Position numbers and translations under genes: made by a program. A stretch of 60,387 nucleotides of DNA from an uncultured bacterium (GTDB lineage Bacteria > Zixibacteria > MSB-5A5 > CAIYYT01): the NCBI GenBank assembly GCA_903930455.1, contig CAIYYT010000070.1, positions 1-60,387 of the forward strand. Direction: 5' to 3'. Below the pieces are notes generated by a model, which saw nothing but the letters and a program-made list of their open reading frames with translations, did not search any database and had not been told where the DNA came from. Below, piece after piece: positions 1 to 60,387 of this stretch (its first letter is position 1; each line of letters begins with the position of its first letter).

Positions 1-709
1 AAGCAATCTGCGCGCCTGCATCGGAAGAGCGTAAATCGAGATTGCTTCGTTGTGCTCCACACCCTACATCACCTCTCCGCACTCCTCGCAATGACACGGT
101 CTGGGCTTTTTCAACAGTCACATAAAGCGATTTGTCGCCCGCACGAAAATGCTGTTGACAGGCAAGGGGCGAATTAACGTACATGGTGGGTGCAGAGAAG
201 GACAGAGACGTACTTCCGGAGCGTTACGAGTGCCGTGTAACAATCTAGTTGAGCAGATTCGAATCACTCTTGATGACCGGGACCGCTTGACCGGTTACCG
301 ATTTATTAAGCAGACTTGCAGGCAAGATGTTGGTGCGCGTTCGCTTCTGACCGAGTTTTTTCTCGGCCTAAGTGTCGAGGAGCTGCTTGCCATCGACAGC
401 GAGCGTTTGTTTGCAGTTTGCCGACCCGAGGACGATGTCAGTCGTTTTTTGCATCTCAAGCATCTGTTTGCGATCCAAGCCGTGCTGGAAGTCTACACAG
501 GTCACTCAAGTGGTGCAGGTAACTCCCCTTGCACTATTGCCGAAATCGGAGATGATCGGGGACAGGTTGTTATTGACGCCGACATTGATGTTGGGTTGGT
601 GACGGATAAGATCAAAGCCTGTGCCGGCTGTGGAAGTGACCTGCCGTCTTTTGAAGTGTAATGAAGACTCGAATCTGCGGTCTTTGTTCGCAGCTCAAGA
701 GCCTGCCAA
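1..709. other. Left edge, no supported gene
   Basis: I see no gene I can defend here. An open frame of about 170 codons runs on the + strand from 149 to 661, but it has no ribosome binding site, no recognisable motif and a composition like an antisense frame. The opposite strand reads protein-like over short stretches (for example 540-655) but is broken by stops, so a decayed minus-strand gene is possible. Positions 40-105 resemble the short 'gattgcttcg ... cctcgcaatgaca' sequences dispersed between genes in many bacterial genomes. That resemblance is from memory only. Confidence 0.4.
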
Positions 710-1288
710 CTAAAGCAGCGACAGAAAATATTGCTGGAACTTCGCTGATTTCGTCAATTCCGGATGGAATGCCGTCGCGATAACCTTTCCCTGTTGCACG
801 ATCACCGGTTCCTTGCGGCACTTGCCGAGCACTTGTACACCTTCGCCGATCGAGGACACTTTCGGTGCGCGGATAAACACCATCTCCAGCTTCTGATTCT
901 TGCCGTTGACTGTAAACTCGCCGTCGTCAACGAATGAATCAAACTGCCTGCCGTAGCCGTTACGATCCACAGTAATATCGAGCAGACCAAGCGGAGTAAG
1001 ACCGGGGTCGTTTTCAACTTGAGTTGCCAGCATGATCATGCCGGCGCAGGTGCCCCAAACCGGTTTTTTCGTAGCGAATTCCTTGATCGGATCGGCGATC
1101 TGCTGCGATTTGATGAAGCGGTCAATCACTGATGACTCACCGCCGGGAATGACGAGGCAGTCGATATTTGCCAGTTGCCAGCTTGATTTTACCAACTGCG
1201 TAAGGCAGCCAAGTTTGGCAAACACTTCCTGATGTTTGGCGAAATCTCCCTGAAAGGCCAGAATGCCAACCCAAGGTCTCGCTTTCAT
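710..1288 (-). CDS. pdxT: Pyridoxal 5'-phosphate synthase glutaminase subunit PdxT
   Basis: PdxT hydrolyses glutamine and channels ammonia to PdxS, which builds pyridoxal 5'-phosphate directly from ribose 5-phosphate and glyceraldehyde 3-phosphate (the DXP-independent route). The 192-residue protein has the class I glutamine amidotransferase features of the family: the N-terminal GILAFQGDF strand, the GGES oxyanion motif near residue 50, the nucleophile elbow GTCAGM near residue 80 with the catalytic Cys, and the C-terminal HPEL motif supplying the His and Glu of the triad. Length is normal for PdxT. The ATG overlaps the pdxS stop by four bases (ATGA), so the two subunits are translationally coupled. 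The cytosolic enzyme is a 12+12 complex in known relatives. Confidence 0.97.
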
Positions 1289-2163
1289 CGATACTGTAGC
1301 TGTTCGTCCTTGGGTATCTTGCTGATCTCCAAACCTGGCATCGCCTCACCAAGCGAACGCGACGCTTGTAGCACGATCGCCGGATCATCATAGTGGCCGA
1401 CTGCAGTCACTATGGCCTTCGCTACCACTTGTGGATTGGAGGACTTGAAAATGCCAGAGCCGACAAACACTGCCTGTGCACGCAGCTTCATACAAAGCAC
1501 TGCGTCAGCAGGTGTGGCAATTCCACCGGCGGCAAAATTCGGCACCGGCAGGTCGCCAAGTTGCGCCGTCTTCTTCAGCAGTTCCATCGGTACCCGCATT
1601 TCCTTGGCGAGTTTTTTCATTTTCTCTGAGTTAAGTTTCTTCAGAGCGGCAATCTCGCCATAGATCATTCGCAGGTGTCTGACCGCCTCGACAATATTGC
1701 CCGACCCGGCTTCGCCCTTGGTGCGAATCATAGCTGCCCCTTCGTTGATGCGACGCATCGCCTCCCCGAGATTACGGCAGCCGCAGACGAACGGAATCTT
1801 GAAGGGATGTTTTATGATATGGTTTTCTTCATCGGCGGGAGTGAGCACTTCCGATTCGTCGATGAAATCAACTTTCAGTTCCTGCAGCAATTCGGCTTCA
1901 GCGAAGTGTCCGATACGGCATTTAGCCATCACCGGAATCTGCACCACGCGCTGAATTTCTTCAATTTTTTCAATTGCCGCCATCCGGGCGACACCACCGG
2001 CCTTGCGGATATCCGCCGGCACCCGCTCGAGCGCCATTACCGCCACGGCGCCGGCGTCCTCGGCGATCTTCGCCTGCTCGGCGTTAGTGACATCCATAAT
2101 CACGCCACCTTTGAGCATCTCCGCCAAACCGACCTTCAACTGATAGTCTTTATCTGCTAACAT
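1285..2163 (-). CDS. pdxS: Pyridoxal 5'-phosphate synthase subunit PdxS
   Basis: PdxS is the (beta/alpha)8-barrel synthase that condenses ribose 5-phosphate, glyceraldehyde 3-phosphate and PdxT-derived ammonia into PLP. The product is almost colinear with known Pdx[17 protein letters not shown] at the N terminus, the [10 protein letters not shown] segment carrying the second active-site lysine, and the glycine-rich phosphate-binding stretches [12 protein letters not shown] and FVGSGIF. I place the start at the ATG at 2163 (292 residues). An in-frame TTG lies at 2190, but the ribosome binding site (AAGGCGAGG) sits six bases before the ATG and 292 residues matches the family. PLP made here would serve the two PLP enzymes at 12819-15358. 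A 20-bp inverted repeat lies about 75 bases upstream. Confidence 0.97.
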
Positions 2164-2236
2164 CGCAAACCTCGCCTTCTCTGACTCCAACTAACACCCT
2201 GCCCAATGATAATACGCAATATCAGGCACCCGGGGC

Positions 2237-2256
2237 TGCGCAAAACAGTTTGCGCA
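2237..2256. promoter_or_regulatory. 8-4-8 inverted repeat in divergent pdxS/M16 promoter region
   Basis: TGCGCAAA-ACAG-TTTGCGCA is a perfect inverted repeat with eight-base arms and a four-base spacer, between the divergent starts of pdxS (2163) and the M16 peptidase (2466). No T-run follows on either strand, so it is not a terminator. A dimeric regulator operator is the likeliest reading, but the regulator is unknown. Confidence 0.5.
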
Positions 2257-2366
2257 ACAACCCAATTTACACTGTCGGATTTCCAAAGGCAAGGGGAGAA
2301 CTTGGGTTGTATTACGAACCATACCTGTCAGGATTTCCCCAAGACTCCGAAGACACCGGTATTGGC

Positions 2367-2395
2367 TTGACAGTCTTGTAGCAACTGACTATTCT
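2367..2395 (+). promoter_or_regulatory. Sigma70-type promoter for the M16 peptidase pair
   Basis: TTGACA (2367-2372), a 17-base spacer and TATTCT (2390-2395) form a good -35/-10 pair. Transcription would begin near 2402, giving a leader of about 60 bases before the GTG at 2466. This argues against translation starting at an in-frame codon at 2406. Confidence 0.65.
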
Positions 2396-2465
2396 GCACC
2401 TTCAAATGACGACGAAGGAAGTACAACTTATTGAACATTCACTAAAATCCTCAAAGGAGCGGATC

Positions 2466-4259
2466 GTGGAGAGACGCATATTGTATGCAGTTTTCGTTTG
2501 CGTGATGATGACTTTCGCCGCTACGGTTCCTGCAGTCGCACAGACAATTGATGCCAAAGAGTACAAACTCGATAATGGCATGCAGGTGCTGATGGTAGAG
2601 CGGCACGATGCCCCGACAGTTATGGCTTCAATTTTCGCCCGGGTCGGTTCGGCGAACGAAGTTCCGGGTATTACCGGCATTTCGCATCTATTCGAGCACA
2701 TGATGTTCAAGGGAACCGAGACGATCGGGACAACCGATATCAAGCGCGACCTTGAAGTGATGGCTCAGCTTGACTCGCTGCGGGTGCTAATGCGGGCTGA
2801 AGAACGAACCATGCGTGAGGAATTGCGCCGGGGAAAGATCAAAGACATGCTCGATCCCGAGGCGAAGACTCCTCGTTATCGAGAAATCGAAGTTGTATTT
2901 GACAGTCTTATTCTCGAAGAGCGCAAATTGATCATCAAAGATCAACTTGATGAACTGTACACCAAGAACGGCGGCTATTTCCTGAACGCCTTTACATCTC
3001 AGGACATGACCGGATATTTTGTGCGTCTTCCCAAGAACAAGATGGAATTGTACATGTGGCTGGAGTCTGATCGTTTTAGCCATCCGGTTTTCCGGGAATT
3101 CTACTCCGAGCGAGATGTTGTCCGTGAGGAGCGTCGTCTAAGTTTGGAGTCGACGCCGACTGGACTGATCGAAGAGGATTTCAGCGCCATGTTCTGGAAG
3201 TCTTCATCATATCACTGGGAGGTACTCGGTTGGCCTTCCGATCTGAACGCGATTACTCGTGAGCAGGCCGATTCGTATTTTGGCACTTACTATGCGCCCA
3301 ACAACTTGACTATGATCCTCGTGGGCGATTTGAACCCTGATGAAATGATCAAGATGGTCAAGAAGTATTTCGAGCGCATTCCGCGTGGCAAAACGTCTCC
3401 TCCTGATGTCGTGACTCTCGAAGAGGCGCAGTATGGAGAAAAGCGGATGATTGCCGAAGCGGAAACCAGCCCGACGGCGGAAATCCAGTACCACACGGTG
3501 GCCTGGAAACATCCGGACAGCTATTCGTTGGAAGTGTTGGGTGGTATCATGGGCGGCAAGACCGGTCGGCTATACAAGAAACTGGTTGAGGAGAAGGGTA
3601 TTGCCAAGAGTTCAGGTGGTGGTGGGGGGGGACCGATGGGGGGGGGAGGTGGCCAGGCGGTGGATGCCTCTCAGGATTCGCGTAAGTACGCCGGAGCATT
3701 TGAGATATCCGCTGAGGGAATCTCAGGCGCCAAACCCGAGCAATTGGAAGCAGCAATTTACGAAGTCATCGATGAGTTGCAGAAAAATCCTGTGCCCGAG
3801 GACGAATTGCAGAAGGTCAAGAACCAGCTACGCGTGCAGAGCATTCGCTCCATTGACTTCATGTCGGGAATGGGTATTCTGTTTTTCCTTGGCGACAATG
3901 CCGCCAAGGGGGACTGGACCGAAGCCAACAACGGTCCCAAGAAATGCGATCTGGTAACCGCCGCCGACGTTCAGCGCGTGGCCAACACGTATTTCGCTAA
4001 AAATCAGCGAAATGTGCTGCTTATCAATACTAAAGTGGAATCTGCTGCCGGTGGTGAGGGTGGTGAGGATCCGCAGTTTACTCAGGCCGTGCAGATGGTC
4101 AAGTCGATGAAAGACCCAGCCAGACTTGAGAAAATGATCGGAATGTTCTCCATGCAGTTGGACAATGTTAAAGACCCCAAGGACAGATCTCAAATGGAGA
4201 AATTGCTGAAAATCGCCAACGATAAACTCAAAGAACTCAAGGCCGCCAAGGACAAATAG
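2466..4259 (+). CDS. M16 family zinc metallopeptidase, catalytic subunit (pitrilysin-like)
   Basis: A secreted M16B peptidase of 597 residues. The start is the GTG at 2466: a strong AAAGGAG lies six to seven bases upstream and the N terminus then becomes a clean signal peptide ending AVPAVAQ-like (VPAVAQ). The inverted zinc motif HLFEH is at about residues 74-78, and a glutamate-rich downstream helix (RDVVREERR) supplies the third ligand in this family. The C-terminal half is the usual second, non-catalytic M16 domain. A run of glycines (around residue 380-395, GGGGGG and MGGGGG) sits between the halves in the place of the hinge. It is 24 bases from a second M16 gene lacking the zinc motif, the usual active plus inactive heterodimer arrangement in the periplasm. 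Likely substrates are misfolded or signal-like peptides; this is family inference. Confidence 0.9.
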   Translation: MERRILYAVFVCVMMTFAATVPAVAQTIDAKEYKLDNGMQVLMVERHDAPTVMASIFARVGSANEVPGITGISHLFEHMMFKGTETIGTTDIKRDLEVMAQLDSLRVLMRAEERTMREELRRGKIKDMLDPEAKTPRYREIEVVFDSLILEERKLIIKDQLDELYTKNGGYFLNAFTSQDMTGYFVRLPKNKMELYMWLESDRFSHPVFREFYSERDVVREERRLSLESTPTGLIEEDFSAMFWKSSSYHWEVLGWPSDLNAITREQADSYFGTYYAPNNLTMILVGDLNPDEMIKMVKKYFERIPRGKTSPPDVVTLEEAQYGEKRMIAEAETSPTAEIQYHTVAWKHPDSYSLEVLGGIMGGKTGRLYKKLVEEKGIAKSSGGGGGGPMGGGGGQAVDASQDSRKYAGAFEISAEGISGAKPEQLEAAIYEVIDELQKNPVPEDELQKVKNQLRVQSIRSIDFMSGMGILFFLGDNAAKGDWTEANNGPKKCDLVTAADVQRVANTYFAKNQRNVLLINTKVESAAGGEGGEDPQFTQAVQMVKSMKDPARLEKMIGMFSMQLDNVKDPKDRSQMEKLLKIANDKLKELKAAKDK

Positions 4260-4283
4260 GGTAAGCGTCAAAGGAGAATGAAC

Positions 4284-5792
4284 ATGATTAGACAATACAG
4301 ATTGCTGTTCAGCCGGTCGATGACGATTGCCTTGATTGCGGTATTCGCCATCGTTCTGTCCTCTGCCTCTGGAATACTGGCAGACAAGATCGTAGACCAT
4401 CCCGACAAACTGAAATATGAGGAATTGAAATATCAGCCGCCTAAACCGGATGGCTACCGACATACATTGAAATGCGGTGTCACCGCTTATGTGGTGGAAA
4501 ATCCGGTAGTTCCGACTTTCGAATTGACGATTTTTATTCGAACCGGTTCCATCTACGAACCGGTGGAAAAAGCCGGATTGGCGGATCTGACCGGTTACCT
4601 GATGCGCAATGGCGGTGTTCAGGGAATGACCGCCAAGCAACTCGACGAACGGCTTGCTTACCTTGCCGGAGAAATCTCAGTCAATATCGGCGACTCGCGG
4701 GGTCGGGCCAGCCTATTTTGTCTGTCGAAGGACGTCGATGAAGGACTGGGGCTGCTGAAGGAGATCTTGCATACTCCGGTTTTCGATCAAGAGGCGCTTA
4801 CTCGCTACCGTGGGGATGTTCTCTCGGAAATGGAGCAGCGCAATTCCTCAGCGTCCGCCATTGAATCACGCGAGTGGCAGTTCCTAATGTATGGCGACCA
4901 TCCCTCCACGATTCCATTCCGTCAGACGGAACAATCGATTAATTCGATTACCCGCGACGACTTGATCGCTTTCCACCAGAAGTACTTCTTCCCGAAAAAC
5001 TTCATCCTTGCCGTTTCGGGAGATTTCAAGACCGCTGAGATTCTGACTAAGCTGGACAACATGCTTAGCGACTGGCCTGATCAGCAGTTGAATCTTCCAG
5101 CTATATCCGACCAGATTCCCTCTCCCAAGCCGGGCGTTTATATGATCAAGAAGGAAGATGTCAACCAGTCGCGCATCCGGGTAGGACATATTGGCGTCAA
5201 GCGGGATATTCCCGATCAGTATGCTCTGATGGTCATGAACGATATTCTTGGCGGCGGTGGTTTTAATTCGCGGATTGTGCGCCGGGTGCGCTCCGACGAA
5301 GGTTTGGCCTATAACGCCGGCAGTATGTTCGATCGTCCGGTTCTGTACCCGGGTACCTTCCAAGCATGGTTCCAAACCAAGCACGCTACTGCGGCATTCG
5401 GTACCAAACTGATTGTCGACGAAATCAAGCGTATCCGCGCCGAAAAATGCGACGCGGAGATAGTCGAAAATTCCAAAGCCAGTTTCATCAGCGACGTGGT
5501 CAATCCCTTCGCCAGCAAGAACAGTATTGTCAATACGTTCGCGGACGATGAATACACCCATCGCCCCGATGATTATTGGCAGAACTACACGAAAAACATG
5601 AAAGCCGTAACGCCGGATGATGTACTGGCCGTGGCGCAGAAATACTTGCATCCGGATCAGTTGGTGTTCCTGGTCATCGGTGATACGGAGGCCGTGCAGA
5701 AAGGATCGGATAAACACAACGAACGCTTCTCTGATTTTGGGCAAATCACGATCATACCGTTGCGTGACCCAAAAACCCTACAAATTAAGTAG
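4284..5792 (+). CDS. M16 family peptidase-like protein, non-catalytic partner
   Basis: About 502 residues with a signal peptide (hydrophobic MTIALIAVFAIVLSSASGILA). The fold is M16, but the zinc motif is absent: the position of HxxEH reads TGYLMRNGG, so it should not hydrolyse peptides itself. The C-terminal M16 features remain, including the DILGGGGFNSRIVRRVRSDEGLAY segment (quoted in part: LGGGGFNSR and R-x-x-x-GLAY) that binds substrate in this family. It follows the HLFEH-containing gene by 24 bases, so the two are read as one operon and probably one heterodimer. I prefer the ATG at 4284 over the one at 4278, because AAGGAG at 4271-4276 is then seven bases away. Confidence 0.88.
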   Translation: MIRQYRLLFSRSMTIALIAVFAIVLSSASGILADKIVDHPDKLKYEELKYQPPKPDGYRHTLKCGVTAYVVENPVVPTFELTIFIRTGSIYEPVEKAGLADLTGYLMRNGGVQGMTAKQLDERLAYLAGEISVNIGDSRGRASLFCLSKDVDEGLGLLKEILHTPVFDQEALTRYRGDVLSEMEQRNSSASAIESREWQFLMYGDHPSTIPFRQTEQSINSITRDDLIAFHQKYFFPKNFILAVSGDFKTAEILTKLDNMLSDWPDQQLNLPAISDQIPSPKPGVYMIKKEDVNQSRIRVGHIGVKRDIPDQYALMVMNDILGGGGFNSRIVRRVRSDEGLAYNAGSMFDRPVLYPGTFQAWFQTKHATAAFGTKLIVDEIKRIRAEKCDAEIVENSKASFISDVVNPFASKNSIVNTFADDEYTHRPDDYWQNYTKNMKAVTPDDVLAVAQKYLHPDQLVFLVIGDTEAVQKGSDKHNERFSDFGQITIIPLRDPKTLQIK

Positions 5793-5815
5793 AAGCAACC
5801 ACTGAAGACGTGAAA

Positions 5816-5850
5816 AGAAAAGCCCTCACAGCCGTGAGGGCTTTTCTCTT
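5816..5850. terminator. Bidirectional intrinsic terminator
   Basis: GAAAAGCCCTCAC (5817-5829), a four-base loop and GTGAGGGCTTTTC (5834-5846) form a perfect 13-bp stem flanked by A-rich and T-rich sequence. It serves the + strand M16 pair ending at 5792 and the minus-strand gene ending at 5908. Confidence 0.9.
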
Positions 5851-5907
5851 GGATTGGGCGGGCAAATTTCCTTGCCTGTTTACCCGAAAATTCTATTACT
5901 GATCCCA

Positions 5908-6615
5908 CTATTTCAATAGCAGCATCTTCCTGGCTTCGACATAATCGCCGACCTGCAAGCGATAAAGGTATACTCCCGAGGAGACCGTTTCCCCGTTCAT
6001 GTCCTTTCCGTCCCAAGTGGTCCGGAAAGCGCCGGCCGGAAGGCTACCTGTGACGAGGTTGGCAACTTCCTGACCGACGATATTATATATCTTCAGACTC
6101 GCGAACCCGGGGCGGGGCAAGGCAAAGCGAATTACAGTAGATGGGTTGAATGGGTTCGGATAGTTCTGAGCCAGCATGTATTCTTTGGGAATAAGTTGAT
6201 CCACGTCCTGCTCGACAGCAACTATCAGCGATGGAGTGAAATTGTTACCGCTACCGCTTGTGTCTGCCCGGACATTGACAAAAACCCGCTGGGTTGGGCT
6301 GAACACGCAACCGCCTCTGGATGGTGTTAGCGTGCCGGACCAGCTATACGGGACAGCAAACGAGTAGGCGCCATTCCCGCTGGCAATCACGACAGTGTCC
6401 GGCGTTCCATAAGTCAAAGTCGCGCCCGCTACACCGGCGGTGCCGGAAATCGTGACTACTGACGTATTGGCCAGCGTTACGGTTACTGTGATTGTGGCTG
6501 ATGTCGCGCCAGTTGCAGTTTGGAAAAACGTTCCGCCCGCAGAAGGCAGCAGCGAAACCGGTATGATTATTGCCATGGCGGCCACTGCGATCGATGTTGC
6601 CAGGATTCGACTCAT
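5908..6615 (-). CDS. Secreted protein with one carboxypeptidase-regulatory-like repeat and a type IX sorting tail
   Basis: About 235 residues. Order: signal peptide; a short TITVTVTL beta segment like that in the neighbour at 7639-8199; one repeat of about 65 residues of the type 'SGTAGVAGATLTYG ... GAYSFAVPY-WSGTLTPS ... F-P-RVF'; then a C-terminal FlgD-like domain of about 80 residues with NYPNPFNPSTVI, LKIYNIVGQEV, TTWDG and SSGVYLYRLQ. This last domain is the type IX (Por) secretion signal of FCB bacteria, so the protein should be exported through the outer membrane and attached to or released from the surface. Start: ATG at 6615 has GAGG five to six bases upstream; ATG at 6627 is an alternative. 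The tail is very similar at DNA level to that of the gene at 8646-9518. Confidence 0.85.
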   Translation of the reverse strand: MSRILATSIAVAAMAIIIPVSLLPSAGGTFFQTATGATSATITVTVTLANTSVVTISGTAGVAGATLTYGTPDTVVIASGNGAYSFAVPYSWSGTLTPSRGGCVFSPTQRVFVNVRADTSGSGNNFTPSLIVAVEQDVDQLIPKEYMLAQNYPNPFNPSTVIRFALPRPGFASLKIYNIVGQEVANLVTGSLPAGAFRTTWDGKDMNGETVSSGVYLYRLQVGDYVEARKMLLLK

Positions 6616-6639
6616 ATTAATCCTCATTCGCCCATCTTT

Positions 6640-7557
6640 CTATTTAATCGAGGCGTAGACTCTCGAATAGACCCCTGCACTGACTTTTTCGCCAACGACA
6701 TATGCATGGATGATGAACATAAATCGCTTGCCGCAATACTCCGTTCGCTCAGAAAAGTCAAGATACACTCGCACTTCCTTTGTTCCGTATGGCGGGAGAA
6801 CGAACTCATTCTCGCTGAACCTTAAGTAGGAAGCATCGGGAGCATCTTCGTATCCTTCAGTGAGCGCGGTTACCGAATTGCTTACCGTCAAGCTGCGTAA
6901 CCGCAACAATTGTTCATGTTCACTGTGGTTAGATACTGTCAGAACCGAACCCTTTCGGGTTTCCGGATCATAGATCGTCCCCAGTTCTACATCATCCAAA
7001 AACATCTTCTCCGGATTCAGCACAAGCTCGACGCTGGCATCGGAAGACTTGACTATCTCATTTACCGGTGCTTTCGTGGCGTCGGTAGTGAAGATTATCC
7101 TGGATTTCAGCCCTAAACCTAAAGACATCGCACGGCCTGCGAGAGCCACAGTATGAGACCAAATCGCTACCTGATACTTTTTCCCGAGGTACCGATTTTC
7201 GTCCGGGATGGACAGTGTAATGTCCGATAGAGCAATCTCGTCTGGGCCCAGCACAAAGGTGTCCTGGCTCAGCTTCAACCATGAAATGTCCGGAATCGGG
7301 CTTGCGCCCTTCTTCAACTCCGAACTGTCCGGTGACAGAATATCCATTTTCAAAGCCACACTATCGTCGCAGTCATTGGTGACGCCCAGACGCAGGTTCG
7401 CCAACTGCTTCAAGCTGTAGGTCTGGCCCACCTGCAGGTTCTCGACAACTACTTCACCCAACCCGGTGCTCAGCCCTCCCGCTTGCAGGGGGGTGGCAAC
7501 AACGAGTGTCAGGACAAATAGCCAGGCAGTTGCAAATCCATTTGATGCGATTTTCAT
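6640..7557 (-). CDS. Secreted protein with two homologous beta-sandwich repeats, unknown role
   Basis: 305 residues with a signal peptide (hydrophobic AWLFVLTLVVATPLQA). I do not recognise a named family with certainty. Two segments match each other: around residues 90-140 (SWLKLSQDTFVLGP ... YLGKKYQVAIWSH) and around 245-295 (SYLRFSENEFVLPP ... YCGKRFMFIIHAY). This indicates an internal duplication of an immunoglobulin-like domain. The FVLxP ... GK pattern recalls DUF916/fimbrial-chaperone-like or ASH-type domains, which is a weak comparison. There is no sorting tail and no C-terminal membrane anchor, so it is probably periplasmic or on the cell surface via a partner. AGGAG lies nine bases before the ATG. 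It sits between two small secreted proteins on the same strand, 24 bases before the sorted repeat protein, suggesting a shared envelope structure. Confidence 0.7.
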   Translation of the reverse strand: MKIASNGFATAWLFVLTLVVATPLQAGGLSTGLGEVVVENLQVGQTYSLKQLANLRLGVTNDCDDSVALKMDILSPDSSELKKGASPIPDISWLKLSQDTFVLGPDEIALSDITLSIPDENRYLGKKYQVAIWSHTVALAGRAMSLGLGLKSRIIFTTDATKAPVNEIVKSSDASVELVLNPEKMFLDDVELGTIYDPETRKGSVLTVSNHSEHEQLLRLRSLTVSNSVTALTEGYEDAPDASYLRFSENEFVLPPYGTKEVRVYLDFSERTEYCGKRFMFIIHAYVVGEKVSAGVYSRVYASIK

Positions 7558-7638
7558 TTTGTGTTCTCCTAAAGAAATAAAGCAGAGATTCCGATTCTCC
7601 GCTTCTTCTTCTCACAATCCGCCTCGTTGCCGATCAGC

Positions 7639-8199
7639 CTAGCTGCCCGCTGTTATTGTAACCGTGATAGACCTCTGCGCTAAAGTTGTCGAGGTTGCAG
7701 GCGCTTCTAACTGCAACCACAAATTCCGGTTTGCGGTCGTCAGAACGGAGGCGCCACTTTGCCCGGCAGTGCCGTTGCCGAAGTCCGTGGCAGTGCATGC
7801 TGTCGGAATTGTGGTCAGCACATCCTCGGCACCGAAAGTGGCTCCCGGCGCTGCAGTGCTAAACATGGCGCTTAATTGATATTCATTCAAATTTGCGGGG
7901 TTTCCTACGGTCCAACCCGCAGGGGTAGTCGCGGACGTCAGGCTCAGCGAATACGTCTCAGTGCCTTCGCCATCATTATTAACTACTATCGCTGTTCCCG
8001 AAACAGTCGTGCTCCCCAACGCCAGTGGTGTTCCGACAGTACCAAAAGCGACTAGTCCGCCACTCGTCACATTTACACTAACGCCCGAAAGAGTCACGGT
8101 GACAGTGACGTCGGCGGTCCCGGCGGCCTGAACAGGCGACACCCACAATACCGCTACCAGAGCAGCCATTGCGCACATTGATGAAAATACAGTCTTCAT
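7639..8199 (-). CDS. Small secreted beta-rich protein, fimbrial/coat-like
   Basis: 186 residues: signal peptide (MCAMAALVAVLWVSPVQA) then a threonine/valine/alanine-rich mature chain that opens with TADVTVTVTLSGVSVNVTSG and ends with RSITVTITAGS. The alternating beta pattern and low charge are typical of a secreted single-domain beta-sandwich, in the style of pilin-like or WxL-like surface proteins; no family is recognised. Start: the ATG at 8199 is preceded by GATGAAGGA four to five bases away and directly yields the signal peptide. An in-frame ATG at 8268 lies in a duplicated copy of the same initiation region and would add an implausible charged leader. The neighbours at 6640 and 5908 share its TVTVTL motif or its secreted nature. 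Confidence 0.7.
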   Translation of the reverse strand: MKTVFSSMCAMAALVAVLWVSPVQAAGTADVTVTVTLSGVSVNVTSGGLVAFGTVGTPLALGSTTVSGTAIVVNNDGEGTETYSLSLTSATTPAGWTVGNPANLNEYQLSAMFSTAAPGATFGAEDVLTTIPTACTATDFGNGTAGQSGASVLTTANRNLWLQLEAPATSTTLAQRSITVTITAGS

Positions 8200-8298
8200 T
8201 TTTCCTTCATCCCTTTTGATGGTTCTTGGTTGTGTCATTTTGGTGAGTGATAAAGAAGCAGTTTTCATTCTTTCTCCGTCCCTTTTCTTAATGGTCCT
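8190..8298 (-). repeat. Duplicated translation-initiation region
   Basis: Minus-strand sequence 8298-8259 (AGGACCATTAAGAAAAGGGA through ATGAAAACTG) is repeated imperfectly at 8226-8190 (AGAACCATCAAAAGGGATGA through ATGAAGACTG). Each copy has a ribosome binding site and an ATG followed by AAA/AAG ACTG, and the two ATGs (8268 and 8199) are in frame. Confidence 0.7.
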
Positions 8299-8645
8299 TG
8301 ATCTTATCTTCCTTGAATAGTCACAGTTCCCCTTGGTTCTATTATCGGTCAATAGTCGCTAGATTTCAGGTGAGTCTCAGATTCCTGTTGCCAGTACTGA
8401 GCAGAAGTCACCATTAGGATCGAGGAGTATCGATTTTGGGACAAAGTAGTCGTCGGTGTTTCAACGCGAAACCAATTGACGGCGATGATGGGGCCATCAG
8501 GGGGCTAAGAGCGTAGGTGGCGTGACTGGTTCCGTGATAAGAAGCTGCCGTTCGAGGTGAACGAGTTGTGACCGTTCTGGCAGTCAAAAAACCGGGCGGA
8601 CAGATTATTTGGTCTGTCCGCCCAGATATCGTATCAAGAAAGCCA
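8200..8645. other. Intergenic region of the surface-protein cluster
   Basis: It contains the duplicated leader (8190-8298) and the terminator of the gene at 8646-9518 (8586-8623). The stretch 8300-8585 holds no open frame with protein character and no RNA motif I recognise. It is the place to expect the promoter of the 8199 gene, but I could not identify a convincing -35/-10 pair. Confidence 0.5.
8586..8623 (-). terminator. Intrinsic terminator of the 8646-9518 gene
   Basis: Read on the minus strand, GGGCGGACAGA and TCTGTCCGCCC form an 11-bp perfect stem (8623-8594) with an eight-base loop, followed by GG and six T (8591-8586). It isolates the sorted repeat protein from the three secreted genes downstream. 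Confidence 0.9.
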
Positions 8646-9518
8646 CTATTTCATTAGCAGCATTTTTTTGGTCTCAGCATAATCACCCGCTTGCAGGCGA
8701 TAGAAGTACACTCCCGAGGAGACTGTCTTGCCGTTCATATCCGTCCCGTTCCAAGTGGTCCAGAAAGCACCGGCGGGAAGGGTACCTACGAGGAGGTCAG
8801 CAACTTCCTGACCGACGATATTATAAACCTTCAAACTTACAGAAGCCGCTCTGGGGATGGCAAAGTGAATCAATGTCGATGGGTTGAATGGATTCGGACT
8901 GTTTTGCCCAAGCGAGTATTCCTGGGGAATGCCAGTGCCCAAGTCCTGCTCGACATTGAGAATGAGTGATGGGGAAAAATCGTTGGTGTCTGTGCTCATC
9001 AAGACATGGGCGAAATCCAGAGTATCCGGAATAAAAGTAAAGCCGGTCTTACTCGGCGTTAGCGTGCCGGTCCAATCGTACGGGGCAAAGAAAGAATAGT
9101 CCCCGCTCCCATCGGCTGTCACCGTTGTGTCTTCACCTGTTCCATAAGTCAGGACTGTGCCGGCCACGCCGGCGTTGCCGGAGATAGTGACTGAATCAAT
9201 CAGGAAATCGTTGCCGCTTGAGCTCGCTCCGACACTGATAAAGACCCGATGGACTGGGCTGAAGACGTAACCGGCTTTGGACGGCGTTAGCGTGCCGGAC
9301 CAGCCGTCCAGAACTTGGAATGCATAGTCGCCAGTCGTCGAGTCGGCGACTATTGTCTGCAGCGTTCCATCGAAATAGGTCAAGGTCGTTCCGGGCGAAC
9401 CGACGATACCGGCGTTGCCGGAAATGGTCATGTGAGCCAGTGCTGAAGTGAAAGACAGGCACACAACTGCGATGGCCAGAACCGCGATTCTGGTGAAATC
9501 ACTTTTGCGATTTCTCAT
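8646..9518 (-). CDS. Secreted protein with two carboxypeptidase-regulatory-like repeats and a type IX sorting tail
   Basis: 290 residues. A signal peptide (IAVLAIAVVCLSFTSALA) is followed by two tandem repeats of about 70 residues, each 'SGNAG ... LTY ... GDY-F ... W-GTLTPSK-G--F-P', then the FlgD-like type IX sorting domain with NSPNPFNPSTLI, LKVYNIVGQEV, TTWNGTDMNGK and SSGVYFYRLQ. The start at 9518 is chosen because GGGAGGA lies eight bases upstream and the signal peptide follows; an in-frame codon at 9596 would add 26 charged residues. The neighbour at 5908-6615 has the same architecture with one repeat fewer and a nearly identical tail, so the two are paralogues. Likely surface-exposed or released; no enzymatic motif. 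Confidence 0.88.
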   Translation of the reverse strand: MRNRKSDFTRIAVLAIAVVCLSFTSALAHMTISGNAGIVGSPGTTLTYFDGTLQTIVADSTTGDYAFQVLDGWSGTLTPSKAGYVFSPVHRVFISVGASSSGNDFLIDSVTISGNAGVAGTVLTYGTGEDTTVTADGSGDYSFFAPYDWTGTLTPSKTGFTFIPDTLDFAHVLMSTDTNDFSPSLILNVEQDLGTGIPQEYSLGQNSPNPFNPSTLIHFAIPRAASVSLKVYNIVGQEVADLLVGTLPAGAFWTTWNGTDMNGKTVSSGVYFYRLQAGDYAETKKMLLMK

Positions 9519-9957
9519 AATCAGATTCCTCCCTCTCTGAGATATTCTGAGTCTCTCTATCTTTAGGAACTTTGCCCCCTTTATGCCTATGCGCAACTTC
9601 TACAGTATCGGCAGCCCCAGACATTTATTGACGCTTCGCTAGAATAAGTGGTAACCTGATGATTGATAATAGGTAATGAGCTTGAGCAGCCAGGGTTTCT
9701 GCGGATCTGGCGCTTTGGCATGATCAAAACCGGACACGCGAATGTCCGGTTCTGCTTTCGATTTCGTCAGGGGGCAAACACTTGCCACAGGGACGAGGGT
9801 AGTGCCGCCTTAGCCTTCGCTCGGTACCTACGGCCAAATCTAGGTTTGGGTGAAGCATTCGTCTGGCAGCGCCAGCAGCTACAGAACCTGACAGCGCACG
9901 AATTCCAAATTCTTGCGTGCGCTGGAATGGCCTGAGCGTGCCTATGACAACCCGATT
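9519..9957. other. Intergenic region, possible dispersed repeat
   Basis: 9519-9600 is the leader of the sorted repeat protein. 9724-9751 is a hairpin followed by T on the minus strand, the likely terminator of the phosphohexomutase gene. Positions 9780-9945 have an open frame on both strands but no ribosome binding site or protein motif. Their sequence has the look of dispersed non-coding repeats of environmental genomes, an impression I cannot verify. Confidence 0.4.
9724..9751 (-). terminator. Putative terminator of the phosphohexomutase gene
   Basis: AACCGGACA and TGTCCGGTT (9728-9736 and 9743-9751) form a nine-bp perfect stem with a six-base loop. On the minus strand it runs into TTTT. 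It lies about 210 bases after the stop of the gene ending at 9958. Confidence 0.6.
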
Positions 9958-12198
9958 TCATTCATCCCAGTCAACGTCAAGCTTCTTGCCGATATCCTCG
10001 AAAATCGACGTGATGCGTTTTTCCATGGCAATGCGTCTTGCCTTTAGATTGCTCTTCTTAACGTCTATGTCGCGCAACTGAATATGGAACCTCAAACTCT
10101 GTGAGGTACCCGACGGTCTGATTGTCAGGTGATTGAAATCATCCCCAAAGAAGAAGCGAATGCCTTCATCTGGGAAACCGAAAGTGGATGGATCGTCCGG
10201 ATTGTATCCCTGCGTGTAGCCATGCTGGATATCGTACTTGCCGGTCTTGTAGACTTCGAACTTGGTGGCTTTTAGATCGGCGAACTTGACCGTCTTCCCA
10301 GCCTTGACCAGATCCATCAGCGCTTCGGCCTTATGTATCACTTTCATCTTGGTCGAGCGTCCCTCGATGCCTTCATATTGGCCATAAACCGGCGCCGGGC
10401 GATAACCGGTGCGGATCAGTCCGATGCCCGGATCGAGGTAGAGCTTTTCATCAACTAATTCCACAATCGATTTACCAATCGACTTGGCATAGGCAAGCAC
10501 TTCCACAAGCAGAATCGCGGCGAAGATTCCATCCTTATCGCGGACATGGCCGTGCGCGCCCATTGACATGTCGTCCTTGGGTTTGCCCCCAAGAATGCTG
10601 AATCCGTTGGACTGTTCCAGAGCGGCTACGTTGATCGTTGCTCTGGGAGTCAGGTTCTTGAAATCGTAAATCGTCCAGTAGATGTCTTTGGTTATCGGTT
10701 GATCTTCCCAGACGCGCTGAACGGCGGCTGCCAACTGCGCAAAGCCGACCCAGGTTTTAATCCAGGGGATGCCATACTTATCGCACAGAAGTGGCATGAC
10801 GTCGGTCGTTGTGTGTGATTGCACGAAGAAATACTTGCCGAAATCAGTCTTCGCTGCCTTCATCTTCTCCATCCGATACCAGAGCAAAATCGACCAGGCC
10901 GTATCGGCGTCCAGCAACGTATGGTCAGCGCCATAGATCTCGCGGTGGCTTCTGGGTACGGGCACAACCACGCCAACCCGGTCAGCATCGGGGTCTGTGC
11001 CGATCAACATATCGACCTCGGCAAACTGCTTTTCGCCGAATTCTTTGATATATTCGGTGACCGCTTTTTTGGCTGCGAACTTATCCCCCGGATCAGGTTG
11101 TTGGTAGACCTTCTTCCCTTTGGGGCTTTTAAGATCATCAAATGCCGGAAACATCCCGTCAATCGGATTCATAACCGAGATGATATCGAGCTTGTCAATC
11201 TTGAGCGCCTTCACTAATCGTGGCACGGCATCGCGCCCAGCGCCGTTGTACGCACAGAACGCCAGATGCATCTTCTTGGAGTAGCGCTCCACCAGCTTGG
11301 GATCAAGAATAAATGACTTGATCTGCTGGAAGTGCTTCTGATGCATATTGAACGGCTTGCCGGTGTAGTTGTAGTAGCTGACACCCTTCAATCGGCTGCT
11401 ACCACCAAGGAACTCAAGTTGTTCGATGGAGGTATCTTCGAGGCGCGTCTGGTGAATTTCATCAAATCCGGTCTTGCCGATGAACTCGGTCAAGATCAAT
11501 CGTCGTTCGCTGACCGAAAACTGCGAACCGTTGCCGCAGGAGAGCTTGTAACCATTGTAGCGCCGATCATTGTGACTGGCCGAGAGGAGGATACCCATAT
11601 CAGCCTTCACAGTCGGAATGGCGAAAGTCACTTCGGGATAGGGGACAACATCATCAAAGAGATAGACCTTTAGTCCGTAGTAGATGAACACCTCGGCGAC
11701 GATTTTGGCAAAATCCCTTCCACGGATACGGCTGTCATAGCCGATCACCAGCGATTTGAAACCCCGTTGGTTGGCGAACTTGGCGATGGCCGCCGATTTC
11801 TGCATCAGCACGATGTCGTTTATCGTGTTGGGTCCGCGCAAAAACGGCGCATCGATTCCCTGATCGCGCAGCAATTCCAACTCCCAGTCCGAGATCGCGG
11901 CGCGCCCACGGATACCACCGGTGCCGAATTCAACTTCAGTAAAGAACGCTTCGTTAAGATCATCCCAACGATTGGCGAAGATTGCCGCGAAAATGCCCCG
12001 TTTGGCGTTTGGGGATATGCGGGTTAGGTCTGGTGACTCCATCCAGCGACACAGATTTCCGAAAACACCGACCGGCGAGATCGCCTTCTCATATATCAAT
12101 CGGTCAACCGAACCGGATTCAAACTGCCTCTTGAGAAAACTGTTGATTTCGTTTTCGGTGTCCTGCCTAATCGCTTGCCAGATTGTCATTTCGTCCAT
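9958..12198 (-). CDS. Alpha-D-phosphohexomutase (phosphoglucomutase/phosphomannomutase family), long form
   Basis: A 746-residue cytosolic enzyme of the alpha-D-phosphohexomutase superfamily, which moves phosphate between C1 and C6 (or C5) of a sugar. Recognised motifs in order: FGTGGIRG at the N terminus, the phosphoserine loop LSASHND near residue 205 (usually SASHNP), the metal loop GTDPDADRVG near residue 400, a DKDG segment following GAHGHVR where the sugar-specificity loop is expected, and the phosphate-binding RPSGTSQS near residue 695. At 746 residues it is longer than the usual 450-600, with extra sequence between domains. The sugar loop reads DDMSMG rather than the common EE-x-x-G. 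Exact substrate cannot be set from sequence. GAGGA lies ten bases upstream of the ATG. Confidence 0.85.
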   Translation of the reverse strand: MDEMTIWQAIRQDTENEINSFLKRQFESGSVDRLIYEKAISPVGVFGNLCRWMESPDLTRISPNAKRGIFAAIFANRWDDLNEAFFTEVEFGTGGIRGRAAISDWELELLRDQGIDAPFLRGPNTINDIVLMQKSAAIAKFANQRGFKSLVIGYDSRIRGRDFAKIVAEVFIYYGLKVYLFDDVVPYPEVTFAIPTVKADMGILLSASHNDRRYNGYKLSCGNGSQFSVSERRLILTEFIGKTGFDEIHQTRLEDTSIEQLEFLGGSSRLKGVSYYNYTGKPFNMHQKHFQQIKSFILDPKLVERYSKKMHLAFCAYNGAGRDAVPRLVKALKIDKLDIISVMNPIDGMFPAFDDLKSPKGKKVYQQPDPGDKFAAKKAVTEYIKEFGEKQFAEVDMLIGTDPDADRVGVVVPVPRSHREIYGADHTLLDADTAWSILLWYRMEKMKAAKTDFGKYFFVQSHTTTDVMPLLCDKYGIPWIKTWVGFAQLAAAVQRVWEDQPITKDIYWTIYDFKNLTPRATINVAALEQSNGFSILGGKPKDDMSMGAHGHVRDKDGIFAAILLVEVLAYAKSIGKSIVELVDEKLYLDPGIGLIRTGYRPAPVYGQYEGIEGRSTKMKVIHKAEALMDLVKAGKTVKFADLKATKFEVYKTGKYDIQHGYTQGYNPDDPSTFGFPDEGIRFFFGDDFNHLTIRPSGTSQSLRFHIQLRDIDVKKSNLKARRIAMEKRITSIFEDIGKKLDVDWDE

Positions 12199-12369
12199 GG
12201 TTATTTCGTCCTCAATTCATATACCAGAAATGTGCATCCGAGCGCATGTTGTGATCTCATCATTCAGTTGAGAAAACTATGATGTGGTGGATAAAATTAC
12301 AAGCAAACAGTTTGATAGGTAGCAGACACTGGCAAGATGGACGAGCAGCCGCAATGCCCTCAGCTACTG

Positions 12370-12768
12370 TTACTCCAGCTTTTTCGCAACCGCCATCAAC
12401 TTGTCTCTAACAATCTTCGCGTGTTGCGCCAAACCCTTATTGCCGGTCGATTCCATCGCTATCACCGGATCAATAAATGCGATGTTCGTGCCACCCTTAT
12501 CATTCTGATACACGATAACGTTGCAGGGGAGTAGCGAGCCGACCTCAAGTTCCAGCCCGAGCGCCTCGTGTGCAATCTTGGGATTGCAGGCGCCGAGAAT
12601 CAGATAGGGCCGGAAATCGACATCGATCTTTTTCTTCAAAGTGGCAGCAACATCAATCTCGGTGAGAATACCGAAGCCCTCCTGCTTCAGGAGTTCCTCG
12701 ATCTTCTGGCGCGCTTGGGGGACCGTCATTTTGGTCTCGACGCCAAATGTATAGTCAGTATTGTACAT
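12370..12768 (-). CDS. DUF302 family protein
   Basis: 132 residues, cytosolic. It has the DUF302 hallmarks: an N-terminal strand-helix with TVPQARQKIEELLKQEGFGI, then FRPYLILGACNPKIAHEAL, then the LLPCNVIVYQ strand and the C-terminal helix. The conserved cysteine of the 'GACNP' turn and the 'LPCNV' cysteine are both present. DUF302 proteins are small dimeric alpha-beta domains often found near redox, sulfur or metal genes, without an assigned reaction. I use the ATG at 12768, because AGGAGG is eight bases upstream; a GTG at 12774 would be only two bases from it. The gene is 50 bases from the cystathionine gamma-lyase gene on the same strand and may belong to that sulfur operon. Confidence 0.88.
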   Translation of the reverse strand: MYNTDYTFGVETKMTVPQARQKIEELLKQEGFGILTEIDVAATLKKKIDVDFRPYLILGACNPKIAHEALGLELEVGSLLPCNVIVYQNDKGGTNIAFIDPVIAMESTGNKGLAQHAKIVRDKLMAVAKKLE

Positions 12769-12818
12769 AGTCACTGCCTCCTGTGCTTCGACTATCCAAT
12801 CACGAATAGATGCAGCTT

Positions 12819-13985
12819 CTAGATTGCGGCGAAGCCAACGTCAATTGCCTTCTTCAAATCCTCGTACGCCTCTATACCAACCGAAATGCGAATCAGGCCA
12901 TCAGTGATACCAATTGCTTCACGACGCTCCTTCGGTATCGCGGCGTGTGTCATCATGGCTGGATGCTCAATCAGCGATTCCACTCCGCCAAGCGACTCAG
13001 CTAGTGCATAGAGCGGAACCAGTTCGAGAAACTTCAGCGCCGTATTCAGTCCACCCTTGATCTCAAAACTGATAATACCTCCCCCCAGGCGCATCTGACG
13101 CTCTGCGATCTTCTTCTGTGGATGCGAATCAAGTCCCGGATATATCACACGTTCGACTTTGGGATGTTGCTCCAGATACTGTGCCAATTGCAGCGCATTT
13201 TCGCATTGTCGTTCTACCCGCAGTGCCAGCGTCTTGACGCCACGCATTGTCAAAAACGCATCAAACGGCCCCATGACAGCGCCGGCCGCGTTCTGATGGA
13301 ACTTCATTCTCTCGTAGTGAGCATCGTTTGAAGTCATCACGACACCTCCAACGGTGTCGGCATGACCGGCTATATACTTGGTCACCGAATGCAAAACGAT
13401 ATCGGCACCCAAGTCGAGTGGCCGCTGCAGGAACGGTGTTGCAAACGTGTTGTCTACAAGCAGAATCAGCTTGTGGCGGCGAGTCAGTGATGAAATTGCT
13501 CTGATCTCGGTAATCTTCAGCAGCGGATTAGTCGGTGTCTCGATCCAAACCAGTTTGGTGTTGGGTTTGATCGCCGCTTCCACACGATCAGTGAAAGTCG
13601 AATCGACGTAAGTGAACTCGATGCCGTAACCGGCATAAACATGGTTAAACAGTCGTGGTGTTCCGCCATAAAGATCATCCGAAGCGATCACGTGGTCACC
13701 AGCCTTCACCAGCGACAGTACATTTGTCATCGCGGCCATTCCTGACGCGAAACAGAGTCCGTACTTTGCTCCCTCCAGCGATGCCAAACAGACCTCCAGC
13801 GCGCTACGGGTTGGGTTGTTTGTGCGTGAATACTCGTAGCCTTTGTGTTTGCCGACGGCTTCCTGAACGTAGGTGGAAGTCTGATAGATCGGAAAGGTTA
13901 TTGCGCCGGTAGACGGGTCGGGATCTTGACCGGCATGAATTGCATTAGTCTCAAACTGGTGTTCGGCGGGATTATACTTTTTCAA
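12819..13985 (-). CDS. Cystathionine gamma-lyase (trans-sulfuration PLP enzyme)
   Basis: 388 residues, Cys/Met metabolism PLP-dependent family. The pyridoxal lysine is in HSVTKYIAGH near residue 205. Other family marks are YSRTNNPTR, FASGMAA, DDLYGGT and the C-terminal SLGGVESLIEHPA. Because it follows a cystathionine beta-synthase gene, the likely reaction is cleavage of cystathionine to cysteine, ammonia and 2-oxobutyrate, completing reverse trans-sulfuration from homocysteine. Gamma-synthase activity cannot be excluded from sequence alone. It starts with TTG, overlapping the upstream stop as TTGA, with AGGAG eight bases before. PLP could come from the pdxST genes nearby. Confidence 0.9.
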   Translation of the reverse strand: MKKYNPAEHQFETNAIHAGQDPDPSTGAITFPIYQTSTYVQEAVGKHKGYEYSRTNNPTRSALEVCLASLEGAKYGLCFASGMAAMTNVLSLVKAGDHVIASDDLYGGTPRLFNHVYAGYGIEFTYVDSTFTDRVEAAIKPNTKLVWIETPTNPLLKITEIRAISSLTRRHKLILLVDNTFATPFLQRPLDLGADIVLHSVTKYIAGHADTVGGVVMTSNDAHYERMKFHQNAAGAVMGPFDAFLTMRGVKTLALRVERQCENALQLAQYLEQHPKVERVIYPGLDSHPQKKIAERQMRLGGGIISFEIKGGLNTALKFLELVPLYALAESLGGVESLIEHPAMMTHAAIPKERREAIGITDGLIRISVGIEAYEDLKKAIDVGFAAI

Positions 13986-15358
13986 CTCTGTGCTCCTGCT
14001 AAATAATCGATCAAATCTATCTTGGTCAGGATACCGACCAGCTTCTTGTTGTCAACGGCGAAAACCACGTCGCAATTCCCCTTGGAAAACATCTCGGCCA
14101 GCCGACTCACCGGTGTCTGCAAGCTTATAGTATGATACTCGGTTTCGATCGCTTCGCGGATCGGGTTAGAGGAGGAGTGCTTGCCGGAGACCAGCATGGC
14201 CAGCAGATCAGACTCGCGAATCAGACCAACCAGTTCATCGTTTTCTAGCACCGGCAACTGCGAAATGTCATGTTGCTTCATTTTGTCGATCACGGCCAGC
14301 ATTGAATCGCCAGCCGCCGCGCTGAAGATCGGCGCGTTACCTTTGCGATTTAACATCTGCTGTACGCTTCCCAGATCGGGGCGATCGTCAAGAAATCCCC
14401 AATCGCGCATCCATTCATCCGAAAAGAGCTTGGACAAATAGCGCGTGCCGCTGTCGGGAAGAACTACAACTATCCGTTTGCCCGGTCCCGCCTTCTTGGC
14501 CACTTGCAGCGCACCCCAGACGGCGGCGCCGGAAGAACCCCCGGTAAACATTCCTTCCTTGGTAGTGAGTTCGCGCGCAGTGCGAAAACAGTCTTTGTCG
14601 GTGACTTGAATCATATCATCAACAATCGAGAAATCCATCGCCTGCGTAATCATGTCTTCGCCGATACCTTCAACCTTGTACACCTCCGGCAGTCCCGGCT
14701 TGCCGGTCTTGAAGTAGTCATAAAAGACCGACCCGTATGGATCGACAGCGACGATTTGGACTTTGGGGTCTTGCTCCTTCAAATATCGACCCGCGCCCGA
14801 CAACGTTCCCCCGGTGCCGATGCCGGCGACAAAATAGTCGATGCGTCCTTCCATATCCTCCCAGATTTCCGGCCCGGTCAGCTTATAGTGCGCCTCGATA
14901 TTTTTGGGATTGTGATACTGATTCAGGTAGAACGATCCGGGTGTCTCGCGGTGAATTCGTTTGGCAGTTTCGTAGTATGACTCCGGGCTGTCGGCGGGGA
15001 CATTGGTCTTGGTAACAACCACTTTGGCGCCGAAGGCTTTGAGCAGGTTAATTTTTTCATCAGACATTTTGTCCGGTATCGTGAAAATCGTTTTGTAGCC
15101 CTTCACCGCAGCCACGATCGCGACGCCAACTCCGGTGTTGCCCGATGTATTTTCCACGATCGTGCCCCCCGGCTTCAACTCGCCGCGTCGCTCGGCATCC
15201 TCAATGATATATTTCGCCATGCGATCTTTGATCGATCCGCCCGGGTTCAGGAATTCAAGTTTGGCATAAACCTCGGCAGCGCCTGCCGGTACCATTCGTT
15301 TCAATTTTACCAGCGGCGTATTGCCGATCGCTTGTAGGATGTCGTTCACTTTGGCCAT
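13982..15358 (-). CDS. Cystathionine beta-synthase with C-terminal CBS domains
   Basis: 458 residues. The N-terminal fold type II PLP domain has the GGSIKDRMA lysine motif near residue 48, NTSGNTGVG for binding the substrate carboxylate and GIGTGGTLSG for the PLP phosphate. Two CBS motifs follow (about residues 335-450), as in the eukaryote-like enzyme and unlike plain cysteine synthase. It condenses serine with homocysteine to cystathionine. There is no N-terminal heme-binding extension, as in bacterial and yeast forms. The tandem CBS pair is the usual site for adenosyl ligand regulation. I start at the ATG at 15358 with GAGG seven bases upstream; a TTG at 15370 is possible. It is co-transcribed with the gamma-lyase gene. 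Confidence 0.93.
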   Translation of the reverse strand: MAKVNDILQAIGNTPLVKLKRMVPAGAAEVYAKLEFLNPGGSIKDRMAKYIIEDAERRGELKPGGTIVENTSGNTGVGVAIVAAVKGYKTIFTIPDKMSDEKINLLKAFGAKVVVTKTNVPADSPESYYETAKRIHRETPGSFYLNQYHNPKNIEAHYKLTGPEIWEDMEGRIDYFVAGIGTGGTLSGAGRYLKEQDPKVQIVAVDPYGSVFYDYFKTGKPGLPEVYKVEGIGEDMITQAMDFSIVDDMIQVTDKDCFRTARELTTKEGMFTGGSSGAAVWGALQVAKKAGPGKRIVVVLPDSGTRYLSKLFSDEWMRDWGFLDDRPDLGSVQQMLNRKGNAPIFSAAAGDSMLAVIDKMKQHDISQLPVLENDELVGLIRESDLLAMLVSGKHSSSNPIREAIETEYHTISLQTPVSRLAEMFSKGNCDVVFAVDNKKLVGILTKIDLIDYLAGAQS

Positions 15359-15595
15359 TCTCAACCTCAATAACGCTTGTCGTTGCTCCTGCCGAAGCCA
15401 TCGGGAGAGTTTACATTCTGTTTTGACACAGGATGACTCGATGCCTCGGTTTGCAACGAAAGTAGATTTACATAGTCTGGTTTATCGCTTTCCCGGAATG
15501 CAGATACGCTATTCTGCAAACCACGAGGAAAGCGACCAGAACCGTTAGTTGCCTCGTTCCACCCTTTGCCCTATTTTGGGGCGAAGGAGATACGT

Positions 15596-16351
15596 ATGGT
15601 ACGTGTGAAAGGGTTGTTTGGCAAGACCGCATTGATAACCGGCGCGGGACGCGGAATCGGTCGCGCAACGGCTATGATGTTCGCCGAGCAGGGGGCCGAT
15701 CTCATTCTGATTGCGCGCACGGCTCTGCAACTGGACGAAACGGCCACACTCTGCAAAACCATCAACAGTGGCGTTTGTGTTTTGTCTGTCCCCACTGATC
15801 TGGCCGACCTGAAGCAAATTGACCGGTTTTTTGAATTGGCAAACGAGCGCCGCATGACAGTCGATATCCTAATCAACAACGCGGCTGTTTTTGCGGCCGG
15901 ACGTTCCCGCGAGTTTCCTGTCAACCAGTTCCAACATCTGCTCGACATAAATCTGCTCGCCCCCTACTACCTATGTCAGAGAGTTATACCAATGATGGAC
16001 CAGAAGCGCGGGGGGACAATCGTCAATGTTTCCTCGCTCTCCGGCTGTTTCGGAACGACCAAGTTCCCCGGTTTTGGCGCCTATAATATCAGCAAATACG
16101 GTCTCTGGGGACTTACTGAGATTCTCGCTTTGGAAAACAAAGAGTACAACATCCGGGTCAACCAAATCTCATTGAGCGGCGTCGACACGCAAATGTTCTT
16201 AGAAGCTGCACCCCCCGGTGTCAAAGCCGATTTGACACCGGAGCAAGTTGCCGCCGAGATTCTGTATCTTGTCTCGGACGAATCCGCCCCCAGAACCGGT
16301 GGTAATCTGATACTGGATGGCAAGTCCCGCCGATGGCAGTCAGATGATTGA
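15596..16351 (+). CDS. Short-chain dehydrogenase/reductase, pterin operon gene 1
   Basis: 251 residues, classical SDR fold. Visible are the cofactor motif TGAGRGIG near residue 15, NNAA near 93, the catalytic Ser in VSSLSG and the YNISK Tyr-x-x-x-Lys pair near 160. The IARTA stretch after the second strand suggests NADP(H). Start is the ATG at 15596, with AAGGAG six bases before it; a codon at 15566 would lack a ribosome binding site. It opens an operon whose genes overlap (next gene begins inside its end) and which includes a pyruvoyl-tetrahydropterin synthase and FolE2. A sepiapterin-reductase-like step is therefore a reasonable hypothesis, but sequence alone does not fix the substrate. Confidence 0.85.
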   Translation: MVRVKGLFGKTALITGAGRGIGRATAMMFAEQGADLILIARTALQLDETATLCKTINSGVCVLSVPTDLADLKQIDRFFELANERRMTVDILINNAAVFAAGRSREFPVNQFQHLLDINLLAPYYLCQRVIPMMDQKRGGTIVNVSSLSGCFGTTKFPGFGAYNISKYGLWGLTEILALENKEYNIRVNQISLSGVDTQMFLEAAPPGVKADLTPEQVAAEILYLVSDESAPRTGGNLILDGKSRRWQSDD

Positions 16352-17240
16352 CATTGAGCGGGCGCATAAGATTCCCGCTTCGAGGCGATATTTCAATATC
16401 TCCGTCATCTGGATTTTCTACCGCAGCGCTGTCTTGCGACTTCTCTATTGGTTACGCGTCCCGCACGAACTGGTTACTCTCGCTTCAATCGGGTCCGGGT
16501 TATTCTCGGCTGTGATGTTCTATCAGGGTAGCCTGATTCCCGCCGCTGTGCTTCTGCACCTGAAGGATGTTCTCGACGCGTGTGATGGTGGATTGGCGCG
16601 TCTGACCGATAGAGGACATCTAATCGGCAGATATCTCGACTCGCTCGGTGACTTTCTGGTGCTGGCCTCGGTGGTGATTGCCATCTCCCTGCACGCCTAC
16701 TCGTTAGGTCAACAGCATTATCTTGTTTGGGGGTTGGCAGCCCTATTTTCGATTTTCATCCAGTGCTCCTTCTTCAATTTCTACCAGATCGCATACGTCG
16801 AGCGATATGGGATCAACTCACTTAACTCCAAACGGGATGAAAGCGGTCGTGACGATCTCGATGTCGGCGCTTTATCCGGTCCGTCAAGACTCCTTTTGAA
16901 ACTGCTGCGGTTCGCATATATTGTAGTGTATAGTTGGCAGGACAAGCTTGTGGCGGCGGTAGACAACGCGCTGCTAAAACGGTGCGTCATCTGCCCCAAA
17001 AGAGATTGGTACGGAGACAAAGCGCTGATGGTACTGCAATCCCCCTTGTGTTTCGGCACTCACATTTTTGTCTTGATTGTATGCGCCTTGCTGGGGCGGC
17101 CACAGTACGGACTGATTTTTGTCGTCATAGCCATGAACCTTTATCTGCTCTTTGTGTTGTATTATCGCAGAAATCACTTCCTCAGACGGTTACCGCAACT
17201 CGGACCCGATGCCGAGGTCGTGCAAGGCAAGGAAATATGA
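16344..17240 (+). CDS. CDP-alcohol phosphatidyltransferase family membrane protein
   Basis: 298 residues with about six hydrophobic segments. It has the complete CDP-alcohol phosphotransferase signature D-x2-DG-x2-AR-x8-G-x3-D-x3-D near residues 80-105 (DACDGGLAR, then GRYLDSLGD). Family members transfer a phosphoalcohol from CDP (CDP-diacylglycerol or CDP-alcohol) to an alcohol, in the inner membrane. The central loop with DWYGDKALM is not typical of PgsA or PssA, so the acceptor is unknown. The ATG at 16344 overlaps the SDR stop by eight bases; no clear ribosome binding site, so coupling is likely; an ATG at 16317 is an alternative. Its place inside a pterin operon is unusual. Confidence 0.85.
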   Translation: MIDIERAHKIPASRRYFNISVIWIFYRSAVLRLLYWLRVPHELVTLASIGSGLFSAVMFYQGSLIPAAVLLHLKDVLDACDGGLARLTDRGHLIGRYLDSLGDFLVLASVVIAISLHAYSLGQQHYLVWGLAALFSIFIQCSFFNFYQIAYVERYGINSLNSKRDESGRDDLDVGALSGPSRLLLKLLRFAYIVVYSWQDKLVAAVDNALLKRCVICPKRDWYGDKALMVLQSPLCFGTHIFVLIVCALLGRPQYGLIFVVIAMNLYLLFVLYYRRNHFLRRLPQLGPDAEVVQGKEI

Positions 17241-17644
17241 AGACTACGATTACCAAGCGCGTTACGTTTTGTGCCGGTCACCGGCTTTTCAATCCCCAAT
17301 TTAGCGATGAGAAAAATCTGATCGTATTCGGTGAGTGCGCCAATCCCAACGGACACGGCCACAACTACGTGCTTGAAGTCAGCGTCACCGGCGCGGTTGA
17401 TCCTGAGACCAGTATGATCATCAGTCTTAAGGATCTCAAGGCCATAATCGATTCTGAGATCGTGTCGCGCATCGATCATAAGAACTTGAATCTAGACGTT
17501 GACTTCCTGCGGGGTCTGATTCCAACCACGGAGACGCTTGCCAACAAGATCTGGGAAATTCTCGACGCCCGCTTTGGTGGTGGAATGTTAGCCAAGATCG
17601 TTCTCTGGGAATCGGAAAATAACCGCTTCGAGGTGACGAGATGA
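17237..17644 (+). CDS. 6-pyruvoyl-tetrahydropterin synthase family protein, animal-like type
   Basis: 135 residues, the normal size of a T-fold PTPS subunit. Zinc ligands are His15 (AGHRL), His40 and His42 (NGHGHNY). The catalytic Cys is Cys34 in GECANPNGHGH, with His81 in DHKNL and a late Glu (WESENN). The Cys-to-HGH spacing and the NPNGHGHNY, DPETSM and DHKNLNLDV blocks look like animal 6-pyruvoyl-tetrahydropterin synthase rather than bacterial QueD. With FolE2 next to it and SDR genes on both sides, conversion of 7,8-dihydroneopterin triphosphate towards a biopterin-like cofactor is a good hypothesis; a queuosine role is the alternative. Start ATG overlaps the upstream stop (ATGA). Confidence 0.9.
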   Translation: MKTTITKRVTFCAGHRLFNPQFSDEKNLIVFGECANPNGHGHNYVLEVSVTGAVDPETSMIISLKDLKAIIDSEIVSRIDHKNLNLDVDFLRGLIPTTETLANKIWEILDARFGGGMLAKIVLWESENNRFEVTR

Positions 17645-17708
17645 CTACGACTCGCAAAGTCAGGCGAAGAACATTCCGGCTACGTTCTTGCACATTGGAG
17701 TTGGCGAA

Positions 17709-18554
17709 ATGAAAGACATACAGAGCATGCCCGACTATCGCAATATCAAGATTGATAAGGTCGGCATCAAAAATCTCAAACTGCCTGTGGTAGTGCAGGA
17801 TCAGAAGAATGAAACGCAGACGACGGTTGCGGATGTCAATTTCTATGTCGACTTGCCGCATCAATTCAAAGGCACTCACATGAGCCGGTTCGTGGAAATC
17901 CTAAATGATTACCGCGACAAAGCCATTGACATCTGTCGCATCGAAGAAATCCTGCAGACAGCGCGCAAGAAACTCAAAGCCGAGAAGGCGCATCTGGAAC
18001 TGACATTCCCGTACTTTATCGAAAAGAAAGCGCCGGTATCGGGCGCCTTGGGATTGATTGATTACAACTGCACGATTTCGGCGGCACTCAACGGCAATGA
18101 CAAAGTCGACTTGCTGCTGACCGTGCGGGTTCCGGTGACCTCTGTTTGTCCTTGTTCGAAGGACATCTCCAAGTATGGCGCGCACAATCAGCGTTCGCTC
18201 GTGACTCTCTCCGTGCGCTACAATGAATTCATCTGGTTGGAAGAACTGATCCGCGTGGTCGAAGAAGAGGGCTCGTGCGAGGTCTTTTCGTTGCTCAAGC
18301 GCGAGGACGAAAAATACGTCACTGAAACCGCGTATGAAAATCCGGTATTTGTCGAAGATATTGTCCGTGGTGTAACCGAGAAACTCTCTCGCGATCATCG
18401 CATTGACTGGTTTACCATCGAGTCGGAGAATCTGGAATCGATTCACAACCACAACGCTTATGCCTTGATCGAACGCAACCTTAAGGCAGACCGCGTCACG
18501 CCGGACAGCAAGAAGACATCACGCGTAGAAAAGGCGTCCCCAAGCAAACCATGA
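17709..18554 (+). CDS. folE2: GTP cyclohydrolase FolE2 (type IB)
   Basis: 281 residues, metal-dependent GTP cyclohydrolase IB, which turns GTP into 7,8-dihydroneopterin triphosphate in the cytosol. The family segments are present: FKGTHMSRF near residue 55, VPVTSVCPCSK with the metal/catalytic cysteine at 147, and YGAHNQRS with His159. The ATG at 17709 is chosen: GGAG lies eight bases upstream, while a TTG at 17688 has none. It directly follows the PTPS gene, so the first two steps of pterin synthesis are encoded side by side. It ends in a lysine/serine-rich tail of about 20 residues not needed by the fold. The product could also feed folate through FolB and FolK at 46902-47753. Confidence 0.93.
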   Translation: MKDIQSMPDYRNIKIDKVGIKNLKLPVVVQDQKNETQTTVADVNFYVDLPHQFKGTHMSRFVEILNDYRDKAIDICRIEEILQTARKKLKAEKAHLELTFPYFIEKKAPVSGALGLIDYNCTISAALNGNDKVDLLLTVRVPVTSVCPCSKDISKYGAHNQRSLVTLSVRYNEFIWLEELIRVVEEEGSCEVFSLLKREDEKYVTETAYENPVFVEDIVRGVTEKLSRDHRIDWFTIESENLESIHNHNAYALIERNLKADRVTPDSKKTSRVEKASPSKP

Positions 18555-19273
18555 ACCGAGTTGCACTGATTACGGGAAGCTCCCATGGATTGGGGCTGTC
18601 CACAGCCATCGAGCTGCAAACTCGTGGCTTTGATCTGCTGCTTGTCGCCAGAGAGCCGCAACTATCGGATAGCGTTTATCAGCGGTTGACCAACAATACT
18701 CGCGTAGAATATCTCTCCGGCGATATCACATTATCAGCCACGGCTGGGCAACTTGCGGCAGCCTGCCGCCAGAAATTTGGGCACCTGGATTTGCTGGTAA
18801 ACAATGCCGGGATCTTTCTGATGGGGTCTATCGAAGAGTTTGATGAGCAAGCGTGGGACAAGATTCTCGCTGTCAATCTCAAGGGGGCGTTTTTGGTGAC
18901 CAAAGCGCTGGTTGGCTTGCTCAAAGAATCCAAGGGTCAGATCGTTTTCATCAACTCGGTTGGTGGCCAGGTCGGACTCAAGAACCTGTCTGCCTACGCA
19001 GCATCGAAATTTGGCCTGCGCGGATTCGCCGACTCGCTACGATTAGAACTGAAACCATTCGGTATCAGGGTTACTTCGATCTATCCTCACGCCATGAATT
19101 CCGCCGGCGATTTGATCGCGCCTGACGATCCCAAACGTTGGACACAAATCGAAACCGGTGATGTCGCCCGTTTGATCGGTGAAGTTGCTGATACCGCCGA
19201 ACACGTCCAGATTCCCGAAATTACGATCTACCCCCGATCGACCGAGATTTCGAAGCGAGAAAGCTCAACTTAA
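18551..19273 (+). CDS. Short-chain dehydrogenase/reductase, pterin operon gene 5
   Basis: 240 residues, classical SDR with TGSSHGLG at residue 8, VNNAG near 85, a serine in INSVGG and the YAASK catalytic pair near 153. ARE after the second strand suggests NADP(H). It is a distant paralogue of the SDR that opens the operon, not a close duplicate. The ATG overlaps the FolE2 stop (ATGA), which makes co-expression with pterin synthesis very likely. Animal biopterin synthesis uses sepiapterin reductase, itself an SDR, so one of the two SDRs may reduce the pyruvoyl side chain. Its 3' end shares TTAA with the convergent P-type ATPase gene. Confidence 0.85.
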   Translation: MNRVALITGSSHGLGLSTAIELQTRGFDLLLVAREPQLSDSVYQRLTNNTRVEYLSGDITLSATAGQLAAACRQKFGHLDLLVNNAGIFLMGSIEEFDEQAWDKILAVNLKGAFLVTKALVGLLKESKGQIVFINSVGGQVGLKNLSAYAASKFGLRGFADSLRLELKPFGIRVTSIYPHAMNSAGDLIAPDDPKRWTQIETGDVARLIGEVADTAEHVQIPEITIYPRSTEISKRESST

Positions 19274-21345
19274 TCTCCATTCGAATGGCGCAGCAGGCGC
19301 AGGCTGTTGAATATTACGATCAGCGAGGCTCCCATGTCCGCTGCAACCGCCATCCAGATTGTGGAATATCCCGCCAGAGCCAAACCGAGAAAGATCACTT
19401 TGATCGCGAAAGCGAAGATGATATTTGTCTTGATGAGCGCGACTGTCCGTTTGCCGAGTCGGAACAAATGCGGGAGATTGCTGATGCTGTTGCCGAACAG
19501 AACCACATCGGCGTGCTGCGCCGGGATATCGTTGCCAAGCCGGCCTATCGCAATCGAAACATCAGAACCCGACAACGCCACCGCGTCGTTGATCCCGTCA
19601 CCCACCATGGCGACATTGTCCCCAAGATCACGCAGTCGGTCGTATTTTTCTTCCGGCATCAGTTGACCCACTCCGAAGTCAAGTTGCAGCTTGGCACGCA
19701 GCGTCTCAATGATCTCTCGGCGATCCCCCGACAAAAGACCGACCGACTCAAATCCCTGTTCGCGCAGTTTCGAGATCGTAATTGTCGTTTCTGGTCGCAA
19801 CTCGTCTTCGAATCCAAAACGCGCCAGCATTCGACCATTGCAAACCAGGTATGAGCTTTCCTTTTGCGGCTGAGTTCCGCGATCGTCGCTGTTCAAAAAC
19901 TCGATTCCCCCAAAACGGTATAGCCGCCCATCAATATGCCCTTCGACACCAAAGCCGGCGACCGATCTGAGATCGTCAATTGACAGCAATTGCAATCCCT
20001 TCAATGAAGCCGCATTCCTGATCGCCTTGGCCACCGAATGGTTGGATATCCGCTCCAGCGATGCTGCCATTTGAAGCGCCTCATCCTGATTGAGGCCGTC
20101 TAAACATTCAATCTGACCAAGCTGTAATGCACCGGTAGTCAAGGTGCCGGTTTTGTCAAAGGCGATTTTTCTTGCCTGTGCCAGCCGTTCAATCGCGTCG
20201 CCCCCTTTGATTATCGCCTTCATTCTTGAGCCGGCTGCTAACGCGGCTGTGACTGCTACCGGCGTAGAGATCACCAGTGCGCAGGGGCACGATATCACCA
20301 AGAACACCAGTGCTCGATAGAACCACACATCAAAAGCCCCGTCAAACAGTAACGGCGGGAGCACGGCCACGGCCACAGCCAAGGCCACCACGATGGGAGT
20401 ATAGATGTGCGCGAAGCGGTCAACAAACCGCTCAAGTTTGGCTTTGCGTTCGGCAACCTCGCCGACCATGCGCAGGATCTTGCCGATGCGAGAGTCTTTG
20501 AGAGGCGCCGTTACCTGAATTTCAATGTAGCCCTCGAGATTGACCGATCCGGCATAGACGTCGTCCCCTTCGGCCACCTGCTGTGGTTGTGCCTCGCCTG
20601 TCAGGGAGGATAGGTCAAGCGCCGAGTTTCCGGAATCGACCCGACCGTCCGCCGAAATCTTCATTCCTTCTCTTACTACTACGATATCTCTCGTCTGCAG
20701 CGACTCCGGTGTTACCGCCAGAACGGAGTTGCCTTGTTTGAGTAACGCCTGACCGCTTGTGAAATCATGAAGGTCGGTGAGACTGCGAGAGAATTTCCAG
20801 AGAGAGAATGATTCCAATAGATTCGCCGCGCCGAAGAGCAACACGACCACAACTGCTTCATCGAGTTTGCCGATCGCCACCGCACCAATCACTGCCAACG
20901 ACATCAGAGTGTTCATGTCGATGCGCTTGTGACGGAGACCGATTGTAGCCTTCTTGACAATCTCCCAACCGCCGACGGCAATGGCAGCATAGATCAGAAT
21001 GCGACCAGTCACCGTGAGATGCGCCAGGTGTTCTACTGCCAGTCCGAGCAGAGTTAGACCCAGTGCGATTGAGATTAATGTCAGCAGTGTTCTCGAAAAG
21101 GGAAGACTTCTCCGTGCGGAAGAACTCTCATCGGCAAATTTGAAATGCCCGAGTCCTTCAATGCGATTCCTTAGATCGTCACTCTGAATCGTGTCTTGAT
21201 CGAAAGAATAATAGATGCGGCTATTCAAGAAGTCGATGCGAGCGCCTGAAACGCCTTCAATCCGCCGGATCTCATCCTCCGCCGTTCGGGCGCAGTTGGG
21301 GCAGTCAATCTGCGTTGTGGCGGCTTCAATCCGCAACGTCGCCAC
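19270..21345 (-). CDS. P1B-type heavy-metal ATPase, Zn/Cd/Pb exporter type (ZntA/CadA-like)
   Basis: 691 residues. One N-terminal heavy-metal domain with CPNC at residues 15-18, membrane segments from about 85, TGEA near 250, the transmembrane metal site CPC at 353-355, the phosphorylated DKTGT at 397-401, and GDGINDA near 590. The last membrane helices contain a D-x-G (ADMGAS) followed by N-S-LRLL, typical of the P1B-2 group that exports Zn2+, Cd2+ and Pb2+. The usual SxHP motif of the nucleotide domain reads SNHSVA, an uncommon His-Ser version. It lies three bases downstream of an ArsR/SmtB gene whose promoter contains an operator, so metal-induced expression is expected. Confidence 0.95.
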   Translation of the reverse strand: MATLRIEAATTQIDCPNCARTAEDEIRRIEGVSGARIDFLNSRIYYSFDQDTIQSDDLRNRIEGLGHFKFADESSSARRSLPFSRTLLTLISIALGLTLLGLAVEHLAHLTVTGRILIYAAIAVGGWEIVKKATIGLRHKRIDMNTLMSLAVIGAVAIGKLDEAVVVVLLFGAANLLESFSLWKFSRSLTDLHDFTSGQALLKQGNSVLAVTPESLQTRDIVVVREGMKISADGRVDSGNSALDLSSLTGEAQPQQVAEGDDVYAGSVNLEGYIEIQVTAPLKDSRIGKILRMVGEVAERKAKLERFVDRFAHIYTPIVVALAVAVAVLPPLLFDGAFDVWFYRALVFLVISCPCALVISTPVAVTAALAAGSRMKAIIKGGDAIERLAQARKIAFDKTGTLTTGALQLGQIECLDGLNQDEALQMAASLERISNHSVAKAIRNAASLKGLQLLSIDDLRSVAGFGVEGHIDGRLYRFGGIEFLNSDDRGTQPQKESSYLVCNGRMLARFGFEDELRPETTITISKLREQGFESVGLLSGDRREIIETLRAKLQLDFGVGQLMPEEKYDRLRDLGDNVAMVGDGINDAVALSGSDVSIAIGRLGNDIPAQHADVVLFGNSISNLPHLFRLGKRTVALIKTNIIFAFAIKVIFLGLALAGYSTIWMAVAADMGASLIVIFNSLRLLRHSNGD

Positions 21346-21348
21346 TGC

Positions 21349-21717
21349 TTACTCACCCTTTTCCTTGGCATGGTCAAGACCCTGCTTGATAAGGGATGTG
21401 ATATGGTTATCGTCGAGCGTGTAGAATGCCATTTTGCCTTCGCGCCGGTATTTCACGATCCGCAGAGACCGCAGGAGTCGCAATTGGTGCGATACTGCCG
21501 ATTCGGAGATGTTCAGCATGCCGGCAAGATCACAGACGCACAACTCACTCTCAGACAAGAACATGCATATCTTGAGACGGGTCGGATCGGCAAGGACTCC
21601 GAATATCTCCGCCAATCCAGACACTATCTTATTGTCATGCTGTGACTTAAGAAGAGCAGTGACCAATTCATGGTTCACATATTTGATCTGGCAAGTATCG
21701 TCTTCATTTTGATTCAT
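21349..21717 (-). CDS. ArsR/SmtB family metal-sensing repressor
   Basis: 122 residues, winged helix-turn-helix. The alpha-3 metal box ELCVCDLA near residue 59 is the classical ArsR/CadC signature, followed by the recognition helix SAVSHQLRLLRSL and the wing YRREGKMAFYTL. Additional cysteine and acidic residues at the N terminus (DDTCQ) and an H-x-x-x-Q-x-x-x-H-like C-terminal helix (DDNHITSLIKQGLDHA) suggest both CadC-type and SmtB-type sites; which one senses metal is not decidable here. Start at the ATG at 21717; an upstream TTG at 21741 would lie inside the operator. It probably represses its own operon and the exporter downstream until Zn, Cd or Pb binds. Confidence 0.93.
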   Translation of the reverse strand: MNQNEDDTCQIKYVNHELVTALLKSQHDNKIVSGLAEIFGVLADPTRLKICMFLSESELCVCDLAGMLNISESAVSHQLRLLRSLRIVKYRREGKMAFYTLDDNHITSLIKQGLDHAKEKGE

Positions 21718-21726
21718 ACAAACACC

Positions 21727-21740
21727 TGAGCAATCGTTCA
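21727..21740. promoter_or_regulatory. ArsR/SmtB-type operator
   Basis: TGAGCA-AT-CGTTCA is an imperfect 6-2-6 palindrome of the TGAAC/GTTCA class bound by SmtB, ZiaR and CadC-like repressors. It directly follows the -10 box, so a bound repressor would cover the transcription start. Confidence 0.8.
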
Positions 21741-21769
21741 ACTATAATACGTAGTCGGCATTGTGTCAA
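21741..21769 (-). promoter_or_regulatory. Sigma70-type promoter of the metal-export operon
   Basis: On the minus strand TTGACA (21769-21764), a 17-base spacer and TATAGT (21746-21741) make a near-consensus promoter for the ArsR and P-type ATPase genes. Confidence 0.85.
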
Positions 21770-21829
21770 CAGGAATTTAGTCATATCTCGACTCAGAAAA
21801 GTGCCCAGAAGTGGCTTCCGGCTTACGCA

Positions 21830-21857
21830 TTGACAAATCCAGAAAATGGCATAGATT
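21830..21857 (+). promoter_or_regulatory. Putative promoter for DUF4159-DUF4175-TPR operon
   Basis: TTGACA (21830-21835), a 16-base spacer and TAGATT (21852-21857) lie about 70 bases upstream of the DUF4159 start at 21928. Confidence 0.5.
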
Positions 21858-21927
21858 GGTCAAGGTCTCGCCTGCAAATGGCCTTGTCGTTGAACCATAT
21901 AGGGATCTCGGACGTATAAGGAATACT

Positions 21928-22602
21928 ATGAACTCCCGTGGCGTCGTGCTTGCCTCTCTGACGTTCTTGATTGCGATCGCTGTGTCGGCTTATGGGGCTG
22001 ACATTGCCGACAACGTCGCCATTGCGAGGCTCAAATACCCGGGTGGTGGCGACTGGTACTGGGGATCGTCAGCATTGCCCAACCTGACCACGTTTATTCG
22101 GCAGAACACCAATCTCCCGATTGCCAAGGAAGAAGTCAGGGTCGATCTTTCCGACCCGCAGCTGTTCAACTATCCCTTTCTTTATATGACCGGACACGGC
22201 AACGTCAATTTTCGCGCCGAGGATATCGAAGTCCTACAGAAATATCTCACCGCCGGAGGGTTCTTACTCGCCAATGATTCCTATGGCTTGAAGAAGGCAT
22301 TTGTCCGCGAGATGAAGAAGCTGTTTCCCGATCAGGAACCGAGGGAGATTCCGTTTAATCATGGGATTTTCGATTGCTACTACAAGTTTCCCAATGGCTT
22401 GCCGAAAATTCATAAGCACGACGGCAAACCGCCACAGTTGTTCGGCTGGTTCGTCGGCGACCGGTTGGCGGTGGTGCTGACCTTTGAATCTGACATCGGC
22501 GATGGTTGGGAAGACCAGCAGGTACACAACGACCCTCTGGAGAAGCGGGCTGAGGCGCTACAGATGGGAACCAACGTACTGGTCTGGGCATTGATGCATT
22601 AG
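21928..22602 (+). CDS. DUF4159 domain protein, exported
   Basis: 224 residues: a signal peptide (VVLASLTFLIAIAVSAYG) and one DUF4159 domain with a flavodoxin-like or glutamine-amidotransferase-like fold. Typical pieces are ARLKYPGGGDWYWG, YPFLYMTGHGNV, YLTAGGFLLANDSYG and the C-terminal GTNVLVWAL. No catalytic residue set is evident, and family members have no known reaction. The ATG at 21928 has AAGGA five bases upstream; codons at 21811 would add an unlikely 39-residue leader. In related genomes DUF4159 genes travel with DUF58, MoxR ATPase and DUF4175 genes; here the DUF4175-type gene follows at eight bases, forming the tail of such a cluster. Confidence 0.88.
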   Translation: MNSRGVVLASLTFLIAIAVSAYGADIADNVAIARLKYPGGGDWYWGSSALPNLTTFIRQNTNLPIAKEEVRVDLSDPQLFNYPFLYMTGHGNVNFRAEDIEVLQKYLTAGGFLLANDSYGLKKAFVREMKKLFPDQEPREIPFNHGIFDCYYKFPNGLPKIHKHDGKPPQLFGWFVGDRLAVVLTFESDIGDGWEDQQVHNDPLEKRAEALQMGTNVLVWALMH

Positions 22603-22610
22603 GAATGAAC

Positions 22611-25600
22611 ATGAATCCAAAACTGTCTCTACAATATCTGACCGGCCGGCTTAACCATCTGCGGAATTTCATTCTTCTGACCCATTTTGGATCTGGTGTC
22701 GCGTTGATTCTGTCGGCGCTGGCGGTCTTTCTTTTCGTTGGCTTTCTCTTCAATGCCGCCTTCTTCCTGACGGTCGCTTTCAGAATCATCTTTGTTTCTC
22801 TGGCGGCGATTGCGGTGGTGGCGTTGTTTGTCCATACCATTTTCTGGAAGATTCTTACTCGACCAAATACGGAGTCGGTCGCGTTGCAGGTGGAAAAAAG
22901 CTACCCCGAACTACAAAACCGGTTAATCGCCTCGTTACAACTCGAACGCAACTTGCAGGAAAATCGCGAGGGGTTCTCGACCGATATGATACAGGCGATC
23001 ATCGGCCAGTCCGAGCAAATGTGCCGCGGTATTGATTTCCACAAGTCGGTCGACAGGAAACCGCTGCGACGCGGTCTACGCTATTTCGGTTCCTCGGCGT
23101 TAGCGATCCTGCTTCTTGCCGTGCTATTTCCCGGTGCTTTCAATGAGTCGGTCTATCTCTTCAGTCATCCGACCGTGGAAGTTCCGCGCAATCTGAGCTA
23201 TTCGCTTGAGGTTCTCCCCGGCAGCATCGAGATCGCGAAATTCTCGACGATCAAAATTCAGGCATCATTGCGCGGAAAATCGCTTCCAGAAGGGGCTACC
23301 TTGTATTGGCAGTATGAAGATGGTCCGGTCAAGACCGAGGAACTCGCCAAGGAGGCATCTGCCGCAGGTATTGGCGCGCATTTCAATCTGAGCGACACCG
23401 CCAAGTTCGCGTACGACTTCCGTGAAGTCAAAAAATCATTCGACTACTGGGTATCTGCCGGCGAAGTTAAGTCACCTGTCTACACGATTACCGCCGTCGA
23501 CAAACCGCGCGTAATCGACATCAAGCTGACCTATACCTATCCGTCATACACCGGTCTGCAGCCGCTCGTCGTGGACGAAAACGACGGCAATATTTCGGCG
23601 ATCAAGGGAACTCGCGTCAAGATTGAGGCCTCGGTCAACAAGACGGTGGTCGTTGCGTCATTGCAGTTTGGCAGCGGTCAATCGGAGAAACTTGATGTCT
23701 CCAAGCAGAAGCTAAGCGGCGGTCTGACGGTGACTGATAACGGCACCTACCACATCACCGTCAAGGACGAACTCGGCAACGAGAATCCCGATCCCATTGA
23801 GTATCGCATTGAATCGATAGCCGATCTTTCTCCCGAAGTGGATCTCTTTTCTCCCGGCGTTCCCGTCGAACTGGGCGACGACATGGCGCTCAAACTCGGA
23901 TTCAAGCTGTTCGATGATTTTGGTTTTTCCTCGGTCAATTTGATCTACCGCATCTTCACGGTACCGGGGGAGACCTTTGAAAAAAAGACGGCGCTTGTTT
24001 TCGACAAGAAGGCCGGTCGCAATTTCGAAATGGCCTATCCCTGGGACATGGGCGACATCGGGCTGGAGCCCGGTGGTTGGGTCGAGTACTACATCGAGGC
24101 CTTTGACAACGACAATATCTCCGGACCCAAGCGGGGCGTGTCGCAGACGCTGACCGCGCGATTGCCTTCTCTGCAAGAGCAGTTTGCATATCTGGATGCC
24201 GAGAGCGATTCGCAGATCACCGATCTGGAGAAACTGAAGACGGCGCAAGAGGAACTGCAGCAGAAAACCGAGAAGCTTCAGGAAGAGTTGATGAACAACA
24301 AGGAGCTCAACTGGGAGAAGAAGCAGGAGATTCAGAAGTCGGTTCAGTCGCAGCAAAACGTTCTCGATGCCATGAAGAAGGTTGGTGAGCGGTTGCAGGA
24401 TATGCAGGACAAGATGGAGAAGAACGACATGACGTCACTCGAGGTCCTGCAGAAGCTACAAGAGATCCGCAAGCTCTTCGATCAGGTTGCTACTCCGGAA
24501 ATGAAAGAGGCCATGCGCAAACTGCAAGAGCAGATGGATAAGATGACGCCGGAAGAGATGCAAAAAGCGGCTGAGGACATGAAACTCTCACAGGAGGAGT
24601 TGAAACAGCGTCTCGATCGCACGATCGCGCTTCTCAAGATGTTACAATTGCAGCAGAAGATGGAAAACATGATGCGGCAGTTGGGGGATCTGATCAAGCA
24701 GCAGGAAGGCGTCAATAAGCAAACGGGTTCCTCCGAGTCCAGCCAGTTACCGCAACTGGCGCCCAAGGAAGAGCAGAACCAGAAAGACTTCGAAAACCTA
24801 CAGCAGCAAGCCAAGGAGCTTGAGGAAATGCTGCAGGAGCAGAAGCTCGATCAGAATGAAGCAGCTCAGAAGTTCACGCAGTCACCGAAAAACTCCAAAG
24901 CCGGCGAGAAGATGCAGGCCATGACTCAAGGTTTGCAGACAAAGGACAAACAGAGTTCAGAGCAAAAGGGCGAATCGGCTCTCGACGACCTCAAGCAGCT
25001 ACAGAAAGAAATGGAGGACTCTAAGAATTCCTTCAACTCCGGCATGGGCGAGCAGTCGGCGGAAAAGATGAAGGGGGCGGCGAACGATGTGCTCTACGTC
25101 TCGGACCAACAGGAGAAAGTGTTTGATCGAGCCGAAAACTCGGATCCGACCTCCCCGCAACTGCAGCAACTGGCTGCCGAGCAGCAGGCGTTGCAGAAGA
25201 CGCTGCAATCACTGGATACGAAACTGAAGGATATCTCGAAAGAATCCCCCTTCTATTCGCAACAGATTGACAAGCTGATGAAGCAGGCGCGCGAGGCCAT
25301 GGATCAGTCGACGCAAGGACTGATGGAACGCAATGGTTCGAATGCCATGCGTTGCCAGAAAGATGCCATGTTCTCACTCAATCAAGCCGCCAACCAACTA
25401 ATGCAATCGATGCAAAGCCAGAAACAGTGTTCCAACGGCAGTTGCTCAAGCCAGAATATGTTTAAGAAGATGAACAAGCTGTGCAACAGTCAGAAGCAAG
25501 TCAATCAGCAATCATCCTCGATGTGCCAGAACCCGAAGCCGGGACGTGTCGACAAAGATGGCATGGGGCGTCTCGCCGCTGAGCAGGAAGCTGTCCGCCA

Positions 25601-25991
25601 GGGTATCGGCGATTTACAGCGCGAACAGGGAACTCGTAAAGAAATCCTCGGTCGGCTGGACGAACTTGGCAAAGAGATCAAGAAGGTCTCGGAAGATATT
25701 GAAGGTGGCACTCTTAACGAAAACACGCTTCGCCGCCAGCAGCAGATCTACTCGCGCATGCTGGATTTTCAGCATTCCCTACAGCGGCAGGATTTCTCCG
25801 AGGACCGCAAGGCTGAGACCGCGCAGGACATTCTCCGGCAGTCACCGCCGTCGCTACAGTTCAACGCGCAGAGCAAGGATAGCTATCAGGACCGCCTGCA
25901 AAAATACCTTAACGAGGGCTACCCGCCGGAATATGAGGAACTGATCAAAGAATACTTCAAAGCGATCAATAACGGTCAACCGGAGAAATGA
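22611..25991 (+). CDS. Giant DUF4175-type membrane-anchored coiled-coil protein
   Basis: 1126 residues. Two hydrophobic segments near residues 28-50 and 55-80 and a third near 160-180 anchor the N terminus. A beta-rich region follows (about 190-510), with immunoglobulin-like folds (LSYSLEVLPGSIEI, IKLTYTYPSYTG). The remaining 600 residues are an extremely Gln/Lys/Glu/Met-rich coiled coil with several cysteines near residue 950. This is the DUF4175 layout. Function is unknown; the coiled coil could span the periplasm or act as a scaffold for the MoxR/von Willebrand clusters such genes accompany. ATG at 22611 is preferred to 22605, because AGGA is then six bases away. The next gene overlaps by four bases (ATGA). 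Confidence 0.82.
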   Translation: MNPKLSLQYLTGRLNHLRNFILLTHFGSGVALILSALAVFLFVGFLFNAAFFLTVAFRIIFVSLAAIAVVALFVHTIFWKILTRPNTESVALQVEKSYPELQNRLIASLQLERNLQENREGFSTDMIQAIIGQSEQMCRGIDFHKSVDRKPLRRGLRYFGSSALAILLLAVLFPGAFNESVYLFSHPTVEVPRNLSYSLEVLPGSIEIAKFSTIKIQASLRGKSLPEGATLYWQYEDGPVKTEELAKEASAAGIGAHFNLSDTAKFAYDFREVKKSFDYWVSAGEVKSPVYTITAVDKPRVIDIKLTYTYPSYTGLQPLVVDENDGNISAIKGTRVKIEASVNKTVVVASLQFGSGQSEKLDVSKQKLSGGLTVTDNGTYHITVKDELGNENPDPIEYRIESIADLSPEVDLFSPGVPVELGDDMALKLGFKLFDDFGFSSVNLIYRIFTVPGETFEKKTALVFDKKAGRNFEMAYPWDMGDIGLEPGGWVEYYIEAFDNDNISGPKRGVSQTLTARLPSLQEQFAYLDAESDSQITDLEKLKTAQEELQQKTEKLQEELMNNKELNWEKKQEIQKSVQSQQNVLDAMKKVGERLQDMQDKMEKNDMTSLEVLQKLQEIRKLFDQVATPEMKEAMRKLQEQMDKMTPEEMQKAAEDMKLSQEELKQRLDRTIALLKMLQLQQKMENMMRQLGDLIKQQEGVNKQTGSSESSQLPQLAPKEEQNQKDFENLQQQAKELEEMLQEQKLDQNEAAQKFTQSPKNSKAGEKMQAMTQGLQTKDKQSSEQKGESALDDLKQLQKEMEDSKNSFNSGMGEQSAEKMKGAANDVLYVSDQQEKVFDRAENSDPTSPQLQQLAAEQQALQKTLQSLDTKLKDISKESPFYSQQIDKLMKQAREAMDQSTQGLMERNGSNAMRCQKDAMFSLNQAANQLMQSMQSQKQCSNGSCSSQNMFKKMNKLCNSQKQVNQQSSSMCQNPKPGRVDKDGMGRLAAEQEAVRQGIGDLQREQGTRKEILGRLDELGKEIKKVSEDIEGGTLNENTLRRQQQIYSRMLDFQHSLQRQDFSEDRKAETAQDILRQSPPSLQFNAQSKDSYQDRLQKYLNEGYPPEYEELIKEYFKAINNGQPEK

Positions 25992-27829
25992 CAATCGTCA
26001 GAAATCTGAGTTTCATAGTGGCGGCCGCATTTCTGCTTGCCGCGTGGCGGCCGTCTGTCGCGCAAACGCCACAGGATTTGCAGCGTCTCAAAGTCATGGA
26101 GACGATGATTTACACCGGCAATTGTGCTGAGGTTGTCGATCAGTTGCGCGATCAGGCGCAGAAGTATCCTCGAAGCATTCAGGTGTATGTTTTGCTCAAG
26201 AATGCTCTCATTTGCAACAAGGAACTTGACTCGGCGCTTTTGGTGCTTGATTACCTGACCAAGATCTCGCCTGAGCCAATGCTGCGCTTTACATATTATC
26301 TTGATATCGCCGGTGTCTACCTCAAGAAGGGCGAGACCGAAAAGGCCGGGCAGCAACTGCAAACGGCGTTGGCCCTCGCGCCCAACAATCCACAGACCTA
26401 TGAACAGGCATCGAATATTTACACTGGAAATGGCTACTACGCTGACGCCGTGAAGATGCTTCAGGATGGTCGCAAGAAATTCGGTAGCCCTGTGCTCTTC
26501 GCCAAACAGCTTGGGCAGCTCTACGAAATTCTGCGCAACTACGGTGATGCTGCGCGGGAATATTTCGAGTTGCTGGCGCACGACACTACCAGTGAAGTGT
26601 TCGTCGCCGGGAAAATGAGTGAACTGATCAGACTTGATTCTGACGAAGGTTTCGAAACCGGCTTGAAAGACGCGCTGACGGAAATTGCCAAGCAGAATCC
26701 GAAGAACAGTGATGCACACCGATTTTTCGGCGACCTCTTGATGTCGCAGGGCAAGTTGGATGAGGCATTCCAGCGGTTCCGACTGGTCGATTCGCTGAAC
26801 AATGGGGAGGGCAAGAGCATTCTCTATTTTGCCGCCGTGGCTCGCGACAATGGCAATCATGGGGTTGTCGAGAAGGCCTGCGATTACTTGATTACGCGTT
26901 ATCCGCAGTCACCATTTCGGATTGCTTCCCGCTTTGTTCTGGGCGCTTCCTATTATGATGAAAAACGCTATAACGATGCGCTCGCGGTTTACGACCAGAT
27001 TGCCAGACAATCACAGTCTGAGCGCGACGTCACTCAGGCGATATTTGCTTCGGGCCGCACCAAGTTGGACGGTCTGCATGATGCCGCCGGCGCACTGACT
27101 CTGTTTGATCGCCTGATGAAAGACTACCCGCAAGCGGCAGTTTCGGTGACGGCTAGAATTACCGCCGCCGATTGTCATCTGGCGCTCGGTCAAGCCACTG
27201 TTGCGGACTCGCTGTATGCAGCCGTGTTGCCACAGCAGCTTCAGCACGCAAATCAGGAGGAGTTGCTGTTTAAGCAAGCGGAATTGCAGTTCTATCTGGG
27301 TAACTTCCAGCAAGCAAGGGATGCCTATGGCAGAATGATGAATGCTTTTCCCAAAAGCGTTTATGTTAACGACTGTCTGCGGCGGATAATGCTGATCAGT
27401 GAATATCCCGGTATGGACGAAGCCACCCTGCACATTTATGCCGAGGCCGCATACGCCAAATATCGATTTGACTACGATTCGTCGCAGGTGCTATTGGACA
27501 GACTTAAGGAGCGTGAGAGCGGATCATTAACTGAGATCGCCTGGTATGATGCCGGCATTATTGATTGGGAATTGGGAAAGACGGCGGAGTCGTTGGGTCA
27601 ATTTGACTCGTTGATCGTCCGTTTTCCAGAGAGTTTCTATGCGCCGCTGGCGCTTGAATGCAAGGGTGACATCTTCGCTGATGTCAACCGCGATTGTTCG
27701 CAGGCCAAAGCCACCTACGAATCGGTTTTGATGAAATACCCCACGAGCTTGAATCTCGAGAATGTGCGGAAAAAACTACAGCGCGTAGAACGCGTTCTCT
27801 GCACACCCCCCGAAAAACCGAAGTCTTAG
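25988..27829 (+). CDS. Exported tetratricopeptide-repeat protein
   Basis: 613 residues with a signal peptide (FIVAAAFLLAAWRPSVAQ). The mature chain consists of about a dozen degenerate TPR helical pairs, for example YLKKGETEKAGQQLQTALALAPNN (cited by its ends, YLKKGE and ALALAPNN), RFFGDLLMSQGKLDEAFQRF and YPQSPFRIASRFVLGASY. No enzyme domain is visible. It is most like periplasmic TPR scaffolds of the Bat/aerotolerance-type clusters, and in keeping with that it is coupled by ATGA to the DUF4175-type gene. Its stop overlaps the stop of the convergent small membrane protein gene. Confidence 0.85.
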   Translation: MTIVRNLSFIVAAAFLLAAWRPSVAQTPQDLQRLKVMETMIYTGNCAEVVDQLRDQAQKYPRSIQVYVLLKNALICNKELDSALLVLDYLTKISPEPMLRFTYYLDIAGVYLKKGETEKAGQQLQTALALAPNNPQTYEQASNIYTGNGYYADAVKMLQDGRKKFGSPVLFAKQLGQLYEILRNYGDAAREYFELLAHDTTSEVFVAGKMSELIRLDSDEGFETGLKDALTEIAKQNPKNSDAHRFFGDLLMSQGKLDEAFQRFRLVDSLNNGEGKSILYFAAVARDNGNHGVVEKACDYLITRYPQSPFRIASRFVLGASYYDEKRYNDALAVYDQIARQSQSERDVTQAIFASGRTKLDGLHDAAGALTLFDRLMKDYPQAAVSVTARITAADCHLALGQATVADSLYAAVLPQQLQHANQEELLFKQAELQFYLGNFQQARDAYGRMMNAFPKSVYVNDCLRRIMLISEYPGMDEATLHIYAEAAYAKYRFDYDSSQVLLDRLKERESGSLTEIAWYDAGIIDWELGKTAESLGQFDSLIVRFPESFYAPLALECKGDIFADVNRDCSQAKATYESVLMKYPTSLNLENVRKKLQRVERVLCTPPEKPKS

Positions 27830-28071
27830 ACTCCTGTTTTGGCAAGTCCGCGCGTAAACTCTTTCAAGTCCTTTTCCAGTTTCTCAATACGGGCGATGTA
27901 TCCTTCGGTGATGCGAAGACGCATCTTGGTAGTTGTCCGCACCAGCAGCCCGAGTGATACAAGCATAAAGAGTACGGAATTGACTTGCCGAAATATATTC
28001 CCGTAGTTGTACAACGTGTCGAGAAATGCGGCAATGCCTAGCCCGAAAAGTATGGTGCACCATGTCAGCAT
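27826..28071 (-). CDS. Small two-helix membrane protein with coiled-coil tail
   Basis: 81 residues: two hydrophobic helices (residues about 2-18 and 30-48, the second VLFMLVSLGLLV) and a charged C-terminal helix (IARIEKLEKDLKEF) of coiled-coil type. I recognise no family. The start at 28071 has GAGG five bases upstream; in-frame starts at 28173 or 28203 would collide with the divergent DUF2723 gene. Its 3' end overlaps the TPR gene stop by four bases, so it is convergent with it. It could be an accessory of either neighbour, or independent. Confidence 0.6.
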   Translation of the reverse strand: MLTWCTILFGLGIAAFLDTLYNYGNIFRQVNSVLFMLVSLGLLVRTTTKMRLRITEGYIARIEKLEKDLKEFTRGLAKTGV

Positions 28072-28159
28072 CGAAACCTCACACTTAAAATAGTTGATCT
28101 GAGAAGAATATTTGTTATATTCATCGACCGATTGGGAGAATAAATAACTGAGGACGATC

Positions 28160-30703
28160 TTGAACGACTTCATACAGAAAGCAACAACCGATCTCACTAA
28201 CAAGCTATTCGGCGCCGCCGTTTTTCTGATCTCACTGGTTGTCTATCTGCTTACGGTACAGCACACCATCCCACTGTGGGACTGCGGGGAATTTATCGCC
28301 TGCTCCGCAACGCTGGGTATTGCCCACCCGCCGGGAACGCCGCTGTTCCTGCTCATCGGACGTCTGGCTACCTTGCTTCCGTTTGTCAGTGATGTCAGTT
28401 ACCGCATCAATCTTCTTTCCGCGTTTTCCAGTGCCGCCGCTGCAACCGCGGGCTATGTGGTTGCGGTACGTCTGCTGTTCTTTCTCCCGGGTGTCGCTGA
28501 AGATGCCCTCAAGAAAGTCGGCGTCTATTTCTGCTCCCTCATCGGCGCTCTGTTGTTTGCGTTTGGTCGCACGCAGTGGTCAAACTCCGTTGAGGCCGAA
28601 GTCTATTCGCTGTCGATGCTGCTAATCTTCCTGCTCGTCTGGTTCGCACTCCGTTGGTATGACCAGCGTGAGATTTCGGGCGCCAATAAGTATCTGATTC
28701 TAATTGCCTACCTGGGTACACTGTCAGTCGCCTTGCATCCGACCGTCTTCCTGGTCATGCCGGCTATCTTCGTTTTTCTGATCTTGGCCGATCGCTCATT
28801 GCTCAAGGACCTACGCGTCTGGATTTCTGGTATCGTCCTTTTCTGGGTGATGGTTGACGTTTCCCAGTATTTTACGCTGCTCGCGGTCTGGTTGGTCATT
28901 TCGCTTGGCTTCTATCTGGCCAAACGCTCCCGTGCATGGCTGCTGCCGCTCGGTCTGGCAATCGCCGCGGTAGCCGGTTTCTCCGTGCATGCCTATATTC
29001 CGATTCGCGCGGCCGAGCGTCCGAGTATCAATGAAAACGATCCCCAGACTTACGACCGCTTTATCCGATATCTCGAACGCAAGCAATATGGTCAGGAGTC
29101 CATGTTCTCCAAAATGTTCCATCGCCGAGCCAGTTGGTCTCACCAGTTGGGGGATTTCCCACGCATGGGCTTTGGCGGATTTCTGGTCGCTCAATTCGGC
29201 ATGTCCGGCGTCTTCTTTGCGATACCGTTGGTACTGACGTTGATTGGCATCATTAGTCTGATCAAATGGAAATGGAAGGTCGGAGTTTTTATCGTACTAC
29301 TCCTGTTCATTTGTACGATCGGTCTGGTGTTATACATGAATTTCGCCGATGGTTCGCAGATAGAGGCAATGACCGGCAATGACAAGCTGGAAGTACGCGA
29401 CCGTGATTACTTCTTTACACCGGGGTTCATTCTGATCGGACTCTATATCGGCATGGGTCTGTTTGTAGTGCTGAATTTCCTGACCAAATTGGTCGGGCAG
29501 CAGCGCGCCAAGCTGGTGACCTATGCTGTCTGCATCCTGGGGCTACTCATGCCACTCTCGGCTGTGATGGCGAATTTCCAATGTAATGATCGCTCCGATC
29601 ACTATCTGGCCTACGACTATGCCTACAATTTCCTGATGTCGTGTCCGCAAGATGCGATTTTGTTCACCAACGGCGACAATGACACCTTTCCGCTTTGGTG
29701 TCTGCAAGAGGCATACGGCATTCGCAAAGATGTCAGGATTGCCAACCTGTCGCTGATTCAGACCGACTGGTACGAGATGCAGTTGAAGCATGAGATGGGA
29801 GTGCCGATTTCGCTCGAAGATAATCAGATGCTGTGGGTAGAAGTGCCCGAGCCGCGCGTCCCAGGTGGCATCATTTATCGCCCAAGAGTGCCCTATGTTG
29901 ATCGTCTCCGCAGTGGCTGGGAGCACCCCTTGATGTCATTTCAGGATGACTCTACCGGACAGGTAGTCAGCGTGGCCGATCAGATGATTGAGAACATTAC
30001 TATTACCAATCGATGGAAGTATCCGATTGTCTTCGCCAACGGATATCCCCCCACGGTCAGATTCCCGCTGGCTGACCATGTCCGTCATCGCGGTTGGGTG
30101 GACGAGATCGTGCCGGAACCCAGTAAGGGCACTTGGGATGTCGAAACAACCATGAATCTGTTCACAAATACATTTCGGGCTCGGGAGTTGAACAACCCGC
30201 GTGCCTACCGCGATGAAGTTGCGACTACTCTGCTCATCGGTTCGGCGCAAATGACGATGGAGTTCTGCGATTTTCTTGACAGTCGCGGCGACACCGTAAG
30301 GAGTCAACAAGTGGCGGACTTGGTGATCAAGCAAACTCCTGAATTCTGGCAAGCATACGACAGGAAAGCGCGCTACCTGAAGCTTACGCCGGCGCAGAAG
30401 GATTCGATGTATGCCAACTATTTTGTTTATCTTGACAGTCTGATGGCGACCAACCCCGACAACTATTACTACCACCAGTACAAGGCGTTGGTCCTGCAGT
30501 ACAACGGCAAGGGTTCCGAAGCGATTTCAGAAGCGGAGAAAGCCTACGAAATCAATCCGGCGATTTCGGTAACTTACCGGACACTGATCAACATCTATGT
30601 CCTCAATGGTCGACGCGAAGATGCGATGCGCGTCTCTCGCGATTTCCTGCGCACCAATCCCGGTGATCCTACCGCTCGAGCGGTTGCTGCCGGCAGATTC
30701 TAA
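28160..30703 (+). CDS. DUF2723 membrane protein with C-terminal TPR-like region (glycosyltransferase-like)
   Basis: 847 residues. About twelve transmembrane helices in the first 480 residues, with the DUF2723 signature WDCGEFIACSATLGIAHPPG (the acidic WDCGEF loop lies after helix 1, as in GT-C glycosyltransferases such as protein O-mannosyltransferases), then a soluble periplasmic region with DAILFTNGDNDTFPLW and a C-terminal TPR pair. DUF2723 proteins are common in FCB bacteria and are thought to glycosylate secreted proteins or lipids, which is inference by fold. TTG start with GAGGA five to six bases before. It might modify the exported proteins in this window, but nothing in the sequence proves that. 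Confidence 0.9.
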   Translation: MNDFIQKATTDLTNKLFGAAVFLISLVVYLLTVQHTIPLWDCGEFIACSATLGIAHPPGTPLFLLIGRLATLLPFVSDVSYRINLLSAFSSAAAATAGYVVAVRLLFFLPGVAEDALKKVGVYFCSLIGALLFAFGRTQWSNSVEAEVYSLSMLLIFLLVWFALRWYDQREISGANKYLILIAYLGTLSVALHPTVFLVMPAIFVFLILADRSLLKDLRVWISGIVLFWVMVDVSQYFTLLAVWLVISLGFYLAKRSRAWLLPLGLAIAAVAGFSVHAYIPIRAAERPSINENDPQTYDRFIRYLERKQYGQESMFSKMFHRRASWSHQLGDFPRMGFGGFLVAQFGMSGVFFAIPLVLTLIGIISLIKWKWKVGVFIVLLLFICTIGLVLYMNFADGSQIEAMTGNDKLEVRDRDYFFTPGFILIGLYIGMGLFVVLNFLTKLVGQQRAKLVTYAVCILGLLMPLSAVMANFQCNDRSDHYLAYDYAYNFLMSCPQDAILFTNGDNDTFPLWCLQEAYGIRKDVRIANLSLIQTDWYEMQLKHEMGVPISLEDNQMLWVEVPEPRVPGGIIYRPRVPYVDRLRSGWEHPLMSFQDDSTGQVVSVADQMIENITITNRWKYPIVFANGYPPTVRFPLADHVRHRGWVDEIVPEPSKGTWDVETTMNLFTNTFRARELNNPRAYRDEVATTLLIGSAQMTMEFCDFLDSRGDTVRSQQVADLVIKQTPEFWQAYDRKARYLKLTPAQKDSMYANYFVYLDSLMATNPDNYYYHQYKALVLQYNGKGSEAISEAEKAYEINPAISVTYRTLINIYVLNGRREDAMRVSRDFLRTNPGDPTARAVAAGRF

Positions 30704-30867
30704 TTGATATTTGTGAGACCGCTTGGGCGGGCGTTGCCAATTCTATGCTGGACAGTTGCGAAATCGAATGCGCGTCGCCGAGTCGTTGCTTCAACGGGGC
30801 ATGTTTTCGCAACCGCTGGCATTCGCTAGGAATACTCAAGCTTTTGTGGAGTTGCACGTATTAAGAC

Positions 30868-31734
30868 ATGCTATGGCTGATTTACATACTTGGCGTTCTC
30901 ATCTTCGGATCGACCTGGGTCGCAATGAAGATCGGTTTGCAGGCAATGCCACCGTTTGCGGCTGCTGTTGCCAGAAGTATCCTGACTTTTGTAGTGTTCT
31001 TTGTGGCATTCCGGCTCTGGCGCTTTCGCTTTCCTCCAAAAAAGAATATCCGACGTGATTTTTTTCTGGCGGGACTCATGCTCTATGGCGTCAGCTTTGC
31101 TTTGCTCTACTGGGGACAAGAGCGCATCGACTCCTCCATGTCAGCCATCCTCTATGCCACCATGCCGCTCTTTACCGGAATCTTCGCTCATTTTATGGTT
31201 CCCGCAGAGCGACTAACACTTCGGGTGATCTTTGGTTTGGTGATCGGCTTCGCTGGTACAATTCTGCTTTTTGCGGGCAAACTAAGTCTATCTGGCACGA
31301 TCTTCGGCATGCTGGCCATGGTGCTCAGCTCCTGCTGTTGTGCGTGGGCGACCGTCAAAACCAAACGTGACCTGCACGAAATCAAACCCAGCGCACTGGC
31401 GATCCTGATGCTGCCAGCAGGCCTGATCGTGCTTATCCCCTGTCTGGCGATCTTTGAAACACCGGAACGATTCTGGATGGATGCCAAAGGCGCCGGCTCG
31501 GTGATCTATCTTGCCATCTTTGGCGGAGGCATTGCCTTTATCATCTGGTTCTACCTGCTCAAGCGTCTTTCCGCTGTCGCTGCCTCGATGATGACTTTGC
31601 TTGAACCGCTGGTGGCGTCGTTTCTGGGGTATCTGATCCTCTCGGAATCGTTCGACAAGTACTTCTTCCTCGGAGGCACGCTAATACTTATGGGTGTGCT
31701 GACAGTAACACTACAAAAGCGACAGATCGCCTAA
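30868..31734 (+). CDS. EamA/DMT family transporter
   Basis: 288 residues with ten hydrophobic helices arranged as two EamA domains. Family marks include FGSTWVAMKIGLQ in helix 1, LYWGQERIDSSMSAIL between helices 3 and 4, and TLLEPLVASFLGYLILSE (quoted by its ends TLLEPL and YLILSE) in the last helices. This is the drug/metabolite transporter superfamily, usually exporters of amino acids, nucleosides or other metabolites from the cytoplasm. Substrate is not predictable. It stands alone: 164 bases from DUF2723, and convergent with the Vsr-like gene, 12 bases from its end. Confidence 0.92.
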   Translation: MLWLIYILGVLIFGSTWVAMKIGLQAMPPFAAAVARSILTFVVFFVAFRLWRFRFPPKKNIRRDFFLAGLMLYGVSFALLYWGQERIDSSMSAILYATMPLFTGIFAHFMVPAERLTLRVIFGLVIGFAGTILLFAGKLSLSGTIFGMLAMVLSSCCCAWATVKTKRDLHEIKPSALAILMLPAGLIVLIPCLAIFETPERFWMDAKGAGSVIYLAIFGGGIAFIIWFYLLKRLSAVAASMMTLLEPLVASFLGYLILSESFDKYFFLGGTLILMGVLTVTLQKRQIA

Positions 31735-31746
31735 CGTCCGCCGTTC

Positions 31747-32160
31747 TCAGCTACCGAGAGTTTCTCTAATTCTTATTAGACATCCCCTGGGATTGCCTCT
31801 TAGTTGGTGCTCCCAGAGTCGGATCACGGTCCATCCGCGTTTTCTGAGGGTCCTTGACACTAAGCGATCGCGTTTGCGGTTTGCTTCGATTTTGGTGGTC
31901 CAGAATGACTTGTGTGTCGCAGGTACTCGGCGACACTTACGACATCCATGCCAGAAGCACCCATCCACGAAAATGGCGACCTGTTTTTGATCAAAGACGA
32001 AGTCGGGTTTACCATAGATATCTGCCGCGTACACCCGCCAGCCCCTTAGCCCCGAGGCCGCTAGCCTTGCGCGTAAACGCCATTCCGTTGATCGATTACC
32101 TCGGTTACGGATTGACGCCATGACTTCGGAACGCTTCTTTATGGAAAAAACATCTGGCAC
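31747..32160 (-). CDS. Vsr-like very-short-patch-repair endonuclease
   Basis: 137 residues, the length of Vsr. N-terminal VFSIKKRSEVMASIRNRGN (charged helix region with 'RSEVMASI' and 'GNRSTEWRLR'), then the PD-(D/E)xK-type core PDFVF with Asp53, VAIFVDGCFWHGC with His71, a cysteine pair that binds zinc in Vsr, VPATHKSFW and the C-terminal RGWTVIRLWEHQLR. E. coli Vsr nicks next to T:G mismatches left by deaminated 5-methylcytosine. No cytosine methyltransferase is present in the window, which is odd for a true Vsr. It is the last gene of a tight minus-strand trio with an HNH nuclease (six bases upstream) and a nuclease-helicase. GTG start. Confidence 0.93.
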   Translation of the reverse strand: MPDVFSIKKRSEVMASIRNRGNRSTEWRLRARLAASGLRGWRVYAADIYGKPDFVFDQKQVAIFVDGCFWHGCRKCRRVPATHKSFWTTKIEANRKRDRLVSRTLRKRGWTVIRLWEHQLRGNPRGCLIRIRETLGS

Positions 32161-32166
32161 TAGAGG

Positions 32167-32730
32167 CTACGTCGTTGGCTCAAATTTCTTCTTGAGTTCG
32201 AGAAATATGAGACGCTGGTCGCTTCTTGGAAGGCGACGGATGGTTCTGATCACACTCAAAGTATTGGGAGCGGGTGGAACTACCAGATTGCTGCGGCCTT
32301 CCTTGCAGTTCCTGCAGAAAACTCTCAGGTTCTCGTCGATGGTTGGCCCGCGCCGATCGTCATGATCGATGTGGAGCGTTATCTTGCGGCCAGGGTGGTA
32401 GGGATCGGGATCCGAGGGCGTCACCCCGCACATCGAACAGATCAAGCCGTCACGTTCAATTATCCTCGTACGCTGCGCTTTGTCGATTCTGAGGGCTAAG
32501 CGCGGTTCACGTTTAAGACTCACCAGTAAGTACTCATTAGGTTTCAAGTCGGGCCTGTCCCTACGAGAAAGTATTTGCATCCCCTCATCGTTTCGCAACT
32601 CCCGTATTCTCCTTTGGAAGTCTCTGATCTTGGCAATCCGAGCGATTTGCTCGGTTGTGACTATTTTGCCGACCTTGCCTTCAAGAAACTCCCTGATCTT
32701 GTCTCTCGCGCCTATGTTAGATCTTTTCAA
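32167..32730 (-). CDS. HNH endonuclease
   Basis: About 187 residues. The N-terminal half is helical and basic, probably winged-helix-like DNA binding ([21 protein letters not shown], cited by REFLEGK and TTEQIARIA). The C-terminal half is a zinc-bound HNH: CSMC, then the catalytic [11 protein letters not shown], an asparagine in ENLRVFC and CRNC with the second zinc pair. Such domains cut DNA in restriction systems, homing elements and phage packaging. The start is uncertain. A TTG at 32730 with GGAAG nine bases before gives a 14-base overlap with the upstream helicase gene, while an ATG at 32766 has no ribosome binding site and would overlap by 50 bases. The neighbours suggest a nucleic-acid defence role. 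Confidence 0.85.
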
Positions 32731-34693
32731 AACCGATTTCTTCCAAATACTTGAAAGTAGAATCATAAAACTCGTGTTTGCGTGTCAAGTCATCTGAGTC
32801 CCCTGATGGGACGACAATCACCATTCCCTGTCTGGCACGAGTTAGAAGAACACGGTAAGCATTCTTCAGGTAAACTTGACGTTCTTGCTTTCTGATGCGA
32901 TTCCAATGGCTTCCGACAAAAGAGAAGTGATCCCATCCTCCTGGGGTATAGCGAAAATCGGCATCCCAGGTGACACATGCCCAATCTAACTCAAGTCCCT
33001 GGACCTGAAACTCCGTGACAACATCCTCAAGGAAATAGGAGGAGCGGACGTCGTCTTTCCCGTCAAGAAACCAATGAATTGGATCGACTGGCGATTTCAC
33101 ATCTATTGCATGTGGCTTCAATCGCTCCGCCTGGGAAGAGACTACAATGCCGTAGCGCTCAGACCCACGCGCCTTTTCTTTGAGCCATTGCTTTGCCTTG
33201 TTGAGATCGCGGGTTATCACAATGGGGTATTTACCTTTCACGTTTGTCAACGTCGTGCGTGCTTCATCTAGCTTCAAATCAAGCAGTTGTTTGACCAGTA
33301 AAGAAACATGCTCGGCGCGAAAAGAACGCATTGAAACAGAAAGATGTAATTCGTCCTTGTTGGTAACAATTGAGTGTTCTCTGACCTTCTCCAGAACTCT
33401 CTCTGCCCCATATTCACTGTCAGTAAGATGAGAAGATATGTAAATGTTCCAATTTGGATACGAACGGTTCAAAGATTCAATCCATTCGCAAATTCCTGCC
33501 TCTCCGGTGTTAATTTCTTGACCTCCACCAACGAGACAAACAACAACAGCCCAATCTGGATGACGATCGAGACAGGAGATTAAGAACTCAGGCTCAGATT
33601 TGTTGAAACTTGGCGTGTTCTTCTTAAGTCGCATAAAATTCGCTGTTTGCCGCAAATCCCACGCTCGTTGCGCTTCATCAAATAGAGCGACATGTTCAAT
33701 GGGTGGCTTCTTGAAGTCCACAAGACATTCATCACGAAAGTTGTGCACATTCTGAATGAACATCTTAACATCACTCATTGCTTCACTCTTCTTAAATTTG
33801 ACTCCTCGTTCCTTTTCGTGTCGAACTTTGTCTCGAGCTAAGGCTTCGCGAAGAATAGCAACAAGCGGGCCATTGCCTGAAAGAAAAACACTGTAAAGAT
33901 CACTATCTTTGTCAATATGCTTTGTCGCTATGTTGAGTCCAACTAAAGTCTTGCCTGCACCTGGGACGCCGGTGACAAAACAGATGGCTTTGTGCGACTT
34001 CTCTCTTGAAAGGCGAATGATTTCGGAGACTGCATCAGATGTTGCGCTGAGATTGATTGCGCTTGCGTCACTTCGAGAGATTTCGCTTACGGAATGGCCA
34101 TTGTACAATGCCATTGCCGCCTCGATGATTGTTGGAGTTGGTTGGTATCTTCCGGTTTCCCACTGAGTTGGGTTAATCTCGTCGCTATTGGCAAAGCACA
34201 AAACATCTGTGATTACTTGTTTGAGCAATTCCCCGTTGCATTTTATCGGAAAGAGCATTCTGTCATTGTGTGGAGTAGTAGAAATTGTTGTAGAAACATT
34301 CCTCGCTTTGGTTGCTATTAATACTGGAGCAACAAAGTGCTCGTGACTTGTCTCGTGAAAGTTTTTCAAATCGAGTGCATAGTCAAATACTTGGTCTATT
34401 GCGTGTGACGGAAATTCACTCTCGCCCACCTTAAACTCAAGGACAAATATAGTCGAGCCAGTAATGACTACAACATCAATTCGTCTTCCCATACGTGGAA
34501 TTGAGTATTCAAAATAGACCGAGCCTTCATGAGGTCGTAATGCCTTCTTGAGGATGTCAATTTCCTCTAGCCATGCGTCTCGTTGAGTCTGCTCCAAAGC
34601 GAAATCGTTACTTCGCACAAGTCTGCCGAGTATCTCATTTGGTGCTGCTTTTAGAAAATCGGTGATTGTGTCAGAATAATACTCTCGTTTCAT
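32717..34693 (-). CDS. PD-(D/E)xK nuclease fused to DUF2075 P-loop helicase
   Basis: 658 residues. Residues 1-170 look like a restriction-type nuclease: YFEYSIPR, then RRID (Asp73), then FVLEFK (Glu86, Lys88), the D...ExK arrangement. The DUF2075 domain follows with Walker A GVPGAGKT at 242-249, Walker B LFDEAQ near 337-342, and C-terminal helicase-like motifs ([14 protein letters not shown] and [12 protein letters not shown]). DUF2075 is common in mobile and defence-related proteins. The ATG at 34693 has only a weak GAAGA; an open frame reaches 35017, but the first 108 residues are not protein-like. The gene is visibly AT-richer than its surroundings, suggesting transfer. It is the first gene of a trio with HNH and Vsr-like nucleases. 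Confidence 0.85.
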
Positions 34694-35028
34694 ACTGATC
34701 TTCAAGACTTGGCCTGTTATCTCCCCTGGTAAACAACAAGACGGGTTCGCAAGGTGTGATTCTTCTTCTTTGCTTCCATTTCTTCGAAACCGAATTCTCA
34801 CTGATTGTCGGCTACAACTATCGCACATTCCCGTCCTGAATGCAAGCTCAGTTTTCTTTGCACCCAGCGGGTAGTTGAAACATTCCCTTCTCCCTTCCGT
34901 ATTCTGTTCGAAGTGGGACGGCGGCGAAAATGATTGTCCCGCTCGGAAAAAGGTTTTGATATCGGCTTTGAGTGCCGTAGTCTTAGAATGTTGCAGTCTA
35001 GGAATGTGACAGTACAAAGGAGAAGACA
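34694..35028. other. Divergent intergenic region between the nuclease trio and lemA
   Basis: 335 bases between divergent starts. It must hold promoters for both directions, but I found no strong -35/-10 pair. An open frame extends the nuclease-helicase gene upstream through most of it; its residues are rich in Cys, Arg and Ser without family resemblance, so I treat it as non-coding. The last 20 bases carry the AAGGAG of the lemA gene. Confidence 0.45.
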
Positions 35029-35646
35029 GTGAAAATCGTCGGTATAGTCATAGGTGTATTGCTGCTGGTGGTATTGATCATCGGTGGCGTAATCTGGTCA
35101 GGCCGCGGAGGGTTGATTGAGCGCTCCCAGGCGGTCGACGAAAAATGGTCGCAGGTGCAGAATGTGTACCAGCGACGCTTCGATCTGGTGCCGAACCTGG
35201 TCGCCAGCGTCGACAATTTCATGGAACGCCAGCAGAAGACTCTGACTGACGTTATCGCCATGCGCCAGCGCGTGCTCGATCTCAAATCCTCCGCACAGTC
35301 AGCGCTTTCACAGCAGAATCCGGCGATGCTGGATTCGCTGTCTGGAATGCTGTCGAAACAGTTGAATTCCTACATCAACGTTGTCGTCGAGCGCTATCCT
35401 GAGATCAAAGGTGAGCAGATGTATTCTGATCTGCTGACGCAACTTGAAGGCACGGAAAATCGCATTGCGCAGGAACGCCGCACCTTCAACGAAGCCGTGC
35501 GTAGTTACAACACCTATCGCCAGAAGGGTGTCAGCGCTTTGATTGCCGGGTCTATCTTTGGTTTCCCATACGAAAAGCAGTTCTTCGCCGCCGTCACGGA
35601 AGCGCAGCAGGCGCCAAGCGTCAAGCAATTGCTCGAGAAGAAGTAG
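35029..35646 (+). CDS. lemA: LemA family protein
   Basis: 205 residues: one N-terminal transmembrane helix ([18 protein letters not shown]) and a helical-bundle domain. The family motif W-x-x-V-x-x-x-Y-x-R-R-x-x-L-V-P-N is seen as [19 protein letters not shown], followed by [13 protein letters not shown] and the aromatic end [10 protein letters not shown]. The C-terminal domain is probably periplasmic. LemA proteins are widespread and of uncertain function; gene context with TPM proteins suggests an envelope maintenance or stress role. GTG start with AAGGAG six bases upstream. It is 12 bases from the first TPM gene and forms a three-gene operon. Confidence 0.95.
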
Positions 35647-35658
35647 GTAGCCATTAAA

Positions 35659-36387
35659 GTGAAGCGACTCGCCCTTATATCGCTCTTTCTAATTGCCGCA
35701 GTCTCGGCATACGCTCTTGACGTGCCGCCGTATCGCTCGCCTGTTACCGATCTCGGCGGAGTGTTGAACGATCAGCAGCGTCAGCAACTTGAGCAGAAGA
35801 TTCTCGACTATCGCACACAGAGCACGAACGAGATTGGTGTCTTGATCGTCAATAGCCTTGAAGGCGACGATATCGAAAACTACGCCCACGATGCCTACGC
35901 AAAATGGGGAATTGGCAAGAAGGGCAAGGACAACGGCGTGTTGTTTGTGATGTCGGTCGCCGACCGCAAGGCACGTCTTGAAGTCGGTTACGGACTGGAG
36001 GGCGAACTCACCGACTTGGAAAGCGGCCGCATTGTCGCACGAAATTCGCCGATGGCTTCCGCTTTTCGCGCAAATGACTACTATGGCGGCGTCGACGCCG
36101 TTATCGACGGCATAATTCAGGCCATTGGCGGTGAATATGATCCACCCCAAAGCGAGAACGCTGGTGGCCACAATCCAATTCCCTTTGCAGTCGTCATGAT
36201 AATCGCAGCCGCGATTTTTATAATGAGAATCTTCGGTGGCGGAATGCGAGGCGGTTTCCGCGGACCTTTTGGCGGTGGTTGGGTAGGTGGCGGTTTATTT
36301 AGTGGAGGCAGTGGCGGTGGTGGTGGAGGCGGTTTCAGCTTTGGTGGTGGTTGTTCCGGTGGTGGTGGCGGCAGCGGCGGCTGGTAA
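35659..36387 (+). CDS. TPM domain protein with Gly-rich C terminus (YgcG-like)
   Basis: 242 residues. A signal peptide (ALISLFLIAAVSAYA) is followed by the TPM domain (about 25-150) with VTDLGGVLNDQQRQQLEQ, IGVLIVNSLEGDDIENYAHDAYAKWGIG (cited by IGVLIVNS and KWGIG), KDNGVLFVMSVADRKARLEVGYGLEG (cited by NGVLFV and RLEVGYGLEG). A single transmembrane helix near 175-190 and a Gly/Ser-rich tail of about 45 residues come next. The tail is cytoplasmic if the TPM domain is periplasmic. This is the YgcG/TPM_phosphatase architecture; phosphatase activity has been reported for a plant relative, so a bacterial activity is uncertain. GTG start with weak signals. Operon partner of LemA and a second TPM gene. 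Confidence 0.92.
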   Translation: MKRLALISLFLIAAVSAYALDVPPYRSPVTDLGGVLNDQQRQQLEQKILDYRTQSTNEIGVLIVNSLEGDDIENYAHDAYAKWGIGKKGKDNGVLFVMSVADRKARLEVGYGLEGELTDLESGRIVARNSPMASAFRANDYYGGVDAVIDGIIQAIGGEYDPPQSENAGGHNPIPFAVVMIIAAAIFIMRIFGGGMRGGFRGPFGGGWVGGGLFSGGSGGGGGGGFSFGGGCSGGGGGSGGW

Positions 36388-36401
36388 GAAGGATAAGGCA
36401 G

Positions 36402-37037
36402 ATGGCAACATTAGTTGATAAGTATTTTTCGGAAGGTGACCTCAAGCAGATCACCGAGGCGGTCAAGGCCGCCGAACTCAAGACCTCCGGCGAAATCGCT
36501 ATTATGATCGCGCCGCACTCCAGACATTGGCTCGTTGATCGCTGGTTGTTCTCTGCCGCGCTGGGGATCGTTTTCTCGCTGGTCTCGCTCTATCTTACGC
36601 GCGAAAGCAATTGGGGGACTTATTACAACTTCACCCAGGCTGCTCTCTGGGGGATCATCGGTTTCCTCATCGGCTACTTCGGCATCAATCTCTGGTTCAA
36701 ACGGCTCTCCGCACGTCACAAGGCTGTCTGGAAGAATGCGTTGAGACACTTTGCCAAACTGCAACCAACGCGCGGTCACACCGGTGTACTGATTTTCATC
36801 TCAGTGGACGAAAACGAAGTGGCAATCGTTGCCGACAAAGCCATCGCCGAGAAGCTCGATCAGAACTACTGGCAATTGCCACACGGCATGATCGAGAAAG
36901 CCATGCAGAAGGGATGCCACGCCGAAGGTATCATCGAAGCAATCGCTGAGATAGCCAACCAACTGGCGCAATTTTTCCCGCGCGAGGCGGACGACATCAA
37001 CGAACTCCCGGACGCCCCGGAAATCGTCGATCTATAA
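36402..37037 (+). CDS. TPM domain membrane protein, second copy
   Basis: 211 residues. The N-terminal helix with KQITEAVKAAELKTSGEIAIMI is the TPM opening. It is interrupted by two membrane helices (about 45-65 and 75-100, AALWGIIGFLIGYFGINLWF by its ends), then the rest of the domain with HTGVLIFISVDENEVAIVADKAI and the closing helix around KGCHAEGIIEAIAEI. Membrane-inserted TPM proteins of this kind usually follow the YgcG-like gene. Start is the ATG at 36402 after AAGGATAAGG; an upstream codon would lie inside the Gly-rich tail gene. Role unknown, linked to LemA by context. Confidence 0.9.
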   Translation: MATLVDKYFSEGDLKQITEAVKAAELKTSGEIAIMIAPHSRHWLVDRWLFSAALGIVFSLVSLYLTRESNWGTYYNFTQAALWGIIGFLIGYFGINLWFKRLSARHKAVWKNALRHFAKLQPTRGHTGVLIFISVDENEVAIVADKAIAEKLDQNYWQLPHGMIEKAMQKGCHAEGIIEAIAEIANQLAQFFPREADDINELPDAPEIVDL

Positions 37038-37086
37038 TTCCCCGGAACCCAATTTAGCTCTTTTTGGTATCATGAACATGATCATG

Positions 37087-37111
37087 GCCAGCACCGATGT
37101 TCGGTGATGGC
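37087..37111 (+). other. Leader hairpin upstream of the helical exported protein
   Basis: GCCA-g-CACCGA-TGT-TCGGTG-a-TGGC folds into an 11-pair stem with one mismatch and a three-base loop, about 50 bases before the start at 37161. No T-run follows, so it may be a 5' leader structure or a terminator remnant of the TPM operon. Confidence 0.4.
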
Positions 37112-37160
37112 GCATCTTGCATAGGGAGAGCCTGTTACCAGAAAGAGGACAGGAGGTATT

Positions 37161-37874
37161 ATGACACGGTATCTGACCATTCTGCTTGTGGCTCTGTTCG
37201 CGATCGCGTCGCTGCCGCACGGGGTAACGGCAGAGGATCGCAAGCTTTCGCCGATGGACTCGGACACTATCCGAACTGCCCCTGGACAAGGTCCGGGCTT
37301 CTTCGTTGAAGAGGATGCCTGGGTCGAGTACATGGATGAGCAGGTGCACGAGCAGTATTTCGTGCAGGCACGTGAAGCGCTGGCTAAAAACGACAAGAAA
37401 GAAGCAGCCCGAAACCTGAAATTCGGAGTTCTCTACATGCGCATGGAAGGCGGACGAGCTTCGAAGGAAGCCAAGCCGATTCTCAAGCAGTCAGAGTTGA
37501 CTCTTAAGCACATGGTCGACGGTCTGAAGTCTGGAACCGCGCCTACACTGACCACGCTCGACAGTGCTTATGCGCGCGCCAACTACTCACTGGCCCTACA
37601 TCATTATCTGAAGGCCAAGGAAAACTGGGTTGATCGAGCCTCCAACGTGGTTGGCCACGATCTCAAAGCGGCTGCTAACGAGCTACAGTTCGCGATCGTC
37701 TGGAGCGGCCAGACGCTTTCCCAGAGCACCAAGCAGACTCTCTATGACGTTGTTGTTGTGGGAGAGGCAATGGCAGACAACAGTGACTACACCAATGACG
37801 AAGTTGACAAATCAATCGCAACTATGGGTCAACAAGTTGACCTTGTCGGCAAAAACCCCGCGTTCGCCAAATAG
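37161..37874 (+). CDS. Exported helical protein of unknown function
   Basis: 237 residues with a signal peptide (TILLVALFAIASLPHGVTA). The mature protein is almost wholly alpha-helical, with repeated amphipathic helices resembling TPR-like or four-helix bundles: EQYFVQAREALAKNDKKEAARNL and ANYSLALHHYLKAKENW, each cited in part. I do not recognise a family. AGGAGG lies four bases before the ATG. A hairpin (37087-37111) sits in its leader. It stands alone between the TPM operon and a region of intergenic repeats. Confidence 0.75.
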   Translation: MTRYLTILLVALFAIASLPHGVTAEDRKLSPMDSDTIRTAPGQGPGFFVEEDAWVEYMDEQVHEQYFVQAREALAKNDKKEAARNLKFGVLYMRMEGGRASKEAKPILKQSELTLKHMVDGLKSGTAPTLTTLDSAYARANYSLALHHYLKAKENWVDRASNVVGHDLKAAANELQFAIVWSGQTLSQSTKQTLYDVVVVGEAMADNSDYTNDEVDKSIATMGQQVDLVGKNPAFAK

Positions 37875-38139
37875 GCGCGCAAATATGGCGCGAATAATGC
37901 TATTCGCGATGTCAAAGAGCTAGCGGGCCTAGGCAGTCAGCTCCCGCAGGCGGATGGTTGGCCTGTTTGACCTTGGGTTCCCGATCGTGTTTTGATAGTA
38001 GTATCGCGCCGATGTAACAAGCCTGGATTCCCGCCTGGCTGATCCGTCAGCAAAGGATTCCTGACGGTGCGCAAAAGACCGAAGCGGTTTTGACCTACTG
38101 CGGGATCAAGTCTGTGCAAGATCGAGGACACCGACAAGA

Positions 38140-38934
38140 CTAATAGAAGAGCGGAACTGTTGTTCTGAGACGGAATTCAAGAGCTGACGCCTCAAACACT
38201 CTTGGCATCGGCGGCTCCGGGTTCAATGTCGGTTCCGGTTCCCACGTCTGGAACCCGAAAAATAACAATCTCACTTCAAGGTGCAGAGAGGCAGCCAGTC
38301 CAAAATCTCGACGCACGCCTGCTCCTATTCCAACGGCACCCACACTGGTCACACCGCCGAGTTGGTGCAGTTCGAATCCCGGACCGTAAACATGCATGTC
38401 ATTGGATTTGTATTCTCCAATCCCAAGGGAAAAGAGGAAATATGGCAGAAACGGCTTGTCGACCCAAACAGGACTCAGTTCGACTTGCAGAGAGCCGAAC
38501 AGCAATCTTGATTCTCCACCAGTGCATTGTGTGCCGGCGGGAGAGATTTCCAGACTGCGCACAATAGCTTCGGGGTCCGCTGGATATTTCGAGTAATCGA
38601 GAATCACATTGAAAAGCGCGGCCATCGAATGGTTGCTTCTGATCCGTGGCCGATATGCGATCCCGGCTGAGTAGTTGATGCCACTCTTAGCGTTTGTTCG
38701 GAACCACTGCGGCGAGATTGGAAGGCTGAGACCAATTCCTGCTGAGATCCCGCCCCACGCGCCCGCTAGAATTTTCGAATCACTTTCGACCTTTGTCCGT
38801 TTGAGCAGAGGCGGTGGAGTGTGTTCTGCTGCACGGAGCCCGGACACCCAGAATAGGACTGTCAAAATTGACCCCGCAATTGCCAGAGCACCGAGTCGCA
38901 ATAGTCTCTCTTGTATTCTCTCCTCCTTTGGCAT
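38140..38934 (-). CDS. Probable outer-membrane beta-barrel protein
   Basis: About 264 residues. A hydrophobic signal (ALAIAGSILTVLFWVSGLRAA) is followed by a chain of alternating amphipathic strands with many aromatic and Gly residues (GISAGIGLSLPIS, YSAGIAYRPRI, FSLGIGEY, LEVRLLFFGFQTW) and the C-terminal aromatic residue (VPLFY) typical of barrel assembly signals. Unknown family. The ATG at 38934 has no ribosome binding site in front; instead AGGAGG (38922-38927) lies within its first codons and points, with a spacing of five, to an ATA at 38916. See the finding on non-canonical starts. It is isolated, with repeats upstream. Confidence 0.7.
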   Translation of the reverse strand: MPKEERIQERLLRLGALAIAGSILTVLFWVSGLRAAEHTPPPLLKRTKVESDSKILAGAWGGISAGIGLSLPISPQWFRTNAKSGINYSAGIAYRPRIRSNHSMAALFNVILDYSKYPADPEAIVRSLEISPAGTQCTGGESRLLFGSLQVELSPVWVDKPFLPYFLFSLGIGEYKSNDMHVYGPGFELHQLGGVTSVGAVGIGAGVRRDFGLAASLHLEVRLLFFGFQTWEPEPTLNPEPPMPRVFEASALEFRLRTTVPLFY

Positions 38935-39130
38935 TCAAAGCCAGTGACCCCAATCATTCAGTTCTGCGGGTCGAAGCCGCCTCGCTCTAGACATCCCCTC
39001 CCTTTCCCCTGCTTCCGAACCCAATTTTGCTGAAGATCATTTGTAGAGTACTCTGTCTGTTTGCCGCTGTCAAGCCCATTTGCCGCGTTTCAGAAGTCGT
39101 ACACTCTCCCCGAGGGCAAATGAAAATTTG

Positions 39131-39226
39131 GTAGCCCACCCAGCGGGTGGGGGTTGCATTCAATCTACGCGCTGAATAATGCTGGGAATTCGAACTCGGC
39201 TGCTTTCGAAGGCATCTCGTTGCACC
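39131..39226 (+). repeat. Dispersed repeat, copy 1
   Basis: It begins with the hairpin CCCACCC-AGC-GGGTGGG, followed by GCTGAATAATGC and CGGCTGCT blocks. It matches 39838-39935 in the same orientation over about 96 bases with scattered mismatches. Confidence 0.8.
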
Positions 39227-39282
39227 TGTCGTCTTCTGGTAGTAGGCTACCGGCCAACGGGGACGGAATTTCCCGAAAGACA

Positions 39283-39311
39283 AAGGCCGCCCTCGATCAA
39301 GGACGGCCCTC
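39283..39311 (-). terminator. Putative terminator of the 39342-39653 gene
   Basis: On the minus strand GGCCGTCC, a loop of about eight bases and GGGCGGCC (one G-T pair) are followed by TTTGTCTTT. It lies about 30 bases after the stop. Confidence 0.6.
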
Positions 39312-39341
39312 TTATGAACTATTGGTTGGTGCCTGAGATAC

Positions 39342-39653
39342 TTATGCCCACTTCTTGACGGCGGCAGCAATCGCGGGACCACCTTTCTCAAGATCCTGCG
39401 GAAGCATTACCGGGATGATTTCAATATCCGCATGCAGCCAAAGAAACAATGGCTCGGCAATGGCCGGTATTTGTGAGGCATCATCCATATTTACCACGAG
39501 GTAAGCGCCCCGCTGTCCATTCACGGTCGTGAAATACGCATTCTCGGCCTTTATGTCTGTCAGAAGCTGCTTCATTTTTGATCCAAATTGGGGATCACTC
39601 AGAGCCTCGTTTCCTGCGTCATTCGAAAACGAGAATTTCACCAGGAATTTCAT
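39342..39653 (-). CDS. Small alpha-beta protein, DUF3303-like
   Basis: 103 residues without signal peptide. The order strand-helix-strand-strand-helix-strand, with FLVKFSFS, an early helix, AYFTTVNGQRGAYLVVNM, the PLFLWLHADIEIIPVML segment (cited by FLWLHADIEI) and a final amphipathic helix, resembles the dimeric ferredoxin-like fold of DUF3303 and muconolactone-isomerase-like proteins. The name is tentative. No catalytic residues identified. AAAGGA lies seven bases before the ATG, with a good promoter at 39698-39727 and its own terminator, so it is monocistronic. Confidence 0.7.
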   Translation of the reverse strand: MKFLVKFSFSNDAGNEALSDPQFGSKMKQLLTDIKAENAYFTTVNGQRGAYLVVNMDDASQIPAIAEPLFLWLHADIEIIPVMLPQDLEKGGPAIAAAVKKWA

Positions 39654-39697
39654 TAGGTCGTCCTTTCTGTTATAGAGTAAAACGGTCTACTTATGCT

Positions 39698-39727
39698 CTT
39701 ATACGCAACCCGCTCCAAAGGTTGCAA
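39698..39727 (-). promoter_or_regulatory. Promoter of the DUF3303-like gene
   Basis: On the minus strand TTGCAA (39727-39722), an 18-base spacer and TATAAG (39703-39698), about 45 bases before the start. Confidence 0.65.
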
Positions 39728-39790
39728 AGGAATTTAGCTTTTGTGAAAAAGGCCGGAGGAAAAGGGCCTCGTAGATCAAGCCTTGATGTT

Positions 39791-39830
39791 GCGGCAGGTC
39801 TTAGCTCGCCTTGCGAGCGTGACCTGCCGC
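39791..39830. repeat. 40-base nested hairpin
   Basis: GCGGCAGGTC (39791-39800) pairs perfectly with GACCTGCCGC (39821-39830). Inside, GCTCGC and GCGAGC (39804-39809 and 39813-39818) pair around a CTT loop. It is a highly stable element without a T-run, immediately in front of repeat copy 2. Confidence 0.8.
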
Positions 39831-39837
39831 TCAGCCA

Positions 39838-39935
39838 GTAACCCACCCAGCGGGTGGGTTTTTCATTAAATCGACACGCTGAATAATGCAGGGAATCCGG
39901 ACATCGGCTGCTATCGACGGTTATCTCACCGCACA
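39838..39935 (+). repeat. Dispersed repeat, copy 2
   Basis: Same orientation as the copy at 39131-39226. Here the CCCACCC-AGC-GGGTGGG hairpin is followed by TTTTT, so it could terminate transcription. Confidence 0.8.
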
Positions 39936-40335
39936 TTCTGCAGCCGTAGTCATGGAACTCACCCGCTGGGTGAGGTACAAAGTGAGGTACAAGTGTGGTC
40001 GTCAGCAGCGCACATAGACGCGGTGGTCAGACACAAGACACAGCCAGCGAAGAAAAACCCACCCGACGCAAGGCTTTGGGTTGGGTACACAGTTTCAATC
40101 TTCTATATTTTACGGGAATAAAACGCTTGAGAGTTTGTATTAGGGGGTGGCAGTACTGGATAGCAGGGAAATTGTTAGGGCGAGATGGGTTTGCCTCGTC
40201 CTCCGTCCCGCCGTGCTTCTATTAGTTAGGACGCGCATCGGAGACACATACGTGAGACGCTGTGTGAGTCTTGAGGAGGTGAGTTTGTAGATCGGGTTCC
40301 CAGTGAAGCGCAGAACCCGACTTACTTGGCTATTC

Positions 40336-40364
40336 TTGACAAACAAATCGTCACAATGTACACT
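40336..40364 (+). promoter_or_regulatory. Promoter of the DUF4139 gene
   Basis: TTGACA (40336-40341), a 17-base spacer and TACACT (40359-40364), about 65 bases before the start at 40430. Confidence 0.7.
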
Positions 40365-40429
40365 CTGTTCTGATATCACGCAGTGTCTGCAGAGTTCGAT
40401 GCAATTATATCATGGAAGGAGGAACCTGT

Positions 40430-41794
40430 ATGAGAAACGTTTGCCTCATCATCGCATTGCTGCTATCGGCAACCGTCGCTGGCGCCCAAGAAGTCTCCAT
40501 AACGATTTACAATCAGAACTTCGCACTTATCAAAGAGCATCGCGTGCTCGATATTGGAAAAGGGATCGATACGGTCTACATAAAGGGGGTCGCAGCAACC
40601 ATCGATCCCACATCCGTGCTTCTAGAGCAGAAAGAAGCCGTGTCAGGAGTAGTGTTCGGCCAACAGAGCTTCAAGTTTGATCTTCTGTCCAAAGATGCAC
40701 TTTTGGGGAAACTTGTTGGCTCTCCGGTGAAACTGGTTACCGGCACTGGAGAGACTATGAGAGGATTGCTACTTGGCTACACAATGAATGTACCGGAGGG
40801 TATCTTCTTACGAACCGACAATAATGAAATCAAACTAGTAAATTATCCCTCGCTCGTGTCAGTCACATCTCAAATCGGCGAGAACTCTCTTGTCGCTGAG
40901 CCTACTCTTTCCTGGATCGTTTCCAGCCAGACCGAACGGAAATGCGACATAGAGATCAGCTATCTCGCCGACGAGATCGGCTGGCTGGCGCAATATGTCG
41001 CTCTACTCGACCAGGACGGAAAATCTATCACAGTATCAGGTTGGGCTTCTGTGGGCAACCATAGTGGAAGGCCATACGAGAATGCCAGAGTCAAGCTGGT
41101 CACCGGCGACGTTTATTACGGAGGCAAGCCTAAGTTGGGGGGACCTGTAGTGTATAATATGATGGCAGTGAGCGCGTCTCGTCTTGATATCCAGCAGCGT
41201 AGACCTCTATTTGAATACCATCTCCTAGCCTTAGAGAAACCGATCACACTGGAACAGAACGAGACCAAACAGCTGTCATTAATGCTCCCCACGACTGTGC
41301 CGGTTGTCAGATCATATCATTATGACATCGATCCGCAAAACACCAGTGTTGATGTGCTGGTCTCGTTCGAGAATTCCAAAGCTAATAATGTAGGATTTCC
41401 ACTACCCGATGGCAAAATTCGAGTTTATCAAAGAGATACCGACGGATCACGCGAATTCCTGGGTGAAGACAACATGAGCCATACGCCTGCAGGCGAAGAG
41501 GTGCAAGTCCGCGTAGGTAGCGCCTTCGATATACTCGGTGAAACCGAAATAGTCGCGTCTAAGGGATCCAAAAGCTCTGACGAGCGCGAGGAGTCTTACA
41601 AATGTACTTTGCGCAATCGCAAGAACGAGCCGGTCAGAGTAATCGCCACCTATGATCCCGGCTACTACTTTCAAGTGCCGGAAGTTGTTGAGAGTAGTAG
41701 TCCGTATACAAAACGTGGTGCGAAACACGATTTCACTGTCGACGTGCCAGCCAATGGAACTGCAGAATTGACTTTCCTTGTGAGAACGAGATAG
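40430..41794 (+). CDS. DUF4139 domain protein, exported
   Basis: 454 residues with a signal peptide (CLIIALLLSATVAGA). The N-terminal part (ITIYNQNFALIKEHRVLDIGKG by its ends ITIYNQ and LDIGKG) and the later DUF4139 core (KCDIEISYLADEIGW, ASVGNHSGRPYENARVKLVTGD in part, and NNVGFPLPDGKIRVY) match the beta-rich family of bacterial envelope or secreted proteins of unknown role. It has been linked by homology with a eukaryotic mucoidy-inhibitor-like group, but no function is established. Start ATG 40430 with AAGGAGG seven bases before; an in-frame ATG at 40412 overlaps the ribosome binding site. Own promoter and terminator make it monocistronic. Confidence 0.9.
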   Translation: MRNVCLIIALLLSATVAGAQEVSITIYNQNFALIKEHRVLDIGKGIDTVYIKGVAATIDPTSVLLEQKEAVSGVVFGQQSFKFDLLSKDALLGKLVGSPVKLVTGTGETMRGLLLGYTMNVPEGIFLRTDNNEIKLVNYPSLVSVTSQIGENSLVAEPTLSWIVSSQTERKCDIEISYLADEIGWLAQYVALLDQDGKSITVSGWASVGNHSGRPYENARVKLVTGDVYYGGKPKLGGPVVYNMMAVSASRLDIQQRRPLFEYHLLALEKPITLEQNETKQLSLMLPTTVPVVRSYHYDIDPQNTSVDVLVSFENSKANNVGFPLPDGKIRVYQRDTDGSREFLGEDNMSHTPAGEEVQVRVGSAFDILGETEIVASKGSKSSDEREESYKCTLRNRKNEPVRVIATYDPGYYFQVPEVVESSSPYTKRGAKHDFTVDVPANGTAELTFLVRTR

Positions 41795-41849
41795 TCTTTC
41801 GTGCCGTCTGAGGGCGTTGACATGACTCCCTTCGTCGCGGCATAGAAAG

Positions 41850-41886
41850 AAGAAGGTCAGGACCACTCGGTTCCGACCTTCTTTTC
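41850..41886. terminator. Bidirectional terminator between DUF4139 and nrdJ
   Basis: AAGAAGGTC (41850-41858) pairs with GACCTTCTT (41875-41883), with further pairing inside and TTTTCTC after it. The opposite strand also has AAAA/TTTT flanks, so it serves both convergent genes. Confidence 0.85.
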
Positions 41887-41906
41887 TCTGTGATGGAATT
41901 ATTTCA

Positions 41907-44234
41907 TCAGCACCTATTATACCCACACCCTCTGCACGTCACGCAGCCGGAGTCATGCTCAAGCTTGGTGCCGCAGTCGGGGCAGACATCGCCGTAGTTG
42001 GATTCGCGTTGGTAATGCTTGCCGTTGCCGAAATGCTTTTTCAAGACCATGCTGATCGCATCCGGAATCGACTTGATCAACTCCCCGTTTTGGAATAGCG
42101 GCGATTCACCACCAATACCAGCAAGCTGCTCGATAATCGCTTCGACCGGCACGCTCGCTCGCAATGCCAACGAAATCAACCGGCAGATCGCCTCGGTGTC
42201 GGCCATCGTCGACCAACCCGATTTGCCGATCTGCGCGAAGACTTCAAATGGCTTGTCGTCTTTGCTATTGATCGTGATGAACAGATTGCCATAGCCGGTG
42301 CGAATGCGTTCGGTGATACCGGCCAACACATCCGGTCGGGCCTCGATCCGCTTGGCGCCGGATAAAGCTGGTGCCACCGTGGGAGCCGCCACGACTTTGG
42401 GTGGTTCGGGTATAAGTTCTAACTGCGGTGTCTCTTCCGGTTTAGCGGGCGTTGCGCCGGTTTTGCCGGTAGACAATACTTGCATCGGACGCGAACCGTC
42501 CCGATAAATGGTCACCCCCTTGCAGCCAAGTTCATAGGCGTACCAGTAGGCGTCATAAACATCCTGTTCGGTAGCGGAGTTATCCATGTTGATCGTCTTG
42601 GATACCGACGAATCACAATTGCGCTGGAACACTGCCTGCATCCGGATATGCTCTTTCGGACTGACATCAGCAGCAGTGACAAACAGGTCGCGCACGTCGG
42701 CGGGGATTTCCTCGAAATTCTTTAACGAGTTGTCCAGCGCGATTCGTTCCATTAATTCCTGACTGTAGAACCCGCGCTGCTTCGCGATCTTTTCGAACAA
42801 AGGATTAACTTCGACCAGCTTCGTGTTGTCCATGACATTGCGGACATACGACACGGCGTAGTAGGGCTCGATCCCCGATGAACAAGCGGCAATGATCGAA
42901 ATCGTGCCGGTCGGCGCGATCGTCGTCACTGTGGCATTGCGCATAGAGACACCCTCTGCGGCAAAGCGCGAGTGTTCCCAGTTGGGGAATTTGCCGCGCG
43001 TCTTGGCCAGCTCGCTGGATTGGATATGCCCTTCGCTGTTGATAAACTCCATCAATTTTTCACCCAGCCGGAATGCTGCTTCACTGTTGTATGGCACGCG
43101 TAGCTTGACCAACATATCAGCCCAGCCCATCACTCCCAAACCGACGCGCCGATTTTTCAGCGTCTGGCTTTCGATCTCCGGAATCGGATATTTGTTCGCG
43201 TCAATAATATTGTCAAGGAAGTGTACCGTGTTCTTGACCAACCGTGCCAGCTTGTCCCAATCTACACCATGTTCGGGATTCTGTTTGGGATCATAATCGT
43301 GCGGGAACTCGTCCACCACCATTTCGCCAAGATTGATTGAACCAAGATTGCAGGAATCGTATGGCGGCAACGGTTGTTCGCCGCACGGATTTGTCGCTTC
43401 GATAACTTCATAGTCAGGGCAGGGTGCCTGTTGATTCATCCGATCGATAAAAATGACTCCCGGTTCTCCGGTCGACCAGGCATGTTTGATAATGCTATTG
43501 AACACCGTCGGCGCATGCTTGGTGATCACCTCACCGTTGACAATATACTCTTTGCCGGTACGCGGATTGATTAGCGCATAATGCCGGTTCTCTTTTACCG
43601 CCTGCATAAACTCGTCGGTGACGGCGATCGAGATATTGAAATTGGTGATCTGCGTGACGTCGTCCTTGCAGGAAACGAATTCATCGATATCGGGATGATC
43701 CACTCGCAGGATACCCATGTTGGCGCCGCGTCTGGTGCCCCCTTGCTTGACGGCCTCGGTTGCGGCATTAAAGACTCGCATAAACGAAACCGGCCCGGAT
43801 GCCACGCCGGAGGTGGACGCCACCACCGAATTGCGCGGACGTAGACGTGAGAATGAAAATCCGGTGCCGCCGCCAGATTTGTGGATCAGCGCCGCATGCT
43901 TGATGGTCTCAAAAATCTCTTCCATCGAGTCGTCGACCGGCAAAACAAAACAAGCGGAGAGCTGTCCCAACGGACGACCGGCGTTCATCAACGTCGGCGA
44001 ATTAGGCATAAACTCCAGATTGGCGACCATCTGGAAAAACTCATCAGCACTCTGCTTGATTTGCTCATCGGTGACACCGTAGTTCTTGTCGGGTAACGAC
44101 ACGGCATCGGCGACACGCCGGAACAATTGCTCGGGCGTCTCGATTATCTGTCCCTCGGCATCCTTGGCCAGATAGCGGCGCTCCAGTACTCGCAGCGCGT
44201 TTTCGGTCAGTGTCCTCTTGGCGTATCCCTGCAT
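41907..44234 (-). CDS. nrdJ: Adenosylcobalamin-dependent class II ribonucleoside reductase
   Basis: 775 residues. It reduces ribonucleotides to deoxyribonucleotides by way of a B12-generated thiyl radical, in the cytosol. Motifs: LSACFVLPV near residue 94 with the first active Cys, GGGTGFSFSRLRP, GGTRRGANMG, NPCGEQPLPPYDSCNLGS near 300 with the radical Cys and Glu, APTGTISIIA near 480, then a TSCPD-type domain around 640-730 (RTGYGNLFITIN, DTEAICRLISLAL) and a C-terminal zinc-ribbon-like segment CPDC ... CVTCRGCGYNRC, which carries the electron-relay cysteines. There is no N-terminal ATP cone. Two NrdR-like boxes lie about 220-260 bases upstream. The deoxynucleoside kinase at 47746 is a salvage counterpart. 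Confidence 0.96.
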   Translation of the reverse strand: MQGYAKRTLTENALRVLERRYLAKDAEGQIIETPEQLFRRVADAVSLPDKNYGVTDEQIKQSADEFFQMVANLEFMPNSPTLMNAGRPLGQLSACFVLPVDDSMEEIFETIKHAALIHKSGGGTGFSFSRLRPRNSVVASTSGVASGPVSFMRVFNAATEAVKQGGTRRGANMGILRVDHPDIDEFVSCKDDVTQITNFNISIAVTDEFMQAVKENRHYALINPRTGKEYIVNGEVITKHAPTVFNSIIKHAWSTGEPGVIFIDRMNQQAPCPDYEVIEATNPCGEQPLPPYDSCNLGSINLGEMVVDEFPHDYDPKQNPEHGVDWDKLARLVKNTVHFLDNIIDANKYPIPEIESQTLKNRRVGLGVMGWADMLVKLRVPYNSEAAFRLGEKLMEFINSEGHIQSSELAKTRGKFPNWEHSRFAAEGVSMRNATVTTIAPTGTISIIAACSSGIEPYYAVSYVRNVMDNTKLVEVNPLFEKIAKQRGFYSQELMERIALDNSLKNFEEIPADVRDLFVTAADVSPKEHIRMQAVFQRNCDSSVSKTINMDNSATEQDVYDAYWYAYELGCKGVTIYRDGSRPMQVLSTGKTGATPAKPEETPQLELIPEPPKVVAAPTVAPALSGAKRIEARPDVLAGITERIRTGYGNLFITINSKDDKPFEVFAQIGKSGWSTMADTEAICRLISLALRASVPVEAIIEQLAGIGGESPLFQNGELIKSIPDAISMVLKKHFGNGKHYQRESNYGDVCPDCGTKLEHDSGCVTCRGCGYNRC

Positions 44235-44446
44235 AAGCTCTCTCTCCCTCTATGAAGCAACTGCGTGATGAAAGGGACTATTTAGTCAGATCGTCGTAGC
44301 TTCCTTGCATATTAACGTTCCAACGGCCCCGTCGGAAATCACATTTGTAAACTCTCGCGCCGTGTAAGTCTGTCCTCTCCGGGTTGCGGCGCGGGGGGCA
44401 GGTTAGCGGAATGTCAGAAATGTGTCAAACATAAAATTTTGAAAAA

Positions 44447-44462
44447 ACACAATATGTAGTAT
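44447..44462. promoter_or_regulatory. NrdR-like box 1
   Basis: ACACAATATGTAGTAT matches the NrdR repressor consensus acaCwAtATaTwGtgt in most positions. It lies upstream of the divergent nrdJ gene, 33 bases from a second box. Confidence 0.75.
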
Positions 44463-44479
44463 CAACAACGACTTACCCG

Positions 44480-44495
44480 CCACAATATATACGCA
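44480..44495. promoter_or_regulatory. NrdR-like box 2
   Basis: CCACAATATATACGCA shares the CACAATAT-TA core with box 1. The 33-base centre-to-centre distance is about three helical turns, the spacing usual for paired NrdR sites. Confidence 0.7.
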
Positions 44496-44673
44496 TTCTG
44501 GTATAAGCCTGCTTGTGCCAGTCTTCCGGCAATTCCCAAGTTTGTGAGAGAGAATCGATTGCGGGAATTGACGGAATCGGTCATGGCATTATCGACTCTC
44601 GGAGAATCATGTTGACATCCATGTTTGAGTAAGAGAAGTTGCTCATATCTTACGAACCGGAGGTTTGCTAGCG

Positions 44674-45003
44674 ATGACTTGCCCGTTGTGCCTTAAGACG
44701 GCGATGCCTTTCTCGAGATTCCTATTCGTGATCGACCAGCGCTCTGTGAGTTGCGGCCACTGCGGCGAGCAATTGCGACTCTCACCGAGATGGTCTCGCA
44801 TCTGGTGGACTTCACTGATTGTCGGCTGCTTAGTCGCATTGGCGTCGATTATTCTGAGGCGTATAATTGGCTGGGGTCTCTGGACGAATGTGGCAGCGTT
44901 GATTGTGATTGCCGCTGTCGCCAATTGGTACTTCTGGCGCTCTGCCATCTATGAAGCGAAATCCGAAATCTCTCGGCCAGCTGCAGACTTAGAATTGCCT
45001 TGA
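44674..45003 (+). CDS. Zinc-ribbon protein with two transmembrane helices
   Basis: 109 residues. Two Cys pairs near the N terminus (CPLC at residues 3-6 and CGHCGEQL near 27-34) form a rubredoxin-like zinc ribbon, followed by two hydrophobic helices (SLIVGCLVALASIIL and NVAALIVIAAVANWYF). The layout is that of small DUF983-like or zinc-ribbon membrane proteins; no specific family is certain. Start: the ATG at 44674 is ten bases from GGAGG, while a TTG at 44665 is only one base from it. It is the first gene before the cofactor operon, 46 bases from the aldolase gene, and may be co-transcribed. Confidence 0.7.
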   Translation: MTCPLCLKTAMPFSRFLFVIDQRSVSCGHCGEQLRLSPRWSRIWWTSLIVGCLVALASIILRRIIGWGLWTNVAALIVIAAVANWYFWRSAIYEAKSEISRPAADLELP

Positions 45004-45049
45004 CAAAGCCGTCCTTCTCGGGCTAATTGCCCGATTGGAGGAAAGCGTA

Positions 45050-45724
45050 TTGTCAATCAAAGACGGAGTTCTAAGGGAGCAGCTTTGCCAAGTCGGTAAG
45101 TTGCTTTATGAAAAGGGGTTAATTGCCGGAACACAGGGGAATCTCTCCTGTCGGGCTTCTGACGGGCAGATCTTGATCACGCCAAAAGGCGGTTGTAAGG
45201 GCATGCTGCAACCGGACGACATCGTGCTAATCAGTTCCTCTGGCATACCGGTTGATCCCGAGCAGACTCCATCGTCCGAATATCGCATTCATTTGCACGG
45301 TTATAAGCGCCGCGAGGATTTCCAGGCAGCCGTGCATGCGCATCCGTCGTATGCAACCGCCTTTGCTCTTGGTGGCGTTATGCTCGATATCTCCGAGCTT
45401 CCGGAAGGGCGCGCCAATTTTGGCGAGATACCTTTTATAACCTATGCTGAACCGGGGACGCAGGACTTGGCCGATCGGTTGGGGAATCTGGTCCTCGGCT
45501 ATCATACGTTTTTGCTGGAAAACCACGGCGTCATGTCGTTTGGATCAAACCTGATGGAGGCTTTCTTCCGTGTAGAGATGGCTGAACAGATGGCCAAGAC
45601 GATCTATCTCTCGCGTGTGCTCACCGATGTCTCTCTGGTGTACGAAGAGGGCGCTTTTGCCGATGATGACGAGATCTTTGGCGAAGATGAATCTGAATTC
45701 CATCCTCCAAGAGGCAACGGATGA
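45050..45724 (+). CDS. Class II aldolase/adducin family protein
   Basis: 224 residues, zinc-dependent class II aldolase fold (L-fuculose-1-phosphate aldolase, L-ribulose-5-phosphate epimerase and methylthioribulose dehydratase relatives). Visible are GNLSCR and ITPKGG near the N terminus for substrate phosphate, SSEYRIH with the catalytic Glu, HAHPSYA with two zinc His residues near 94-96 and ENHGV with the third near 155. The substrate is not decided by these motifs. TTG start at 45050 with GGAGG eight bases upstream; a TTG at 45035 lies inside that site. An acidic, Asp/Glu-rich tail of about 25 residues is unusual. The stop overlaps the next start (ATGA). Confidence 0.88.
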   Translation: MSIKDGVLREQLCQVGKLLYEKGLIAGTQGNLSCRASDGQILITPKGGCKGMLQPDDIVLISSSGIPVDPEQTPSSEYRIHLHGYKRREDFQAAVHAHPSYATAFALGGVMLDISELPEGRANFGEIPFITYAEPGTQDLADRLGNLVLGYHTFLLENHGVMSFGSNLMEAFFRVEMAEQMAKTIYLSRVLTDVSLVYEEGAFADDDEIFGEDESEFHPPRGNG

Positions 45725-46902
45725 AGATCACTAAGCGCGTGGTGGTAAGTGCTGCCGAGCGAATTCAGCAATTGCCCGCGCCGTTTCTGAGTGAACTACA
45801 GGGATTGTGTAAGACTCTGGAACGCCGGGGTAAAGAGATTGTCGATCTCGGCAAATACGCCATCCATGTGCCCCTTGCTACGCAGATGTCTGCTAGTCCC
45901 TCCGATGGGACAGCCATTGCGAAAACCTTCGCCGACTACCTTGCGCTCGAATATCAAATCGAAATTGATCCGATGCAGGAGATTCTGCTCGTGCCGGGAA
46001 TCCGTGCCGCGCTGCTCTTAACCACGGCGCAATTTGTAGACGCGGGTACGACTTGTCTTCTTCCTGATCCCGGCTACGATGCCTACCGCAAACTGGTATT
46101 GCTCTTTGAAGGCAAACCGCGCAGTTGCCCGGTCTATCAACGCAATGACTACCTGCCGAATCTTGAGCAGTTCGACCGGATCGCTTCCAGGTCACCGCGT
46201 TTGTTGTTCCTGACCTCGCCGCACAATCCCACCGGCGCCGTCTGTGATGAAAACTTCTATTCGCGTTTGCAGCGGCTGGCTGCCGATGCGAATATTCTTG
46301 TTGTCGCCGATTCTTCATACGCCCTTTCGTATTCCGGCAATTTTCGGCCACCGTTGTTCTGCCAATCGCGCAAACGGCTCCGCCTCGGTATCGAGATGTT
46401 CAGCTTCTCCACTAATCTGGCAGCGCCACAACTGAAACTCACCGCAATCGTCGGTCGCAAACGCATGATCGACCCCTTGGCGACGCTGGCGCGTTCACTT
46501 GGCCTGCTTCCTAGCGCGCCGTTGCTGACTTATGCGGCTCCCTATTTTGCCTCTGCGGAATCACTGGCGAATCATATTGCTCGCTGCCGAGAAGAGATCA
46601 GCTTGCGCATGAATGTTATCGTCGAGGCGCTCCAAAGTGCCGGCATCGAGTTTTACCCTGCATTTGGCGCAGGTTTTGTCTGGGTCAAGTTGAGACGCGG
46701 ACGGTTGTCAGTCAGCTTTGCGCGTGGATTGCTGCGTCATCGGGGCATTCTTGTTACGCCCGGCACTGCATTTGGCGAGGAAGGTGAGGGCTGGATCAGA
46801 ATTGCAGCCAATGTTGAATCCGACAGACTGCGGGAAATCATGACTGCTCTGGTACGCGCCTACCAGCCGATCAAATCACGTTTGCACCGGAGAACCGACT
46901 GA
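45721..46902 (+). CDS. Class I/II aminotransferase-fold protein lacking the PLP lysine
   Basis: 393 residues, fold type I aminotransferase layout: LVPGIRAALLL and the PDPGYDAYRK segment near 116-124, SPHNPTGAV at 167-175, DSSYALSY at 197-204 and the C-terminal GEEGEGWIRIA with the carboxylate Arg. The block that should carry the Schiff-base lysine, normally SFSK-x-x-x-x-G-x-R-x-G, reads SFSTNLAAPQLKL: position 231 is Thr, and the PLP-phosphate Arg position is Lys239. All other PLP contacts seem kept. The protein therefore probably cannot transaminate in the standard way. It is coupled by ATGA to the aldolase gene, and its stop overlaps folB by one base, inside a cofactor operon. Confidence 0.8.
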   Translation: MKITKRVVVSAAERIQQLPAPFLSELQGLCKTLERRGKEIVDLGKYAIHVPLATQMSASPSDGTAIAKTFADYLALEYQIEIDPMQEILLVPGIRAALLLTTAQFVDAGTTCLLPDPGYDAYRKLVLLFEGKPRSCPVYQRNDYLPNLEQFDRIASRSPRLLFLTSPHNPTGAVCDENFYSRLQRLAADANILVVADSSYALSYSGNFRPPLFCQSRKRLRLGIEMFSFSTNLAAPQLKLTAIVGRKRMIDPLATLARSLGLLPSAPLLTYAAPYFASAESLANHIARCREEISLRMNVIVEALQSAGIEFYPAFGAGFVWVKLRRGRLSVSFARGLLRHRGILVTPGTAFGEEGEGWIRIAANVESDRLREIMTALVRAYQPIKSRLHRRTD

Positions 46903-47261
46903 TGGATGTCATCAGACTGAAGAATATGACTTTCTACGGCTATCATGGCGTCAGCGCCGCCGAAAAAGAGACCGGTCGACGATATGAAGTCGATTGTGAT
47001 CTGCACCTTGATCTCACGCTGCCTGCCAAGACTGACAAGCTGTCGGATACGGTGAACTATGCACAGGTTTATAGCATTGTCGAGGATGTCTTGAACGGCA
47101 AGCGCTATTCCTTGTTGGAGGCAATTGCCGCGGATATCGCCGGGCGAGTCTTGCAACTCGACCATATCAGAGGAGTTGTAGTCAGAGTGAGAAAAATGAT
47201 TCCTCCGATACCGGGGAATCTCGATCATATCGAAGTTGAAATTCAGCGAGGGAGGGAGTAG
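46902..47261 (+). CDS. folB: Dihydroneopterin aldolase FolB
   Basis: 119 residues, T-fold enzyme that splits 7,8-dihydroneopterin to 6-hydroxymethyl-dihydropterin and glycolaldehyde in folate synthesis. NMTFYGYHGVSAAEKETGR (in part: FYGYHGV and EKETG, with the substrate Glu22) and the C-terminal catalytic lysine in VRVRKMIPPIPG are clear. Normal length. The start overlaps the previous stop (TGATG). It ends with TAG at 47259, and the folK reading frame continues in exactly the same frame right after that stop. FolE2 at 17709 could provide its substrate after dephosphorylation. Confidence 0.95.
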   Translation: MDVIRLKNMTFYGYHGVSAAEKETGRRYEVDCDLHLDLTLPAKTDKLSDTVNYAQVYSIVEDVLNGKRYSLLEAIAADIAGRVLQLDHIRGVVVRVRKMIPPIPGNLDHIEVEIQRGRE

Positions 47262-47264
47262 GCT

Positions 47265-47753
47265 ATCAGCATCTATCTTTCTTGCGGTTCCAATCTCGGT
47301 GACCGAGTTGCCAACATCCAACATGCGTTGGAGCAACTTCAGGACAACGGCGACGTAACAGTCCTGAGGCGGTCGGGTTATTATGAAACCTCGCCGGTGG
47401 AAAACACCGACCAGCCATTTTTCATTAACGGCGTGATCGAAGTTGATACTCGGCTGTCATCTCGGCAGCTTTTGGACAAGATCAAGGTTGTTGAAGCACT
47501 CTTTAATATGCAGCTAAGAATTAACAAGGGCCCTCGTGTGATCGATCTGGATATCCTTTTGTACGGCGATGAACACATCGATTCCGACCAGCTTCAGATT
47601 CCGCATCCCGCCATCTGCCGACGCAAATTTGTATTGGTGCCATTGCTGGAAATCGAACCGGACGCGCTTTGTCCGGTCGATCATCGTCGGTATGATGAAT
47701 GTCTGGCGCTACTAAACGACCCATCACAGAAGGTGGAAATCTATCATGGATGA
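47265..47753 (+). CDS. folK: 6-hydroxymethyl-7,8-dihydropterin pyrophosphokinase FolK, apparent ATC start
   Basis: About 162 residues. It transfers pyrophosphate from ATP to hydroxymethyl-dihydropterin. The N-terminal strand and loop IYLSCGSNLGDR, then YYETSPVE, QPFFINGV, RVIDLDILLYGD and IPHPAICRRKFVLVPL (cited by IPHP and FVLVPL) are all family motifs. No ATG, GTG or TTG exists between the folB stop (TAG 47259-47261) and the start of the conserved region. The first codon after it in the right place is ATC at 47265, eight bases after GGAGGG. The next possible start, TTG at 47328, would delete the GSNLGDR motif. Either an ATC start, TAG readthrough from folB, or a point error in the sequence explains this. 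Confidence 0.85.
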   Translation: MSIYLSCGSNLGDRVANIQHALEQLQDNGDVTVLRRSGYYETSPVENTDQPFFINGVIEVDTRLSSRQLLDKIKVVEALFNMQLRINKGPRVIDLDILLYGDEHIDSDQLQIPHPAICRRKFVLVPLLEIEPDALCPVDHRRYDECLALLNDPSQKVEIYHG

Positions 47754-48408
47754 TCGCTTTTCCCATCTTCGCTATGTCGCCGTCGACGGTCCGATCGGCG
47801 TCGGCAAAACAACCTTCTGCCGCATCCTGGCCGACCGCATCGGCGGACATCTGGTGCTGGAAGAGGCGGACAAGAATCCGTTCTTGAAAGATTTCTACCG
47901 CGACCGCAAGCGTTACGCTTTACAGACGCAGTTTTTCTTTCTGCTGTCGCGTTATGCCCAGCAGAAGGAGTTGATCGAATACGATCTCTTCAAGAAGAAA
48001 ATAGTCGCCGACTACACTTTCGAGAAGGATTTCCTATTTGCGCAATCCAATCTCACGGAAGACGAACTCTCACTATACAAACAGGTCGCAGAGTTGCTAA
48101 AGAAGAATCTCCCAAAACCGGATTTGGTTGTATTCCTGACGGCATCGGTGGAAGTGCTTACGGCGCGAATTAAGAAACGCAATATCACTTACGAACGGAA
48201 TTTCGATGCTGAATACCTGACTTCAGTCGTGGAGGCGTATAATCATTACTTCTTTCACTATAACCGGACCCCGCTCTTGGTGATCAAGACGGATCAGTTG
48301 GATTTCGTCGAGAACTCAAATCATCTTGATGAGATCTTCACTCAGATCGCCGAGATGCGTCAAGGGACGCGCTATTTTACGCGCGGGGACGAAATGCTGG
48401 GGTTGTAA
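47746..48408 (+). CDS. Deoxynucleoside kinase (dGK/dCK-like)
   Basis: 220 residues. It phosphorylates deoxynucleosides at the 5' position with ATP, a salvage step. The P-loop GPIGVGKTT is near residue 15, EEADKNPFLKDFY follows as the substrate Glu region, and DYTFEKDFLFA near residue 90 replaces the DRS-type motif as in the bacterial dGK/dAK group. The lid RIKKRNITYE near 150 is basic. The start overlaps the folK stop by eight bases. Why a salvage kinase sits between folate and pantothenate genes is not obvious, but this order (folK, kinase, panB, panC) appears in several FCB relatives in my recollection. Confidence 0.92.
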   Translation: MDDRFSHLRYVAVDGPIGVGKTTFCRILADRIGGHLVLEEADKNPFLKDFYRDRKRYALQTQFFFLLSRYAQQKELIEYDLFKKKIVADYTFEKDFLFAQSNLTEDELSLYKQVAELLKKNLPKPDLVVFLTASVEVLTARIKKRNITYERNFDAEYLTSVVEAYNHYFFHYNRTPLLVIKTDQLDFVENSNHLDEIFTQIAEMRQGTRYFTRGDEMLGL

Positions 48409-48409
48409 A

Positions 48410-49222
48410 ATGGCTGACACACGAGACAAAATCACGACACTTTCTTTTACGCACATGAAGAAGAAGGGCAAGAAGATTGTCTGGCTGACGGCTTATGACT
48501 ATTACACGGCCCGCGCGCTTGACGATGCCGGTGTTGATGGCATATTGGTCGGTGACTCGTTGGGCATGGTCATCTACGGCAAGAAAGATACGCTCTCCGT
48601 CACGATGGAAATGATGCTGCCTCATACGGAAGCCGTTAGCCGCGCTGTACAACACGCCTGCGTCATTGGCGATATGCCGTTCATGTCATGTCAGACTTCC
48701 GATGCTGACGCCATCCAAAACGCCGGCCGCTTTCTGTCCGAAGGCGGCGCCTCCGGTGTCAAGTTGGAAGGGGGTATTGAGATGGCGGCGCGTATTCGCA
48801 GGATCACCGAAATCGGTATACCGGTAATGGGGCACATCGGTCTGACGCCACAATCGATCAACAAGTTTGGTGGTTACAAGGTGCAGGGCAAGACCGACCA
48901 GGCCAAAAATTACCTGCTGGAATCGGCGCTGGCGTTGCAGGAAGCCGGCTGTTTCGGCATGGTGCTGGAGGCAATCAAGAGCGACATCGCCCAGAAAATC
49001 AGTCAATCGTTGGAAATCCCGACTTTCGGCATCGGCGCCGGTAGCCTCACGGATGGTCAGATCATCGTGACCAATGATATCGTCGGCGCCTGCGGCGATT
49101 TTGCGCCCAAATTTGTACGGCGATATTTCGATCTCGGAGCCAAGTTGCGCGAGGTCGCATCTCAGTTTGCCGCCGATGTTCGCAGCGGCAACTATCCAAG
49201 TGAATCAGAAAGCTACGGCTAA
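48410..49222 (+). CDS. panB: 3-methyl-2-oxobutanoate hydroxymethyltransferase PanB
   Basis: 270 residues, a TIM-barrel enzyme that adds a hydroxymethyl group from 5,10-methylene-tetrahydrofolate to 2-oxoisovalerate, first step of pantothenate synthesis. Motifs: LTAYDYYTAR near 28, VGDSLGMVIYG near 48 with the metal Asp, VKLEGG, MGHIGLTPQSIN near 140 and GIGAG near 205. The start at 48410, just after the kinase stop, gives normal length; an earlier codon at 48326 lies inside the kinase gene. The ribosome binding site is weak, suggesting coupling. Its folate substrate links it to folB and folK in the same operon. Confidence 0.96.
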   Translation: MADTRDKITTLSFTHMKKKGKKIVWLTAYDYYTARALDDAGVDGILVGDSLGMVIYGKKDTLSVTMEMMLPHTEAVSRAVQHACVIGDMPFMSCQTSDADAIQNAGRFLSEGGASGVKLEGGIEMAARIRRITEIGIPVMGHIGLTPQSINKFGGYKVQGKTDQAKNYLLESALALQEAGCFGMVLEAIKSDIAQKISQSLEIPTFGIGAGSLTDGQIIVTNDIVGACGDFAPKFVRRYFDLGAKLREVASQFAADVRSGNYPSESESYG

Positions 49223-49225
49223 GCC

Positions 49226-50074
49226 ATGCAGATTGTTCGCTCCGTGGCGCGGATGCAGAAACTGGCGCTCAAACTGAAGAAACAAGGCAAGACGATTGCC
49301 TTTGTTCCCACCATGGGCGCGCTGCACAGAGGACACTTGGAACTGGTCAAGAGAGCCTGCAGGATGGCCGACATCACCGTTGTCTCGATATTCGTCAATC
49401 CGACACAGTTTGCACCGCACGAGGACTTCAGTCGCTATCCGCGTAACCTCGCGTTGGACTGCAAGTTACTACGTCCGTCGGGTGTCGATATTGTCTTCCA
49501 CCCGCAACCACATGACGTTTATCCGGCAGGGTTTGACACGTATGTCGTCCCTGAGAAAATTGCCGCGATTCTTGATGGAGAATTCCGCCCGACGCATTTC
49601 AAAGGCGTTGATACTGTTGTGCTCAAATTGTTCAATATGGTTCAGTCCGATTTTGCCATTTTCGGCAGAAAAGACCTCCAGCAATCAGTCGTAATCAAGC
49701 AAATGGTCAAAGATCTGAATGTACCGGTAAAGATCGTGGTTGCGCCGACAGTGCGGGATGCCGATGGGCTTGCATTATCGTCCCGAAATACGTATCTTTC
49801 TATGGATGCGCGCTGGCGAGCGCTGACAATATCACGTTCCCTGGTTGCGGCTCGGCAATTGGTTCTATCTGGTGAACGTAATGCCGCGAAAATCAGGAAC
49901 TTTGTCCGTCGTCAACTCGTTAAAGATGCGGAAGCCGATGTGGACTACGTCTCGGTCGCGGACGCCGAAACACTAGCGGAACTGAGAGAGATTTCGGGTA
50001 GAATCGCCATCAGCCTCGCATGTTGGATAGATGGCGTGCGGCTGATCGACAATATTGTGCTGAAGGTTGGATAA
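49226..50074 (+). CDS. panC: Pantothenate synthetase PanC
   Basis: 282 residues, ATP-dependent condensation of pantoate with beta-alanine. It is a nucleotidyltransferase of the HxGH class: VPTMGALHRGHLEL near 30 (HRGH motif), VSIFVNPTQFAPHEDFSRYPR (cited by VNPTQF and DFSRYPR), GRKDLQQ near 150 and the KMSKS-like LSSRNTYLS near 190. Length is right. Three bases separate it from panB, and the following panD begins one base after its stop. There is little room for a ribosome binding site, so translation is probably coupled. Confidence 0.96.
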   Translation: MQIVRSVARMQKLALKLKKQGKTIAFVPTMGALHRGHLELVKRACRMADITVVSIFVNPTQFAPHEDFSRYPRNLALDCKLLRPSGVDIVFHPQPHDVYPAGFDTYVVPEKIAAILDGEFRPTHFKGVDTVVLKLFNMVQSDFAIFGRKDLQQSVVIKQMVKDLNVPVKIVVAPTVRDADGLALSSRNTYLSMDARWRALTISRSLVAARQLVLSGERNAAKIRNFVRRQLVKDAEADVDYVSVADAETLAELREISGRIAISLACWIDGVRLIDNIVLKVG

Positions 50075-50075
50075 G

Positions 50076-50426
50076 ATGCTGCTGCAAATGTTCAAGTCGA
50101 AAATCCATCGGGCTACAATCACCGATGCTAACCTTAAGTATGAAGGCTCGTTAGAACTTGATCCCGAGTTAATGATGGCTGCCAACATCCTTGAGGGCGA
50201 GAAAGTGCAAGTCGTCAATGTTGCCAATGGCGCCCGATTTGAAACTTACACGATTAAGGGCAAGCCCGGCAGCGGCACGGTATGTCTAAACGGCCCGGCA
50301 GCTCGTTTGGGGCAGGTTGGCGATGAAGTTATCGTCATCACCTATGCCCTTTTAAGTCCCGAAGAAGCCCAGAAGTTTACACCGACAATCGTCAAGGTAG
50401 ACAAGAAAAACCGACCCCTCCGTTGA
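50076..50426 (+). CDS. panD: Aspartate 1-decarboxylase PanD
   Basis: 116-residue proenzyme. It decarboxylates aspartate to beta-alanine for PanC, using a pyruvoyl group made by self-cleavage at Gly-Ser in YEGSLELD near residues 22-29. Other marks are KSKIHRATIT at the N terminus, ARFETYTI and LNGPAARL near 75 with Arg and Asn of the active site. The ATG at 50076 follows the panC stop by one base and gives the standard N terminus; a TTG at 50067 would add three residues. Its stop overlaps the next gene as TTGA. The presence of panB, panC and panD together shows pantothenate can be made from 2-oxoisovalerate; panE is not in the window. Confidence 0.96.
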   Translation: MLLQMFKSKIHRATITDANLKYEGSLELDPELMMAANILEGEKVQVVNVANGARFETYTIKGKPGSGTVCLNGPAARLGQVGDEVIVITYALLSPEEAQKFTPTIVKVDKKNRPLR

Positions 50427-51172
50427 AAAAATTCCAACATATCATCGCAGTCGTGCTTGCCGCCGGCAAAGGCAAACGGATGAAGTCTGAGTTGCCCAAA
50501 GTCCTGCAACCAATTGCCGGCAGGCCGCTAATCACGTATCTGACTGACACCCTTAAGTCGCTGGGGCTGAAACAGATTGTGCTGGTTGTCGGCCACGGCC
50601 GCGAACTGGTGCAGAGGCTCTATGAAGGGACGGACGTTGCCTTCGCAGTGCAGCATGAGCAGAAGGGCACCGCCGACGCTGTTAAATCCGCCCGTGAATA
50701 TTTCCACAAGCTGGACGGCGGAGTACTTGTCATAACCGGTGATGTTCCGTTGTTGCGATGCGAGTCGCTGGCCCGGTTGATTGACGAACACATCCAACAC
50801 GGCAACGTGGCGACGGTACTGACTTCAACGCCGCCGGATGCCACCGGCTACGGACGCATTGTACGCGACAGCGATGGCAAGGTAAAGAAAATCGTGGAAC
50901 AGGCCGATTGTACTAACGAAGAACAGAAGATTAGAGAGATCAATACCGGCATCTTCCTTTTCGACGCCCCATCACTTGATGCCGCACTGGACGAGGTTGA
51001 TCGCAATAACACTCAAGGTGAATACTACCTGACTGATGTGGTACAGATTCTGCTGCGTGAAGGCAAAACAACCGGGGCCGTAGTCCTGGACGACTATCGC
51101 GAGGCGCTGGGCGTCAACTCCGCGGAGCAGCTTCAGGAACTCGAAGCGATATTTGTTGAATTAAAACGTTGA
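50423..51172 (+). CDS. GlmU-like sugar-nucleotide pyrophosphorylase, N-terminal domain only
   Basis: 249 residues, nucleotidyltransferase fold. The signature VVLAAGKGKRMKSELPKVL with the conserved Gly, Arg and Lys is at residues 9-27, QHEQKGTADAV near 77, TGDVPLL near 105 with the metal Asp, and GYGRIVR near 140. It resembles the uridylyltransferase half of GlmU, which makes UDP-N-acetylglucosamine. The left-handed beta-helix acetyltransferase half is missing, so it cannot be a complete bifunctional GlmU; the acetyl step would need another enzyme. TTG start overlapping the panD stop (TTGA), with no ribosome binding site, implying re-initiation. Specificity for GlcNAc-1-P is inferred. Confidence 0.88.
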   Translation: MKKFQHIIAVVLAAGKGKRMKSELPKVLQPIAGRPLITYLTDTLKSLGLKQIVLVVGHGRELVQRLYEGTDVAFAVQHEQKGTADAVKSAREYFHKLDGGVLVITGDVPLLRCESLARLIDEHIQHGNVATVLTSTPPDATGYGRIVRDSDGKVKKIVEQADCTNEEQKIREINTGIFLFDAPSLDAALDEVDRNNTQGEYYLTDVVQILLREGKTTGAVVLDDYREALGVNSAEQLQELEAIFVELKR

Positions 51173-51197
51173 CAATAAATTGGGCAAAAGATAGATT
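51169..51197 (+). promoter_or_regulatory. Promoter of the envelope-protein operon
   Basis: TTGACA (51169-51174, overlapping the stop of the previous gene), a 17-base spacer and TAGATT (51192-51197). Transcription would start near 51204, only nine bases before a possible TTG at 51213, so that TTG is a poor translation start. Confidence 0.65.
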
Positions 51198-51233
51198 CAA
51201 GACGTATAAGCATTGAGACTTGCAGGAGATCTG

Positions 51234-51731
51234 ATTATTAAAACATTGCTGTATATAGCGAGCCTCGCGGTTGCGCTGTTGCTGCTGACGAATGTTGCTT
51301 TTGCGGCTGACACCCTGGTCAAACAGGGAACTGCCAGTTCCATCGGTACATCGACGCTTTCCAGTGCCAGTCCGCGACCGATATTCTCTCTCCTTGATCC
51401 GTCGCGCTTGCACATGACCCAGAGCTACAATCTGAGTTATGCCTCCGGCGCCGGGCAGGGAAAGATGATCGGGATGTATATCAACCAGATAGACTATCAG
51501 TTCGCCAAGCCGTTGCGGGTGTCGTTTGCAATCGCCTATCTTCATCAACCCCAGGGACTATGGGGCGCCAGCACTCAAATTGGCGGCAACAAGCTCTTGC
51601 CGAGCTTCCGTTTGGATTGGCAGCCGTCCCGGAATCTTCGTTTCATCCTAAATTACGAGACGCGTTCGCCCTATCAATTGTATTCCAATTCACCTTTTGG
51701 GAGGTATGAGTCCATTTTTGAAGACCGGTAA
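51234..51731 (+). CDS. Exported small beta-rich protein, probably outer membrane, apparent ATT start
   Basis: About 165 residues: signal peptide (TLLYIASLAVALLLLTNVAFA) then a chain with alternating strands and many Ser, Tyr and Arg residues (MTQSYNLSYASGAG, FRLDWQPSRNLRFILNYE), like a half-barrel or lipoprotein-like envelope component of unknown family. AGGAG at 51224-51228 points to ATT at 51234 (spacing five) or 51237 (spacing eight); no ATG, GTG or TTG is suitably placed. A TTG at 51213 lies before the ribosome binding site and next to the expected transcription start. It is followed by the LytR_C gene at 52 bases. Confidence 0.65.
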   Translation: MIKTLLYIASLAVALLLLTNVAFAADTLVKQGTASSIGTSTLSSASPRPIFSLLDPSRLHMTQSYNLSYASGAGQGKMIGMYINQIDYQFAKPLRVSFAIAYLHQPQGLWGASTQIGGNKLLPSFRLDWQPSRNLRFILNYETRSPYQLYSNSPFGRYESIFEDR

Positions 51732-51783
51732 CGGTGAAGTTCATTCCCCTTAAGCTTGATGCCTCAAAACAGACTGAATAGAC

Positions 51784-52305
51784 TTGAAAGCAGACCGGAG
51801 CAAATCCAAGGCGGCTAAACCGAAAGCGGGAAGCCGAATCATAGACTTCCTACTCATCGTCATTTCGTTGGCGGTGTTGGTGTTTATCGGCTCGTTTGCA
51901 CTGAAATACACACAAGGGGAGTCGGCGCCGGCGGCGCCACAGGGGCAAACACCCAACAACCAATCGTCGGTGTCTATTTCGCTGCGCATGCAAGTGCTCA
52001 ACGGCTGCGGCACGCCGGGAGTGGCTGGCCGGTTCGCCAAGTATTTGCTGGATGCGGGAAAGCCGGACTTCGCGATTGACGTTATCGACGAAAGGAACTT
52101 CGGTTCCTTCAAACAGGAGAAGACGACACTTATCGCTCGCAGAGCCGGCAGTCCGGTGGTGGAGCGCTTGGCGATGAAACTCGGATTGTCCCCGGAGCAA
52201 GTGACTTACAAGGAACTGGAAGATAACTTTTTGGACATAGACTATTCTCTTGTCGTGGGCTCAGACTATGACAAGTACTTGTCACGCTCCGTGGGCAAGA
52301 ATTAA
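51784..52305 (+). CDS. LytR C-terminal domain protein, membrane anchored
   Basis: 173 residues. A basic cytoplasmic stretch (KADRSKSKAAKPKAG), one transmembrane helix (IIDFLLIVISLAVLVFIGSF by its ends IIDFLL and VFIGSF), a flexible Pro/Gln linker and a C-terminal LytR_C domain: MQVLNGCGTPGVAGRFAKYLLDAG (in part: VLNGCGTPGVAG) and DYSLVVGSDY. The domain normally follows LytR-CpsA-Psr phosphotransferases; here it stands alone. Probably periplasmic and bound to cell-wall or polysaccharide components. TTG start with no clear ribosome binding site, so the exact start is uncertain. Next gene is rsfS at 33 bases. Confidence 0.85.
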   Translation: MKADRSKSKAAKPKAGSRIIDFLLIVISLAVLVFIGSFALKYTQGESAPAAPQGQTPNNQSSVSISLRMQVLNGCGTPGVAGRFAKYLLDAGKPDFAIDVIDERNFGSFKQEKTTLIARRAGSPVVERLAMKLGLSPEQVTYKELEDNFLDIDYSLVVGSDYDKYLSRSVGKN

Positions 52306-52338
52306 CCTGATCAAGGAGAGGCAGACAGAAACTCGTTA

Positions 52339-52683
52339 ATGACTTCTCATGAGTTGGCTCACAGAATTGCTGATCTTGCGTTAGACAAGAAGGCTCTCGA
52401 CATCAGAATACTCGATCTGAGTAAACTTTCGTCGGTGTGTGACTACTTTGTGATTTGTTCCGCCGATGCTGATGTTCAGGCCAAGGCCATCGCCGACCAT
52501 ATCGCCGAAGAGTTGGAAAAAGGCGGTGAACGCTTCTGGCATCGTGAGGGCTACGGATCATTGCGTTGGGTTTTATTGGATTATGTTGATGTCGTTGTAC
52601 ACGTTTTCGTGCGGGAGGTTAGAGATTTCTACGGCTTAGAGGATTTGTGGGGCGACGCTCCGACTGAAGAAGTCGCCGCCTGA
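52339..52683 (+). CDS. rsfS: Ribosomal silencing factor RsfS
   Basis: 114 residues, RsfS/Iojap family. It binds ribosomal protein L14 and blocks joining of the 30S and 50S subunits under nutrient limitation. Conserved parts: LALDKKALDIRILDLSKLSSVCDYFVICSADAD (cited by LDKKALDI and SVCDYFVICS), HREGYGSLRWVLLDYVDVVVHVF (cited by HREG and WVLLDYVDVVVHVF) and FYGLEDLWGDAP. Length is standard. An AAGGAG is present at 52313-52318, but about 20 bases before the ATG, which is farther than usual. Its usual neighbour LytR_C upstream matches the order in many bacteria. Confidence 0.95.
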   Translation: MTSHELAHRIADLALDKKALDIRILDLSKLSSVCDYFVICSADADVQAKAIADHIAEELEKGGERFWHREGYGSLRWVLLDYVDVVVHVFVREVRDFYGLEDLWGDAPTEEVAA

Positions 52684-52761
52684 CCTCTCTCAACACCCGC
52701 GGGGGCTGGTAACCAAGAGAAAATTCAAAATATCTATACTATTCGGAAAGGACTCACGAAT

Positions 52762-54009
52762 ATGGACATTGTCGAACTTAAATCGAAGACTATCGCCGAG
52801 CTACTTAAGCATGCGGAGGAATTGGAAATTCCCGGTGTGTCCGGTCTGCGCAAGTCCGAGCTGATTTTTAAGATTCTCGAAGCCAAGACGGAGAAGGATG
52901 GTCTGATCTTTGGTGAAGGAGTACTGGAAATTCTCGATGAAGGCTATGGTTTCCTCCGTTCGGCTGACTACAACTACCTGCCGGGTCCGGATGACATTTA
53001 CGTTTCACCGTCGCAGATCAAACGGTTCGACCTGCGCACCGGCGACATTATCTCCGGTCAGGTGCGCCCTCCGAAGGAATCCGAGCGCTATTTTGCGCTA
53101 CTCAAGATCGAGGCGGTCAATTTCGAGAATCCGGAAATTGCCAAACACAAGATTCTCTTCGACAACCTGACGCCGCTATACCCCAACGAGCGCTTTCATC
53201 TGGAAACGACGCCGGAAGAAATCACCACGCGGGTGTTGGATCTGATGTGCCCGATCGGCAAGGGTCAACGAGCGCTGATCGTGTCACCGCCCAAAGCCGG
53301 TAAGACCATCATTTTGCAGAAACTCGCCAATTCCATCACCACTAATCACCCCGAATGCAAGCTGATCGTGCTATTGATCGACGAGCGCCCGGAGGAAGTC
53401 ACGGACATGAAACGTTCGGTCAAGGGGGAAGTCGTGTCATCGACATTCGACGAACCGGCGGAACGGCACGTACAGGTTGCCGAGATGGTGTTGCAGAAGG
53501 CCAAACGCTTGGTGGAGCATCAGCATAATGTCGTGATTCTGCTCGACTCGATCACCCGTCTGGCGCGCGCCCACAACTCAGTGGTACCGCATTCCGGCAA
53601 GATCCTTTCCGGTGGTGTCGATTCCAACGCCCTGCAGAAGCCGAAACGCTTTTTCGGCGCCGCCCGCAATATCGAAGAGGGTGGTTCACTTACCATCATC
53701 GGCACGGCACTGATCGAAACCGGCTCCCGTATGGACGAAGTCATTTTTGAGGAATTCAAAGGCACGGGTAACTCCGAAATCGTGCTTGACCGGCGTCTGG
53801 CCGATCGACGCATTTTCCCGGCAATGGATATTAACCGTTCATCGACGCGTAAAGAGGAACTGCTACTCGAAGCGACCGAACTATCGCGCATTTGGATTTT
53901 GCGCAAGTTCCTCGCCGACATGAACTCCATCGAAGCGATGGAATTCCTGCAAGACCGGTTAAAAAAAGCCAAGACGAACAAGAAATTCCTGGATTCGATG
54001 AAGGATTAG
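52762..54009 (+). CDS. rho: Transcription termination factor Rho
   Basis: 415 residues, hexameric RNA-dependent ATPase that releases transcripts. N-terminal helical Rho_N ([18 protein letters not shown]), RNA-binding cold-shock-like domain ([20 protein letters not shown] by its ends GFLRS and DDIYVS), then the RecA-like ATPase with Walker A SPPKAGKT near 180, [13 protein letters not shown], Walker [15 protein letters not shown] near 265 and the arginine-rich [14 protein letters not shown] secondary channel loop. No insertion domain, unlike several Bacteroidetes and Actinobacteria. GGAAAGGA lies eight to ten bases before the ATG. It is the first of a run of information-processing genes (rpmE, prfA). 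Confidence 0.98.
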
Positions 54010-54459
54010 GGGACAGTCTCGTCGGCGGGAGAGCTGTGAAAAGAGGATTGGAGCGTGGCCTGGCCGACCAGAACTACTAACCGATTGCACTTTGAAGACT
54101 CGGATCACAGGCGATTCGAAGATCGCTTGTGCGCGGCGTACGTCCCCGTGCGCCACTTACTGCCATCAAATCCGCCTCCTCAATCCCGGAACAATTCCGC
54201 ACCTGCCGCTGTTGTATCTTGTGACAACGATTGATCCAACAACGGAACTGGAGTCGGAATACAGATATGAGAACGCAGACGATATCTTCCGACCCAGTTC
54301 TTCGTTTTTTGGCTCAAAATAGCTAAGCGATTACAAGACAACGAGTTGACCACAGGGAATCATGAAAAATTAGGCCTGATCGAAAGAATCACTTGCCAAC
54401 AGCAGACCCTCGGAGTATAATATTCAGCTAATGTGATTGAGTTTAGGAGTGTGATTTAA
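54010..54459. other. Intergenic region between rho and rpmE
   Basis: 450 bases. The only notable signal is the rpmE promoter (54393-54421). An open frame at 54092-54322 has no ribosome binding site and no protein resemblance. I searched it for a tRNA because of its position and found no cloverleaf. Confidence 0.5.
54393..54421 (+). promoter_or_regulatory. Strong promoter for rpmE
   Basis: TTGCCA (54393-54398), a 17-base spacer and consensus TATAAT (54416-54421), about 38 bases before the GTG start at 54460. Confidence 0.8.
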
Positions 54460-54714
54460 GTGAAACCAGAAATTCATCCCAAGTATGTCAAGGTGATGGT
54501 CAAGTGCGCCTGCGGGAACGAGTTTGAGACTCGCTCTACTATCGGCAAGGCCCTTTCCATCGACATCTGCTCAGCCTGTCATCCGTTTTTCACCGGCAGA
54601 CAGAAGCTGATCGACACCGCCGGTCGCGTCGACAGATTCCGGCGCAAGTACGCCAAGCTTGATGCGGCGAAGGCCGAAGCGAAAGCCCAAGAGCAGCCCA
54701 AAGCCGATAGCTAG
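54460..54714 (+). CDS. rpmE: Ribosomal protein bL31, zinc-binding type
   Basis: 84 residues. The C+ form of bL31, with CACG near residue 16-19 and CSACHPF near 37-43 forming the zinc site, and the RVDRFRRKY motif that contacts the 50S central protuberance. It has an Ala/Lys/Gln-rich tail of about 15 residues beyond the core. Zinc binding ties it loosely to the zinc exporter system in the window, since C+ forms dominate under zinc sufficiency. GTG start with AGGAG ten bases upstream, strong promoter and its own terminator, so it is monocistronic. Confidence 0.97.
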
Positions 54715-54729
54715 CTCAGATAATAGTAG

Positions 54730-54768
54730 AATGGCAGGAGTGGCGAAATCTACCCCTGCCATTTTGTA
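54730..54768 (+). terminator. Terminator of rpmE
   Basis: AATGGCAGG (54730-54738) pairs with CCTGCCATT (54755-54763) around a 16-base loop, followed by TTGTATTT. Confidence 0.8.
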
Positions 54769-54882
54769 TTTGGGCTGAAACGCAAGCTGAGAATACCGCT
54801 CAATGAATCCGTAACATGTTTGGCGTTTGCAAGGCTTCAGCATTATTATGGGCAAGAGTAAATAGACAATCAGAGGACAGCC

Positions 54883-55830
54883 ATGTCAGACTTTCAGGTT
54901 GGTGGTCAGGCAGTTATAGAAGGGGTAATGATCCGATCCGAGACGCACATTGCAACTGCGGTGCGTCGGGCGGACAAGACGATACTGGTCAAGACCAAAC
55001 CATACACCCCGCTTTCGAAGCGCGTGAAAGCGTTCTCCTGGCCCGTCCTGCGTGGATTTGTGGCGCTCTTCGAAATGATGGGCATCGGCATTTCCTCGCT
55101 GAATTTCTCCGCCGAGACCGCCGGTCAAGATATCGATCTCCAGAATGGCAAAGAGATTACTGAAACCAAATCGAACACACTCCTGTTGATTCTCAGCGTC
55201 GTCTTCGCCCTCGGTGTCGGTGTTGCCTTCTTTTTCTTTCTACCGCTTTGGATCGCGTCGCTGTTTGGCGTTCAGAAGGACGCTCTTCTGTTTAATCTGG
55301 TCGCGGGTGGAATCCGGGTGACGATGTTTGTCATCTATGTCTGGATCCTGACCCTTTTCAAGGATTTTCGGCGCATTTTTGAGTACCACGGTGCCGAGCA
55401 CAAGACGATCTGGGCTTATGAAAAGAAAGAGGAAGTTACGGTAGAGAATGCGAGCAAGTACACGACGCTTCATCCTCGCTGTGGCACTTCATTTATCTTG
55501 ATCGTCGCGCTTTTTGCTATCCTCATTTTTGCCATTGCCGATACGATTTACCAGCTAAATGCCGGTCACCCGCCGCAACTATTCGTACGCTTCGGGGTTC
55601 ACTTGGCGCTGTTGCCTCTGGTCTCGGGGGGATCATACGAGTTGTTGAAGCTTTCCGGAAGAACTCGGGACAACCGTATCACCAAGTTCATGATCAAGCC
55701 GGGACTTTGGCTGCAACTAATCACTACGAAAGAGCCGAGTGCGGACCAGCTTGAAGTCGCAGTCGTCGCCGTGCGCGCATCGCTGGGTTTGCCGCAGAAT
55801 GTCGAAGTGCGGGAGTTGGCTGATGCTTGA
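54883..55830 (+). CDS. DUF1385 membrane protein, YqhQ-like
   Basis: 315 residues. The N terminus [15 protein letters not shown] is the DUF1385 opening, followed by [15 protein letters not shown], transmembrane helices at about 105-130 and 145-165, the [14 protein letters not shown] segment with conserved His and Glu, [16 protein letters not shown] and two further helices. DUF1385 proteins occur widely in bacteria next to prfA and prmC; the function is not established. ATG start preceded by AGAGGACAGCC, six to nine bases away. Its stop overlaps the prfA start by eight bases, fixing the operon. Confidence 0.95.
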
Positions 55831-56908
55831 TCTCGTCAAATCCGTCGAAGACAAGCTGAACAAACTCTCGCAGGAACTGTCCGATCCCAAGGTGATCTCC
55901 GACAATCGTCTGTTCACCAAGCTTTCCCGAGAACACAAGGACCTGACCGAGGTGGTCACCGTTGGACAGAAATACCGCAAGCTCTTGACCACGATTGGAG
56001 AGGCACGCAAAATTATCGCTGATGCAAACGACCCGGACTTGATTCCACTGGCTGAGCAGGAGCTACAGCAATCCGAGACCGAGTTGGAGCCAATTGAAAT
56101 CAAGCTCAAGCTGTTGTTGTTGCCGCGCGATCCGAATGACGCCAAGAATGTAATTGTCGAAATCCGTGCGGGCACCGGTGGTGAGGAAGCGGGCTTGTTT
56201 GTGGCTGACTTATTTCGGATGTATTCGCGCTATGCCGATACCAAAGGTTTCAAGGTAGAGTTGTTGAACTCCAGCCCGACTGGTGTCGGCGGACTTAAAG
56301 AAGTCATTTTCTCGGTTACGGGGGAGAACGTCTTCTCCGATTTGAAATACGAATCAGGAGTTCATCGTGTTCAGCGGGTGCCTGCTACGGAAGCATCGGG
56401 CAGAATCCATACCTCGGCGGCGTCAGTTGCCGTGTTGCCGGAGGCTGACGAAGTCGATATTGCCATCAGTCCGGAAGACCTGCGCATCGACGTGTTTCGT
56501 TCGTCCGGCCCGGGAGGTCAATCCGTCAATACGACCGACTCGGCGGTGCGAATCACCCATATTCCAACCGGAACCGTGGTATCATGCCAGGATGAGAAAT
56601 CACAGCTAAAGAACAAGAACAAGGCCATGAAGGTTCTCCGTGCGCGTCTGCTCGACCACGCAGTGGCTGAGCAACAGGCGAAAATCGCCTCGGCGCGCAA
56701 GACGATGGTGGGGTCGGGTGATCGGTCGGAAAAAATCCGCACCTATAATTACCCCCAGAATCGTGTCACAGACCATCGCATTAACCTGACATTATACAAG
56801 CTTACCGATGTATTAGCAGGCGATCTGAGTGAATTCATTGCAACCCTGCATTCCAAAGATCAGGAAGAAAGACTCAAGAAGGCTGGAGAACTTGCGGAGG
56901 TGAATTGA
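55823..56908 (+). CDS. prfA: Peptide chain release factor 1
   Basis: 361 residues. It recognises UAA and UAG and releases the finished peptide. The GGQ motif is in [16 protein letters not shown] near residue 235, and the codon-recognition PxT-type motif is RVPATE near residue 190. The N-terminal helical domain is preceded by [12 protein letters not shown], normal for bacterial RF1. A start codon farther upstream at 55739 is inside the DUF1385 gene. Presence of RF1 means UAG is read as stop, relevant to the TAG between folB and folK. The stop overlaps the next start as TTGA. Confidence 0.97.
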
Positions 56909-57774
56909 AACTCGTCAAAGTATTTCTCTCCTTCCTGTTTACGCTGCTTCTCTTCTGGATTACGCCCCGATTTACTCAACAGACACAACAGCGGGATTAT
57001 TTCGATTCCGAAGCTGAACGGTTCCTGATCGACCACGATGCAGTCAACCGACACTCTATTGATGACGATCCCGAGGTCACCGCTTGGGTAACCACACCTG
57101 CTGACACGTCGTCCTATCTACTTAAACTGCTCTATCGAAACGAGTCAGATACAAGCCATCTGGTTAAACTGATGGGTCAGGTCGCCGGAAGTTATGACCT
57201 GCATTCGACGACCGTCCCACACCTGCTTAAGGGGCAATCATACTATTATCATCTCGAGCTAACTACCAATGAGGGGAGACAGATCACCCGCATCCCCGAA
57301 GAACCGGGGCGGGAAATTCGTCTCTATTTCGAAGGTGCGCCCGGACTAATTCTCTGGGCAGTTCACGTCGGACTGATGTACCTCGCCGCCATGTATGGAT
57401 TCCTTTCGTTTTTCGATGCGGTCACACTGCATCGCGGCGAACGCAAGCTCGGCAAACTATCACACAAAGTGTTCATGGTAGCTCTCTTCCTGCTCTTCGG
57501 TGGCTTGGTAGCTGGCGCGTTAGTGTCGAGAAGCCGTTTCGGCTATTTTTGGGGCGGCTGGCCAATCGGGGCCAACCAGGCGCACAGCATGATCGAAATA
57601 CTGATCATCTACTGGCTCGCGCTACCGGTATTGTTCAAAGGTACCCTGTTTCGATTCAAACCGGAAAAGAACATTGTCTCCGCTGGCGGCGCAGTCGCCT
57701 TGACTTTGATCGGTGTTCTATTTATGATTGCCGTGTATCTGACTCAGGACCTGTTTGTAGGAATACCTTTGTGA
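56905..57774 (+). CDS. Membrane protein with periplasmic beta domain and four C-terminal helices
   Basis: 289 residues. One N-terminal transmembrane helix ([14 protein letters not shown]), an extracytoplasmic segment of about 100 residues that looks like a fibronectin/immunoglobulin-type sandwich ([19 protein letters not shown] in part and [13 protein letters not shown]), then four helices ([52 protein letters not shown] and [17 protein letters not shown], each cited in part). I recognise no family. TTG start overlapping the prfA stop (TTGA); its own stop overlaps tldD (GTGA). Coupling between a release factor, this protein and the TldD/TldE pair suggests co-regulation, not necessarily shared function. 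Confidence 0.8.
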
Positions 57775-59216
57775 TCGAAAACGCTCGGCAGATTGCCGAC
57801 CTGATGCGCAAGTTGACCGCAAAATCATGCGAACATGCGCACTTGCGAGTAGAGCAGATCGAATCCGAGCGGCTGTCGACGTCATCGCAGAAAACCAATC
57901 CAGTCGAGAAGTCGGTGTCGACCGGCTTCGCCGTGCGGGTTCTTAAGGACGGTTCCTGGGGATTTGCAGCTTCCTCCAAGTTTGATCCTTCCGAATACGA
58001 GCGGGTGATCAAGCTGGCCATCGCGATTGCCGACGCTTCGCGCAAGGTCAACAGTCACAAAGTCGAGTTTGCGGAGCCTTCGGTAGGAGAGAGAAAGTAT
58101 GAGACCCCTCTCGAATCTGATCCCTTTGCGCTTCCTTTCAAGGATAAGCTCGATCTTTTGCTGCACTGGGAGGACTTGATCCACGCCAACCCCCAGATCA
58201 ATTCCAGTTCGACCTTTCTTGATTTCCGTCGCCATACGAAACTGTTTTTCTCCAATTCCGGCAGTGCGATCACGCAGGTGCTGACTCACACCGGCGCCGG
58301 TGTAACCTGCGGAATTACCAAGAGCCGCCGCGAACAATATGAAAGATCGTTTCCCACTTCATCTGGCCAGTTTGTCAGCGGCGGATTTGAAGCGATTGCG
58401 AAATTCGGCATTGAGGACAAGATCGAACGGTTGACATCGGAAGCGGTCGCTCTGATGACCGCCGGCGAGTGTCCAGCCAAAACCACGACCATTATTCTGT
58501 CACCTGATCTGGCGTCATTGCAGGTGCACGAGTCGATCGGCCATCCGCTTGAACTTGATCGCGTCTTTGGCTCGGAGCGCAATTTCTCCGGTACCAGCTT
58601 TGCGACGATAGACAAATTGAACAAGCTCAAGTATGCGTCTGACATCGTCAATGTCTACAGTGATCCGACGTATACCGGCGGTCTGGCAACGTACTTGTAT
58701 GACGACGAAGGTGTCGCTGCGAGCCGGGTGCCACTGATTCAGAAAGGCATGCTGGTCGGCTATCTCAGTTCGTTCGAGACAGCCGCGCGCATCGGGCTAC
58801 CATCCTCGGCAGCGGCGAGAGCTGACGGTTGGGGGAGCATCCCGCTGGTGCGAATGACCAATCTAATCCTTGAGCCGGGTAATCAGAAATTTGCCGACAT
58901 GCTTGCAGAGGTTGATGACGGCATCTATATCGAAGGCGTTTCATCCTGGTCGATTGATGATAACCGCGATAATTTTACATTGAGCGGCGAAGTCGGCTGG
59001 GAAATCAAGAATGGCAAACTCGCAGGTATGATCAAGTCACCGAGTTACTCCGGCAACACCGTCCAGTTCTGGAATAGCTGCGATTCAGTTGGCAGTAAAG
59101 ATGACTGGGTTCTCTGGGGTACCCCGAACTGTGGCAAAGGTGAACCCGGGCAAAATGCGCGTACGGCTCAGGGCGCAGCCTATTTACGATTCCGCAATGT
59201 GAAGGTGGGAGCATGA
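57771..59216 (+). CDS. tldD: TldD family metalloprotease
   Basis: 481 residues. TldD pairs with TldE to form a heterodimeric zinc protease that trims leader peptides, such as microcin B17, and other unfolded peptides. The zinc motif HExxxH is present as HESIGHPLELDR, and the C-terminal blocks GLATYLYDDEGVAA, GMLVGYLSSFETAA, NTVQFWNS and NARTAQGAAY (each in part) match the family. The start is the GTG at 57771, overlapping the previous stop as GTGA, which gives the normal length. An earlier in-frame codon lies deep inside the membrane protein gene. The tldE gene follows with an ATGA overlap. Confidence 0.95.
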   Translation: MIENARQIADLMRKLTAKSCEHAHLRVEQIESERLSTSSQKTNPVEKSVSTGFAVRVLKDGSWGFAASSKFDPSEYERVIKLAIAIADASRKVNSHKVEFAEPSVGERKYETPLESDPFALPFKDKLDLLLHWEDLIHANPQINSSSTFLDFRRHTKLFFSNSGSAITQVLTHTGAGVTCGITKSRREQYERSFPTSSGQFVSGGFEAIAKFGIEDKIERLTSEAVALMTAGECPAKTTTIILSPDLASLQVHESIGHPLELDRVFGSERNFSGTSFATIDKLNKLKYASDIVNVYSDPTYTGGLATYLYDDEGVAASRVPLIQKGMLVGYLSSFETAARIGLPSSAAARADGWGSIPLVRMTNLILEPGNQKFADMLAEVDDGIYIEGVSSWSIDDNRDNFTLSGEVGWEIKNGKLAGMIKSPSYSGNTVQFWNSCDSVGSKDDWVLWGTPNCGKGEPGQNARTAQGAAYLRFRNVKVGA

Positions 59217-60387
59217 TTTCCCAAGATCAAGCGTTGACGCTTCTCAAAGCCGGACTCGTCGCTTCAACCGCAGACCAAACCGAACTGGTGTTAATCGGCG
59301 AAGATTTGAGTCTCACGCGCGTGGCCGAGTCGCAGATTCACCAGAACATGTATCGCTCCGACACCAACGTTTATATACGAGCGATCAAAGACAAGCGAGT
59401 TGGTATCACCTCCACCGGTGATCTAAGCGTGGAAGCCGTCAAGCGCGCAGTAAAGGATGCCTGTGACATTAGTCTGCTAATGCCCGTTGATGAGCAATTT
59501 GTCTCGCTGCCAACAGCAAAATCCTCGGACAAGGTAAATACGTATTTCAAAGACACCGCCGAAAACTCCCCTCAGCAGCGTGCCGATGCGGTCAAGAAGA
59601 TCATCGACAGGTGCTCAAAGGCGGACTTGTTGGCGGCCGGTGCCTATCGCAATTCAACCGAGACCGTCGCCGTACTGAACTCACTCGGTATTGAGCAGTT
59701 CAATATTAGCACCAAGGCAGAACTCTCAATGACCGTCACCGGCAATCGAGATAACGCTGGCTGGAGCATCGGATACGATCGCAGCGTAAAGAATATCGAT
59801 GTTGATGCGCTGGCGGCCACGGCGATCGACAAGGCGCAGAGATCAGTTGACCCGATCGCGTTCGAGTCCGGTCATTATGTCGTGATTCTGGAGCCGGCTG
59901 CCGTCGGACAACTGCTCTTATTTCTGGCCTTCATGGGTTTTGGGGGCAAGACGCTGTTTGAGAAACGATCCTTTATGTCCGGCAAGATTGGTGAGAAAAT
60001 TTGCGGTGACAACATGACGATCACCGAAGACCCGTTTAATCCTCTGATGCTTGGTGTGCCTTTTGACTACGAGGGTGTTCCCCGCAAACGTGTTCCTTTA
60101 ATCGAAAAGGGCATTGCGAAGGGGGGAGTCTACAACTCGTATTACGCCCACCTTGCAGGCGTTGAGTCAACCGGTCATGCACTGCCACCGAACAATAGCT
60201 TCGGGCCCTATCCCAAACACATGATTATGGATGCCGGCACGACGATACTTGCGGAAATGGTCAAATCTACCGCGAAAGGTGTATATATCACCCATTTCTG
60301 GTATGTCAATTACCTGAATCCCATGAAGACGATGGTTACCGGCACTACGCGTGACGGCACGTTCTTAATCGAAAACGGTACTGTCAC
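59213..60387 (+). CDS. TldE/PmbA family protein, 3' end beyond window
   Basis: Partial: 391 codons are visible and the frame is still open at the right edge; the family is about 430-450 residues. It begins MISQDQALTLL with an ATGA overlap with tldD. Family segments seen: NMYRSDTNVYIRA, ALAATAIDKAQRS, VVILEPAAVGQLLLFLAFMGFGGKTL (in part), PFDYEGVPRKRVPLIEKG and STGHALPPNNSFGPYPKHMIM (in part). TldE lacks the zinc motif, as expected, and supports TldD. Together they are the classic TldD/TldE pair. Located directly after prfA and a membrane gene. Confidence 0.92.
   Translation, partial: MISQDQALTLLKAGLVASTADQTELVLIGEDLSLTRVAESQIHQNMYRSDTNVYIRAIKDKRVGITSTGDLSVEAVKRAVKDACDISLLMPVDEQFVSLPTAKSSDKVNTYFKDTAENSPQQRADAVKKIIDRCSKADLLAAGAYRNSTETVAVLNSLGIEQFNISTKAELSMTVTGNRDNAGWSIGYDRSVKNIDVDALAATAIDKAQRSVDPIAFESGHYVVILEPAAVGQLLLFLAFMGFGGKTLFEKRSFMSGKIGEKICGDNMTITEDPFNPLMLGVPFDYEGVPRKRVPLIEKGIAKGGVYNSYYAHLAGVESTGHALPPNNSFGPYPKHMIMDAGTTILAEMVKSTAKGVYITHFWYVNYLNPMKTMVTGTTRDGTFLIENGTV

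What the first reader, a model, noticed from the sequence alone, without database searches (positions are those of the whole stretch)
31747..34693. Candidate defence module: PD-(D/E)xK-DUF2075 helicase, HNH nuclease, orphan Vsr-like nuclease
Three nucleic-acid enzymes are packed on one strand (overlap, then a six-base gap), and the nuclease-helicase gene is AT-richer than its housekeeping neighbours. The first protein has D73...E86-x-K88 plus Walker A and B. Vsr normally accompanies a cytosine methyltransferase, yet none is in the window. This suggests the Vsr fold is recruited as an effector nuclease with the helicase and HNH protein, possibly against phage or plasmid DNA. I do not recognise this trio as a named system.
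Basis: partly seen in the sequence, partly recalled or inferred. Interest (0 to 1): 0.75.

Follow-up and report, generated by a model that had tools for sequence, protein, structure and literature searches.

The report
Solo helicase-nuclease beside broken restriction system
A widely traded candidate anti-phage gene (a nuclease joined to a helicase) sits in front of two genes left over from a restriction-modification system that has lost its DNA-methylating half; the same gene is found next to fragments of such systems in many unrelated bacteria.

Summary
The three genes are real. Gene 1 (HEL) is a full member of PADLOC's candidate defence family PDC-S41: a NERD-like PD-(D/E)xK nuclease with a Schlafen-group-3 helicase, listed but, as far as I found, untested. 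HNH and Vsr are not a new effector pair. The window's genome and its sister species lack any C5 methyltransferase. The HNH has lost a metal ligand its relatives keep (N/H to K), yet HNH and Vsr stay under purifying selection. Best reading: PDC-S41 has taken over a C5 restriction locus whose methyltransferase is gone; HEL is the likely defence effector, and HNH–Vsr are retained parts of unknown present job. One unexpected pattern: HEL travels as a bare gene, and Vsr pieces, mostly truncated, lie within 700 bp of it in 18 of 80 loci, against 1 locus in twice as much control sequence. That recurrence deserves follow-up. The trio as a unit was found only in this genus.

The parts
32717..34693 (-). 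HEL: PDC-S41 nuclease-helicase (N-terminal NERD/RecB-like PD-(D/E)xK domain, C-terminal Schlafen-group-3 SF1 helicase), 658 aa, GC 44.5%
   Evidence: PADLOC PDLC05014 1.7e-289; PF09848 6.7e-83; predicted fold nearest SLFN11/14, RecD, UPF1
34430..34477 (-). HEL nuclease motif D73 ... E86-x-K88
   Evidence: positions checked; D73, E86, K88, Q101 and Y105 invariant in 35 homologs
33947..33970 (-). HEL Walker A GVPGAGKT (residues 242-249)
   Evidence: G242, G245, G247, K248, T249 invariant
33668..33685 (-). HEL Walker B LFDEAQ (residues 337-342)
   Evidence: F338, D339, E340, A341, Q342 invariant
32825..32854 (-). HEL helicase motif [12 protein letters not shown] (residues 614-623)
   Evidence: invariant in 35 homologs
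32167..32766 (-). HNH: type II restriction-endonuclease-like protein, N-terminal winged helix plus HNH; true start uncertain (the TTG at 32730 would leave about 14 nt of overlap)
   Evidence: PADLOC REase_II; orthologous family lies in C5-methyltransferase operons
32302..32304 (-). K155 of HNH where homologs have N or H (third HNH metal ligand by comparison with other HNH enzymes)
   Evidence: alignment of the HNH core
31747..32160 (-). Vsr: very-short-patch-type mismatch endonuclease, orphan
   Evidence: TIGR00632 9.2e-34; aligns to E. coli Vsr 1cw0, 6.6e-21; no C5 methyltransferase in genome

Best explanation
The locus is a C5-type II restriction-modification operon that has lost its cytosine methyltransferase and now carries, in front of its HNH and Vsr genes, a horizontally acquired single-gene candidate defence, PDC-S41 (HEL). 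Shown: the families; the operon context of HNH and Vsr in relatives; the absence of any C5 methyltransferase in both species that carry the trio; the altered HNH metal site; the bare-gene transfer of HEL; purifying selection on all three genes. Inferred: HEL is the working defence gene. Its SF1 helicase motor (Schlafen-g3/RecD-like) would move along phage DNA, or an SSB-coated replication intermediate as proposed for other nuclease-helicases, and its RecB-like nuclease would cut it, with no methylation mark for self. The HNH is probably impaired as a cutter, which would explain survival without a protecting methyltransferase. Vsr may still repair or nick mismatches. HNH and Vsr are kept for some residual function that I cannot name.
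For: HEL is PDC-S41 at 960 bits over full length; PDCs are single-gene candidates found by guilt-by-embedding and most are unvalidated (PMC12988326). HEL homology between loci stops within about 13 bp of start and stop codon in nearly every close relative, its tree mixes phyla and its GC differs from its neighbours. HNH family beside a C5 methyltransferase: 6/6 phylum loci, 15/15 viral-contig loci and 4/5 plasmid loci. Vsr and C5 methyltransferase co-occur in the phylum (21/25 against 11/108, p=7e-13). No C5 methyltransferase in G000 or G001. K155 replaces N/H only in window and L001; one divergent homolog has G. dN/dS window against L001: HEL 0.088, HNH 0.187, Vsr 0.148; neutral simulation expects 66 and 77 amino-acid changes, observed 15 and 17. 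Neighbours of HEL in other genomes include C5 methyltransferases, HNH_2 restriction enzymes, Mrr and Vsr, less so 3.5 kb away.
Against: Purifying selection on HNH and Vsr means they are not mere debris, so a joint function with HEL is not excluded. Residual methyltransferase sequence was not found at the junction, so loss of the methyltransferase from this very locus is inferred from relatives. The gene order (HEL-HNH-Vsr) differs from the relatives' MTase-Vsr-HNH. Loss of the third metal ligand need not abolish activity. No defence activity of any PDC-S41 member was found in the papers searched.
Confidence: 0.62

Rival explanations
1. A true three-gene defence system: HEL unwinds and degrades, HNH (winged helix plus HNH) recognises, and Vsr nicks invading DNA; no methyltransferase is needed because HNH no longer cuts on its own or cuts only modified DNA (type IV-like).
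For: Same strand and tight spacing; trio conserved, at the same place, in two species; HNH and Vsr under purifying selection after methyltransferase loss; the nearest solved HNH by sequence is the modification-dependent EcoKMcrA, but weakly (0.0058).
Against: Trio seen only in this genus; none of the other HEL loci has this HNH; HNH and Vsr have a clear independent history with C5 methyltransferases; base composition differs between HEL and the pair.
Confidence: 0.15
2. HEL is a genuine component of some C5 restriction-modification systems (MTase-HEL-Vsr), acting as an ATP-dependent restriction nuclease; the window is an eroded descendant in which an HNH took part and the methyltransferase was lost.
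For: C5 methyltransferase pieces within 700 bp of HEL in 9 loci against 1 in control; L034 has C5 MTase, HEL and an intact Vsr; L033 and L080 have HEL followed directly by a C5 MTase.
Against: Most HEL loci have no methyltransferase near; at L028 and L031 unrelated methyltransferases are cut to their first 50-110 aa in front of HEL, which looks like replacement; order and orientation vary.
Confidence: 0.15
3. HEL is not a defence gene but a DNA-repair nuclease-helicase, and its location beside restriction genes reflects general genomic hot spots.
For: Fold near UPF1, RecD and SLFN; deep conservation (75% mean column identity in A2).
Against: Sporadic (8 of 133 genomes of the phylum; 13 of 400 in a second phylum), horizontally spread, and specifically close to restriction genes against matched control positions.
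Confidence: 0.08

Closest known systems
PADLOC PDC-S41 (phage defence candidate, single gene)
   Same: HEL matches the model end to end (residues 1-657 on 1-652 of 657, 960 bits)
   Different: Here it is followed by HNH and Vsr; no member was found tested in the papers searched
C5-methyltransferase type II restriction operon with Vsr and HNH (for example L092-L095 in the same phylum)
   Same: HNH (41-53% identity) and Vsr families, tight operon
   Different: Methyltransferase missing genome-wide, HNH third metal ligand changed, gene order changed, HEL in front
Nhi and AbiO nuclease-helicases
   Same: Nuclease and helicase joined in one chain (general knowledge); weak PADLOC matches around Walker A
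   Different: Only residues 223-269 match, 4e-5 and 1e-5, against 960 bits for PDC-S41
Human Schlafen SLFN11/SLFN14 helicase domain
   Same: Best solved-structure matches of the predicted HEL fold, 1e-6 to 3e-5; same Pfam helicase family
   Different: 8-12% identity, low TM-scores (about 0.3), PD-(D/E)xK nuclease in place of the Schlafen RNase core
E. coli Vsr (very short patch repair)
   Same: Same fold and family, D51 and H69 equivalents kept
   Different: H64 equivalent is D, as in some relatives; no Dcm partner in the genome

Membership tests
PDC-S41 | Full-length match to the PADLOC model | tested here: met
   1.7e-289, 960 bits, 1-657 on 1-652/657
PDC-S41 | Located among or inside defence systems | tested here: met
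   Vsr and C5 MTase pieces enriched at its flanks; restriction families among neighbours
PDC-S41 | Protects against phage | not testable with these tools
   No experiment possible; none found in the papers searched
Type II restriction-modification system | Restriction endonuclease gene | tested here: inconclusive
   HNH matches REase_II models and its family sits beside C5 MTases, but its third metal ligand is K
Type II restriction-modification system | Cognate DNA methyltransferase | tested here: not met
   No C5 methyltransferase in the genome or sister species; two N4/N6 methyltransferases lie on other contigs
Vsr of the Dcm/VSP repair pathway | Vsr family match above curated cut-off | tested here: met
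   TIGR00632 116 bits against 97.85
Vsr of the Dcm/VSP repair pathway | C5 methyltransferase partner | tested here: not met
Nhi | Full-length match to Nhi | tested here: not met
   Only residues 229-269, 4.2e-5
Named three-gene defence system | Trio co-occurs in unrelated genomes | tested here: not met
   Only window and L001/G001 of 80 HEL loci and 133 phylum genomes

The most novel reading that the evidence does not exclude
PDC-S41 specifically takes over Vsr-marked C5 restriction-modification loci. It moves as a bare gene and repeatedly lands in, truncates or replaces vsr and its methyltransferase in unrelated bacteria, either by a targeted (homing-like) process or because it displaces such systems functionally. 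The window is a stage in which HNH and Vsr survive and have been kept for a methyltransferase-free role beside HEL.
Probability: 0.18. Interest if true: 0.75.

Novelty: new variant of a known kind. Interest (0 to 1): 0.45.

Why it matters
It corrects a tempting reading: the orphan Vsr here is the tail of a methyltransferase-less restriction operon, not a newly recruited effector of a named trio. It also adds context for an untested single-gene defence candidate with a Schlafen-type helicase: the gene travels alone and is found again and again in the ruins of C5 restriction systems. If that is targeted or selective replacement, it would show how one defence displaces another, and it gives a simple sequence mark (truncated vsr beside HEL) for following such turnover.

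Tried and rejected
Remnant of the methyltransferase in the 77-bp spacer of L001: its translations read by eye against the C-termini of the relatives' enzymes showed nothing recognisable. Empty-site comparison in the next genus (G002): the LemA gene is there but its left neighbours differ, so no clean empty site. HEL as a phage gene: no relative in viral contigs, one unverified faecal scaffold among phage records. Strict incompatibility of HEL with C5 methylation: C5 methyltransferase in 1 of 13 HEL genomes against 3.8 expected, p=0.07, and some genomes with HEL hold full-length C5 MTases, so not shown. HEL carried by a larger element with fixed flanks: rejected, homology ends at the gene. Solved-structure sequence searches for HEL gave nothing convincing. 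The HNH model was too poor around the metal site (pLDDT about 50-60) to place K155. Literature on PDC-S41 and on DUF2075 in defence: none found.

Full report
Observation. Three genes lie on the minus strand at 34693-31747. HEL (658 aa) has the Schlafen-group-3 helicase domain PF09848 (the former DUF2075) at 6.7e-83 and a weak NERD nuclease match. Vsr passes the curated NCBI cut-off and aligns with the solved E. coli enzyme. HNH is weak in Pfam but matches PADLOC type II restriction enzymes. Only HEL is AT-rich. The 50-nt overlap is doubtful: in the sister species L001, 77 extra bases separate the genes and HNH starts after an in-frame stop, at a TTG.

HEL is already listed. It matches PADLOC PDC-S41 over its whole length at 960 bits. 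PDC genes are single-gene candidates found by guilt-by-embedding, mostly without experimental test (PMC12988326; PMC11514479). I found no paper that names PDC-S41. Relatives were found at many places in public genomes of many phyla (235 stretches; the 80 kept are 65-96% identical), and a tree of 77 of the sequences mixes phyla freely. In nearly every locus the DNA similarity begins within a few bases of the start codon, or inside the gene, and ends near the stop codon. So the gene is exchanged as a bare unit. It is sporadic: 8 of 133 genomes in the phylum.

HNH and Vsr have another history. In the same phylum five further genomes carry this HNH family at 43-53% identity and one more distantly. 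In all six it sits in an operon with a C5 cytosine methyltransferase and Vsr. All 15 viral-contig homologs lie beside a C5 methyltransferase, as do 4 of 5 plasmid homologs inspected, one of which is a fused Vsr-HNH protein. Across the phylum 21 of 25 genomes with Vsr have a C5 methyltransferase, against 11 of 108 without Vsr (p=7e-13). The exceptions are the window genome, its sister species, and two genomes whose Vsr lies near a contig edge. The window genome (3.77 Mb, rated 100% complete) and the sister species (96%) have no C5 methyltransferase at all.

State of HNH and Vsr. In the HNH core the residue after the last cysteine is N or H in the homologs (G in one divergent one; one further divergent homolog lacks the cysteine), but K155 in window and L001. 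By comparison with other HNH enzymes that position is the third metal ligand (general knowledge). This would fit an enzyme that no longer cuts well, and so can exist without its methyltransferase. But neither gene is decaying. Between the two species dN/dS is 0.187 for HNH and 0.148 for Vsr, against 0.088 for HEL and 0.086 for the neighbouring transporter. A neutral simulation predicts 66 and 77 amino-acid differences and nearly certain stop codons, against 15 and 17 observed and none. The trio sits beside the same transporter gene in both species, so it was probably already in place in their common ancestor.

The unexpected pattern. Profile searches of the 700 bp on each side of HEL find Vsr pieces in 18 of 80 loci (113 kb) but in 1 locus among control stretches 2.5-6.2 kb away (220 kb) (p=5e-8). 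Several of the 18 are short or weak matches. In a list of 19 loci with Vsr near HEL (window and L001 counted once, one locus from a separate survey of a second phylum included), 17 are truncated. Examples: L061 keeps Vsr positions 1-68 upstream; L042, L020 and L018 keep only the last 25-35 residues, starting at the HEL stop; L028 and L031 have the first 50-110 residues of two different C5 methyltransferases before HEL and a headless Vsr after it. The Vsr label needs at least 14 changes on the HEL tree, 8 of them forced by well supported branches. Neighbours also include HNH_2 restriction enzymes, C5 methyltransferases and Mrr, less so at distance. So HEL repeatedly lies in the remains of C5 restriction systems. 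Whether it causes that, replaces them, or simply lands in loci with fast turnover cannot be told from these data. The 80 loci are not a random sample (they are the closest relatives), and related loci are not independent, so the p-values are rough.

Mechanism. HEL's predicted fold (mean pLDDT 78, the 522-568 segment poor) is nearest to human SLFN11/14, RecD and UPF1, that is SF1 helicases. With the RecB-like nuclease motif the most likely action is ATP-driven movement along phage DNA or a replication intermediate with cutting by the N-terminal domain, without a methylation mark for self. Several nuclease-helicase defences are triggered by phage SSB (PMC10732053); whether HEL is remains untested. 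HNH has an N-terminal winged helix in the model, so a DNA-binding role without cutting is possible.

Verdict. The genes are real and the orphan Vsr is real, but the trio is best read as a listed single-gene defence candidate in front of a restriction remnant, not as a new three-part system. The recurrent link between PDC-S41 and broken vsr genes is the part worth pursuing.

Noticed in passing
L157:4107-5465 (Pandoraea oxalativorans plasmid): Single protein fusing a Vsr domain to the HNH family seen here, directly after a C5 methyltransferase; shows how closely the two are linked in restriction operons.
   Followed up: partly
L026, L027 around HEL: A second Schlafen-g3/NERD protein of 804 aa (PADLOC: PDC-S41 4e-17, Nhi 2e-15, AbiO 1e-14) directly before HEL, with a short protein that looks like MazG by eye upstream and a Fic protein downstream.
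   Followed up: partly
L025, L074, L078: HNH_2-type restriction endonuclease genes start about 12-15 bp after HEL, or end 13 bp before it; a second kind of restriction gene linked to HEL.
   Followed up: partly
window genome contigs C17 and C90 (L102, L101): Two N4/N6-type DNA methyltransferases with nearly identical starts; one is followed by a small gene that looks like a GIY-YIG nuclease by eye.
   Followed up: no
window:39131-39195, 39838-39902, 39956-39978: Short interspersed repeat with a palindromic core (AACCCACCCAGCGGGTGGGTT), in direct and inverted copies.
   Followed up: partly
L190:692-2644 (MT836127.1): HEL homolog (48%) on an unverified faecal phage scaffold, the only phage record with one; also on two Persicobacter plasmids.
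   Followed up: partly
L153, L154 (G049, G087): Two further phylum genomes with Vsr but no C5 methyltransferase found; both Vsr genes are near contig edges, so a partner may be missing from the assembly.
   Followed up: partly
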